A stretch of DNA of 64,000 nucleotides from Filobasidium wieringae (Eukaryota > Basidiomycota > Tremellomycetes > Filobasidiales > Filobasidiaceae), in contig BCIV01000002.1 in the NCBI GenBank assembly GCA_001600055.1, positions 1,351,065 through 1,415,064 of the forward strand. The letters are read 5' to 3'. Below, one piece after another: positions 1 to 64,000 of this stretch (position 1 is its first letter; the number at the start of each line of letters is the position of its first letter). The notes beneath the pieces were generated by a model. The model saw only the letters and a program-made list of their open reading frames with translations, was not told the DNA's origin and did not search any database. The translations under genes and the position numbers were made by a program.

Positions 1-3000
1 ATGTTAATAGTTATGAAAGAAATCAGGTAAGGTCTATCTCGCTTACGTTCGATACTCCTAAGCTTGACACGAATGCGGATCTTATCACTGCTATCTTCAC
101 CTTGCACCGCGTCCTGATTTTCGTCAGATGCAGCTCCGACTGCGAGCTCCGACGCCGGGGGCGTGTTGGGGACGAATGTTGTCATGATAAAGTCGTAAAG
201 GGCGAGCAGGGGTTCAGGTTGTGCGTGTATACGGAAAGTTGACAAGTCGACCGCAATGCTTTGGTCAGCTCCATCGAACACAGACATATATTCTGGTGAC
301 TCTTTCTGGACCTTGCGATAATTGACTTTGACGAGGTCATCCACTTGACTATCACCGCTATCAATAACCGGTTGCCGATGCGAGCCATCTAGCATTTCAA
401 GATCGAGTTGCTTCAATCCTAAATCGACACTCATATCATACTTGCGTAGCGCAAAGTCGAGATTGAAACCGCTTAGTCTGGCAGCAGCGAGCGCTTTCTC
501 GATGCCGTTAGAAGTACTCCTTGACAGCGATGCTTGCAATTCGCCAACTATGAAGTTAAATTCAAAGGTCTTCTGATGAAGCCCTTCACGCTGTGCTTCG
601 GTAGTGGCGTCAGAAGCATCATAGAACTTGTCGGGCTCAACGCTTTCCATGTCGCCTTCGCCACCAAAGTCCACCAGTGTAGAATCATCGTCGTCAAGAA
701 TGTATTCCTGTACTGCGTGTTGGCTGCGGAATCCTGGCTTATTCGGGTTCGGCAGTGACGGGCGATGCGGATGTTGATTCTCTACCTGCCCGCTGCTTTG
801 TGGGATCGCGATATCGATGATGCGCATCAGAGACTTGTACTTCACATCAGAAAGATTGACATGCAAGCTTGGAAGGTTTCCGGATACTTTAAATCGCGTG
901 AGATTCGGGAGATTGAGCATAGCGTTGCGAACAACGAAAGTCATACCGACCCGTTCAATGATATGGAGAGGTGATGATTGACTCTTGTTGTTTAGTGCGT
1001 CCAGGCAGGCGTCCAGCTTGTAGCCGATCAAAAGTTGAGTAGACTCGAGTTTCAACGAGAACTCATCGTACATCAATCCCTCCAGCTTGTGAAAGTCGTC
1101 ATCTGACAGTGATTGTCCTCTCTTCGACTGTAAATCTTTCAGCTCGTTCTTATCGGCCAACGTGCTGTTCACGCCGATGTGACCAGCATCCAATATCATG
1201 TACAGACACTCCTTAGTGTCGATCCGTTCTGGAATGATGATGATGGGAGCATTCATATCGACTTGCAGGTCAATCGTCTTGTGCGTATCCAAAGCATACT
1301 CGAGGCCGGCACGAGTTTCCCGGCGGATACCATCAAACGTCTCACCCGCTGCGTCTATAAGGGCCGAGATGGATTCCAGCTGACTGGCAGGCGGTGTCAA
1401 GAATTTGGTGATGGACTCAATGTATCCTCGATGGTAAACAATTTCGAGATGGCGCATCTTGATCGCTACCGCATTATCGGCGCGCCTGTCTAAGGGATTC
1501 TGCTCGAATTTCAGGGTGAAAAATGGATCCATCTCCTCGATCTCGAGGTTTTCGCCAGGAACTGAGGCACCTTGTAAAGCCGCTCCTTCTTTGACTTGAA
1601 CAATCTTTTTGTGAATCGTCGTTAAACTCGTACCATCGAAGACGCTGAAATCTCCGAGGGAAATGGCAGCATCGAGGGAGTGGGGCATTTGCACAACATC
1701 GGCAGCGAATGTATCGAATACCAATGAGATCAGATCCCGCTTTGCGCCGTGCGGATCAGTCCGTAACGCCAAAGAGCCTCGTTTCAACGTCGCGGATACC
1801 CGCATCAGCAAGAGATCGTCCGGCAAGGTGTCCGAAGTCTGTACGGCTGATGGATCATATTCGATGATCTCGTTGAGCTGTTGCTTGTCATCATCCGTTA
1901 TCGTCATAGATTCCGTATCTGCTGAATCCGTTTGAGTGTTGTTTGCCGAGGATCCCCAAGCCCAAGCCAACCATCCAGTCGATTTCTGCTGTCCTTGTTG
2001 TTTCTGCTTTTCGCTCTGTAGTTTTTTCTTGAGATCTGCATCTTTCTTAGCCTGCGCTTTGGCGACTGAACGGAAGAATCGGATGTCCTCGTAGGAAAGG
2101 TCCATTTCCAACTTCTCAAGCACGGCAGTGTCCTGTATGAGAGGCGCTGTAATTAGACTGGGAGTTCATTGCGGTTGACAGCACGACTCACGTCTGAGTT
2201 GACAGTTGCACTATCAGTCAGAGTTCTGACATAGAGCTCCACATACTGTTTTCGGTTGTCCCTGCGTTGCGCTAAATACTCCCAAGTCCATTTCTTATTT
2301 CGCTCGTGGACTTCGTTCAGAATAGCTTTCGTTGCCAATTTCCATCGTGCTTGCGCTGGAGACTGGACAAACGCTTCTTCTGACGGTCGGAATCGTCGGT
2401 ACTATCGGAGAATTCGCAGTTAGGCCTGATCGAAGGCGCGCTATCCATCGATACTCACCATATGCGTTCGTGTGTAGAAGTGGAATAGATCCAGCATAGA
2501 GAGCGCATCACGATACTGATCGTCGTCAATGACGAAACCGATTTCCTCGAAAAATACCTGAGCTTCAGTTTTTGCAACATCTTTCGAGTGTTTCTTTTTC
2601 ATGATAACCCTCGACTCTCCGCTAACAGGCTTCAAAATGTACTGGTGTGGAACATCGACTTCCTTGCTTGCGATCTAGGGCACACCGCGTATCAGAGCCA
2701 GGTCATCTACACGAGGCTAGTGGGAAACCACTTACTAGCGATTGGAAGCTTTTCATCATGTCTCCTCGTTGATCACCCTGACGGTAAATACTCTTGGCAT
2801 CCGTATCGAAATATACAGCCAATCCATCGAGCGTTGCCAACTATAGACCAACGTAGTGGTAAGTATAAGCATATTTTTTGCTCGCACAATCGTGCGGATA
2901 CTTACCTTGCGGACACCTTCCGAGCTGTTCTGAATAAACGCTTCAATCCAGTTCTCATCTGCGGAGACGGCCTTGAAACTAGATAACGTGAAACCCGCAG

Positions 3001-3821
3001 CGAACGGATGCTGCAAATCGGTAGATTAGGAGGTTCAAAATCATGCTCATTCGCCGTCCCGGATGCCACTGACCTCTGGTGTGCTCAAGTTGTCCTCGTA
3101 TCGCAGGTGGATGTTTTCGATAGATATTTGGACATTGTCCACCAGCTTCTGAGTGAAAGCTCCAAGCCAGGTTTGTTTCGCTATGACAGACGGAAGACGA
3201 TCAAACATCAGCGTATACCTAAGGCACCAACTTGAAGAGCGACATATACCATCTTCGCCCTGCCCAGCAGCACCCTGTCCAGCCGCAGCAGCTGCATCCA
3301 GACTTTCCGCATTTCTTAGTCTCTCCTGCTTTGTCTCCTGTTCCTTCTTCTCATCCTCTGCTGGATTCGCGTTCTCGCTGGAGGTATCTTTCATCTTGAC
3401 GAGCAGGAAAACATCCGAGATCTGGATATGGACGGGATTCGTTCGGAGTGAGAACCAGGGAATCGTGATATGCAAATGACCGATATGACCCTCCACTACT
3501 TCCACTGGCAAATTATATTTCTCGACAGCCGATTTCTTTAGATGCAGGTTATGCAGGGTCAAGTCACCTATTCGCAATTGCAATTCAATGGGCGAAATAA
3601 GCTTCTAGAAATAGCTATCGAGGTTTTGCTTGACGACATACCGGCCATCACAGCCAAGTTCAGGTCATTGGCATTGAGATTATCCACATAAGGGGATATG
3701 AACTTGTTGATGAGCTTTGTTACGTATAAGATTGACAGTTAGCTTTTCAATAGTGCAAAAGAAGCTACGATCGTTCACATACGGATACCACCACCCCTCT
3801 AACATTCATTAAACCGCTCAT
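1..3821 (-). CDS. VPS13: VPS13 bridge-like lipid transfer protein, N-terminal part (cut by left window edge)
   Basis: VPS13 is a very large rod-shaped protein that moves phospholipids between organelles at membrane contact sites. The N-terminal chorein region is clear: after a short first exon come an LINKFISPYVDNLN-like motif, an intron, then LRIGDLTLHNLHLKK and the VEGHIGHLHITIPW segment. Downstream exons carry the HPFAAGFTLSSFKAVSAD, HFYTRTHM and LSYEDIRFFRSVAKAQAKK signatures, and one long open exon runs from about 2120 down to about 30. The reading frame leaves the window in or near an intron at bases 1-45. Only about the first 1000 residues of a family member of roughly 3000 are present. 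The start is either ATG 3821 or, four codons on, ATG 3809; the second gives an N-terminus closer to the family. An acidic, Ala/Gln-rich insert (about 3240-3370) follows the first chorein strands. Confidence 0.93.
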
Positions 3822-5072
3822 ACTGGCTAATTAGCGATGCTCGTAGATGCCCAAATGCTCGGCAAGTCGGTTTGGGTACCACCGATTAACAGCCTTCAAA
3901 TTATAGGCTTCGCAGCTATTCAGATTATTGTGTAGGTAATCCTTGTGCTTTCATGTTACGGTTAGCCGAAAGGTGCTTCGGTTGATTATCGATCTCTCGT
4001 TAAGTTTCCCCGAGATTGGTCAAAAGCTGCGGGCTGAGATCAAAAGCTAGCTACCCAATAGAATGCTGAAGGAGGAGTCATGACTATAATGAAGGGAATG
4101 GACCGCGATGACGACAGGTTGAGGCTAGATCATAGCGTAGACTTCACGCGCTAATGAACAATAATGTTATCGTGTTTCACCGGACGTTGTTGGTGTCCAT
4201 CTAACAGCACAAGGTCATTAGAACGCTGGCACCTGTAGTACCTATATTCATACGTAGTATACGGCCTATGTATATATGTAGCAGGTGGAACTCAAATAGC
4301 ATGTATCATAAGGGTCGAAGACGGGCTCTCACATGCCAGGGACGTGGGTCGGTGCGAGGTCAGTTCTCAGTCTTAGGGTCGATCTGACGCACAATAAGAT
4401 GCTGTAACCCCATATTGTCATGGATATAAGTCTGTGATGGCGATACATGGGAGCATATACCCGTCTCGTGTTATTCCCTTGCATCCATTGCCTTATGTTC
4501 GGTTTGATCGTCCTGAAGGGATGTTACGCAAGCGCCTCCATTCAAGACATTGTTCTTGTACTGATTCGCCTTCGTCCGCTATAATCCTGGCGTAGTTAGG
4601 CTGTCGATCGATTCGTCCTGCGACTATATATGAAGAGACTCGTAACCGATATCTAGGCTCTATGAGGGAAGGCTGAAGCCACGGAGCCTTCGCTGCGATA
4701 GGGGTCATGCCCAGGAATATTATTGTGAGCATTGCCGGTGCTGTCGAATTTGAACTTGCCTGAAACAAGGAAATCTGAGAAATATTAGCGTAATCGATGT
4801 CACAGGCCAGAAACACCTGGCGTTGAGAGTTTAAAGGTGTTCGTCAGGCAAACGGCAGACTGCAAACGCCCTAGCAGAAAAGACTCCGATCGGTAAGGGA
4901 TGGATGTCCTAACGTATAGGGGGTGCGCTGTGAGCACACGAGTGTCTAGCACCTATCAAAACAAGACAAAACCAGAGCAACCTTCAGCGTACCTGTGTTA
5001 ATTGAGCTCATGACTGATGCAGTGCCACATAATCATTATATATCAGACATTGAGTGCAGCCACAGTCTGTAC
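3822..5072. other. Intergenic region upstream of VPS13
   Basis: No gene is supported here. Short open frames exist on both strands (for example 4493-4816 minus), but none shows a family motif or a convincing splice pattern. The first few hundred bases presumably hold the VPS13 promoter. A single CGGCTAA heptamer, in reverse orientation, lies near 3962. Confidence 0.6.
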
Positions 5073-5156
5073 GACCGCTTGGGACAGTGGTAGTCCATCA
5101 GACTTCGATCGTTTGGTGTAATCTGGGTGTCATGGGTTCGAATCCCATAGTGGTTT
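5073..5156 (+). tRNA. tRNA-Arg(UCG) with a 12-base intron
   Basis: A cloverleaf can be folded: acceptor GACCGCT (5073-5079) with AGTGGTT (5149-5155, two G-U pairs), D-stem GGAC/GTCC, anticodon stem TCAGA/TCTGG, and T-arm ATGGG-TTCGAAT-CCCAT. The B-box GGTTCGAATCC matches the consensus exactly. The anticodon TCG is at 5105-5107, followed by A37 and an intron at 5109-5120, the usual eukaryotic position. A TTTCTTTTT run just after the gene fits a Pol III terminator. The stem around the anticodon resembles eukaryotic Arg-TCG tRNAs. Oddities are a G-U first acceptor pair and a U discriminator, so a decayed copy is possible. Confidence 0.78.
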
Positions 5157-5710
5157 CTTTTTGAGCCACTGTCAGGATGAAGCGGTGGTCGAAAACCCTG
5201 AAGCGCCGTTGACGTTACACAAGGAGCAATTTGCAAATTTAAGGTATTCCACGTAGAGCAGCTCAGATTATTCTACATGCAAAATGAGATTTTTGCGATA
5301 GCCAAGAAGCAATCAAAGGTACTGAAGCTCGTGTCTAGGTGGTCTTTACGTTCAGATACACCAGGCAGACAATTTGTAATGGAGAACCTTCATACAGGAG
5401 CAAGGTCCACGATGTGATGCAAGACCTAAGCAGCGTCTCGATAGTTGAGACTGTTCAAGTGACAAGTGAGGATAGCTCCAAGGAGAAACGGATGTGAAAC
5501 GCGGGCGAACCTCATCCAACATCGCTGACGTAAGCGAGATCAGCTCGGAATATCGATCGTCATGAGTCACCCATTTGACTTGCGACTTGCGACTTGATTC
5601 ATAGCAGTAAATATGCCACACCGCTCTGAACTACTAGGCTTACCCATTGACGTGCTCCTCAGATGATGCGGGACTAATCCACCCAACCGCTCGAGCCTGC
5701 TGTATCAAAA
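5157..5710. other. Intergenic region between tRNA-Arg and the GH47 gene
   Basis: Apart from the T-rich Pol III terminator at the start and a short GACTTGC direct repeat near 5577-5596, nothing recognisable is seen. The part next to 5711 should contain the promoter of the GH47 gene. Confidence 0.5.
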
Positions 5711-8700
5711 ATGAAGCTTCATTCGTATAGGCGGAACGATCTTATAGGCCTCTTCGTTGTAGCATTATCGATCCAAGATGTCTCGGCAGTATCCAAGAAG
5801 GATAGGATCGCTCTGAGGGACCAGACCAAGTCTGTAAGTCACTATCGGTTCCTCGGACTGGTTCTGGTAGCTTACCCTAGCGGGTCTCTAGCTTTGGAAT
5901 CATGGCTTCCTAAACTATATGGCGTTCGCTTATCCAGAGGTAAGATGGAGTTTCTTGTGGTTTCTCTCTACTTCTGATCGGCTCTGATCATGACAAGGAG
6001 TTTAGGACGAGTTAAAACCAATAAGCTGTAGAGGTCAAGGTCGCGATCATGCCAATCCGTAAGCTGATAGTGCGAGCTTGTGTAAGAGATATAGAGCTAA
6101 CACTGGAGCCCTTGATTCAGCGGGAACTACGGCAGAAACGATGTCAATGGAGACTATTCTTTGACATATCTTGACGTCCTGTCTACACTGCCTCTCATTC
6201 GGGGAGAAAGAGAGTTCTTGAATGCAATAGACCGGGTCATTCGTGAAGTCGCAGATTTTGACCGGGACGCTAAAGTCCAGGTCTTCGAGGGTGAGTCGTC
6301 CCGGTCGTTTGGTCCTCCTTGGTTCATTAATCTGAGACCAAGTAGTGACTATTAGGATCTTGGGATCTCTGTTGTCGAGCTATCAGCAGCTGTTGGAGAT
6401 AGAAGAGCGGGGTTTCCTGGTTAAGAATGTCCCATTCATGTCCGACTCTACCTCTGGATCGCAAATGCCCATCACCTCCTGGCCTGGGACAATCTTGAAA
6501 TCTTTCAGATCAAGTCTTTTTGGCAAGAAGGAAACCGTCATCGATGCAGAAGATACAGCTTGTTCAAATCCCCGCCTTTCTCGTAAACAACGGAGACGAG
6601 CAATCAAATCCATACGGTCCCATTTTGAGCCATCCGATCGAGCTCGAGCTCTACTTGCGCTGGCTGTAGATCTAGCAGATAGACTGGTTCCAGCGTTTGA
6701 TACCCCGACATCTATGCCTTATGCTAGAATCAACTTGAAAAAGGGGATAGATAATCTGGAGACAGAAGAGACGTGTGCCGCTGCAACAACGTCCCTTACT
6801 TTGGAATTCACCTTACTCAGTCAGCTCACTGGGAATCCAATATACGAGCGAGTAGCTCGCAGGAGTTTCATGAATACATGGGATCGAAGAATACCTGCGA
6901 CGGGATTGGTGGGAAACCAAATTGGGGTCAGACATGGGTTATGGATGGCTCCTTTTGCATCGGGAATCGGAGCTGGTATCGATAGCTTCTACGAATATGC
7001 GCTGAAAGGAGCAGTGCTCTTCGATGATGACGAGTATATGGGTGTATGGGAGGATTCGTACCGGTCGGTTATGCAGCATGTGAGAGCGCCGGATGGTCAT
7101 GTGGTGAGTTTGAGAGTCGAACGATGTCCGGAACCTGGGCTTACCATTGTGTATTTATCAGTTCAGAAACGTGAACATCAAGAACGCTCGTCCGAACGGG
7201 ATCATGCTGGATTCGCTTTCCGCCTTTTGGCCAGGTTTACAAGTCGTCGCAGGGAACGTGGAGGATGCGATCAAGAGTCATCTTGTGTACTGGCATTTGT
7301 GGCAGAAACACTCGGCCATGCCGGAAGGATTCAATTATGCGACCAAGAAGGTCGAATGGGCGGGATACCCATTGAGGCCGGAATTTGTGGAGAGCACTTA
7401 TTGGCTCTATCGTGCTACGAGGGACGATTTCTACCTCCACGTCGGGAAGCGGATATTGAAGGATCTCACAAAACGTACAAAGGTCAAGTGTGGGTTTGCC
7501 GTCCTACATAATATACACACTGGAGCGGTAAGCGACCTTTTGTATACGAAAGCCGGTCTCGACTAATTTCCTGCCGCTTCAGAAAGAGGATCGCATGGAA
7601 TCGTTCATGCTCAGGTGAGCGCAAGTTCGGTCCATTGCCTCCGTCATCGTACTGATTCCGTCTGATACCGTTTCCCGCAGTGAGACGCTCAAGGTACAGA
7701 TTTTCGTCATCAATCAGACCAACTCGTGTATTGATGACATCTCTACCTGCAGTACCTGTACCTTCTTTTCGACGATGCCAACCCGGTCAATCATGCGATG
7801 AAGGGTAACATCTTCACAACAGAAGGTCACATCCTGAAAGTCTCTCCATCTTCGCTCCCCACTCGCCAAAAATCCCGCCGAGCCGAGTTTGAGAACTCTC
7901 AATCGGTTTGTCTCGCTTACAGGCCTGGTAATTTGGGTGGGTTGATGGTGGGAATACGGTCGAGGAAGGACTACGATTATACCCGGACGTTGGTGGATAT
8001 GCCTTTGTTGGCTAAGGATTATTACTCTTCCTGGGCGACCTGCGAGGTCACCCCTACGACTTCGCATGTGAGTCTGAACCTATGTCGAGGGGTAGTTGTT
8101 CCTCTCGTTGATCATTCGGGATACGGTTCGATAGCATTTTGAGATCGCCTTTGCCAATGCTTCATCCACACCAACCGATATCCCACAAAACATGGCAGAG
8201 CGTCGAGCGTTGTTTGAACGGTGGGATGAACACGTCACAAGGATAGGTGGAGATATCGTCGCGAAGGATGTCAGTAGTATTCGAGCATTGGTCACTCGGT
8301 CGGCTGATAATGCGGCGTATGAGATCACGAGTAGTAAGTTGATCCGTATTCATTTTCATGATATTTCCTTGTTGATCTCGTTTGAACACTATCAGTCGGG
8401 AATCATCGCGTTCATCCAGGCCAAGCGGTCTTCCTGACCGACCCCGCCATCGCCTCGTCCATGGCATTCTCCGTCCCACCCGGTCCTTTGAATCCAGATG
8501 AATCGCGACCAGCAGAGATCTGGGTGCAATTGATATCCCGCGCATCTGATGCCGAGGTGAACGAAGAGTCGGGGGTCATCTGGGAAGGAGTTGCCGGGAC
8601 TGCCGTTTTCGGACAACCCATGACGAACTCTGTTGCGCAGGGTGGAAAGGGCGGATGGATGGGTGTGAATCGACCCGCTCTACCGGTCTTGCTCCCACCT

Positions 8701-9393
8701 AACGATCTTCTTGGTTGTTCGCCGGATTCTTACGCTTCCCCTATGGAAGGTGGGGAAGGATTCGTAGCTCTCCCTCGACGAGGGGAATGTACCTTTCATC
8801 AGAAACTGGCTGTGGCGCAGAAGAGTGGGGCTGTGGGGGTCGTCGTTTGGGGTGACGATGATGATCCTGGATTGATCCGGCCTTCCCAGGATCCCGTCGT
8901 CGTGAGGGAGGATAGCGGAGGGAAGAGAGAGGAGGAGATCGGGATGGTTTATGTTCCAAGGGAAGCGGGGCTGGCGGTGAGGGAACTCATCAGTGAGGGC
9001 AAGGCGGTGTCGGTCTCCCTCTTCCCCTTGGACCCTTATACGGACGAGACAGAGCCGGGGGGATCGACTTTCATGGAAGAAGACGAACTTCGTGAATTGT
9101 TCGGGATTGAAGATCTAGGAAAACTCTTAGGGGACGGATTGAACGCTCTGGTCGATAAGTTGACGGGCATCTTGGGGGAATCTAAAAAGAACCCAGGGCC
9201 TTCGGACGCACGCATCGTACGATCCATAGAGCCGGGGAATAGACGGGCTGTCGATCAGTCCGATCTGCTCGTGAAAAGAATTGGCGATCCGGTTGTGAGG
9301 AAGAGGCTGGATAGGTTGGGACCGCCGCCTTTGGCTATTGGGGGATTACCGTTGAGGAACGTATGGATCCGACCTAGGCCTGTTGATCTTTAG
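5711..9393 (+). CDS. MNL1: ER degradation-enhancing alpha-mannosidase-like protein (GH47, EDEM/Mnl1-Htm1 type) with PA domain
   Basis: This family trims mannose from misfolded glycoproteins in the ER and marks them for ERAD. The first exon (5711-5833) begins with a hydrophobic signal or anchor. Tiny exons 5892-5939 (LWNHGFLNYMAFAYPE) and 6006-6058 (DELKPISCRG...) and an exon from 6121 (NDVNGDYSLTYLDVL) restore the standard GH47 N-terminus. Further blocks are VQVFEVTIRILGSLLSSY, the MLDSLSAFWPGLQVVAGNVEDAI segment and FVESTYWLYRAT. After the GH47 part, a protease-associated (PA) domain lies at about 8650-9020 (GEGFVALPRRGECTFHQKLAVA), as in EDEM3. The C-terminus has no HDEL-like signal that I can see. 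Introns follow at about 6290, 7105, 7528, 7615, 8067 and 8332. The family call is firm; activity as an enzyme rather than a lectin is inference. Confidence 0.92.
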
Positions 9394-9900
9394 CTGAGGC
9401 GCGGTGTGGGTTGGAAGTCAGGTGATCAGTGGTAGTAGGGAAGGTTGTATGTGAGATTGAGAGGTGATTCTGATTCTATAGAGCATAGCTGAGAAAGACG
9501 ATCCGGTGTATGACGATTACATTCTCGCTCAGGTGACGAGGTGCGGATCCGAAGACGCGGGGAAGGAGGAGGGGGATGCCGTGATAAAGTAAACAAAGAG
9601 CGTGCCAAGAGAATCCTTGGTGAGGTGATGATAGCCGACGCTGGAAGCGCTGTGAGGAAGGAACGATCACATGAATCATCCCCGTTTTGGCCTTTTCAGC
9701 TATGTTTCGGATCTCGCACAGGTGCAAAAACGTGCAACGTGCCAGTACTACTAATACTCGAAGCATAGCTGGGGAATGGACTGACCAGCTGTCACCGTCA
9801 ACAACCAGCCATCACGACTCCTATTCCGTTCACTCCACTACAAACGTTGTCCGTACATCACATATCGAACGGTACTACATCGGCCATATCATTCTCCAGG
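9394..9900. other. Intergenic region
   Basis: Holds the 3' end of the GH47 gene and the promoter of the S41-like gene. No RNA gene or repeat was recognised. Confidence 0.5.
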
Positions 9901-12900
9901 ATGATCCCTAAACTCCTCCTGGCGCTCTCCGCTGCCACGCTCACTCAAGCTGCGTTCAGTACTCCCGACCTCGTCAATGAGAAGAGACAAGCTGCGAGCT
10001 CGAGTAACGCTTGTTCCGCCATCCTCAGCTCGGCAAACTTTAGTAAGTCTTACAACCAGAATCATGTGCGATTTGAGTGGAACGGGAGCAGCTGATCTGG
10101 ATTTCTCGTGATGCTTAGCACGCTCCCCTTCGGCTGTCCGAGGATGTCTAGAATCTGTCCCCTTCAATGCCGATGTACAGACGAACACGATCGATTATAT
10201 CCTGGGAATGACCACCCTTGACGTGTAAGTCGATCCTCCTTTCCGCTTCATCCTCGAATTCTGATCAAATGTTCAAACGTTCTTCCTGATCGCCCGACCT
10301 GTAGCTTCGAGGAGAACCATAAATCCAATATAGACCCGATCTTGAGCCAGAACATCGATCTGAAAGCCAGGTTGAACGAGTTGAAGACGAAAGTGTATAC
10401 GTCTGATTATGCTTTTCAAAGGGAGGTGGCTGAATTGAGTGAGTCTGCGGAGTGATTGAGGTTCACTTGAGGAAGTGTAATGGTTGATGGTTGGGATCCG
10501 TTTGGTAGTACATTCGTTGAATGATGGTCATTACTACTGGAGTGAGTCGAATGACCATTACCTGTCTACTTGATCGACTTGATCTAACAATACAAAACTG
10601 TAATTTAGCAACCTGTTACGACTACTTCCAAACATTGCACGGAGTTCCTTTAGTCGCCCTCGCATCCGAGCCCACCTCGACCCCCTCCATCTACGTCGCC
10701 CCCGATCTCCCCGCTCTAGCTTCCCAGTATGCTAAGATCGATAACAGCTTCTACCCGAACCTCGACCCTGCCCGTCTCGCCGGAGCCCGCGTTACGAAGA
10801 TCAGAGGTCAACCCGTGCTCGACAGCCTGGCCGAATTCGTCAATACCACCGGGATCTATCAAGACGTCGAGCAGAGATGGAACGCGCTTTTCGCCAGTCC
10901 GATCGTCCTGGGTGGAGCTTGGGATCACGAGCCCGGTAGTTTCACTATCCAGAGGGGTCTGGAGGAGGACGAGATCGAGTTGAGTGTGGTTTATAATGGG
11001 ACTAGTGAGGAGGTGGAGATCACTGTGAGTTTGGGGATAGGCGATAGGGGTCGGAGGGTACTGATGTGGCCAGTTGTTTGGGTAGATACCGTGGAGGACC
11101 ATTTGGGTTGGAGAGGCACCGTTCACTTATGCTAGTGGCGAGCAATTGTGGGTTTTTCCTTATGATCGCCTAGAGTACCGATGGCTAAGTCGATGTCGGT
11201 AGCTTTTTCTCCGAATGTGCCTCACTCGAATTACAGCTACAACTGGGTGTAACGAAGAACGTAACAAGCGGCGAGACCTCTAGTCCCCTTCCAACTCGAT
11301 CAAACGATCGACTAGTCCATCCTATCAGTCCCATCTCGTTCTCCTCCAATCGTCTGAACAGATTAGCGGACACCCAACGTCGACCAGCCATTCCGGACTT
11401 GAGATCGTTCTTGTCTGCCAACAATACCGGCGTCCAGAGGGAACTCTATTCTTCTTGTCCTATCAATTCTTCCATCGCCACTTGGCCATTCGCTTCGACC
11501 GCCCTCCCTACGTCCGATCCCGCCTACTTGGGAGGGAGAGACATACAGTTCTACGCGTTGGATAGGGTGAAGACGGGAGGGATCCCTACGGGGGTCATAT
11601 ACGTCTCGACGTTCAGTCCGGACGTGGTGGATGATACCACTTGTTTCAATCGGTTCGTCCTCGATATCGTCCTCGGTCTGCAGAACTTTACGACCGCAGG
11701 GGTCGAGAGGATCTTGGTCGATACTTCCGTGAGTCGCGCGTTCGGTCCGGGATTACACGTTTACAGGGGATGATATTGATTCTTTGGGAATCCGGTCATG
11801 CGTCATAGAACAATGGGGGTGGTTATGTATACTTGTCCGGGGTTTTACAGCTCGCTCTGGCTGGGGGAGATTATCAACCCGATTTGAACTTTGAGATCTT
11901 GTTCCGGAAGAGTCCCATGGCCCAGGCCGCTGTGGATTATTACACGCGCAACCCGACCGAGGTCGACGGATGTGAGTCCAGAGTCTAGTGTATAAGGCGT
12001 CGAAGGGATATCCGCTCATTCTGAATTCGATGGTTTTCATTCGGCAGATTGGAACCCTGCCGCTTACTTGGCAGCCGATGCTAAACCGCTCAAGAACACT
12101 GCGAATTACATGGACCCTGGAACCACCTATACTGCACCGGGAGGAAACGTCGCGCTGGAGATGAGCAATAGAGTCCAGTTCGCCCCTGAGAATTCATACT
12201 CGCAGATAGAAGGGGTCAATCCGATCGCCCCTTTTACGAGCCAGGAGATCGTGTTCACCGGGAACGGGTAGGTTTTTTCTCTAACCGTATGAGCGGGCGT
12301 GATCTGATCTCGGCCCAGTTGACAGGCTGTGTGGTTCGGCTTGTGGAGGGTTCACCAACTTTTTGGCAGAGTATTATAATACTACCGGATATATCTCTTC
12401 TGCTCGACCGGACAACGCTATAACGTACACGGCGTTCAGTTCGGGTAACGCTGTTAGCAGCTTGTGAGTCGGTTGTTCGAAGTGTTGGATCGGATTGTGC
12501 TGATGCAGTTCGGTATAGCTATGTGGACTACGATCTTACTGGATTGTCGATCCCGGTATCCCAGTACAGGCCTGATCCTCTCACTACTGCCAATTATGGT
12601 TTCTCCTTGTCTGGTTCTTTATCGGTGAGTTCCCTCGTAGCGCTCTTAACCTAGACTGAGTACACTGATACGCGCCTGCATGTCTCTAGCCTCGATCGGC
12701 TCCCGATCAGTTCTTGCAGTACAGACCATTGACTGCTAATGGAACGTTCGCTCTGACTTTGGAGACTTACTCCAACCCGATCGCCAAGTGGGAATACGTC
12801 GCCAACCAGGTTTTCAAGAACACGCAAGAGGATGCCGCAAAAAGACCCAAGCCTGGTAATACTGGTGCCGGAGGTAACAGCACAGGCGTCAAGACTACCA

Positions 12901-12968
12901 GTATGTTCGGCCTTACGGGTACCCTGATTCTGGGATCGGTGGTCGTGGTGATTGCTACGATCGCTTGA
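9901..12968 (+). CDS. Secreted, probably GPI-anchored S41 (CPAF-like) protease family protein
   Basis: The protein starts with a clear signal peptide (MIPKLLLALSAATLTQAAFS). It then shows the fungal S41/CPAF-type layout: a Cys-containing N-terminal helical region (CLESVPFNADV, DYILGMTTLDVFEEN), an FQREVAELIHSLNDGHY block, a PDZ-like part, the ILVDTSNNGGG strand-turn, and a GLCGSACGGFTNFL block whose Ser fits the S41 nucleophile position. A linker rich in Gly, Asn and Ser (GNTGAGGNSTG) and a C-terminal hydrophobic tail ending ...VVVIATIA suggest a GPI anchor at the cell surface. About nine short introns interrupt the gene. Substrates are unknown. Whether the catalytic set is complete cannot be settled by eye, so it may be an inactive relative. 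Confidence 0.82.
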
Positions 12969-13497
12969 TCAAGGAGAGAGATGGAGGCATGGAATTTACG
13001 AGAATCACGTTGACCCTGATGACACGACGGCAGCATAAAAAGACATAAACACTTTCACTCAATTGACGACTGGTATTGAAGATATGTAACATTTGATGGA
13101 CCGCATGACATGTACTACGCAATGATATGCATCACGAAGACCGATGGGAGGGCCAGCGCGATGTTTCAGACGTGCGAGCTGTGAAACGCGTTGCAATGCG
13201 CTTTCATTTGGCTCGAGCGGTTTCCTCTGACGCGCGTAACCCCGATAATTGCTGACGCCTTGTCCCAGCTTCGACCAGGACTCGCGCGCTGACGATTCCT
13301 GCTTTCCCACGCGTTCTCTCTAATCCTGCTCGCTGCTCACTGGTGCTGCCTCTCCTCCCTCCCTGCTGCTCCCCTCGTGATCGATCTCGCCCCAGCCAAC
13401 GAACCCATCTGCCCACCTACATCACGCACCTCTTCTCCTTTCCCTTCTCGAGTCGCCAAACCCCAGCACAAAAGAACACTCTTCAATTAGTAGCAAG
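12969..13497. promoter_or_regulatory. Intergenic region with pyrimidine-rich promoter of the eL19 gene
   Basis: From about 13330 to 13460 the plus strand is strongly C/T-rich (CTCCTCTCCCTCC-type runs), common in front of fungal ribosomal protein genes. No specific factor site can be assigned by eye. The first part is the 3' region of the S41-like gene. Confidence 0.5.
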
Positions 13498-14839
13498 ATG
13501 GTCAACCTCAGGATCCAGAAGCGGTATGCATCTCGTTTTCGATCGAGCAGGGGAGAGATGGAACAGGTCGTGTGCTTTTTCAATCGAGAGGGATTCGGGA
13601 GCGGGCGCGCTTGGAATAATGGGAGTGAAGGGAGAAGGACGCAGAGCAGACAGGAGGAGGGAGGAGAATAGACGGGGAATACAGACAGATTCGACAATAA
13701 TCAACCAGAGGCAAAATTATCAACCGCTAGAAGTACAGGATGGGAACGATCGATATATCCAACAACACCTTCAAACAACCTTACGATAACCCAGAAGCCC
13801 CGAAACTCTCGACGAAGAAAGGCACACGATCTGGTCTGCAAGCCCGTAAAAAGAAACATGTCAGCTGACGCAATTATCCTTTGCTTTCATTTCTGCTTCT
13901 TCCCTTTCAATCCACGTTCGACCACACCTTCATTACGAAACCTGAACGATCGATTTGCTTTTACGGACTGTCTTGAATGAATTAGTTTGGCTGCCGACAT
14001 TGCCGGTGTCGGTAAGAGGAAGGGTGAGTTGAAATCGGAATTTTTTCAAGCGAATCGAGATCGAGCATGGCAGTTGGGGAGAAGATGCTTTTATCGACCT
14101 GGCAGTCCACGCTCGATCCGTTTGCCAAACTGATGGTTTCGAACTTTATGCTGATTACCATTTATCCGCTTCTTAGTCTGGCTCGACCCCCAGGAGGCTA
14201 CCGAGATCTCCAATGCCAACTCCCGTTCCGGAGTCAGGAAGCTCTTGAAGGATGGACACATCATCGTCAAGCCCACCATCATCCACTCCAGGGCCAGGGT
14301 TAGGGACATGCACGCCGCCAAGAGGAAGGGAAGGCACACCGGTACCGGAAAGAGGAAGGGTACTGCTGAGGCCCGTATGCCCACCAAGGTCATGTGGTTG
14401 CGCCGAATGAGGGTCCTCAGGAGGCTCTTGAGGAAGTACAGGGAGGCTGGAAAGATCGACAAGCACCTGTGAGTGGTTGCTGCGACTCCCGTCCTTTATA
14501 GGGGTTCCCGATGTTCATCGCCTTCAACATGTAGTTACCACTCCCTCTACCTCAAGGCCAAGGGTAACACCTTCAAGAACAAGCGTGTCTTGATGGAGCA
14601 CATCCACAAGGCCAAGGCCGAGAAGACCCGAACCAAGAACTTGGCTGAGCAGATGGAGGCCAGGCGTATCAAGAACAAGGCCCTCAGGGAGAGGAAGGCC
14701 GCCAGGTTGGCCGAGAAGAGGGCTGGTTTGCACGCCGTCGAGCTCGAGGAGTGAGTCTACCCGTTTCCGATATGTGTATGGTTCTAAGCATTATGACTAA
14801 CCATCGAACGTGCTCCATCATTGTAGAGTCAAGGAGTAG
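13498..14839 (+). CDS. RPL19: 60S ribosomal protein L19 (eL19)
   Basis: This is a structural protein of the large ribosomal subunit. The spliced reading frame gives [19 protein letters not shown] followed by [18 protein letters not shown], the [19 protein letters not shown] region, the [20 protein letters not shown] helix and a charged C-terminal helix ending in VKE. Length and order match the family. The gene has an exon of only 26 bases (13498-13523), a long first intron (13524-13985, 462 bases), a second at 14024-14176, a third at 14469-14534 and a last one ending at 14826. The long first intron next to the start is typical of ribosomal protein genes and may carry regulatory elements. I looked for a snoRNA in it and could not support one. 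Confidence 0.97.
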
Positions 14840-16717
14840 ACGATGGGTGGATTCTAGTTTTAGTCTCACCTTGTTGTTACGACCCGTTGATTGTTCGAGC
14901 TGGATTATGCGTGTACATGACCACTTCTTTTGATCATTCATCATCCCCCCTACGCTCGTCTTTTCTTTTCGTGATTCGTTGGCTTGCTGTACATGTTTCG
15001 AGTTCATGTCTCGCATGTCTCGGTAAAGTAAGGTCGGTCAAAATTGTCGAGCACGACTCGAAAACACGTTAGAATTGTACAGATCGTACAGACGTTGCAA
15101 AATAGGGCTCTGCTCTCTCTTCGTCTTGATAAACTAAATGCAATTTTCCCATTCAAGCGAGTCTACCGCCAATTTTGTGAAAGCTTGTGTCAGAGCCGCT
15201 ATCCTTTAAACGGTATTTTGGGCCGATAAGCTCGTTTCATATCGCTCTTGCCTTGATGCGTACGAGCCCATATCATATCGCTCAATTGGGAGAAGTTTCG
15301 TGAGCGAATCTGATAGACCCTGTATATATTGCGTTCGGTATAGCTCGAGTTGGGCCAATTTTCAGGTAAGACGAATGAACGGAATGAACGAGGACGATAA
15401 ATGTTTCCACGGGGGGTCTATGTTCGTGCTCGAATTACAATGACGATTTAAAGTAGAGGGCAATGATGGAATGAGAACAATCATATAGCAACTACGGTGC
15501 GTTCGTGGTCATCGTCCCGTCAGAAGTAAACCCAGGGAAACATCGTTCCGTTTAAACCACATCATACGGTAATTACTATGTACTGCGAAAATATGGTGGA
15601 AAGCGAGGTATACCTTGGAGCGATAATCAAGCAAGTTCCATCCATGCGTTTAGACTAGGGGCGACCGTCCCATGCAGATGTGAGCTTGATGATGAAGTCT
15701 AGATCACTGGTGCAAATCCTTCGGGGCACCTTGTACTTGTGACAAAGGAGGGTGGTAAAGATTGACGATGATGGAACGTCGACGCTACTAAATTCTAAGG
15801 GATCGAGATGTATCCCTCTAGCTTTTTGGTTCGTTCTTTTCCTTCGCAATGCACGCAGAGGGATATACATCACGGTGTGATTGCGTCCCTGATACAACGT
15901 GTACCAGTTTTCGAGGGCCGAAACGCCTCGCTGCTGTTTCACTGTACCTACGTCAAAGTGGAATTCAGATCGTGATCAGAAAACAAGCGACTTGCATGTC
16001 TTGGAACCAGGGTTGTACCGATATCATGTTGCCAATAGAGGTACTTCTGTGTAACAGCCATTTTGCCTTCCGCTTATCTTCGGACTTCGTATTGTATCGA
16101 CTGCTTTCCATCTGCCCTACAGATGGACGACAGGAAGCCTTGTATCTTCAGACTGTTTTGAGGGAGCAGGAATAGACCGCCAAACCCTCTGCGTATTTCG
16201 AACCCCTGGAATACGGGAACCATGTCCGGGAGCGACGGCCAAGCTTACCATGCGTCAAATGGAAGAATATGCAACTCGAGGTAAACGTATTCGGCTATCC
16301 TGGAACGTGGGTTTGCACCTCGTTGATACTACTACCTATTGTGGTGATTTGCAATTCTTGATCCTGTGATATTCTGGCGACAAGGACGCAACGTGCGTCC
16401 GATTGGTAGCTACATGGAGGTGCACGAATTCGAGGGTAATTGCCACTCCTCTCGCGACGGTCGGATCCCGGTTGCGCTTGTAGCGGGCGGGTACGTGATA
16501 ACGCGCGGAAGCGGATCCGAGCTGGGGGAGCTGCTGGGCGTACGGCTGAGGGTTGGACGTTGATTTCAACGAATCAGATCGACCAACAACTTTCGTTCAA
16601 CACGGTTTTTTTACCTTTCCTTTTAAAAATGGTCAATCTCTATACAACTCTCCCTTACAGATCGTAAAAGAACTAGAGGTCCTAACAAGACTTCTTGTCG
16701 ATCTAGCTCGCACAGCA
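14840..16717. other. Long intergenic region between RPL19 and ADE12
   Basis: Nearly 1.9 kb without a gene I can support. The first few hundred bases are the RPL19 3' region. Open frames at 15655-15942 (minus) and 15849-16175 (plus) have no recognisable motif. No tRNA, 5S rRNA or snRNA pattern was found. The bases before 16718 hold the ADE12 promoter and leader. Confidence 0.5.
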
Positions 16718-18425
<1,708 letters not shown>

Positions 18426-19526
18426 GAGGAGACGGCTTGATGAGGAAAGAAGCGAGATGTTTGTATGTACCGGTCTTGTACATATGGAAGGTCTTGTAGA
18501 ATGAGTCGGGTCGGGAAAGATAGAATTCGAAATGGTTTGGATTTGATCGCTTTTTGTCGCGGACTTGTTCTTTCACTTAGCGGGAGAGGGAGCGTCACTG
18601 TCCTAGATCGTCGCCGTTTACGATCTCGAGATTCCGTAAGCCGTCCCCGCCAGGTGACGCCTCGACATCATCTCCTTTATATGTAAAACGTACCTTTGGA
18701 GGATGCTCTGAGATTCGCGGTAGTGAACGAATGAAGAGCGCTGATCTATGCAGTCAATCACTTGATCGCTGTGGTCCGTTCGCTAAATTCATTTCAATAT
18801 ATAGCAGAACTTTTCGCGGCCTCTTACTTCCCTCAGTTGCCACGGCTATCACAGTCTCGCCAAATTGACTTCGTTCTAATATAGGTCTATCGCTATATCA
18901 CTTGATAGGTAAACTCAAAGGCAGGCGAGGCGAAAAGCTCGATTCGTTGCGTGATAAGCAAGGTTCTGTGATAAGCAAGGTTCTGCTCCGAAGTGGATCC
19001 CAGATCAGTGCTGCCTCCGATAATACAAGTCTCTCCTCCTTCGATGGAATATGTTCCTTATCCTTTGCATGCGGCGCGCGCAGTAAACGATATCTATCCA
19101 GCTACATTCTAGTATCTTCAACCCTCTGCGCATGCTCACTATACTCAATACGGGAACCGATCAATCCCATTCGACACTCCTTTCTTGGCAGTCTGTCGGT
19201 AATCAAATGTTACCCGGAGGCGTTGGATATAGACTACCGCATAGTTCAACGAATCACGGTCAGAATACAGAGGATCCTGTACAACGGGTATGTCTTGTAT
19301 CGTCAAATAATCGTTGGTTACGAGACACAGACGTAACACCATTCAACAGAGGTTGGAAGTACGCAAGATCAGGTATCATCAGGGTCATCTACACCGACAA
19401 GCTCAAACACGGCAATCGCCAGGTTCAAAGAGGCGACGCGAGATTTGATCGAATTGCAAATGTCATACTCCAATCTGATCCTACATCTCAGTTGATGAAA
19501 TTATTTACTTTCCTCACACTTCAAGC
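18426..19526. other. Intergenic region between ADE12 and tRNA-Glu
   Basis: No gene supported. It contains one perfect tandem duplication of 17 bases (18951-18984). Otherwise nothing recognisable. Confidence 0.5.
18951..18984. repeat. Two tandem copies of a 17-base unit
   Basis: The unit GTGATAAGCAAGGTTCT occurs twice without a gap (18951-18967 and 18968-18984). It lies in intergenic DNA and has no obvious role; simple replication slippage is the likely origin. Confidence 0.9.
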
Positions 19527-19620
19527 TTCTTACTCGTCTATCGGCTAGGATGCGCGCCTCTCATTAATTCAACAGTTGATTTTAACGCGCGAGGGCGGGG
19601 TTCGATTCCCCGGTAGGAAA
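19527..19620 (+). tRNA. tRNA-Glu(CUC) with a 22-base intron
   Basis: A cloverleaf folds well: acceptor TTCTTAC (19527-19533) with GTAGGAA (19613-19619) and discriminator A, a D-arm with the Glu-like GTCTATCGGCTAGGAT sequence, anticodon stem CGCGC/GCGCG, and T-arm CGGGG-TTCGATT-CCCCG. The B-box GGTTCGATTCC is perfect. The anticodon CTC is at 19560-19562, followed by A37 and an intron at 19564-19585. TATCTTTTT follows as a Pol III terminator. Confidence 0.9.
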
Positions 19621-20504
19621 TATCTTTTTGCTGTCCTTAACGCTGTTGTGAATACATCATTGCAGGACACTTAGACTCAAGCCGAGCACTCGGTGTTGAC
19701 TATTATCGAGAGTTGGAACATGGTAGTAACCTATCACAACGATATCAACCAAGATCTAGAAGACTCCGTCACACGCGCGAGTATACCTTGTATCTACACA
19801 ACGAGCATCATAATTGTAACTGATTTGGAACGAACAGCAACAGTTAGAAGACCGTCACTCTCCCTACTTTGTAACTCGCAATTTTGCTACTAACCAGGGC
19901 AATCACAGAGCTAAACGCGGTCTGGACCAGCCGAGCGACGAACGTAGAAGCTATGAAAGAGCTCTATCTTTGCCCTGCCCGGAGCCTTGTGAACTTCATC
20001 CTAGGAGCGTGTAGATGCGTGTGTGGGTGTGGGTGAGTGGTTGTATGTGTCTGTGTGTGTTCTTGTGAACATATGTGTGAGTGTGTGGTAACGGTTGAGA
20101 AGTAGAGGGATGGGACCAAACTGATTTGACTGAAAACCTACAGCTGTATATACGTTTGTCTGAACCCCTTCTCCTTGACCCAAGAATCCAATCGTCGTCA
20201 TCACTAAGGCTATGTACGAAGACAATGACGAGGCAGGATAGCAGCAGTGAGGCAGGAGAACAGGGAGGACGATCCTTACACTTGTCAATGCGTTCGTCAA
20301 CATGCGCCTCTGACTTCATCCTCAACCTAAACGAGAACGCCTCCGCTGCATAATATGGTATATACCTTGGACACACTATTGTACATTTATACCATAAGTA
20401 TCGGACTAAAGAGTATATATGGTACTACTGGAAGGCTCTGGGAAGCCGGCAACTGAATTCTGGCACACTGTCATTCCTATTTTCTTCACACACGCGCGAC
20501 CGTT
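19621..20504. other. Intergenic region with GT-rich tract
   Basis: Between tRNA-Glu and the 3' end of the GH1 gene. A low-complexity GT-rich stretch covers about 20008-20089. No gene is supported. Confidence 0.5.
20008..20089. repeat. Imperfect GT-rich microsatellite
   Basis: About 80 bases of interrupted (GT)n and GTGTGGGT-like sequence. The open frame it creates on the minus strand (Thr/His-rich) is a by-product of the repeat. Confidence 0.8.
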
Positions 20505-22598
20505 CTAATCCTTCTTGACTACATGTTCCCAAATCGCCTTCAGAACCTTTGTCGAGTCCTTTGGGTACCTCTTGAACCCGTCTTCCCGATCAACAAAAGT
20601 CACACCGAATCTGGGTTTGTAGCCTTGGTTCCATTCGAGGTTACTGAGTGGGGCCGATCAGTCGATCATCCTGCCGACCAAACGCAGGATGACTCACTCT
20701 AACAAGCTCCAACCCATGTATCCATCGATCCTCACCCCTTCCTTGACAGCCTCGCACAGTTCGGTGAGGTAGAGATCGAAATATTCTTGTCGCTCTTTAT
20801 CGTCTATGATCTTCTCCAAAGAGAACGTATGTTCGTCGGCGATGGCGAACCCGTTCTCGGTGACGATTATCTCAAGATCGTTCGGGCCGGAATATTCCTT
20901 ATGGACGTGATTCAACAATTGTCTGAAACCCCAGGGAACTAAACGCCGTCCGGAAATTATAAGTCCGATCCTTGCATTACTGCCCACACGGAGGACTGAC
21001 CGGTATGGGGATGCCCATTATGTCCTTTCCTGCCGATCGGAACTCCATCCTTCTCCGCAACCTGTTCTACACCTGCACCAAAGTACTGGAATCCGCTCAC
21101 TTGGCCTTTCATCTCGATCTTCCCCGTAGCCCATTTCGTACCGTAGTGGTTTAGGCCGAAGCTGTGTTTGAGTGAGGGGGGAACCGGATCAGCGCGTGTC
21201 GGAGAGAGAGAGAGAAGAAGGACAAGGGGGGACTTACAAGTCGGAAGAACCTTTGATCAGTGCCCATTCGTCTGGGGTGAAATCGAGCAGTTGATCAGGG
21301 TAATGCGATTTCAGACGCGAGCTGTTCTCTCCTTTGACTGACGATACAGAAACGGGTCATCAGATCGATTGCTTGGGATTTCGTTGAAGATGTCGTCTGG
21401 ACTTACAAATAGGATCCGCGAACTACCACACCAGGAGAATCGCATGATCAGCCTACTACCTCTAACATACCCCAATAGGACCGCAACTCACCCAACCAAG
21501 CGCCATAGCCACAGCCAAGTCGGCCGCGTCCTTCGCTTCCTTGCTCTCGTCGATCGGAACGACCCAATCGATGTTCAAAGTGATCCCGATCCGGCCTTTT
21601 TGTTGGGATTGGTACTTTGTGCGATAGAGATTGACGGAGTGAGCGTGGATGAGGATTTGATGGTACGCTACGCTATGGTGGGGAAGGGGAGGAAAGGGAG
21701 ATGGTTCAGCCTCATCTGGGAAGTTTGGCTAGGGGTAGCTAGACTCACGTCCATGGATCTTTGTCGGCGTTAAATTCGGTGTTGATCACTAATGAATCGA
21801 GCAGTACGTATACCCAAGGCTATCACATAGCGAGAAAACGATATAAGCAAACACTCGTTCAACCTCCTTGATGAACCAGAACTCACTTCATTCAAAGTGA
21901 TCCAATCTTTGACCCGATCCCCGAACCTGTCGAAAAGCAAGTCAGAGTAACTGACGAAGTCTTCGATGATGTCGTTCTTGTTCGGGCATCTGAATCCTTG
22001 ATACTTTTCTTGAAGTGGGAGAGGTAGGTCCCAGTGGAAGAGCGTTATGTAGGGAGTGATACCGTTGGAGAGGAGCGCGTCAATCTGGTTACAGGAGAAG
22101 ATCATTAGCACTGGAAATATCAGGAAGAGATAGGAAGGGAACTTGCGAGCTTGTTATAGTACTCGATGCCTTCTTCGTTGACGGGATCGTCCTTTCCACC
22201 TATCGTTCGAGTACTCTCAGCCCTCGCGCTTATCAACTTAGAAGACAAGAGCTGCACTCACCTAGAGGTTTGACTCTAGACCAACTGACGGAGAACCTAT
22301 ACGCCTTGCATCCGTACTGTTTGAGTAATTCCACGTCCTTCTCCCATAGATGGTACGAGTCGACAGCTTCATTACCGTTCTCTTGATCCTTCAGGACTTT
22401 GTCCCAAATGCTCAGGCCTCTGCCTCCTTGGTCGTATCCGCCTGCGGAAGAACGAAGATAGCATGTCAGGCACTGTGCTACATGAGAAACACCGGAGATC
22501 GTCCTACCTTCGATCTGGTAACTTGCGCTGGCGTAGCCATGGGCAAAATGAGCTGGCAGAACGCCTTTCAAGTGCGCGTTGTTTACTAAAGGTGACAT
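20505..22598 (-). CDS. Beta-glucosidase, GH1 family, intracellular
   Basis: GH1 enzymes hydrolyse beta-glucosides and beta-galactosides with retention. No signal peptide is seen, so cytosolic action after uptake is likely. Motifs in order are HFAHGYASASYQIEG, GGYDQGGRGLSIWD, a YRFSVSWSRVKPLG block, ITPYITLFHWDLPLPLQ, the acid/base Glu in WITLNEPW, FFGLNHYGTKW, the nucleophile Glu in IIVTENGFA, DGYMGWSLLENLEW and a C-terminal RFGVTFVDREDG-type block. About nine introns are present; the one at 22085-22146 has a GC donor (GCAAGT). The segment between the NEP motif and the next PW is about 12 residues shorter than in typical fungal GH1, which may alter the substrate pocket. The start is ATG 22598; the open frame further upstream lacks a family-like sequence. 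It is divergent from the sugar transporter at 23122 and shares its promoter region. Confidence 0.93.
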
Positions 22599-23121
22599 GG
22601 CGAGGGAGCTTGCGATGAGCGCGTTCGAAAGTGTAGATGGACAACGAAAAGGCTGAGTGACTGAGTAAACGCGAGTGACGTGCACTTGCAACCGGCTGTT
22701 ATACCGCTACAGAGCGTACAGACTCTACAGCACCAACAAGTAAACACTCGGCGCGAGGTCAAGGGGAAACCTCGGATAAAGCGAGACCGGCGTTGTCGGT
22801 TATCTCCGGCGATGCGTCATGTCATCTCGGCCTCGGAGATCAACCGGTTGAATAGCTTGACTACTACTGATATCGGCTAAATGGGCCCACGTTTGAATCC
22901 TTCGCTTAAAAAGCGAGGTCGGCTAATAACGAGATTCGAGAGTGGGAAGCCAGAGCCAAGGTTCGTAGGAACGCTCAAGCCGATCTCAGACACCTCTCCG
23001 CTGCTTGACAATTCATCTCGCTTACAGTTATAAAGATCAATCGATGTCGAAGCGAGACTGACGAATTCTAGACGGTCTTGTGCCCGGCATAAGAGCAAAG
23101 CTCGCACAGCAAGCATCCAGG
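22599..23121. promoter_or_regulatory. Shared divergent promoter region of GH1 and sugar transporter
   Basis: A 523-base region between two divergent starts. It contains two CGGCTAA elements, at 22874 and 22920, the first extended to the 13-base form found in two other promoters of the neighbourhood. A CTCGG/CCGAG-type palindromic stretch (about 22825-22845) is also present. Confidence 0.6.
22874..22928 (+). promoter_or_regulatory. Two putative regulator sites CGGCTAAATGGGC and CGGCTAATA
   Basis: Sites at 22874-22886 and 22920-22928, 46 bases apart, near the middle of the GH1/transporter divergent promoter. The first matches CGGCTAA(A/T)T(G/T)GGC, also present at 25723 and, reversed, at 31371-31383. 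A CGG core fits Zn2Cys6 proteins, so the regulator gene at 27901-30802 is the obvious candidate ligand; this is inference. Confidence 0.6.
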
Positions 23122-25445
23122 ATGAACACGTTGGCCACTTTCCCAAGAGATGACGAGAAAACAGAACTCGAAGAAGAGATCAAACCGGATGCTCAACACA
23201 TCGAGCGTTCCTACGCAGTGGTTGAAGGGGTGACATCGTCCCAGCCAAACGTTTCTGCGTTTGCCGATTTGTCATCTCTCGAAACCGTCAAGAAGTTTTG
23301 GCGCCTATATTTGATGGGTGCTGGCGCCGCTTTTGCAGGAGTGTGAGTTCATACCGTAGCCAAATGCGCGATATAGTGGCCAGTATCTAAAACATGGGAG
23401 TCTTATGATCGACGCAGTTATGTTGGGTATACCGTGACGATACCCGGAAATATCGTAGCGAATCAAGGCAAGGCGTCTACTGTTTCTCTCGCTGAAATGT
23501 CACTCATCGCTGGTCTATGCCAAACAGGTTTCGTCGACACTTTCGGAACCTATACGAATCCAGTAACCGGGCTTTTAGAACTAGACGCAGTTCATGTCTC
23601 CCTATGGGGAGGCTCAAATTACGCTGCTCAGGTCATATTTCAATCGTTATCTCCCATCACCGCCGATAGGTACGGGATGAAGATGAACATGTATACCTTG
23701 ACCTCTGCCATGCTCATCGTACGTCCGTCAAAGATGATACTAGACGGAACGAAACGAAACGAACTCGGCTCATTCTTCCCTTATCATTGCTACCAAGACA
23801 GGCCATCATCCTAGAGATCGTAGCGAAGAATTGGATAGTCTACCTCCTTGCAAAAATCTTTTCAGGAATCTCCGCCGCCTATGTGGGAACGGGAGTGATG
23901 GCTTACATGTCAGAGATATCTATGCCCAAGATGCGTGGGGCACTGTTGGGGTTGTATTCATTCATGTTCGGGTTCGGACAATTGGCTGCTGCGCTAGGGC
24001 TACAGATCCTGCAAAAGGTTAGCACGAGGAGTTCTTTGCGATGCGAGAGGAGGTCTCATCTGATCGTTCTTCTAGACGAAGCCTTTGGCCTACCGGGATG
24101 CGTTTTACTCGGAATTCGCCATCCTGGGTATCTGGTTGGTCCCTCTGATCTTTTTACCGGAATCTCCTGGTAGGGAAATTATTCGCGATCGTGTTACAAA
24201 CACTAATTTACCTCGTGACTTCTAGTCTTCCTGTGTAAGAAAGGAAAACACGACAAAGCCAAGAAGTCGTTGAAATTCCTGATCGGGAACGTGCAAGGAT
24301 ATAACGTAGAGCATGAATACTCGGTCATACAATCCGACGTGGAAGCGTCTACTGCCTTGCTCGCTACCTTCGGAACGAACAATTGGGTCGCGCTGTTCAA
24401 GGGGAAAAACCTAATCCGAGCGTTGATGTCTTCCATTCCATTGACTTTCCAGAACATCGTGGGAGCACTTCTGGTCTTCTCTTATACCACGTAAGTGTCC
24501 GTCTTCTGACGATGCCACCTGCTTAGAGACCATTACTTACTATACACCACGGAATAAAGTTATTTTTTCGCGCAAGCTGGACTCAAGGACGCTTTCCAGG
24601 CCAGCCTCATCATCCAATGCATCTTATTATTCGGAATCATCCTATCCTTCTTCTTCGTTGAAAAGCTTGGGAGGAGAAGTTTAACCCTGGCGGGAGGCAC
24701 GATCTGTGGGATCTGCGTCCTCATTATTGGCGGACTTGGTCATATTCCCACCGGTCCCGCAGCTGGGAATGCTCTGATCAGTGTCTCCTGTGTTTGGGTC
24801 TTTTCCTATTCCTTGTCAATGGCACCTATCGGTCAGTAATGTGGCGAATATCCCGATCAGATTCGGCTAGGTATAGATGGCTATCTCTTCCTCCATACAG
24901 GTTGGATTTACATCTCCGAGGTGGCAACCATCTCGCTACGCGCCAAAACAGCTGCATTCGCGGTAGTAATACAATCTTTCACGGGTATATTATTCGTGAG
25001 CGCAAGGTTCAGGAGCCATCGCCAACCGTGTATCAGCGCTGACTGAAGTGACATCATGACGTGGTTTGCTCACAGAATTATACCGTGCCTATCATGCTTT
25101 CTGAGCAGAAAGCTGGTTGGGGTCTTAACATCGGTAATAAACTCTCGAACCTGACGATGCTCGAACCTGTGCTGACATGGACCGAGAAAGGTTTCTTCTT
25201 TGGTGGCATAACTGTCCTTTTCATGCCTCTGGTTTACTTTTTCATGCCGGAGGTGAGCAACGATGGGTCGTTTAGCCCTCGCAAACTGTCACCAAGACTA
25301 ATACTGACGTGTCATCTCCCCAAAGACTAAAGGTCGTTCTTTTACTGAGTTGGATGAACTTTTCACGCGTAACATCCCGTACAGAAGGTTCAGCAAAACC
25401 CCAACTCTTGCTGAACAGGCTAGAGAAGGACAGCTGGAAAGTTAG
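23122..25445 (+). CDS. MFS sugar transporter, alpha-glucoside (maltose) permease type
   Basis: A twelve-helix plasma-membrane sugar:H+ symporter of the sugar porter family. After a charged N-terminal tail come membrane segments in YLMGAGAAFAGV, MLIAIILEIVAKNWIVYLLAKIFSG-like exons, EISMPKMRGALLGLYSFMFGFGQL, LIFLPESP before the central loop, VEKLGRRSLTLAGG, and the PETKGRSFTELDELF signature at the end. The region IYISEVATISLRAKTAAFAVV followed by GWGLNIG and KGFFFGG is like the maltose/alpha-glucoside permease branch, whose members also carry cellobiose and other disaccharides in some fungi. Start: the open frame continues upstream to 23080 only through a GTG, so ATG 23122 is used. Nine or so introns. 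Divergent from the GH1 gene, which suggests joint use of a beta-glucoside. Confidence 0.9.
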
Positions 25446-25885
25446 GTCGGAAAAGGTCCAGGAGTGTTTCTGTAGTACACGATGAATGCAGGAAGGGGCT
25501 GTGTAACTGTAAAGGCACATATCCCGACTTTGAATCGATGAACAATGTATAGGTATTTCACAAGGACCAGGTTATCCAAAGATCCAGGTTGCATACAAAT
25601 TAGAGTAGGTAGGTAACAACACCACTCTGAAGGTCTATCTCGTAAGACGACAGATTCTGGTCACGATTCATTCCCCCCATCAGGAGGGCCGGAAGTACGC
25701 GATCAACGCAGATCATACCGAACGGCTAATTGGGCGGAAAACGGCCGCACGGCTAATTTCGTTCCATCCATTGTAGTTGCTTTGTCTCGCTCAACGCCGA
25801 GGACCGGTGTGTGGTATATAGCGATACAGCTCTCAGCAGCAGAGATTCCTGTACAGTCTGTAAAGTCAATAATAACGTCCGTATA
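25446..25885. promoter_or_regulatory. Promoter region of the first Gfo/Idh/MocA gene
   Basis: The 440 bases between the transporter stop and the oxidoreductase start hold two CGGCTAATT sites (25723 and 25750), 163 and 136 bases before the ATG. Confidence 0.55.
25723..25758 (+). promoter_or_regulatory. Two putative regulator sites CGGCTAATTGGGC and CGGCTAATT
   Basis: Same-strand sites at 25723-25735 and 25750-25758, 27 bases apart. The first is the extended 13-base form shared with 22874 and 31371-31383. GGGCGG and CGGCCG sequences lie between them. Confidence 0.6.
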
Positions 25886-27621
25886 ATGTCATCATCACCT
25901 TTCGTTGTCCACTGGGGGTAAGTTCGGGTCATGGAGATAATATACCTTAAATCGTTCAATAATTTAATTCGGCCTGTCCTTTTCGTTTTCGAAGGATTGT
26001 TGGCTGCGGATGGATCTCTTCTGAATTTGTCAAGGATATCAGCATACAAAGGGAAGACGTCAAGGACGTATATCACGCTATCGCTGCCGTTGGCTCTCGA
26101 GACATCGAAAAGGCGCGCGAATTTGTCAAGGTACGGCACGATCAATCGCTCTGAACTTGGCCATGGGTTGGTTGATGCGAGTCATTATTGTTCACAATCT
26201 GTGCAAATAGAAGTATTGTCCGCTCGGAGCTAACGGCCAGCAGAAACATCTGACTACTGCTTCGGTCGAGTGCCACGGTAGTTACGAGGCCGTCTATCAT
26301 CACGAGGTCACACCCATCACTCCTGATCGTCATCGACACGAAGCTGATGCTGCATATCAAATGATGCGCAGAGAGTTGACGCCGTCTATATCGGCAGCCC
26401 GAATCAGTCTCATTATACGGACGCCTTCAATGCGATTCAAGCTGGCAAGCACTGTTTAGTCGAAAAACCAGCCTGTCTTAATGCTGCCGAATGGAAACAC
26501 TTGTCCATGATGGCGAGTGAGAGAAAGTTGTTCTTGATGGAAGGTAAATGAGTTTTGATGACCAGACAGTGTTCCTCCGCCGGTCACTAACAGTTTGCTT
26601 CGCACGTTTCTTTAAGCTGTTTGGAGCCGGTTCTTGCCCATGACCGATATTCTCCTGTCGAAGCTGCACGAGGAGAGGGCGATCGGAGATCTGAAAGTCA
26701 TCCAATCCGATTTCTCTATGCCTTTTTACAACAAGTGAGTGTAAAGCTAGAGTCAGAACCAGCTCGGTATTGATTATTGATCGAAATAACTACATGAGAT
26801 TGCCGGACACGCATCGATGTCTCTCAATGGATTACGCCGGAGGCCCGTGGTATGACCTCGGACCATACATTCTCCTTGCACCCTTGTTATTGCTCTACAG
26901 AGATCCCAACAATGAACTCACTCGACCTAGTAAGGTCACAGGACATATGCTTAAGGCTCGTACGGGAGTAGATCTTTCCACTACTGTCACGCTCAGTTTC
27001 GATCGATTGGAAGCGGTCGCGATTGGTACTACGAGCTTTGCTTACGCTTCTAATAGCGAGACCAAGGTCACCGTCATCGGGACCAGGGGGTGAGTCTTGC
27101 AGCTTCTTGCGTTGTTGTAGTCACCCAGCTAAAATTGATCGCTTGCACGGCAATTATCTTGTTATTCAGAGAATTGATAGTTCATGACGGTCCTAACAGA
27201 TGGACCAAGGTTACGCTCCGTCGCTTGGATCCTGCGTCGAAGGACCCCGGCGCGCCTATATATCTTCCGGATGAAGTCATTGAACGACCCTTTGTCGGAT
27301 TCGGGCTCATGTTCGAAGCAGATGCAGTTGCCCGCAGTCTGAAAAGTTAGTATATTATCCCTTCTGACTTCCTGGTTGCGATGGGGGTCTCATCGTTCCA
27401 CTTGGCTTGCTGCAGACGGAGATCTAGAGAATGCCCGAATGACTCACGACGATACCGCGCTACAGTTAGAGGTAAGCGAGAGATGATTGGATGGCAAGCA
27501 ACTCTGATCATTTATACCTTATCCTGTTTTTTCTTTTTCTTTTTTTTCGACGACACAGATTATCAACCAGGTACAAGCGGATGGTGATTACATACTACCC
27601 GCAGGGCTGGCGAAGCGATGA
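25886..27621 (+). CDS. NAD(P)-dependent oxidoreductase, Gfo/Idh/MocA family (dihydrodiol / D-xylose dehydrogenase type)
   Basis: Members of this branch oxidise cyclic hydroxyls or the C1 of sugars such as D-xylose and D-glucose to lactones with NADP+, or act on dihydrodiols. The spliced N-terminus reads through the Rossmann motif HWGIVGCGWISSEFVKD, then AIAAVGSRDIEKAREFVK, GSYEAVY, VDAVYIGSPNQSHYTDAF and the signature AGKHCLVEKPACLNAAEW with the catalytic-region Lys, followed by LFLMEAVWSRFLP, DYAGGPWYDLGPY and a C-terminal beta-sheet domain ending LAKR. About seven introns; the last has a strong polypyrimidine tract (27525-27560). No signal peptide, so cytosolic. It lies between the transporter and the regulator gene and faces the latter tail to tail. 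Substrate is not predictable by eye. Confidence 0.88.
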
Positions 27622-27900
27622 TTATGCGGACCAGCCATCTAGGGAGAAAGTGATGCTTCCTGAGATTAGATTGATAAGATGCTAGGAAACTGAGACTCGT
27701 GACACCACTGGACAGCTTCTGATATACTGAACCGCAGCCGTTCGTCTTTACCTCATGGGTTCCAGCCCACAAGAGTATTCCAGTACTCTTGATCAAAATC
27801 CGCATCGACACCAATTCCGTGATCTTCCAAGAATCGTTGCTATTTGAAAACCATATGATTCGAAGCGAAGTCAGCAATCGCCAAGTATAGCATATCTAGT

Positions 27901-30802
27901 TCAAGCGAAGATTACGAGATCAGAGAGAGCGAAGTCTAGATCAGCTTGCTCAGCCACATGCGAATGCCCTTCTGCTTGCATCTCTGTGGCGGCCTGCGGG
28001 GATGGGTGTCGAGTAGGTTGACGAGAAAGTGGACTTTGATACATCTCCAATAGCGTCCGTGAGATGAATCTAGCTACGTAAGCTGGTGCTGATGTTTTGT
28101 CCGAAACAGTATCGCATGTTTCATGAACATTCAAGAGCACGCCTACGATGATCGATTTCATGTAGCCGTGCGTCATCACAAACATCTACGACGTCGCGAA
28201 TCGATCAGCCTGTCGTAGCAGAAGTTAAAGCTTACTCGTGCAACTTGCCCTTTGCATTGTCTGGACGAAAGCGCTGACTTCGATAGCGAGAACGTCTTGG
28301 ACATGTTGCTACAGGATGCGACAATCTGAGGCGCAAGTCGTGCTAAAAATCAAACCGATTGTCCACTTACGAGACCATCGTCCTTTGAAAGCGCTCTCAG
28401 TGTTGCTGCTACTTTATCTGCAGTTATCAATACAGCCGATATGTCTTCATCGTGCTTGGTAACCTCTGCTAGTTGAGCTTCCGATTGAGCTAGATATATA
28501 AGGATAGACATGGCTGAAGCTTCGTGAGCACGAGGGGGCATCTTCCAACGATCGAGACTGTAATCGTCTATCCATTTGACAGCATGTTGGCGCACCAAAT
28601 CACGATGATGTCGAGCCAAGGTCTCCCGAACCATCCTTGAGACTGTCGGATCAGTCAGCGCACCCAGGATGGCCGAGCGAGTTCGATAAAGGCTGAAACC
28701 GCTGTGTTACAGCCACATCTCAGTGCCGTTTCATTTAAAGGGAAGCTACTGTATCCACAGGACAGGCTCACCCAATACTACAGACCAACTTTCGGTCTGT
28801 AGGAGTTAAAAGATGCGCCGCGCGCCGAAACCACATCTCGACATCAGGGATATATTGCGGTGCGATCATCATTGGTCGACCGAAAGATCCACTGAGCGAT
28901 TCAGTCAGACGAAGACTGCATGCTGAGCGAAAGTTTGGAGCCAACACATATCTGCGCATACCTGTATCTGTTAGTGTGATGGCACGCGGTTATCCAGTTG
29001 CAGTAATCTCTGAGGCAATGATATCAATCGAACTTACGAAGAGTCGAAACCTGCACAACGAATACAGGCGCCCCACCATATAAGTCGGAACGTTTAGCTG
29101 CAAGGCTCGAAGATTCATATTACTTTGACGTACAACAAAGACCTGTAGCAAATTGAGAACGAATCTTTCAGCCACGGCTTGGCTTCTCGTCCAAAGACAA
29201 TATTCTTACAGAACCAAGTTCGATCGGCGTCCTATTTCAGCGCACCAATGCTTAGTCATATAAACCGCTTGTCACCTTGAAGAGAAATATCAAGACCTAC
29301 TATCATGCGTTTCGCCAGAAGATCATCTGCTGAGTCTGGAAGTCGATTGAAGATATGCAGATTAAGCTGAAACCCTAGTCTGACCGCATGTCCAACTTTG
29401 AGAAAGGCCGTATTATCTGTAGGACTTTTCCAATAGACCATGATACACAACGCCTGAACGAGTTCGATGTAACATTCCCCCTCGGTCATAGCTCTTGCTA
29501 CCAACTGTTGGCAATGTGAGGATAAGACGGACCAGAGATCTGGGCGGAAGAATCGAGCTGATGCTGCCATTATGGCTGTCAGGAGAGCAGCTGATGCTGA
29601 GCGGACATGGTCGTATGTGTGTACTATGTCGGACAATATAAGCGATCAGCGCTCATGAGCAACGCGGTTCGAAAAATTCTTCGATCATCCGTTTAAGGTA
29701 GCTCACAAGTAGGGTCAAGTAGCGCTATATAAGGCTGTAGCCGCGAGTGAAAACTTCAGACGGTGAAAATTTTGCTGACCGTCAGCCCACTCCCTTTTTG
29801 AAAATACCGACTGAACCATGCTTCAAGGCACTTTACAAGGTCGACGGCTACTTACAGCTGAAACAAATGGCTTCCTTCATGATTCGCTAGCAGTCCTATT
29901 TCGATTGGATCATTAAAGCGGCCCATCCCTGCTCGGCGGGGTTGAGAATGACCATTCTTGCGATGAGAAGGGGGTGACATGGGATCAAGGTATTCGATCA
30001 CATTGACGCTCTTTCCGCTACCAGTGTCGAGCCTTCTTGTCAAAGCCTCTAGAGAGCCGATACCAGTTGAAGATATCAAGGTGTCTGAATTCAGTGTATC
30101 TAGGATTGATAGACCGGCTGGCAAACCAGCTTCTACGCGAGTGGATTCATCGAGTGGTCCAGTGGGATGCGCGTAATGCGCAAGTGGAACAGCGTGGCTG
30201 GACGGGTCTGCGGCGGGCATCTGATTGGTGTTCCTTTCCATAGAGACTATATTAAAACCCATACCATCGATTCCTCCTTGATCGATAGCATCTTCTTGTG
30301 CAGTGACGTTGGAATGACTTGCGTTGTCGTCTGACCTTTCCATGGGCTCCAGTCTGGGACTACATATGTCGACCTCTCAATTCCCCTGAGAACTAGATCT
30401 GTGTTGTGCCAAACTCACTTGGCCCTGGGTTTTCGACCTCGTTTTTCTGAACTATAGGCGCAAGTAAGTTCCAGTCGTTCGCAGCGATCGCAATTTGTCG
30501 AAGGAATGGACGAAGGAACTCGCTCATTTTCAGGCCGGCCTGGTCGACAGCGTACCTGGACGGGAACAGATGTAGATAAAACAAAAGGCAGACGCAGACG
30601 ACCAGGCGTATCGTCCGGTGATTCTCACCTTGGTAGCTCGACAAGGTAAACATCTGCCAGTGCCAATTATCGCGCATTGTTGTCACGCATTCTTGCAGAA
30701 CGGTCAGTCGGCGTATGGATCGTGGGCCGAGTTCACGTACGCTTGAGATTGCCGTTGCCGTCCAGCCGGAAGGTTGGCTCTGGACGTATCAGCAGGAGGC
30801 AT
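27901..30802 (-). CDS. Zn2Cys6 fungal transcription factor, candidate regulator of the sugar cluster
   Basis: The DNA-binding domain is spread over three exons. Exon 1 (30741-30802) ends at the Ala before the first Cys. A 25-base exon (30629-30653) encodes CLPCRATK. Exon 3 (30419-30555) begins VRCRPGRP and carries CDRCERLELTC and a basic EKRGRKPRA tail. Cysteines are at about residues 22, 25, 32, 51, 54 and 61, giving C-x2-C-x6-C-x18-C-x2-C-x6-C; the x18 loop is longer than the usual x5-12. A linker with low complexity follows. Around 29256-29640 lies the fungal_trans middle homology region (TAIMAASARFFRPDLW, EGECYIELVQALCIMVYW, KVGHAVRLGFQLNLH). It is a nuclear factor, divergent from the second oxidoreductase gene and convergent with the first. 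Exon joins in 27901-29250 are approximate. Confidence 0.85.
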
Positions 30803-30894
30803 GTTTGTGCCGGACTAGCTAGAGTTTGTGGGTGCGGACGATGACTTGAATCACCTAACGTCCACCTCGACTTGGTTGTGACGGAAGTATGGGT

Positions 30895-30930
30895 CGGCTA
30901 TTACGCGGTTCGACGGCTAAATAGAAGCCG
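30895..30930 (+). promoter_or_regulatory. CGGCTA sites upstream of the regulator, one in an inverted repeat
   Basis: CGGCTATTA at 30895-30903 and CGGCT-N7-AGCCG at 30914-30930, about 112 bases before the regulator's ATG. An inverted pair of CGG triplets is a classic arrangement for dimeric Zn2Cys6 factors. Presence here suggests autoregulation (inference). Confidence 0.58.
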
Positions 30931-31370
30931 ATAACGAAACGCATGCGAATATTATGAAATTGCGTCATATTCCCACGGGGCGGATAGAGGTCGATACTCT
31001 AATCCGAGCTACTCGCCATGCTCGCATGTCGAACCTGCAAGATCGCTTGCCTTAATTGCCTTGGTGGGTTTCGGTGGCATACGCAAGGCCCGAAACTCTT
31101 GCTGCTTCATTCGACTTCCTACCAGCTGGCGCGGATTGTTTTGTCTTCCGTACTTCGACCGATCTCCGCTCCTCATCATACAGTACTGCTATCAGAGAAG
31201 AAGATACCTGCCGCGGAACTTGTCACCGGCCATCGATACATGATATACATGAGATAGCTTTCAGCTTAGGCTTCTTCTCTGTGCGAATGCTTCACGCATC
31301 GATTCAGCGTTTGAGGGCTGTTTATGTCGGCGTTCAGGCGGATGAGGATCCCGGAATTAGGCGAGACATA

Positions 31371-31383
31371 GCCAAATTAGCCG
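31371..31383 (-). promoter_or_regulatory. Putative regulator site CGGCTAATTTGGC (reverse strand)
   Basis: The reverse strand reads CGGCTAATTTGGC, matching the 13-base consensus shared with 22874 and 25723. It ends 65 bases before the upstream ATG (31448) of the second oxidoreductase. Confidence 0.6.
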
Positions 31384-31447
31384 AACGAGCAAGACGACTG
31401 CAGTTAAAGGCAGAAATCAGGATGGAAACGTGGTTTATGCTTCGACC

Positions 31448-33365
31448 ATGATTCCCTCTGTCAGTCCTCTACTACCTATAACCATGACACTCGAAGCCCA
31501 AGCTAGTGAGCCCCGCCGGATCCTTAATGTCGCGGTGAGCCTTTAGGTTGCATCGCAAGGTAGCTCTCGTTCAATTGTCATACGGGTAGGTGATCGGAGT
31601 CGGCGAGGTTGCAATGGTGACCCATGTAAGCCAAAATTAGCTCTCTGATATCACTGCTTACTAGGCCTGACTCATCATAGCTGCCTACGCTGTCCCTATG
31701 CTCCGACATGTTCCGCACAGTAGCGCTCGTGGATATAAGCCAAGACGCGCTGGAGCACTGTTCTCGGAAATTCCACGTTCCGCATACCTTCGACAGTGTG
31801 GACAAGATGTTGGAACAAGTTCCGTCGGTCGACTTAGTCATGATTATGAATGCCAAGTACGTTCTCCCATATACGAGGATCCGAGTCTACGCTCACCAAC
31901 ACCGAACTCATGCGACTGTAGCGAATATCACGTACGTCTGATTGGAATTCTCCATCTCACGAGGACGTAAGGTAGATCTTACAAGGCGTCTTCTGGCGCT
32001 TCAATAGGCCATTCATGCCATCAAGTCACTCGAGGCGGGGAAACACGTCTTCATTGAGAAACCCATGACTCTCTCCCACGAAGACGGTGCAGCCATCGAG
32101 CGAGCTCGAGTGGCGGCCAACCGAGTGGTGTTTGTAGGATACATGAGAAGGTATGCTACGGCGTTCTTAAGAGTCAAGGAGGAAATGAGAGCCTTGAAAA
32201 AGGGGGATATCAATTATGGTAACCTGCGATTTCCTTGAAGTCATTCGAAGCCAAAATTCACATGTGCTCACAATCAATGCTCCCGCAGTTAGGGTTCGAG
32301 ACATCATTGGCTACGTTAGCTTTTCTTCCGAAATATATCCTGCTTTAGACTAAGAGCGCTAAGGACGGTCAACTACTTAGAATCACTACTTCGTCAACCA
32401 GAGCGGAACGTTTCCTAAACAATTCTCCGGTAGGGAAACCACGAGACCTACTTCGTTAGCAAATCGCGCTGGTCTTTTCGAAACTGACCCGCATGCGAAA
32501 TTCCAGACTTTCCTGAGGCAGCAAAGGTAGAACGACAAGCCCTTTCTCAATCGGTTCATTCTCAAGCTTTGGGAGGTAAAGCGAGTAACAAGAGGGATAT
32601 CATGTCTTGGGGCTTGCTTACTGGACTCGCGAGCCACGATCTGTCAGCGATGAGAGAGCTCATCGGGATGCCTCAAAAGGTACTAGCAGCAACGAGGAAC
32701 GCTGACGGCATGTTCATTACAGTCTTGTTTCAGTTGTGAGTATCGTTAGCAAATAGTTCCCAATTCCTGAGGGAATAATCCCTTTCTAACAATCGTTTTC
32801 TTTCAGTGATGGATTCTGTTGCTACTACGAGGTCAGTCATCGCTATCTGTCGCGCGCCATTTAACAGAACAGCAGCGAGCTCACCGCCTTCTTGGTTTGT
32901 TCGGTCTGACATAGATGGGGATCGGCCCTATCAGACAATTCGACGCTCATATCGAGATCTACTCCAAACAGCGCCACTTCAAAGTAAATTACGATACGTA
33001 AGCCTTTAACCTAGTCATCGGTATCATGCTTGTTCAGAACGATTTATCGATTTTGCCAAACATAGACCGTACGTCAAAGGTCTGCCAATTACAGCCACCA
33101 TCTCAGGATCCAGATTGAACGGAGACCATGTCGAGGAAAACATCCGTCCGACTTACGAGGATGCGTATACGCTCGAGTACCGCGAGCTGTACGGAGCCAT
33201 CGTCCACGGCCAAGATGTCAAGACCGACCCGCTAGATGGTAGGTATCTAAAAGTATAGTGCGAGGTCAATCGATTACTTATAGAAGGCTTTTATCGATCC
33301 CTACAGCGGATCAGGACATGAAGATCTTTGACATGGTTATGGAAAAGATTGTCGACCTTGAATGA
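31448..33365 (+). CDS. NAD(P)-dependent oxidoreductase, Gfo/Idh/MocA family (second copy, different branch)
   Basis: The spliced protein shows RRILNVAVIGVGEVAMVTH (Rossmann), FRTVALVDISQDALEHC, VPSVDLVMIMNANEYH, then AIHAIKSLEAGKHVFIEKPM with the EKP signature, VVFVGYMRRYATAF and a C-terminal domain ending MVMEKIVDLE. Myo-inositol dehydrogenase-like and other sugar oxidoreductases belong here; the substrate is unknown. It is not a close duplicate of the gene at 25886. A 10-base exon, CGAATATCAC (31922-31931), between introns 31857-31921 and 31932-32007 is needed to give the conserved NANEYH motif. The start is ATG 31448 or, 12 codons on, ATG 31484; the second gives the more usual N-terminus. 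About ten introns. It shares a promoter region with the Zn2Cys6 regulator. Confidence 0.86.
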
Positions 33366-34611
33366 AGAAGGAGGGGGTGTTCGTCTAGTCTGGTCAAAGT
33401 CGTATGGTCTGGCAGTCAACAGAGTTACAACTTGCGCTGTAAGAGTGCTATTGATAGTCCCATCCGGTCGAGAGAAACGATGCCTATATCAACTGCGAAC
33501 AGACATAGTTTACTTGTCTTGTCCTGCAGTACGCCATTTTGTTCGATTTTTCAAGCAATTGTACATAGTGCATCGAGAATTCTTGGCCGAACGTGCTGCT
33601 TGGATAAGTCTTGAGTTGAAGAGATGCACCCGGGGTAACTGTATCGCCTGGTATCCTGCTCTACCGTTCCGTATAGCCTCGCAAACTGCCTCGTCGATAG
33701 CTTCGATCTTGACGTGATGAGTGTCATCCAGTTTGGCGAAGGATGGTTCTGCGATCCCGCGCAATGCCTGTCTCGTTAACTGTCCGTGGCTATTCATATT
33801 CGATCGGTCGGTGGTATTCGAGGATCGCCTTCGATAAAGTGGTCCTTACCGACGATGGGGATTCACCGATACTGGCAAGATGACCGAAGAGTGCTAAACC
33901 TAATATCTGGTGTTTAGACATGTATATTCTGATTCCGATTCGTCGGCTACCACTGGCGTTGAAACAGCTATTTCGGTCGAGTCGGTCAAGAGGTTGAGAC
34001 GGCGAAACGTCGCACAGAACCGCATAGTCTGACAACGAACCGCGGTGCGCGAAACGCAACTAACCAATATGGTCACGAGACAGCCCCGCCTGGAATTGTT
34101 TGATGATCGTCTGTTCCTCGTTCCGACGCTAGAAACGCCAACGTAGCGGTGGTTCCGGATCACGAGACTGTGGGTCATGCGGAGTCACACGGGGTAGCAT
34201 GTGGTCGACACGCCCCGTTCTGATCAAGCGAGATTTCTCCGCGTTTCATAGACGCCGAGCCAAAGATCTCGCTCTGCGTTGTGAGACTTGGCATCCCGTG
34301 ATTGATCGATCTCCTCGACTTTACACGGCCCGGCGAAACCGCTTGGGTCACTGGCTTCTAAAGCTGCTATTCGGGGAAATCCCCGCAAGCCGACGATCCG
34401 CAAGCGTGGCAAGATTAGAGCAAACAAGGGGGCCCCCCGGGTCTTTCACGGCAAAACGTTGTCGCGTCTTCATCAACAGGTGTCGCTGGTGGGAACAGCA
34501 CAATGAAAGTATACATATAACGACCAGATGATCGAGGTCGAATGGTTAGGTTCTTGGACATCGCCTCATCCCCATAGCTCATAGCTAAACCACAACCAGA
34601 CCGCATCAACA
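33366..34611. other. Intergenic region upstream of the lactose-permease-like gene
   Basis: About 1.2 kb with no supported gene. Open frames on both strands (33328-33717, 33790-34178, 34199-34531) lack motifs. I did not find the 13-base CGGCTAA element here; a weaker CGGCTAC occurs near 33946. Confidence 0.5.
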
Positions 34612-36814
34612 ATGGCTTCCTCTCCGATGGACGAGAAGAAGGGCGATTTCTATCACGATGAACAGGTCGACGCTGCCGGCGGGCAGGAAAAGTTTACCGT
34701 CGATCAAATCGAGGCCGCCTATTTCAACACCGCGGGAATGTCTTCGAGCGAAGTCTCGGCGGTCAGAAGTGCCGCTTTGGCAGCGGCTCTCAAGCAGAGT
34801 CCCATCAATGCTCGATCCAGGGCTTCCATGATGCTGTACTTCTGCGGTTTCGTCAGTTTCCTCGGAGCTTGTGCAAACGGGTGAGTTCCTACAGCGTTCC
34901 CCGGTCCGAGAGACAATCTGATCGCTAGTCGCACGTAGATACGATGGTTCTTTGTTCTCGGGTATCTCTCCGATGACTCAATATCGAGATCATTTCCAGG
35001 TCGAACTCGCCGGTCCCCAAGTGTCCAAGATCTTCTCGCTCTACAACGCAGGAGCAATGGTCGGAGCGCTCTTCGCTGGACCAATTGCTGATTACTTCGG
35101 AAGACGTGTCGGAATGTTCACCGGTAAGTACAATGCGTCTTTGCTTCTTGTTCCACTCAGCTCTTACCGAGCTGATCGCTTCGAAATTACAGGTGGTGCC
35201 TTTATTGTTTGCGGAGCTTGTATCACGACTGCAGCGAAAAACATCGACATGTTGATTGGAGGTCGATTCATTCTAGGATTTGGTATTGCAATTATGACGT
35301 GAGTCGACCTGGGGATCTTGCCATTTCCGTCGTACTGATTTCCCGCCTCTCAAGTGTCGGAGCTCCTGCTTACATTACCGAGATTGCACCTGCTCACTGG
35401 CGTGGTCGAATGGTCGGTATTTATAACAGTAAGTCTCTTTTATCACCTCCGCAGCCAAGGTTACCTTGAGACTGACTCGACGAGCACAATTAGATGGATG
35501 GAATGGAGGGGGTATTCCTGGTAAGTAATGGTGCCTAATACTCCTCGTCAATCGAGATCTTGTGCTAACGTCAACACAATCGTACAGCTGCTGCCATTTG
35601 TTACGGTTGTTCGTACCTCAAAGGGAACGCCGCCTGGAGAATTCCCATGGCCCTTCAAGGATCTTTCAGTGTCGCTATCATGTTCTGTGTTTTCTTCATT
35701 CCTGAGGTACGACTTTCGTCTGAAGAGTTTGACGGAGTCATCGATTTCTGATGACCTACTTCTCATTGCAGTCTCCTAGGTGGTATGTCCAGCATGGCAG
35801 GGATGAGGAAGCTCTAGCTTTCCTTGTCAAATACCACGGAAATGGCGATCCCAACTCTGCTCTGGTCCGACTCGAAATGGCCGAGATGAAGGCCAGTCGA
35901 GACGCTGACAACGGTTCCGACAAGCGTTGGTGGGACTACAGCGATCTTTTCAGGACTAAGAACGCTCGTTACAGGATGTTGTCCGGTAAGAATTGCGCTC
36001 ATCACTGAGTCTTTTTTCCTCTCGCTCATACGATTCCGGTCCTCTAGTTCTTTTGATCAGTATCTTCGGGCAGTTCAGCGGAAACGGTCTCGGTTACTTC
36101 AACTATGTCATCTACAACAACTTGGGATACACTTCTCCCCAGACTCAACTCGCTCTTACCCTAGGAGGATCTTTCCTCTCTGCCATCTGTGGAGTTACTG
36201 GAGCTGCCTTTGCGGATAAAATGGTGCGCTTTAGCTACAAGTGATCCGATTTATCAGATGCTCATCGATTTCGCCTGCCTCAGCCTCGTGTCAAGGTTTT
36301 GACGATCGGAACTGCCATCTGTGCGGTTTTCCTTGCTATCAATGGTGGTCTTTCCGAGGTCATTGCCCAAATGCCAAAGGATGGTAAAGGTAACCCGATC
36401 ATCACCAACAAAGGTTACGGACAGGGAGCGCTCGCTGCCAACTACCTCTTCGGTGTGGTGTATGCCTTCACGTACACCCCGTTGCAAGGAGTCTATCCTG
36501 CTGAGAACCTTACCAACTCGACCCGTGCTAAGGGTCTCGCCGCGTCCGGTATCATCGTTTCCCTTTTCGGTTTCATCAACACTTACGCTGGTCCAATCGC
36601 GCTCGAGAACATGGGAAACAGGTACATCTTCGTGTTCGTCGCCTGGGATCTTATCGAGGCCGTCGTTTGGTGGTTCTGTGGTGTCGAGACTGTCGGAAAG
36701 ACTCTTGAAGAACTGGAGGAAGCCTACAACGCTCCTTACCCTCCTTTCGCATCCAGGAAGAAGACCAAGATCGCGGTTACCGCCGACAACAGGGTTGTCG
36801 AAGTCGTCGAGTGA
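34612..36814 (+). CDS. MFS sugar transporter, lactose-permease (LAC12-like) type
   Basis: A plasma-membrane sugar symporter. A long cytosolic N-terminal tail of about 75 residues precedes the first helix (MLYFCGFVSFLGACANGYDGSL across an intron). Then follow IADYFGRRVGMFTGG, IGGRFILGFGIAIMT, APAYITEIAPAHWRGRMVGIYN, FFIPESPRWYVQHGRDEEAL, IFGQFSGNGLGYFNYVIYNN, the TPLQGVYPAENLTNSTRAKG segment and the C-terminal VGKTLEELEEAYNAPYPPF block. These are characteristic of fungal lactose permease-like proteins, several of which also carry cellobiose, galactose or other sugars. Eight or so introns. ATG 34612 is preceded by CAACA and is the first ATG of a clear exon. Sits between the Gfo/Idh/MocA gene and the GH5 gene, all on the plus strand. 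Confidence 0.92.
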
Positions 36815-37950
36815 TCACATTCATCGAGCTCGAGGTGCAAGGCGCTCTGAAATCACTACAACGTGCAGGGTTGTCGCGGATAGGATTGGAAAGAGTTTCT
36901 CAACGAACGCACTTGTAATAGGATTAATGAAGTTGGAAGATACATGATTTGCTAAGATTGAGTCTCTTTTACACATGACTGGCCAGCCGTAAGAATGAAC
37001 TCTCAGTCGATAATCGAAAAGGACTAGCAGATTGGAGCATATTGACATGCAATTATCGCAACGCGCAGGATTCTTTCGCGTTCGCGCGCAACCAAGTCAA
37101 CATCACATACCCCTTTGGCATCGCTGTCCGACCGACAGTAGATATGTAGTGGAACTTGTACAATTTTTTTGAATCGGATCACATGTCCTCTACATATCGC
37201 AGACATCCGTGTACGACTAACACAAGTAGCTATCAGCCTGAAAGTCCTCAGTTCCAGTCGAGCTGAACGGAAGCCTCCAACGAAGTGGCGTTCGTGATAT
37301 CCTGGGAAAGGGGTCGTTGGCAGATGCTAGGGGTCTGAAACATTACAATATAATTGCGTATATCGGTTTCTTAGCGGGTACATCTCGGCTCTGCACATCT
37401 GGCCCCGGTAAAGTATCGACGATTTGGTTCGAATCACGGAAGCCCCTATTCCGTTTTCACGCCTGCCAGGTACCGATTTATTTCCATCGCAAGTGATCAT
37501 CTGTTCGATGTAGCCCATTCCTGGAGCCAATGTCACCGTTTGAATGGAAGCTTGTTTCTGCTACTTTCCGATTTCATTTCACTGGAGGGCGCTACGTAGA
37601 TTGCGACCGCAAAATGAAATATAGCAGCGGTCACGGACATAAACAAGTCCCGTCAAGCTATAAACGGCTCGAGCCGAGGATTCTCCGGATGGTTTGGGGA
37701 ACGGACATGCAGTCGGAGAAATGGATTGCTCTATTGCTCTACCATGCTGTGACTGACAGATCTGTCCTGTGACTAGCGCGGGGTACTCTGCGGGGTTTCT
37801 TCCTGTGAGGGTGGGGTCCCGTGTAAGCAAAGTAAATCGAGGTAAATTATGAGCGAACCAAAATGAGATAAATAGCTCAGATAGTAAAGAAGTGGGTTTG
37901 GAGAGTAAGGATCGTAGCTACAGCTCAACTGCCAGACAATAATCTACAAC
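36815..37950. other. Intergenic region upstream of GH5
   Basis: No gene supported. A TATA-like ATAAATA lies near 37869, about 80 bases before the GH5 start. The CGGCTAA element was not seen. A GGTTCGAATC sequence near 37426 resembles a tRNA B-box but has no cloverleaf around it. Confidence 0.5.
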
Positions 37951-39536
37951 ATGCAACTCACCAAGCTACTAATCGCTCTCAGCGCAGCCCTTGGGTCTTT
38001 CACCCAGACCGAGGCGAAAATCAACTATGCAGGAGTTTCCGTATCATCCGGAGAGTTCGGTACGCCCAGCATCAGTTCAATTGGATCGAGATCCGGCTGA
38101 CATGTCTTCTTCACAGGTGTATACAACCCAGGTCACCCTGGATCCGGATTGCCCGGGAGGTTCGGCGTCGACTACCAGTTCATCAACAAGTCTGCCATCG
38201 ACATTCAGATCTCCCAAGGTATCAATCTCTTCCGTGTAGCGTTCTTGCTCGAGCGCATGTGTCCCCTTGCATATGGTTTGGGACCTAAGTTCAATGAAAC
38301 AGTGAGTTTGTAAGTTTGACCGCCCTACGCGAGTAGCACTCAGACTACATCCCTGTACAAACAGCACTTTAACTACTACGCCGATGCTGTGAATTACATC
38401 ACTGGCAAGGGTGCTTATGTGGTCACTGATGTGAGTAAAACGTTCCACTACGACTGGTGTTGTGGGAGCTAGATTACTCAGGTTGATCGTCAATAGCCAC
38501 ACAACTACATGCGCTACAAGTCAGTTTTCGATCGCGTTCGCTAAGGGAGACCTTGTACTAATATCGTCTGATGTTCCCAGCGATCCTTCCAACCAGCCTA
38601 TGTCAGGGTCCGTGATTGGAAACACCACGGATCCCAAAGCGGCGACGACCCTGCAGTTCGCCGCTTTCTGGGGAGAACTTTCCCGTCGGTTCATCTCCAA
38701 CCCAAAGATCATGTGAGTCGATGTGGCTTCAGACCAACCTTCTTACCAGAAGCTGATATCTGACATATATAGCTTTGGATTGGTCAATGAGCCCCATGAC
38801 ATGCCCACGTCTTTGGTCCTTAAGAATGACCAGGCCGCGATTCTTGCTATTCGTGCTACTGGCGCCAAGCAGATGATCTTGGCGCCCGGAAACGGATACA
38901 CTGGAGGCCACATCTGGACCGGTTCCTCTCAGGGCGATGAGCCTTCTTCCCAATATCTGAACAAGCTGGTCGATCCTATCAGGAACACTGCTATTGAGAT
39001 TCACGAGTATCTCGACGAAAACTTCTCTGGTGGAAATGTTGAATGCGTCAACAGCTTCGAGAGCACCCTTGGTCCTCTCACTTCGTGGCTCAAGCAGAAC
39101 AACATGAAGGTGCGCGTATCAGATTTCGGAAGTGCTGGATGACACTGACTGGTCTGAATTTGCAGGCCCTCATCGGAGAGTTCGGAGGTAGCAACACTAC
39201 CGCCTGTACTACTATGCTCCAATCTGCTGTCGATTACGTCGCCCAGAACGACGAATACATCGGGATTGCCGCTTGGGCTTCAGGTCCTCTCTGGCACCAG
39301 TATTCCCCTTGTTGCAACAACTACGTCAACAACTTTGGAAGTCTAGAGCCCGGAAGCAAGTCAGAGAACGGGTCGCCTTCGTACGTGTCCTGCACTGACA
39401 TTACGAGGAGCCCTGTGCTTACCATCCGATTCGTATGTTCAGCTTCTACGATACCGTTTGGTTGCCGGTCATCCTCCCTGCTTTCAAGAAGTACTATTCA
39501 ACTTTGAAACGGAACGGTATTTCCAGTGTCAACTGA
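37951..39536 (+). CDS. Secreted endo-beta-1,4-glucanase, GH5 family (EGII-like)
   Basis: It cleaves internal beta-1,4 links in cellulose or related beta-glucans outside the cell. A signal peptide (MQLTKLLIALSAALGSFTQTEA) leads into INYAGVSVSSGEFG, then PGRFGVDYQFINKSAIDI, INLFRVAFLLERMCP, the YVVTDPHNYMRYND segment, the acid/base Glu in IIFGLVNEPHDMP, IEIHEYLDENFSG, the nucleophile Glu in ALIGEFGGSNTTAC, and an AAWASGPLWHQ block. This order fits subfamily 5 of GH5. No carbohydrate-binding module is present. About seven introns of usual size. Together with the beta-glucosidase and transporters it suggests a route from cellulose to glucose. Confidence 0.93.
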
Positions 39537-40114
39537 AAAGTAAGAAGAATGACGGAGAAAGGATTGAGGTAAGATGACGTTTCGGAATAGCTTGATGATG
39601 AAAGACGAATACGTTATGTAGTAGGTAGTAGGCAATGCCGAGGTCAAGTATTGAGACATGCAGGTAATGTGATGACCATTTTGTGAGCGGGTTGCAGTGC
39701 TGTACGGAAGTAGGTTCGTAATGCTAGCTGGACTGGCCCGAGCTGGATTCGGGTCTTGGTCCAATGGCTGAACGTGCAGACATGCTAGTATGCTAGATTG
39801 GGTATAAACTCCCGAACGTGTGTCATCTGAGCAGAAATCAGATCACGTGACTGTCGGGCATCGGGCGGATGTGGCCGCAAATGAACCAGTAGGCCAGCTT
39901 TGTATATGTTCCCGTCCATTCCGGTTACTTGGATCGGACTCGTATGTGACAAATGGGATCAACCGGTTACATCGTCGACAACTTGGTGGATGTATAGCGA
40001 GTATATTACCCAGCTGAGCGTCCAGGGCTGTTGATCGTTCGACCCGCCGTCCCGCCTCAACGACCAGGAACTGGACGTACTGAACGAACTTGATCGTCTT
40101 CTATACCTAACAAC
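39537..40114. other. Intergenic region
   Basis: Holds the GH5 3' end and the monooxygenase promoter. Nothing else recognised. Confidence 0.5.
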
Positions 40115-41599
40115 ATGAACGCCAACGCTTCCCAACCTCCCCTAGATGTGGCTGTCATCGGAGCAGGAATATCGGGTATCAACACCGCCTACCGTCTACA
40201 GGAAGCCCATCCTTCTCTCAACTATACCATCTTCGAAAGCCGTGCGGAACTGGGAGGCACCTGGTCTTTCTTCAAATACCCCGGACTGCGTAGCGATTCC
40301 GACCTGTTCTCGTTTGGGTTCGAGTGGAACCCCTGGGAAAGTGAGAAGGTTATCGCAGAGGCGGACTCGATCTTGAGCTATCTCCATCAGTCCATACGAT
40401 CTTTCGGGGGGGATAAACATCTCGAGTACGATCATCGATTGGATTCCTTGAATTGGTCGAGCGAAGAACAACTCTGGACCTTGAACTTTTCGACCAAGGG
40501 TGGACGAAGGGTCGTGAAGACTCGTTGGGTCGTGCTGGGAACGGGGTACTACGATTACTCATCTGCCCTTCCTACCGTCATCCCCGGGTTGGACGATTTC
40601 AAAGGCCGAGTGGTTCATCCTCAATTCTGGCCCGAAGATCTGGATCTGACAGGGAAGAAAGTCGCCATCGTCGGTAGTGGAGCGACAGCCATAACGATCC
40701 TCCCCAACATCTCCCCCCAGGCCGAATCCGTCACGATCATCCAACGAAGTCCCTCTTACATCCAAGGGATCCCCAGCGTGGACCCCCAATCCCAATTCCT
40801 CAAACGATACCTCCCTTCCAGCTGGGCCAACCGGATCCTTCGTATCAAATATCTCCTCCTCAGTTACCTCTTCTTCACCTTCTGTCAAACCTTCCCTCGG
40901 AAAGCCCGATCGCTCCTGGCTTCGGCGACACGTAAAGAGCTCCCCAAATCCATCCCCTTTGATCCGCATTTCACTCCAAAGTATTCGCCATGGGATCAAA
41001 GACTCTGTGCTTGTCCGGATAGCGATTTCTTCGCGGCCCTGCGTTCGGGGAAGGCCAAGATCGTCACGGGACATATCGAAGCTGTCACGGGGGATTCCAT
41101 TCGGATCAAGGATCAACCGGAATCGACCCTCGCGGTGGATATCATCGTCACCGCCACGGGATTGAAACTTCTCATCGGGGGAGGGGCGAGACTTTCGGTG
41201 GATGGGAAAGAAGTGATGATCCCCGAGAAGATGATGTGGAAGGGATGTATGATCCAGGACGTCCCCAACCTCATCGCCGTCATCGGGTACACCAACGCCT
41301 CCTGGACCCTGGGGGCGGACGTCGCTGCGAAGAACCTCGTCCGTCTTCTCGCCCAGACCCAACGTTCTCGTTCCCTCTCCGCTACACCCCGTTCGAGCGC
41401 TCGGATCGAGTCGACCCCGTTCATGAAGATGCAGTCCACCTATCTGTTGAAGGGGAGGGGACATATGCCTAAAGCGGGGACGGTCTATCCTTGGTTACCG
41501 AGAGGAAGTTATTTTGGGGATATGTGGGATGCGACTTGGGGTGACGTTTCAAAGGATATCGTGAGTTCGAGTCTGGCTTGGAAAGTGGGTGGTCGATAA
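40115..41599 (+). CDS. FAD-dependent monooxygenase, type I Baeyer-Villiger / FMO-like
   Basis: Such enzymes use FAD and NADPH to insert oxygen next to a ketone or to oxidise N or S atoms. The N-terminal FAD Rossmann motif is VAVIGAGISGINTAYRL, followed by LGGTWSFFKYPGLRSDSD. The type I BVMO fingerprint FxGxxxHxxxWP is seen as FKGRVVHPQFWP, directly before the NADPH motif VAIVGSGATAITILP. VTATGLKLL and YTNASWTLGAD follow. The architecture resembles the actinobacterial EthA-like branch. There is no signal peptide; a hydrophobic stretch (YLLLSYLFFTF) is in the middle. The gene is one uninterrupted frame of 494 codons, while all other full-length protein genes here have introns. This suggests horizontal origin or retroposition; neither is proven. 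Confidence 0.92.
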   Translation: MNANASQPPLDVAVIGAGISGINTAYRLQEAHPSLNYTIFESRAELGGTWSFFKYPGLRSDSDLFSFGFEWNPWESEKVIAEADSILSYLHQSIRSFGGDKHLEYDHRLDSLNWSSEEQLWTLNFSTKGGRRVVKTRWVVLGTGYYDYSSALPTVIPGLDDFKGRVVHPQFWPEDLDLTGKKVAIVGSGATAITILPNISPQAESVTIIQRSPSYIQGIPSVDPQSQFLKRYLPSSWANRILRIKYLLLSYLFFTFCQTFPRKARSLLASATRKELPKSIPFDPHFTPKYSPWDQRLCACPDSDFFAALRSGKAKIVTGHIEAVTGDSIRIKDQPESTLAVDIIVTATGLKLLIGGGARLSVDGKEVMIPEKMMWKGCMIQDVPNLIAVIGYTNASWTLGADVAAKNLVRLLAQTQRSRSLSATPRSSARIESTPFMKMQSTYLLKGRGHMPKAGTVYPWLPRGSYFGDMWDATWGDVSKDIVSSSLAWKVGGR

Positions 41600-42754
41600 G
41601 GAGGTTCGTTGATGGCTGATAATCTCCCCGTTGGGTTCGTAGGATTACGCTAAATGAGGTGTATCACCGGGAATCGGTCGTCTATCCCAACCATCCTTTA
41701 GCTCCTCCAGACTTTATCAAGCTTCGTCTCACCCGTTTCCTCCTTCTTCCAGATCTTGACGATCCTCTAACCCACATGTAATCACCCCAACTGAAAAGAA
41801 CCCTTTGTATCCAACCCAGTCCTTGTCCGTTTTGTAAAGAAAGAAAATCATGTCCGGCTGTATGACAGAGAGAGTGAGGTTCTTTATCTCTTTGAAGCTG
41901 GTGGTGTGATCCGGGATTTCCCTTGGGGTTTTTGTTGTGGATAGGATTTTGAGTTTTGAGTTCTGGGATGTGGGTTGATAAGGTTGTGCTATGGTATGAC
42001 ATGGACGACGAATGGATATCGGACAGAAGGAATGAGCGTTTGGATTGGTATGATGGTTCAGAATTCAGTGCCCACGAGATCGGCACAATATTCTCCGGGG
42101 ATAGCCTTCCATGAGCGACTCCTCGATTAGTTGACTTGAAGTAGTTCCAATGAACTATGTGACTAGCAATACAAGGTGTATTAGTACGATGCGAAGTGAT
42201 CGTTCATCGCCATGTCCTTACTGAGGTCCTTTCTTAGTGAAGTAAGTCAAAGGCCAGACTACCTCGACGAGCAATATCCAGGCCTTTGGAGCAATTGCGT
42301 TTGCCCGATGCTCCTCAGCTCGATGTAGATGGGCTGTACAAGATGACTTTGGTGATCAAGGGTATCAGGGATCATGCGTTGGATAGCCCATGTTGATCGG
42401 TTTTTCATCGCGTTTTTTGGGGGACTCTTCTTGTGATCCAGTCCTACATGAAGAACGGTATGTACACCCTTGATTTGTGTCAAGGAAGACTCGTCTATGC
42501 CATGGACTTGCACATCTCCAACAACGTCCAAGACAATGGAGATGATGAATACTCGACCACCAACGCCGAACAGACCTCAGACTCCAGGTCAACCCATACT
42601 CCTCCTCCGTACTTTCGCCGAATATGCTCAACTGCAACGCCGACCTGACCTCGATCTGCTCCATTTTCATTATAAAAACCAGAATCTCTCTCGCTAGGAA
42701 TCGCTAATTACATCGCCCCCTGCTCTGGATTCTACCAGACAGATACTTTTACAG
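41600..42754. other. Intergenic region upstream of the MFS gene
   Basis: About 1.15 kb without a supported gene. Short frames around 42259-42697 on both strands show no family motif. Confidence 0.5.
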
Positions 42755-44515
42755 ATGAACGACACGAAATCCCCCGAGCCTGCCGGTCAGGACGATTTGG
42801 AGATGAAAGATCTGCGATACGACGATCCGGCTCAAGATGTGGAGAGTTCACGTGGACCTACATTGAAGAAATCTGTCGAGCGGAAGTGGATGGTGGCTAT
42901 CTATGGGTTGATGTTCCTAGCAGGTCAGCTTCAGGTCTTCCAGTCTCCCTGCATATGCGCACAGATAGAATCATGAGCTCACGAGTCCGATTTCATCCCC
43001 CATCACAGGCTGGAGCGACGCATCCACCGGTCCTCTCCTCCTTCGTATTCAGGATAATTACTCGGTCTCTTACCCCATCGTATCCCTCATCTTTATCTGC
43101 GCTTTCATCGGTTTCTTCTCCGCGGCGGTGGTTAATATCTGGCTGAATCATAAGATCGGGTACGGTAGAGCTATCGTCTTTGCCGCTTCTTGCCAGGTGA
43201 GTCCAGATGACTCTCCATCCTGTTCAGTTGCAAAAGAATGACTCTGACTTGCGCCTGGATCTGACGTTCCTCAGGTCATAGCATTCATCATCCAATCCAC
43301 AAAACCCCCCTTCCCGCTCTTCCTAATCTCCTACATCCCCAACGGTCTCGGAATGGGCTTGCAAGACGCACTAGGAAACGCCTTCATAACCCGACTCCCG
43401 GGATCCTCTAGTAAAATGTCCCTAGCCCACGCGATGTACGGGTTCGGAGCGTTCGTCGCTCCCCTGGTGGCCACCCAGTTCGCCAGGGAAGAGATGAGGG
43501 GGGGATGGAGGTTTTTCTATTTGGTCAGTTTGGGAGTGGGCTTGGGGAATGTCGGGTGTTTGGCGATGGTTTTTAGGGGCAAGAGGGAGGAGGGGTTGTT
43601 TGAGGAACAGAGGTATAGGCCGGTAGGGGATGAGAAGGAGGCTACTCTACGACCGACCGATCAGAAACTCACGGGGAACTCTTCATCGGAATCCAACTCC
43701 CAGATGAAACGGATCATGTCTTCCCCCTTCATCCACCTAGTCGCCATCTTCTCCTGGATCTACGTCGGGATCGAAGTGACCATCGGAGGCTGGGCAGTGA
43801 CGTTCATAATCGAAGCGAGAGGAGGGGGGGACGATTCGGGTTACGTCTCCTCCGGGTTCTTTGGCGGGTTGATGATCGGTCGGATCTTGCAGTTGCTGGT
43901 AGGGAGATGGGTCAGTGAACATAATATCGTCTTCTTTTATACGGCCGTCGCTTTGGGGTTGGAGATCGTGAGTCCTGCTATACGTTTCGGATTTGATTTG
44001 AGCCTCGACTTGGGAACGGAGGGGTGAAAGAGACGCTTCACTATAGGTCATCTGGCAAACCACGGGCGTCATCGGGAACGCAGTCTGTTACGCCTTCATA
44101 GGTCTCGTCCTCGGTCCCATGTCAGTCCCTATCATCCTTCTCCCCCATCCCAACTCCGTCTAACCCCTTTGTCCCAAACGCGCAGCTACCCGATAATGAT
44201 GAACGCCACTGCAGCAGTGATCGAACCGGACCTGGCGGGAGGGGCGATAGGCTATATCGCCGCCCTGGGTCAATGCGGGAGCGCCATCTTCCCCTGGATC
44301 ACCGGAGCTTTGGCAGGTCGGTTCGGGGTTTGGGCTTTACAACGTGAGTATACCGACTCTGGTTGGGTTTGATCCGGGGTGGTTTTGATTTTTCGATTTC
44401 GATCTTTTTGGGGGGGAAAGCGCTTTTGGTGGCGATGCTTGTGTTGGAGGGAGCGCTTTGGGGGGTCGTACTGTGGATGAGTCGCGGGAAGTGGAAGAGG
44501 ACGCATAGGATCTGA
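42755..44515 (+). CDS. MFS transporter, Bsc6/fucose-permease-like
   Basis: A membrane transporter of unknown substrate. An acidic N-terminal tail leads into WMVAIYGLMFLAG, then WSDASTGPLLLRIQDNY, ICAFIGFFSAAVVNIWL, ISYIPNGLGMGLQDALGNAF, SLAHAMYGFGAFVAPLVATQF, WRFFYLVSLGVGLGNVGCLA, a charged central loop, then IYVGIEVTIGGWAVTFIIEARG and GALAGRFGVW. The GxGxGLQDALGNAF and AHAMYGFGAF parts resemble fungal fucose permease/Bsc6-type MFS proteins rather than sugar porters. The final exon, after an intron starting at 44343, gives a last helix and a basic tail (SRGKWKRTHRI). Six or so introns. It follows the monooxygenase gene on the same strand and could export its product, which is speculative. Confidence 0.85.
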
Positions 44516-45574
44516 TTTCATAGGGTACAGACTTGGTTCGGAGGATAGGTTGTTGTGTGGTGTTGTATACCATGTATCACTTGACTGATTTGGACGAGGC
44601 TAAGTAATGCTGCAAGAGGCGCGGTGGCGGTTGACGCGTAATTTGTTATACCCAGCCTCTTACCCTATGTTGTAGCATCAAGTCAGCTGGTAAGGGAGTC
44701 GATATCGTAGGTGGGGAAGGTATCAGTGTAGCGGTCAAGGGACACTACCACTGAGAGGCGGTAATTTGAGATGTTCCGGGCCAAGGTTGCTCGATATCTC
44801 ATACGAGCCATAGGATATCCATATTTGTATGATCGTTTCACACATGATGAACTGGGGATATGTGATCAGTACTGGTTGGGCAGATTCGAGGTGAGTGTTT
44901 GGGTTCGAAAATGACTATGTTGAACCCTCTCAAGATGTACAATGACCAGTACCTTTTGAATGCAAATAGACCTGCGTGATGTGACCTCGTCTTGCAATGG
45001 TTTTCGGTAGAAGTTGCTAACGATAGGAAGATGAGCTGGTCAGGTATGCGCATAGGTGGAGCACGGACGAACGCGGAGAAAGGGTGGTGGATGATTCTTT
45101 GGAAAGGCTGTGTGTGAATAAGGATGGGATCGATCATCACCCGCGATGGAGGTGGACGTGATGGTCGACAGAGGAAGGAGGATCGTGAAGACAATCGAAT
45201 ATACATTACATACATAACAGCCCATGTCTGTCGAACGGGAGTACCCCGGATACGCTTGTCAAAATCGAACTTTTCCGTAGAGAGTGCCGTAACGTGCTGC
45301 TCGTTGATGTGAAACGGTTCCTCAGGAAAGTATCAGTAAGACAAGCGTGTCGAGCATCCCGTTCTCGAGGAGTGGCCTCTCCCTTCCGAAAGTAGTCCAT
45401 CACCGCAAGGCGTGAACGGACCCGTCTCTGCAGGGCTGACTGCCGCTCCGACCTCGACTTCTCGATCGCTGATCCTTGATAATACCATCCTAATTTACTT
45501 CTTGTACAAATTCCCAAACCGACGATCCGAAGCCGACGTATCCACGCTCGACCGCACCCCACGCTCGCGGGCGC
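44516..45574. other. Region between two convergent transporter genes
   Basis: Only 3' regions are expected here, as both neighbours point inward. No gene, RNA or strong repeat was recognised in about 1.06 kb. Confidence 0.5.
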
Positions 45575-47580
45575 TCAGACATGTTCCCTCATCTCCTCCT
45601 CCTTCTTGTCCTTCTCATCATGCTCGTAATCCCCAATATGAGCGTCATGTTGTCCGTTCCTTATCGCCCTCTCCTTTTCCTCGCCGTTCGCTTTCCTACG
45701 AAGGCGAGGGCTTCGGGGGATGAACCAAGGTTCTTCCCTCAAGATCTGGTCGATCTCTTCCAACGGTCTCCCGACGACCTCGGGGATGAGGGCCCACATG
45801 GCGATGGCGTTGGTGAAGGAGAGGATACAGAAGATGATGTAGTATTTCCAACCGATCGAGTCGAACGCGTAGGGCGAGACTTGTCCGATCATGAAGTCTG
45901 CAAGGGACGCAAAATGATGAGTCAGTTTCGGCGGAGACTGGCACACGATCGGGTGGACTGACTGGCGATCCAAGCGGACATGGATGTCAAGGCGGTCCCC
46001 TTCGACCTGATCCCCGTGGTCAAGATGGCAGGAGGTACTGCCCAGGAGATGGGACCGATTCCGAGGGAGAAGGCAAAGTTGAAGATCCACGTCATGATCA
46101 CAAAGGCGTACCCTGCCGAAGTGTTGTTATCCGGAGAACCGGGGATGGCGGGGAATTTAGCTTGGATGGCGCTGCGACGTCGAACTCGGGTCAGTAATTT
46201 GAACCAACAAGGAGAAGAGGGCGACGAGGTACTCACGTTCCGACGGCGAAAGTGGCGGAGGAGACCAAATTGCAATAAATCAAAAGCGGTCTGAACCCGA
46301 TCCGATCGCAAAACAGGACACAGATCCCCTGTGCGATCAGGGCGATGATCGAGTTGATGCTCTGGAACAAGAACGTCTTCTGATTATCGAACCCGATCGC
46401 TTCGAAGATCTGGGGGGCGTAGTATTGGATACACGAGACTCCGGTCATTTGGACCGAGAATTGGAGCATCACACCGATGAATACTCGGCGCAGGTTGGAT
46501 TTGTCCCCTAGGAGCTGTGGGTGGAGCGCGAGATCAGATCAGTCGTTGGTTCCGCGCCCTTGGATGTCTGTTCATGCCGAGACGCACCTTCTTCCAACCC
46601 TGCTCGGCTTCCTTCTCGAACATCACGGCCCGCTTGATCTCTGCCGCCTCGTGGACGACGAACGCATCGTTGATGTCCCCATGAGCATGTAACCTGGCCA
46701 GGGAACGGATGGCTTCGTCGTCCCTTCCTACGGCCATCAGCCATCTATCGATGGAGCGTGATCGGATCAGTACTAGCTCCGAGAGAAAGGGAGAAAGGGA
46801 GAGACAGGGCTCACCTAGGCGATTCGGGGAACAGGTAGATCATACTGACGAGCGGTAAACAGGGGAACATCTGTAACCCCAGCGGGAGTCTCCACTGCAT
46901 GACCGTCCCCTCCTGCGTCCTACTCAACCCATAGACGATGAAACTCGCAATGAGCGCTCCGATCCCTAGGAAAAACTGTTGAAGCGTGGCCAAGCGTCCT
47001 CGGATGCTGGGATGGGCGATCTCGGTTTGATAGAGCGGGGCGAGGAAGGAGAGTTGTCCGATGGCGAATCCACCGATGAAGCGGCCGGCGAGCATCATGC
47101 CTCTGTTTTGGGCGGCGGTTTGGAGCGTCCCGCCTAGCATGAACCAGATTCCTCCGATGAAGACTGTGTAGTGGGGAAGATCGTGGTGCATCGTCAGTAT
47201 ACCGCATGAAACCACACGGTCGAGAAGTGCGCTGCGCGCCACTCACTAGCCGTCCTCCTACTCAACTTATCCGCGGCCAGACTGGCGGGGATACATCCAC
47301 AGAAAGCGCCCAAGAGGAGTGAACTACTGATGAACCCGATCCAGTTCTTGTTCGTCGCTTGGTCCTCGAGGTCCATCACGCGCAGGAAATCGGGGGCGGG
47401 GAGGACCCCGGCGATGACGCCTAGGTCGTACCCGAAGAGGATCGAGCCGAGTCTGTCGCAAGGCACAAGGAGGTGGGAGATGGGAGTGGGTTAGGAGCGG
47501 AATGGGAGGAAGGGAGACGGATGGGCTTACGCGGCGAAACAACCGCATAGGAACGTATATGTTTTAGGTGAGAGCACCAT
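45575..47580 (-). CDS. MFS sugar porter (monosaccharide/quinate-type)
   Basis: A twelve-helix sugar transporter. The start ATG 47580 gives MVLSPKTYTFLCGCFA, then ILFGYDLGVIAGVLPAPDF, ISSSLLLGAFCGCIPASLAAD, GRFIGGFAIGQLSFLAPLYQ, EIAHPSIRGRLATLQQFFLG, YLFPESPRWLMAVGRDDEA, SVQMTGVSCIQYYAPQIFEA, FSLGIGPISWAVPPAILT and the C-terminal IPEVVGRPLEEIDQIL. All sugar porter signatures (GR[R/K]-type loop, PESPR, PE..GR) are present. The C-terminal tail is highly charged (Glu, Lys). About seven introns. It is divergent from the P450 gene at 48177. The substrate cannot be told from the sequence. Confidence 0.9.
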
Positions 47581-48176
47581 GGTTGTGCTGGGTGTGTCGA
47601 GGTCGAGGTGATCGTGGTCGAGGTCGAGGCTGAGGTCGAGGATGTTGCTGTGGAAAGTAACGATCGCTATATATCAACGACATTCGAGACCGGATAAAGA
47701 CGAATGACGACCCGGACGAATGGAGGAACGATCAACGGAACGTATCCATCCCGACTATCCTCCGCTCCCCGTGTATCACATGTGATCCACCTTCCACCCC
47801 GCACACCTGTACTCGCCAGGAACAGCCAACACGATGAAACCCTGTGATCATCCCTGCGCTAGCGATGGACACGAGCTGGGACTCCTTTGCCCCACGGGAT
47901 AAACCCGGGTATGCGGGTCCTATCCGGGGGATCAACGCATCGCGATCATACGGCACGGCCCGTTGCGGCCCGGCGCGAGTGTCATCACGAGGTGAGACCC
48001 GGGTGAGCCGATGGGACAGGAAACCAGCCGAGCGAGCGAGGGAATGGGTATTCGATTTGAGGGTGTGTTATGCGTTAATGGGTATGCGTTCTCGGTCGTC
48101 AAGGTCTTACGAATCATCCGATCGATCTTTCGACCTTGTCCGTTTCCTCCCAAATCCCCCAATTCTCACCAAAAAC
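47581..48176. promoter_or_regulatory. Divergent promoter region of sugar porter and P450
   Basis: 596 bases between divergent starts. Around 47600-47645 there are repeated GAGGTC hexamers, part of an imperfect GAGGTCGAGG repeat in the 5' leader of the sugar porter. No defined factor site was recognised. Confidence 0.5.
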
Positions 48177-50205
48177 ATGTCAACCCTCTTGATCCCCATC
48201 GCCCTCATCCTCCCCCTCCTGTACTGGATCCACCACCACTGCGCCCGCACGTACACCCCGTTACCCCTCATAGGACACCTCCCCTGGTTCGCACTCCAAT
48301 CGCGTCAGGGATCGTTACGCTGGATATCGAATGGGTCCGACAGGTTCGAGGGGAGAGGATGGAAGTTGAGGTTACCGTTGATCGGACAGGCTTGGGTCGT
48401 TGAGGATCCTGCGTCAGTCTCGTCTTCGCTGTCCACTTGGTACTTGTGAGGTGGAGGGTCTTGAGCTGATCTTTTATCTCCTCCCTTTGTCCTCTCGCGC
48501 TCTCCCTCCCGCAGTTGCCTGAAACATATCCTCAGTACGAAACACGATCACTTCGGGAAAGGTCAATTCGCCACTTCTCGGATGAAAGATCTCTTTGGTT
48601 CGTCCGTCCCCAACTTCTTGTGATATGATACGGGAAGAGGAGTCTAATTGACCGGTCATTCGTCATATGTTTCGGGTGGTCAGGCGAAGGGTGAGCCGTA
48701 CACTCGTTTCCGCTCCCGTTTTATCTCCTAACCACCGTACCCCACTCCCTACCCTAACCCCTAACCTCCCCCAACGCCCCAAACAGCATAATCCTTACAC
48801 AAACCCACTGGTCGACGCAACGCCAAGCCGGGTCCCGTAGCTTTCTAGCCCCCGCCAACCTCCGGGCGTTTGTGCATCGGATCTTGCCGAGGCATTTGGA
48901 GGGGGTTTTCGAGCTGATGGATCCCCGTGCCGGTGGGGATGTGGATGTGGATGGCAAGGGAAAAGATGACGGGGAGAAAAAGGTGGATTTACAGGAAGTC
49001 GCTTATGTTTATGCCATGGCGGTCTTTGGGGAGTTGGCTTACCATGCAAGTCCCTTTCCCATTCCTCCATCTACCCTTTCAAGAATTAACTGTAAGCTGA
49101 TTTCCGACCCGCTCGAATTCGACGGACAGTCCAACTTTCCTCGCATCTCCGAAAAGTTTACGAAACCTTTCGACCGATCGGCCATCCTCATCCATTCCCG
49201 CTTCTTCAATCCTATTTGGAGATGGACCGAACGATTAACCATCTCGGGTTGGAAACTGCGTCGAGATTTGCGGCAGTTGAGGCGTGTCGGGTTGGATTTG
49301 GTCAGGGCTGGGAAGGAGGGGTTGAGGAGGGAGGAGGAGGGGTTGGAGGGGGACGAGAAAGGGGACGACGGCAGCGGGGAAGGAAAGGGGAGTGGATTGT
49401 TGCTGAGGGAATTGGTCAGGGAGAACGGGGCGGTACGGGACGAAACGTTCTTGGCGGATAGTTGTTTGAACTTCTTGACTGCCGGTGAGTCCGCGTGCTC
49501 TTCCAGATCAGAGATGGTATGGAAACGAGAACCCGAGTACTGAGCCTACCACGACGACCAGGAAGGGACACGACGGCACAGGCGTTATCATGGACCGTCT
49601 TCCTCCTCCTAACCCACCCATCCACGCTCGAAAGAGTCACCAAAGAACTCCGAGATTCCCCTTCCCCCGAAACATACCTCGCCTCCCACGCACTAGGCGA
49701 TCTCACAAGTTCAAACGACGATTCCTATTGCCCCTTTAGTAACGCCGTCATCACCGAATCACTCCGCCTACATCCTCCCGTCCCTCTCGAGGTTCACGAG
49801 AACACCGGCACCCAACCGATCTTACTGCCTGACCGGACGATCGTCGAACCGGGCGAAAAGGTCGTCTGGAGTCCCTGGGCTATGGCGAGGAGTACCCGGA
49901 TCTGGGGATCGGACGCGGCCTCGTTCAAACCCGAACGGTGGTTGCCCTTCACCGCCCCGGAAGGCGAGAGGAAACCGGGGTTGAGAAGGACGGCTTTCGA
50001 ATTCCCAGTGTTCCATGCGGGACCGAGGAGTTGTCTGGGGAAACAGTTGGCGAGGATCGAATTGATCTTTGTACTGAGGGAGGTGGTTAGGAGGTACGAG
50101 CTGACCCCTGATTGGGACGTCGCGGTGGATCGCGTGGTTGGGCAGGGGTTGACGGGTCCGATTGAAGGGGGATTACCGGTCCGTGTGAGACGACGTACCG
50201 CGTGA
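48177..50205 (+). CDS. Cytochrome P450 (CYP52/CYP63-like fatty-acid hydroxylase type)
   Basis: A haem-thiolate monooxygenase, likely anchored in the ER by the N-terminal helix MSTLLIPIALILPLLYWIHH followed by a PLIGHLPWF proline-rich hinge. Visible blocks are VVEDPA, CLKHILSTKHDHFGKG, HWSTQRQAGSRSFLAPANLR, the I-helix (LNFLTAGRDTTAQALSW), the ExxR motif in ITESLRLHPPVP, FKPERW and the haem-binding loop FHAGPRSCLGKQLARIE with the Cys ligand. This haem loop and the I-helix are like the alkane/fatty-acid omega-hydroxylase clan. A Gly/Lys/Asp-rich insert lies near 48930-48990 and a Gly/Glu-rich one near 49310-49400. About six introns; exon joins between 48420 and 48790 are uncertain. Strand-divergent from the sugar porter. 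Confidence 0.88.
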
Positions 50206-50850
50206 GGTGGTTGTACTTTGATAGATGTCCGCCGGTGGTTCGATCGTGCGCTCTGACAGACCAGAACATAGATCGGTCTCAACGATTGTTGACAGTGCAT
50301 GGGTGATAGGAATCATGTAAGCGTTCCAATTACAGATTTCCAAATTCTGAAGATGTTCGAGTGAGCCCTAAAAAGACCACAAAGGGGCAAAGAAGGGTCA
50401 AGACCTGCAGATCTGGATGGAATTGCCCAACGAGATGGTCAGACTTGCATTTGAAAACACGGGTGGTGAACCCATCCCACCAAAAGTTCAATGGGATGAC
50501 AATGTACATACAACCTTGAGAATCTACCAACTACCTAAAGATCATTGGTATGGAGGCTGAAGATGCAATAGCGGGAGCGCTGATGGCTGGATGGGCTAGG
50601 TTCATGTATGGTAGCAACAACAGCCCTATAGAGTCGCCCCTCTGATCTGGCAGGGATATCGTGTTATGGCAACGAGGCTGCTTGTGTTGTCACAGTCACA
50701 CATATACTTTTGAGCCTTCCCCTAACCCCACTCACAAGTAGAGCAACGTCCAGATCGAAGCAAACAAGGTGGAACTGGTAGATCCGAGCATAGACCGATG
50801 GTCATCTGAGATGTGAGCGTACAACGAGCTGGCGAACACGCGCGCGCACG
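50206..50850. other. Region between convergent P450 and histidine-phosphatase genes
   Basis: Both flanking genes end here. No gene or RNA was recognised in about 645 bases. Confidence 0.5.
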
Positions 50851-53175
50851 CTACATTCGCGATTCCAACAAGACCACCCCGCTCCCCCGTCTCTTCGTTC
50901 CTTTCCGAGGATCATCCTCCACCCTCCCTATCACGGCCTTTTCCACGTCCGCCCGTTCCATCGCCGAAGTCGACGCGGGATCGACGTACCCTGCCAATCG
51001 TCTCACCTCGGCCGAAGTGTTCCTCATGACGATCGGGGTGTAGGTATCGGGCTTGGTCAGGTATCGGGTGTAAGCCGGGTCGAGACCGAGAGGTAGTTCG
51101 TCCGATGGGTCGTGTGGTTTCCCGTCCCCTTTGTCCTGGGGGCCGAGGAACGAGTAGATCCGATCAGAACCCGAGATCGCGCGGAGGTGTGAGTCGGACT
51201 CACGGAGATCACATGCCCTTCATCGTTCAGTACCACGTCCTTGAACTGTCCCACCCGGGTCAATGAGCACCAACATCCCACTCCAATCGAAACGTTAAAA
51301 CACATCGTTCCCGAGACTCACGCTCCAATCCCTCTCCAACCCATTATCCAGATAATCCGCTCGTCCGTGCCAAAGACATTCCCATTCCCCATCCTGAACC
51401 GGGCCGGGGAGAGACTCGTCCCCTATCGCATGGTTCGAGTCCGAGCCGTTCGTTCGGGCCTGATTTGGGGCTTGATTTTGAGGTTGAGATGACGACGACG
51501 ACCCGGATACATCCCGTGACACCCCTCGTCTTCGCGTGTAAAACGAAGTCGAAGCGCATCCCGCAGTAACATGCATGCTTTTATTCCCCGTCAACTGTTC
51601 GTATGTCCGTCAAGCGAAGTCGAGTCGAGTCGAGTCGAGTCGAGTCGAGTCGAGTCAGGCCAGGTCAAACCGAATCAAGTGAAGTCGAACGGTCAATCCA
51701 ATCAAAAAACATCAACTCAGTCCCTCATCTGACCATACCGAAAGAAAGAGACTGACCGCTCGTCCGATCGCGATCACGCTGTTTCCCGCCCGCACATGAT
51801 AAAGGTCATAAAGTAAAGATCAGATGAAACGGATCAGTTCTCCCTCCTTCAAGAAAGCGACCAATCGATCCCCATCCCCCGACGAACGAGTCATGGAGGA
51901 GACGAAACGAGGGAGGCAAGACTGACCTGGCAGCATGAGCAAAGATGACGACGGTCTTGACGTGAGGGAACTCTGCTTCTATCCTCCTAGTCCAGGCGTC
52001 TACGAACTGTCACCCGCCAAAAAGTCAAAGTGAAGACAAAACCCCTTTGTCAGTCCCCGCTCCCTCCCTTCTCGACCCAACCCAGCCCAGCCCACTGTCC
52101 CTCTCAGACAGGGAAATACAGGGGATGAAGACTCACGACCTCGGCCCGAAGTAACAACTCACTCAACCCCTCCCCCCTCCTGGCGACGTGTACCGTGCTC
52201 TTATACCCCTCATCCAATGCCCCCGGCGGGAAATACTGGGCCAGATGGGATGCGCGGGAAGGACGGGGGTGTAGCCCTGTGTGGGGGATCGTTTGGGAGT
52301 ACCTGGTTTCGTTTGCGGTGGGGGTAGGGAGGGGGGGGGGGGAGAGGATGATGATGATGAAACAAATTGGTTGATGGGTGGATGGGTGGATGGGTGGATG
52401 GGTTAGTTGATTAGTCGACGAGTTGACGAGAGAAAGGGAAGGGAAGGACGACGGACCACTCTTGCACCCCATGTTCCAACTTGATCGGGACGTCCAACCG
52501 TTGACCCAGCGGGAGGGCGGTCTGGATGCAACGATAGAAGGGGGAGGAGAAGATTAGTTCGGGGACCGGGAGGGGGGAGGGGTTGTTGGTCGAGTCGGAG
52601 TCGGAGGTGTTGGGAGCTGTGAGTTTGGGTGTAGGATTGGAGGTGGATGTGGATGTGGAATTGGATGTGGATGTGCGGGCTGGCGAGGTGGGGGAGGATA
52701 AGAAATGGGATAGGTTTCGTGCTTGGTCCTGTTCCAATCGAGCGAGCGAGCGAGCGTGAGCGTTAGATCCCTTCTCATCCCGGTTGAACGTATAGCGGAG
52801 AGAGGGAACGTACGAGCCCATAAGCCGCCAACTATCGATCACAGCGAACAACGAACGACGAACAGCGAACAACAGTGATCAGTTCAAGCTCGATTACTCT
52901 TCCGGACCGCACGTTCAGCATTGACGAGCGGGATGGACGTACAGGAGGATCGCGTTGCATTCCCGTCGGTCCTGTCCTGTAGCGCCACAACCAAATAACC
53001 CACAGATCCCACAAATCGCACAAATCCCACAAATCGAAATCCCACACAAGAAATCCACGATCAATTCAGATCAACCCCGATGAGAACAACGGACGGACGG
53101 ACGGACGTACGTGATGGATTTGTCTATCCAGTTACTTCGGAACCCGTGCCGGCATACGTAGATGGATTCAAGCAT
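50851..53175 (-). CDS. Histidine phosphatase (phosphoglycerate mutase-like) superfamily protein, Tfc7/tau55-like
   Basis: The first exon gives MLESIYVCRHGFRSNWIDK with the RHG catalytic motif. The next is a GPTGMQRDPP exon, then an 18-base exon (52814-52831, LAAYGL) that joins to DQARNLSHFL. The later IFSSPFYRCIQTALPLGQ, TGLHPRPS and TVVIFAHAA blocks complete the fold, the last with the second catalytic His. A downstream exon gives WHGRADYLDNGLERDWS then FKDVVLNDEGHVI, and the protein ends in a charged tail (...GVVLLESRM). This layout fits the fungal family that includes the TFIIIC subunit Tfc7 and ecdysteroid-phosphatase-like proteins, so a role in Pol III transcription or as a phosphatase is possible. 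A Ser/Thr/Asn-rich repeat is inserted after ARNLSHF. Introns contain tandem repeats at 51619 and 52373. Confidence 0.78.
51619..51656. repeat. (GTCGA)n microsatellite in an intron
   Basis: About 7.5 copies of a 5-base unit GTCGA, within an intron of the histidine-phosphatase gene. Confidence 0.92.
52373..52404. repeat. Four copies of an 8-base unit GATGGGTG
   Basis: Tandem GATGGGTG, the last copy ending in T. It lies in an intron of the histidine-phosphatase gene, next to a run of 12 or more G at about 52329-52342. Confidence 0.9.
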
Positions 53176-54383
53176 CGTGGTTCCTTGTCCTGATATCCCT
53201 TGTCACTGGTTAGTCTCAGTTCCTAGGTCGTCGTCGAGGTCGTTGCCGTCGTCGCCGTCGTCGAGGATGGGTTTTGTGGAAATGTTGGAAAGAGGTGGAC
53301 GATGGAGGATCGATGACGCGTGGATCGTTATTGATTATTGATTATTGACGTGGATTTCGGATGGTGACACGTCTTTTAGGGTGGGTCGTTATCAATTTAT
53401 ACCGGGACATGTGCAAGGGGATGATCGAGGAGAAGAGGTTTCCCGGGCGATCGTTTGGTATTATTCACATCGAGCGAGCGAGCGAGTGGATGATACGAAA
53501 GATGGATTTCGGATTTTATTCGATTGGGACAGAGGAAACATCAGGTTCGAAGTGGTAAGACTTTTGAGAGGGACGAGAGTGATTGACCGAGCGATGTGGT
53601 CTGATATAGACCGGATATGAGTGGACGAAATCGGACAGGGACCATCATGATCGTCTTCTCATCTTCTCATTCTCATTACAGTGATCTCAATCGATCCGAG
53701 AGTTGACAGACGACAGTCGACAGGCCTGACAGAAATCAGAAATCAGAAGCCCGAGGTTGACAGGTGACGAACCCCCGGACCCGAACCTCCTCAGCCATCG
53801 CAGCCATCGCAGCCTTCCCAGCCTCCCAGCTCACCACTTTCTCTGTCGAATCGTCGAAATGCCCCCACCCCGCGCCCCAAATGAAACGGGGTCTGATAGG
53901 AATCCCGCCCGCTCGCTCGCTGGTGGGCGTAGAACGTTGCTTGCGTGTTGCGTGTTGCGTGGTGGGGACGGACGCGTAGTACGCTCGATCGTTTTGAACG
54001 GTTCCAGGTTCCAGGCGTTCCAGGCGTGATATGCAGAGGTCGTCGTAGTGATCGAGATGATAGCTGGGCTCTGCGCTCTCTTCCTATGCTCATGCTCCTC
54101 TCGTGCATATCTTCTTGACACCCCCACCTCCAGCTCCCCCCTGAATGGTAGTACCCACCGTACCCACCGTACCCTCCGTAGGCGCAGTACCCGTCCCATT
54201 GTATGCCCACTCTGTGACTGCACGTACACGTCTACGTTGCACGTACATGGCATTGGCGTATTCCATTTAATTAAAAACCCACGACGCGAGCGGGAGCGGG
54301 AGCGTTTTCCCCCACCGCACCGACTGACCGCACTGATCCCTTTTGCTTGCTCGGACCTGGTCGGGCGCTGCGATGGCGATAGG

Positions 54384-54431
54384 GCTGTAGGGCTGTAGGG
54401 CTGTAGTGCTGTAGCGCTGTAGTGCTGTAGT
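54384..54431. repeat. Six copies of an 8-base unit GCTGTAGN
   Basis: Tandem GCTGTAG plus one variable base (G, G, T, C, T, T), intergenic. Confidence 0.9.
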
Positions 54432-54480
54432 AGGCCAGTAGGCAGGAGGGTCCTCTTGTCTGGTCCATCTGGTCTTGTCC

Positions 54481-54534
54481 ATCTGATCTGATCTGCTTCG
54501 TCTGATCTGATCTGATCTGATCTGATCTGATCTG
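54481..54534. repeat. (ATCTG)n microsatellite
   Basis: About ten units of ATCTG with one interruption (CTTCG) near 54496. It gives Ser-Asp-Gln-Ile-Arg artefact peptides on the minus strand. Confidence 0.92.
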
Positions 54535-55031
54535 CTCATCGAAAGAGCCATATCCCCGAACGGACACGGACCCACGAGACCTGAAATCGAGGATTGAGCC
54601 CGGGGAAAGCCATCTCCCTCTCGATCACTTCACTTCACTTCCCACTTTCGTTCTCCCTCATCATCATCAGCTCGCATCTCATCGTCTCCCACCAGCTCTC
54701 CAGCTTTCAAGCTTTCAAGCGGTCAGAGCTCAGAGCTCAAATCTCGAACCTCTCGAACCTCCATAACCGGACTACCCCTAAGCACACGACCACGACCACG
54801 ACCACGACCATGCCCATCCTTATCCTCAGCATCCTCAGCCTCAGTCTCATCGACCATTGATAACCTACCTTGACGTCAATCCCATCCCCCGTCCGGCCAG
54901 CCCGTCTTGTCCTTCTGGAACGAGAACGGTCGGTCCTCTGCATCTGCACTAGCGGGAGCGACAGTTCGTTCATCTCCATTGAACGAAAGGACGAAAGGAT
55001 CCCCCCTCCCCCCCTCGTCCCCTTCCCCGCG

Positions 55032-57499
55032 ATGACCCAACCTCGCTCAGATCAACTGACCGGACCTATGATGCTCCAGACCGACGAACATGCGCCCAGT
55101 GCGCCCAGTGCAGCCAGTGTGGCTAGGGGAAGACCGGGGAGGCTTTGGATCGATACGACGATGCATGATTCGACGATGCATGGTCCGACGATGCATGATT
55201 CGACGATGCATGGTCCGATGGATCGTTCGATGGATGGTTCGGGGGTGCGGAGTTCGGGGGTGGGCAGTTTGGGGAGGGATACTTTGGGGAGGGATACTGG
55301 GCTGGGAGTTACTTCGCTAGGGGATACGTCGTTACAGAACACTTTGTCCGGATCGGAGAGGATCTCCGACTCTGGTGCTACTCCGACTCCTACTCCTACT
55401 CCTCCGACTTCTACTTCTCCGACTCCGACTCCGACTCCGACCCCGGTCATGAATATGGATCCGAGCACGAGCACGAATACGAGCACGAACCCGACCTCTA
55501 CCACCCCTCGTTCAACTTCCAGGGTTACCGGATCCACTGGAGATCTTATAACCCCCAATCACCTCGATTCTGCTTTCACGCGAACGTTGACGTCGACGCC
55601 AACGCAATCACATTCACATTCACATTCACAACCACAACCACAACCACAACCACAGTCACAGTCACATATCCTATCCCCCTTCCAAAACCCAATCCAAACC
55701 CACTCACGAACCCCGACCCCAACCCCGACCCCGACCCCGACCCCGATCCATCCACAAACCCAAACCCACCCACTGAAGACCACCCGGAGTAGAGAACGAA
55801 GACTCTCCACCCTGCCTCAGGCTACCACTGGCTTGGGACCGAGAAAGTTCGGACTGAGGGATCCCGCCTTCGGCTCAGGGGGAGGGGGGAGGGTGGCGGG
55901 TCTGGGTGCTGGGGTTGGGGTTGGATCGGGCTCGCCGGGCACGCTGGGCACGATGGGCGGTAGAATGACGTCCAACCACCAACCTGGGTTAGGGCAGGGG
56001 GGACGGTACGTCCCCGACCCACCCGTCACTTTCAAAGATCGGAGATCTACCCCTTCTGTCGCGGTCTCCTCGGATTCACCAACGACACTTACGGGGACGG
56101 GGGCGGGGATGGGCAAGGGAGGGAAACGCAGGAGGTTTTTGGGTTTGGCTATGGGGCTGGAGGGGATGGAGTTTGATCGGAAACGACGCAAGGGAAGGGA
56201 GGGGGAAGGGGAAGGGGAAGGGGATTTGGATTTGGATTTGGAGGTCAGGGGGACGGGCTTGGGCGGGATGCAATTGAGAGGATGGAAGGAGAGTGAGGAG
56301 GAGAGGAAGAGGAGGGAAGAGGAGAGCGTCATCAGTTGGAAGGTGAGTCCGGTTCCTCCTTCTCACGGACTCGTTGGGAACACGGGTTGACGTTCAGATA
56401 CGTACGAAACCAGGTCTGGGCGGCTGCTTGTGTAGCTTCCGGAGCGATCCTCAATCCGGATAAAGATCTCCTCACCCCTCCGTCCGGTACACCCACCAAC
56501 CCCTGTTTCCTCCCTAAAGAACCCCTCATCTACCCTCGGGAATCATCTTCGACCAGCTTGAAATCCAACCCTTCCTTCGTCCTGGAGAGTCCTTCCGATG
56601 GATCGGGCACTCCAGGGGGATCCGAAGGGAACGCGTTTTTGGCACTCAGACCGAGGTTGGCTAGCAAGGTCGTCAGGGGCTTGGGGTTGGAGTTGGTTCA
56701 CGCGTTATCGGGGTGTTTGGACGTCTCGCGGGTGCTTGTACGGGAGTCATCGAGTGGGGAAGAAGAACCGGGGGAGGAGAAGAAGAACGATGAGGAGGAG
56801 GAGGGACTTGTGGCCGGGTCTTACTCCCTCGAAGCGCTTAGACGGGCGAGAAATCGGTCGGTCATGCCGCCCGGATACAACTCTAGCCCCAGTGACTTGG
56901 CTTTCTATGAGGGGGAGGTGATTGGCGTTCTGAGGGATTTGGAGATGGTCATCGGGGGAGGCGGGTTCGTGAGGAAGTTGCTGGATAGGGGCGGGTATGG
57001 GGTGATGATCGATCGAGACGCGGCGAGTGGGACGTCGGACGACCGGCTACCTACTACGACTTGCGAAAAAATGTTGAAAGACGTGGAAGAATTGTTATGG
57101 GGCAGATCGGAACCCAACCCTGAGGACCTGGATTATGGTCATCTCATCGTTCAAAACGAAAGACCCCCGGGGGTCTCGGTCGTCCCCGATTACATCAACT
57201 CGACAGACCTGTTCGATATCCTCGCCGAACCTGGGATCGAGAGTGGGACGGGGAGAAAGGCCTCGCTGAGACACACGCCAGGGAGCGTGAGGGAGGAGTT
57301 CAAGTTTCCTACCGTGGAACCGGCAATCATGGAAGTGAACCCGCCACCGACCTTGCGGACGACGAGACTCTTATCGAACGCCATCGCGCCTGCCATCCCC
57401 CCTCCTCGAAGCAAGGAAGATCTCGCCGACGAAGGAAGGGCGAGGTACCAAGCGTGGTTGAAGAACAAACAAGTTCAACCGTTGAAAGCGGTTGTATGA
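55032..57499 (+). CDS. Hypothetical protein with low-complexity N-terminal half
   Basis: I do not recognise this protein. The frame is open further upstream to 54870 only from a TTG, so ATG 55032 is taken as start. The first half is low complexity: four 15-base repeats encoding STMHD/PTMHG-type units (55158-55217), Thr-Pro tracts, Ser-His and Gln-Pro tracts, then a basic stretch (GKGGKRRRF and RKRRKGREG) that could be a nuclear localisation signal, and a charged helix (ESEEERKRREEES). An intron from 56342 with acceptor before GTCTGG (56414) joins SWK to VWAAACVASGAILNPDKD in phase. The second half looks globular and conserved-like (APSDLAFYEGEVIGVLRDLEM-type helices, LFDILAEPG) and ends AWLKNKQVQPLKAVV. 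A lineage-specific regulator or scaffold is possible, but no function is supported. Confidence 0.7.
55158..55217 (+). repeat. Four 15-base coding repeats
   Basis: Alternating units ACGATGCATGATTCG and ACGATGCATGGTCCG, two of each, in frame in the hypothetical protein. Confidence 0.92.
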
Positions 57500-58229
57500 A
57501 TAGACGATTGTAGCGATTACTTTTTGATCAGACGTGGATGTTTATAATCAGTGTTGATGCTCTACGCCAAACCTATCGTACACTCGCGATCAACGCGACG
57601 CAAAGCTGGTCCTGCTGATCGAATACGCGGGGCTACAGACTATCTTGCCCAACTTGCCGTCGCGTCAGCCTCCACAAATGGCAGAAATGAAAGTGCCCCG
57701 ATATAGGCCTGGCCGATCGCGCGACGGTATAGGATTCGATCGTCGGGTCATACGAGATGGGTGACTCACAGATTGGTAAGCAGGATCAGCACTGACCATC
57801 ATCCACTCGCACGATCTGCCGGTTCCCACATGTCCTGCGACCAATCGGAACAGGCGCATCACCTCGGCTCCTTCGTGCGGGGGTTTATCTTCTACTGCGC
57901 AGACGGATGTATATGTTTCTTCCGGCGATTCCATCTCGGAATTTCACCTTGCACTGACGTCGAGAGACGGAATTGTCTGCACGCATTTACTGCTCATCTA
58001 CACAGCTCTCATGGTATCGAGCGAGCGAGCGAGCGAGCTTAGGAGCGAGTCAGGTATAGATCGTGTACACTTGATGATGAGGTATATAATCAAGAGGCAA
58101 GACGCAATAAGAATCGAACGTGAAGCTGACAACGTTCCCGCGTTGCGAAGAGCCGTTGGCAAAACTGAAAGTCTCGCCTCGACCGACACCATCTAGACCT
58201 CTGCAATATCTAAAAGATCGAACGTAATC
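57500..58229. other. Intergenic region
   Basis: 3' region of the hypothetical gene and promoter of the DOMON-b561 gene. A short GAGC run lies at about 58019-58036. No gene supported. Confidence 0.5.
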
Positions 58230-59541
58230 ATGAAGTTTGGAATTATCTCTCGTAAGCTGTGTGACCTGATCGAAGTACATCGTTGGGAGAACTTATACCT
58301 CATCCTAAAGACCTCTCGATCCTGATCGCTTCATGCGTCAGTGTCAAAGCAGGCAACGCCTCGACCTATACTTACCAACCGAGCGGTACCGAGCAACCGT
58401 TCTCGTTAGCGCTTGCTCTGAACACCACGAGTAACGATATCTTCTTCAATATGACCGCCCCTTCGGAATACTCTTGGTTCTCCTTCGGGATCGGTAGCCA
58501 GATGAAAGGGGCGTTGATGTTTATCGGGTATCCCAGTTCCAATGGGTCAGGTGAGGACAGAAAGAGACGCATGCTGAGTGCGACCCGAGTTCTGATACCT
58601 CTCTTTAATCAGCGATCACATTCAGCCCCCGACTGGCCACTGGAAACAAACAGCCTCTCTATTCCGACGACGTGAAACAAGTCGAAACGCTATCCTCTTC
58701 CGTCACGGCTCAGTCATACGATCTGATCGCTGTGTGCCGAAACTGTACCACCTGGTCCACCGGATCGTTGGATACGACATCCACCTCCCAGAGCTTCATG
58801 TTCGCACTCGGACCTACCGGCAACTCGATCGCGAGCGATTCGACGAGTCAGGATATCAAGAAGCATTCGATGTACAAAACATTCACATTCGATATGCCTC
58901 AGGCTTCTTTCACTGGGAATTCCATCCCTTCACTCGTAGGGTCGAGTACTTCCAGCGGGTCCCAAGAAGCCCCATCGGAAGGGTCAGGTCCTTCTCAGGT
59001 CTATAACAGGGTGCATGGGATCTTCATGGCGATCGCTTTCGTCATCATTTTCCCCCTCGGTGTGATCTTCTTGCGAGTCATGAACAATGTCATCTTACAC
59101 GGTCTCACTCAGGCCTTGGGGTACGCTTTTGTCATTGTCGGATTGGGAACGGGGATCGTGCTCAGTCAAGGGGATTACAATTCGGCTCACCAGATCATCG
59201 GATTGGTCCTCTTCAGTCTTCTTGCTATTCAGGCTTTAGGCGGATTGATCCATCACTTGATGTACAAACGTACGGGAAAACCGACGATCATCGGGAAAGT
59301 TCACGTGGTATTGGGGATCTGCCTTCTCATCCTTGGAATCGTCAATACCCCGCTAGGCCTGAACCTCGCTCATGATAGCCACTATAACAAGTATTACATC
59401 ATCGTCGTCTCCATCCTCGGAGCTCTGTTCCTGGCCGTACGATTCTGGAAGATCTGGGATAACAGGAAAAAGGCAAAGAAGGGGGAGATGAAGGAAGGTT
59501 ATGCGACCGAGACGGGGATGACGCAGTTGTCTTCCTATTAG
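58230..59541 (+). CDS. Secretory-pathway DOMON (CDH-type cytochrome) plus cytochrome b561 membrane protein
   Basis: A likely trans-membrane electron carrier using ascorbate or other donors, related to the haem domain of cellobiose dehydrogenase. Exon 1 (ATG 58230) is spliced into a signal peptide (SHLSILIASCVSVKAGNAS). The DOMON domain follows: TYQPSGTEQPFSLALAL, PSEYSWFSFGIGSQMKGALM with the Met expected as haem ligand, and YDLIAVCRNCTTW. After a Ser/Gly-rich linker come four to five helices of a b561 core with His residues in RVHGIFMAIAF, ILHGLTQALGY, AHQIIGLVLF and GKVHVVLGICL. A cytosolic Lys-rich tail ends the protein. Three exons. An upstream in-frame TTG is not used. With GH5, GH1 and GH51 nearby, a link to oxidative plant-polymer attack is possible but unproven. 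Confidence 0.9.
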
Positions 59542-60816
59542 GTCACCCGGGAGGAGGTTTTCAGAGCGAGATGGATTGCACATAGAAAATGCAGATAACG
59601 TGACAGGGAGGTTGTTGTAATTTGTGAAATACCTCCTCGGTTCGTGTTGCCAATGTTGAATCGATATAATGACCTTGTACGAATCTTGCGCGCGTCATAC
59701 AATAAAGACGCGCTACATCAGAAATAGTCAATTGGTAGCTTACGAAGAGGTCGTTTCGACTTGTTCTGTTCTCAGGTCGGAAACAATTCTCAAGATGGTA
59801 TCCCATCCCTAAAGCACTCCGTTCATTCTCTTGATCTACCTGACTTATTCGCTTTTGTCGGACAAAATAAGTGCTCGGGCGAGACAACATGTCGATCCCT
59901 CGGTAGCGGGACCGTGCCTCTCTAAAATAGCTCCATCACCATACGAAATCATGACATCCTGTGCGTCACAACTCAAGAGGTTCCTTCCTTCTTATCAATA
60001 TGATACTCAAAATCCCCATCTGTAGTAGGAGTCTGATTTCTCCGTCATTCCTGCATTTGGGAAGAGCTATCGCCGGAAGTCGGGCGGAAGTGGGGTCCAA
60101 GTTTCGAGAATAAGGAGAATTTGTTGCTACAATGGCGTCGGTGAGTGAATGCTAAAGCCTTAGCGTCGATGCTTAATTCAATTGATGTTGTAGATTGATC
60201 AGGTTCGAGCGCAACTATTCCGCATATATTTGTCAGAATGACGCCCCAGACATATTTTCCGGATCAAGGTAGCCATGCGGCACTTGTCCAAGCGATTGTA
60301 TCGGTCGCGTTTCGATGTCCCCGTAATTTTTCTTTCTCTTGGTAGTCATAAGTATTGAGCAAGTAGATCTCACGGGATGTTCGACCCGGATCATCAAGGC
60401 TTTGGGTTGAGGTGGTGGAGAGCGAACCCACGTTTCACAAGTCACGTGCCGCGGCAAGTCGAGCTGTGACTTGCCGTTTGGCCTTGATATGCAGACCCTC
60501 TTGACGTACGTGCATCATGTGTAGACGTCGCATCCATCTACGATCAAGCCCAGTCTATCGATCATCCTTGCCATCCATCAATACACTTCACAACCTTAAT
60601 CCTCGAATAGTTATAGTCGCGCTCGCTCCGGTAACGGTCCGGAGGGGCAGTCACGGCAATAACCGAAAGCGCGTGATCGGCGTTCGGAGGATATCCGGGA
60701 GAATAAACCAGTTGATCATACAAATACTCGAACGACTCAAAGTCTTCTCTTTCAACGACTTTGACGACTTCTCAGACGTTTTCATAAAGAAATTCACCTC
60801 TTTTAGATTTCTTACC
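59542..60816. other. Intergenic region upstream of GH51
   Basis: About 1.3 kb. The frame upstream of the GH51 ATG is open from ATG 60517, but it encodes no recognisable sequence. No RNA gene or the CGGCTAA element was seen. Confidence 0.5.
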
Positions 60817-63217
60817 ATGGCCGGAATAGATCCTTACGCTACAACCAAACGCTCAGTTCCGACTGGCGAACCGGTCAAGTTCGATCACCCTCCTCTCCTC
60901 AACACCACGCTCCATATCTCCCCCAAATCACTCACCTATGCTCAAGAGACGGAAATCATCTCGGACAAACTCTACTCTGGTTTCGTAGAGCACTTGGGTA
61001 GAGGTATCTACGGCGGGATCGTCGATGATCCTGCTCATCCTAGCCCTGAGGACTTGCTCGTCAAGCAGGACGATGGATCCGCTTTGAAGAAGGGAAGGTT
61101 GGGATGGAGGAAAGACGTGATGAAGGTCTTGGCCAAGGATGGAGAGCTGGAGATGCCTCTTTTGAGATGGCCAGGTGGAAACTTTGTATCGAACTATCAT
61201 TGGCAGGACGCTATCGGACCTATCGAGAACCGACCGAAGAGGGTGGAATTGGCTTGGTTGTCCACCGAGAGCAACCTGTTCGGAACGGACGAATTTATCG
61301 ATTATTGTAGAGCTTTGAAGGCTGAACCGTTAGTAACATCTCAAGTCGTTTGGTTCTTTCCACCCGATCACTGATCTCAACCTCCTGATCAGATACTTCT
61401 GCTTGAACATGGGAACGGGAACGTACGAAGAGGCCTTGGCATGGTTGGAATACTGTAACGGAACCGGTGACACCTAGTAAGTCTCCCTCACAATTCATGC
61501 GTTCTTCCTGTGATGGATCGAGCTGATTCTGGATTGTTACGTATAACAGCTGGGCAAACTTGAGAAGGAAGAATACAGGCCGGGATGAACCTCATAACGT
61601 CAAGCTCTGGGGATTAGGGAACGAGAGTAAGTCTCTCTCTCATCTCTTCTTCCACTCCATCCTCCGTACATCATACTGACTTCATACCTTCCCCCATTCC
61701 ACCAGTGCACGGACCCTGGCAAGTCGGCCACCTCTCCGCAACAGACTACACAAAACAAGCCGCCCGCTGGGCCCACGGTCTTCGCCTAGTCGACCCTACC
61801 ATCAAACTCGTCTCGTGCGGAAACCAGGGGAACAGCGAATGGGATCGAGAAGTCCTCATGGGTCTCATCGGGGTTTGTGATTATCATTCCATTCATTTCT
61901 ATTCCATGTTGGGCCACGAGAGGATACAGGATGCGGGAGCGGTCGGGTTGGAGTATGAGAAGAACGTGTTCGGGCCTGCTGTGAGTGTTTCCTTCTGGGA
62001 CTGGGGAATGGGGCGTTGATTCGATTTGTTTGACGTGCGTTCTAGGCGGCGGAAAGGGGGATCGAGATCTGTTCTTCTCTTATCGATTTGGCAAAGATCC
62101 ATCATTCTTTCAACCCCGAGATGGTACAATTCGGATTACCCGATACGATGAGTATCAATAACGGGATCTTGAAGCGAGAGATGAAGATTTGTTACGACGA
62201 GTGGAACGTGTGAGCCTCTTCCCTGTCTTTTCCCTGATCGCGCTTGTCATCCCGAGCTGACCTCTCCGATGGTGATTTATAGGTGGGACGAGACTAAAGC
62301 CCCAGGCTCGGTCGGTCTTGAGCAGAAGTACGAATACGTCGATATGCTCGGGGTCTGTGCCTGGTTGAACCTCTTGGTGAGGCAACACAAGGACGTAGGG
62401 ATCGCTTGTATCGCTCAGAGCGTCAACGTGGTGAGTCCGTTCGACGGTTCGAATGGAGGAGTGTGAAGCTGAGATAGTATGGGTGATAGATTTCTCCCGT
62501 TATGACTAGCCCCGAGGGGGTCTTGTTCCAGACGACTTATTACCCGTGAGTCTTTCGTACTTGGTCTTGTGGTTCGTAATCGAGCGCTGACTTTCGAAAC
62601 TCTAGTCTACGACTTTTCGCCAAGTATATGAAGAATGGACAACTCCTGAATCTCGGTTTCACCCCTGATACCTAGTGAGCCATTCCGGGGACATCGCCCA
62701 TTCGATTTGATCCGATACTGACAACGTCTATGCCTCTTAGCACGGGACCTACATACCCCTCGTGGATCCAACACCTTACCAAACCAGCTTATGTCGATAT
62801 AGTTGGAATTATCGTCAAGAAGGACGACGGAAAATCTAGTATCCGGATCAGCGTGCTCAACAGACATCCGGAAGCGGATTGGGATGGGAGGCTGAACTTG
62901 GAAGGATTCAGTGAGTTGCTAGCGTGCGATATGAACTGAAGAGGTGCTCAGCATTACTTGTCGCCTCTTAGATGTTTCGAAGGCGGAAGTACATTCGATG
63001 TACCACGACGATATGTCAGCCATCGTGAGTCGCGCTAGCTGAAACCATTGTACAATAGCTTCCATTGACCCCCGTATCATGTCAATAGAACACGTTCGAG
63101 AAGCCAAACAACGTTGTTCCCAGTATCGAGACCTTTGAAGGAAAAGAGTGGACTGGAAAGTATACGGTCAAGAAGCACTCTTGGGCATTCTTTGTGCTGG
63201 ACGGAAGTATCGCTTGA
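60817..63217 (+). CDS. Alpha-L-arabinofuranosidase, GH51 family, intracellular type
   Basis: It removes terminal alpha-L-arabinofuranosyl residues from arabino-oligosaccharides. Motifs in order are LYSGFVEHLGRGIYGGI, MPLLRWPGGNFVSNYHW, RVELAWLSTESNLFGTDEF, the acid/base Glu in LWGLGNEMHGPWQ, the YHSIHFYSMLGHE block, the nucleophile Glu in ICYDEWNVWDE, and a C-terminal beta-sandwich ending in WAFFVLDGSIA. The order and length match bacterial/fungal intracellular GH51. No signal peptide follows ATG 60817. The frame is open upstream to ATG 60517, which would add 100 residues rich in Arg and Ile; I regard this as leader but a targeting extension cannot be excluded. About ten introns. This gene extends the plant cell wall theme of the window. 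Confidence 0.93.
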
Positions 63218-63625
63218 TTAAAGGAATAGTAATGCGAGGAGGTCATATTTGTATTCAGGCCATTTAATGGTCAGACGTTATGAAATCGTAGACAATCACC
63301 GATCGGGTTGAGTCGTGTACCTCGGGCTCTAAAAGGGTTCACTCTTGCCTGGCAAGATACATGTTGTTAGTCAAACTCAGGAGAAGACGCCCCATGACTC
63401 GAAGGAAAAAGCGTTAGCCTTACTCGAACAGTATCACATTCCCGGATTTTGCTCGTTCGGTGCTCGATTAGCTATGTGATACTGCATGGTTCACAGCAAC
63501 AAATATATAAAATATACCATGTATCACTCATCACTCATGAACTCATGTCACTCAATCACGATTACATGTTAGAACGTAGAACTCAATACTACAGCTTACA
63601 CTTCCGGGAAGCCTAGACGGCGCAA
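63218..63625. other. Region between convergent GH51 and right-edge gene
   Basis: 3' regions only; an A/T-rich stretch lies near 63500-63520. Nothing else recognised. Confidence 0.5.
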
Positions 63626-64000
63626 CTATGCTCGAACAGCATGATTGGCCACAAGGCCCATCAGCCTTTCTTTCACTTCCTGGAGAGCCAACCTTGCGGC
63701 AGCTATCTCTGCAAGCTCTCCCTCATCATCTACCACAATCTCAGCCGCGGCAACTGGCACAGCCTTGGCAACCTCATTCTCGGCGGCCTCCTCGTTCTTG
63801 ACCACAGCATCAACAATCGGTTTCTTGTTCTCACCTGCAACGTCCACAATCTCGTTCTTGACCGCAGTCTTGACCTTCTTTGCTGCAGGTTGCAATGACT
63901 CCCCTGGATGTGATTTCTCTCTATTTCGCTTCTTAGCTTCTGCGGTAGTAGGCGCTGGGGAAATCATACCCCGGTTGGTTCGTTCCGCGGCGGTAGGCGC
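63626..64000 (-). CDS. C-terminal part of an unknown Ala/Lys/Glu-rich protein (cut by right window edge)
   Basis: The minus-strand frame is open from the right edge to the TAG at 63626-63628. Methionine at 63967 is internal, as the frame continues upstream of it (APTAAERTNRG before MISPAPTT), so the true start lies outside. The visible 120 or so residues are rich in Ala, Lys, Glu and Val, with a basic AAKKVKTAVKN stretch that may be a nuclear localisation signal and an acidic EIVVDDEGELAEIAAARLALQEVKERLMGL helix, possibly a coiled coil. I do not recognise the family. Confidence 0.6.
   Translation of the reverse strand, partial: APTAAERTNRGMISPAPTTAEAKKRNREKSHPGESLQPAAKKVKTAVKNEIVDVAGENKKPIVDAVVKNEEAAENEVAKAVPVAAAEIVVDDEGELAEIAAARLALQEVKERLMGLVANHAVRA

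Follow-up and report, generated by a model that had tools for sequence, protein, structure and literature searches.

The question raised by this locus is whether a short DNA element shared by three promoters of one gene cluster marks the operators of a local regulon and, if so, which protein reads it. The element was noticed in a 64-kb stretch of the Filobasidium wieringae genome (the window). Little is known about regulator–operator pairs in the sugar clusters of basidiomycetes, and this one locus brings together a candidate protein with seven candidate sites and five putative targets, next to a site-free neighboring gene and against a low genome background.

A shared element in three promoters of one gene cluster

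Gene models were generated with a small splice script and corrected by hand, giving complete readings for the regulator and oxidoreductase 1 and approximate exon models for the GH1, transporter and oxidoreductase 2 genes. Family profiles were found for all five, in agreement with the gene kinds named in a first-pass annotation.

20505–22598, minus strand: GH1 family glycoside hydrolase (PF00232; approximate exon model)
23122–25445, plus strand: MFS sugar transporter (PF00083; approximate exon model)
25886–27621, plus strand: Gfo/Idh/MocA oxidoreductase 1 (PF01408, PF22725; 9 exons)
27901–30802, minus strand: Zn2Cys6 regulator (PF00172; 652 aa, 14 exons)
31448–33365, plus strand: Gfo/Idh/MocA oxidoreductase 2 (PF01408; approximate model, starting at 31484; first in-frame ATG at 31448)

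The nearest solved structures to the GH1 protein are beta-glucosidases. Oxidoreductase 1 has dimeric dihydrodiol dehydrogenase as its nearest solved relative (E 4e-26), while the solved relatives of oxidoreductase 2 lie at longer range and comprise DgpA, the best match (E 4.6e-14), and inositol dehydrogenases. Among all proteins, those nearest to oxidoreductase 2 come from Cryptococcus, Kwoniella, Vanrija and Saitozyma (57–60% identity). DgpA is a glycoside-oxidizing enzyme. The presence of two Gfo/Idh/MocA enzymes next to a GH1 protein may indicate an oxidative, keto-glycoside handling of an imported glycoside rather than plain hydrolysis.

The 13-mer pattern first reported, CGGCTAAWTKGGC, has three exact copies in the window, each in a promoter of the five-gene cluster; all were located correctly, with the right strands, at 22874–22886, 25723–25735 and, reversed, 31371–31383. 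The shorter word CGGCTAA occurs seven times: six copies fall within the three intergenic promoters, and the seventh, the only outside copy and already noted by eye, is at 3962. This total is unremarkable (shuffle mean 4.5, with 18 of 100 shuffles reaching 7); the placement is unusual. Additional CGGCTA copies reported at 22920, 25750, 30895 and 30914 are all real, but CGGCTA itself is near chance in the window (20 versus 17.5).

The promoter copies have A or T before CGG in seven of seven sites and, again in all seven, A or T at each of the three bases following CGGCTA. The 3′ half of the 13-mer, KGGC, is present in three of the seven only. The proposed element is thus real and cluster specific, but the shared unit is better given as WCGGCTAWWW than as 13 bp. 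All seven window copies of WCGGCTAWWW lie within the three intergenic promoters, split 2, 2 and 3.

Site 1: 22873–22882, plus strand, TCGGCTAAAT; holds the first 13-mer (22874–22886)
Site 2: 22919–22928, plus strand, TCGGCTAATA; 46 bp from site 1
Site 3: 25722–25731, plus strand, ACGGCTAATT; holds the second 13-mer (25723–25735)
Site 4: 25749–25758, plus strand, ACGGCTAATT; 27 bp from site 3
Site 5: 30894–30903, plus strand, TCGGCTATTA; differs from CGGCTAA in its seventh base, the second A
Site 6: 30913–30922, plus strand, ACGGCTAAAT; 19 bp from site 5
Site 7: 31375–31384, minus strand, TCGGCTAATT; holds the third 13-mer (31371–31383, minus strand)

For all five cluster genes, the nearest site is within 280 bp of the start codon. 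Relative to the genes, the sites point both ways, which fits operators acting at the DNA level and not an RNA leader. Two other sources of a shared word were ruled out. Duplicated promoters or a mobile repeat do not apply, as the three promoters have no exact word of more than 10 bases in common and the 13-mer is found nowhere else, nor does a CCAAT box, as the second 13-mer contains ATTGG and the other two lack it. CGGNTAAW was dropped as a counting motif because it is less specific than WCGGCTAWWW, with only seven of its 13 window copies in the three promoters.

The surroundings of the sites served as controls. CGGCTAA is absent from the five gene bodies (2,094, 2,324, 1,736, 2,902 and 1,917 bp) and from the 279-bp convergent gap at 27622–27900. 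An adenylosuccinate synthetase gene (PF00709, from a 118-residue piece) lies upstream of the cluster. Downstream, the adjacent gene at 34612–36814 encodes a second sugar transporter (PF00083, from a 189-residue piece), and its 5′ region contains no GGCTAA and no motif site, only one non-matching CGGCTA at 33944. Within the window, the sites stop where the five genes stop. The five-gene regulon proposed initially has cluster-specific promoter sites at five of five genes, but the adjacent sixth gene, the second transporter, has none.

Genome background and selection by eye

Scanning the whole genome (19.76 Mb, 33 contigs) revealed exactly three copies of the 13-mer, all inside the cluster. A uniform base model predicts 2.4 per genome and 0.008 per window. 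Places with one mismatch number 50 in the genome, none of them within the cluster; when up to two mismatches are allowed, there are 804 against 833 for a reversed control pattern, so that the loose 13-mer is background elsewhere and only the tight motif is special. Up to three mismatches gave 31 places in the window against 35 expected.

Shorter forms were counted in the same way. CGGCTAA occurs 828 times genome-wide versus 1,919 for the reversed control word, and CGGCTAAWT 85 times, including five in the cluster, versus 98 for its reversed control. WCGGCTAWWW is present in all cluster promoters, serving five of five genes, and rare elsewhere, with 249 copies genome-wide (reversed control, 367). 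It is ~355-fold denser in the promoters than in the remainder of the genome, although the motif was refined on the cluster sites themselves and the nominal Poisson P of 2e-16 is accordingly not fair. By eye, and among the 100 of 249 matches listed, the densest other group consists of three copies in 7 kb on contig 1; the cluster has seven within 8.5 kb. The genome scan thus spoke against the motif being equally common in unrelated places, the outcome that the first-pass annotation had named as counting against its reading.

We gauged the effect of post hoc choice with random segment triples of the same lengths as the promoters, drawn from ~250 kb of the same genome. This pool combined the window outside the cluster with fetched loci; some of these loci overlap, and many had been chosen because they carry the motif or a related one. 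Some 7-mer occurring at least six times and present in all three segments was found in 66 of 3,000 triples. An equally extreme best 7-mer appeared in 28 of 3,000 and sharing of at least 11 of 13 columns in 12 of 1,000; once post hoc choice is allowed for, the 13-mer alone is a ~1% event. These two frequencies are what would favor a functionless chance word picked by eye in three stretches. Against it, the same promoters hold three CGGCTAA copies that fall outside the 13-mer definition and constitute evidence separate from it (at the genome-wide frequency, 1,609 bp should hold 0.067; P(≥3) 4.8e-5), the A/T flanks on both sides recur at every site and the core is a known regulator site, as described below. 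We consider a chance origin very improbable.

The candidate regulator and known systems

The regulator model has the limits 27901 and 30802 given previously. Its zinc cluster is complete (C-X2-C-X6-C-X18-C-X2-C-X6-C), with RGRKPR after it, and is encoded by parts of three exons, which were joined by hand; one intron of the gene has a GC donor. The protein passes PF00172 (21.8 bits versus a cut-off of 21), and a PDB sequence search with its first 84 residues and an E limit of 10 matched AlcR alone (E 6e-4). The middle domain usual in such regulators, PF04082, was not reported at E up to 10, to which exon-model errors could contribute; this domain is common in Zn2Cys6 regulators but not universal. 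Homology searches yielded one weak match among 7,995 scored candidates (28% identical over 29% of the query), which does carry PF04082, and the protein search found no homologs of residues 215–470.

The first-pass annotation recognized a CGG-core element, which is real, but left its XlnR-type half-site core unnamed. According to excerpts of PMC6486530, ascomycete XlnR prefers CGGNTAAW, and CGGCTAAA is termed a preferred XlnR site; for A. oryzae XlnR, a gSELEX motif (c/a)GGcT(A/g)(A/t)(a/t) is given in the corresponding part of PMC6323846. XYR1 binds GGCTAA and ACE2 of Trichoderma reesei binds GGCTAATAA (excerpts of PMC5468973). The XlnR/XYR1 half-site of Aspergillus and Trichoderma, CGGNTAAW or GGCTAA in these excerpts, is matched by six of the seven cluster sites, the exception being site 5 (CGGCTATT). 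As far as these sources go, the cluster also resembles XlnR/XYR1 systems in its double sites, its Zn2Cys6 binder, here a candidate, and its glycoside hydrolase and sugar gene targets. Unlike in those systems, the sites are restricted to a single cluster, which also encodes the candidate binder.

Among the proteins, any relatedness of the cluster regulator to XlnR may be limited to the zinc cluster: comparison with an XlnR zinc-cluster fragment gave 28% identity with a 13-residue gap, and PF04082 was undetected in the regulator. In excerpts of a survey (PMC3998117), no basidiomycete orthologs are reported for XlnR, AraR and five other plant-biomass activators. Excerpts of PMC12997857 describe Ace3 as the sole plant-biomass regulator, besides the repressor Cre1/CreA, with predicted orthologs in both phyla. 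Like the cellulase activators Ace3/Roc1 (DsAce3), as presented there, the candidate is a basidiomycete Zn2Cys6 regulator with glycoside hydrolase and sugar transporter targets, putative in its case (PMC12997857). Unlike it, the candidate lacks a detectable PF04082, a domain that the Ace3/Roc1 clade has, and Ace3/Roc1 targets, in the same excerpts, do not form one cluster. Direct promoter binding by DsAce3 is stated there as yet to be demonstrated (PMC12997857), and the literature searched yielded no Roc1 binding motif. A likeness to T. reesei ACE2 is limited to site 2, which has the exact GGCTAATAA given in the excerpts of PMC5468973; the other six sites are without it. The titles and abstract openings of literature on basidiomycete GGCTAA and Cryptococcus CGGCTAA describe no such element, nor did the parts of the literature searched contain a Tremellomycete cluster of the same kind.

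As in AlcR of Aspergillus nidulans, the loop that separates cysteines three and four of the candidate is long (18 residues versus 16 in AlcR). AlcR is the activator of the ethanol regulon and works locally, on neighboring genes as well as its own promoter. It reads WGCGG half-sites, and its targets are ethanol-use genes. The cluster sites differ from these in being CGGCTAAW and not WGCGG.

What adds interest to an otherwise ordinary system is a probable operator made of the XlnR word in a fungus where no XlnR is expected. If a non-orthologous protein does read an XlnR-type word, one cis code would be served by different regulators. Only tentatively, and with our judgment inclining against it, we raise the idea that a basidiomycete without XlnR might use the CGGCTAAW code through a non-orthologous, AlcR-like Zn2Cys6 protein in one catabolic cluster, either by convergence or through a code that predates the Ascomycota–Basidiomycota split and outlived its original regulator, and that the enzymes may handle keto-glycosides.

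A probable cluster-local regulon and its reach

On the sequence evidence, the most likely role of the WCGGCTAWWW copies is as operators of the Zn2Cys6 protein encoded within the cluster. We infer the tie between this protein and the sites solely from adjacency. The operator account is favored because the 13-mer is unique in the genome, all seven window copies of WCGGCTAWWW are in promoters, and the gene bodies and convergent gap are empty. It draws further on the lack of sites at the next downstream gene, the paucity of paired sites elsewhere, the complete zinc cluster of the local regulator and a core published as the site of a sugar-regulating Zn2Cys6 protein. That the system is an ordinary cluster-local regulon of a fungal zinc-cluster protein is well supported.

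The full account, in which the local protein binds the sites, activates the genes on an inducer and regulates itself, we consider probable. The zinc cluster of this protein would read CGG in CGGCTAAW half-sites, and its basic RGRKPR tail or its linker would contact the A/T-rich 3′ side. Two or more regulator molecules could sit side by side on tandem sites, which are spaced 19, 27 and 46 bp apart. An inducer, perhaps the imported glycoside or an enzyme product, would then switch on the transporter, GH1 and both oxidoreductase genes, and the regulator would also activate its own expression by way of sites 5 and 6.

The positions of the sites bear on the direction of control. The regulator ATG is preceded by sites 5 and 6 at distances of 93 and 112 bp, and site 7 is ~65 bp upstream of a start codon, near enough to block initiation if the local protein were a repressor released by the inducer, with negative autoregulation. 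In the other two promoters, the sites are 136–322 bp upstream of start codons, typical of activator sites, and most described Zn2Cys6 regulators of sugar clusters are activators. Repression is thus an improbable alternative to activation by the local protein.

A further alternative keeps the sites as real operators and assigns them to another Zn2Cys6 protein, a general sugar or plant-biomass regulator, with the local regulator reading something else. The core is that of XlnR/XYR1, whose genes do not neighbor their targets, and there is no shortage of possible binders: the genome has at least 41 other zinc-cluster matches, a search that missed the cluster's own regulator, whose zinc cluster is split over exons. 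The XlnR fragment also matched 12 zinc-cluster-like places within an E limit of 1 (best 3.1e-6), but these are 33–48% identical over 26–50 residues, a likeness general for zinc clusters, and the survey excerpts report no basidiomycete XlnR ortholog (PMC3998117). A general regulator should also have many multi-site promoters. Instead, the sites are concentrated in one cluster, and of the 80 CGGCTAAWT places outside it, only three are accompanied by another CGGCTAA within 300 bp. Two of these (L031, forkhead-like by eye, and L069) fall in long open frames; the third is L055. We therefore regard a different binder as unlikely, though the strongest competitor to the local protein.

Same-strand CGGCTAA pairs with 4–34 bp between them number three in the genome, one of them in the cluster (control, three), and those with 35–65 bp number two, again with one in the cluster (control, two). 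One of the pairs outside the cluster is the L110 pair described below. At locus L042, two CGGCTAAWT copies 1.5 kb apart lie in long open frames that are dynein-like by eye.

The local regulon may not be purely local. The stretches scanned at the three other GH1 loci of the genome, which begin 1.5 kb before the first matched exon, contain no WCGGCTAWWW. The GH1 locus on contig 8 (L112, L113) has a single CGGCTAA, not matching WCGGCTAWWW, ~675 bp upstream of its first matched exon, and a tandem CGGCTAA pair at L110 lies ~150 bp upstream of a frame that appears thiolase-like by eye.

Further candidate sites in the cluster promoters

On visual inspection, both divergent promoters of the cluster carry an extended gapped pattern, GGTCGGCTA-W-TA-(A)-CG-N-G-N-TTCGA, at 22917-22940 and 30892-30914, around two sites of the candidate operator WCGGCTAWWW:

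22919-22928, plus strand, site 2, in the GH1/transporter promoter
30894-30903, plus strand, site 5, in the regulator/oxidoreductase 2 promoter

This pattern perhaps represents a second site class, in which CGNG would replace KGGC, the 3' half of the 13-mer described in the first-pass annotation. The GH1/transporter promoter also holds CGGATAAA at 22773-22780, a match to the XlnR-type half-site CGGNTAAW and a possible additional weak site.

CGGCTAA copies elsewhere in the genome

Outside the window, two copies of the core CGGCTAA stand in tandem ~150 bp upstream of a frame resembling thiolase (L110, 292-337); by eye, neither of the two fits WCGGCTAWWW, and the pair possibly reflects chance or a distant target. 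Another GH1 gene, on contig 8, has a single CGGCTAA at about 853118 (covered by L112 and L113), ~675 bp 5' of its first matched exon; this copy likewise does not fit WCGGCTAWWW.

Sixth neighbour and gene models

Immediately 3' of oxidoreductase 2 lies a sixth neighbour, a second MFS sugar transporter gene (PF00083; 34612-36814), with no WCGGCTAWWW in its 5' region. This gene may mark the cluster boundary or be a member under different control. Within the cluster, the regulator gene model contains a GC-AG intron (28186-28248), and the GH1 gene model also employs a GC donor.
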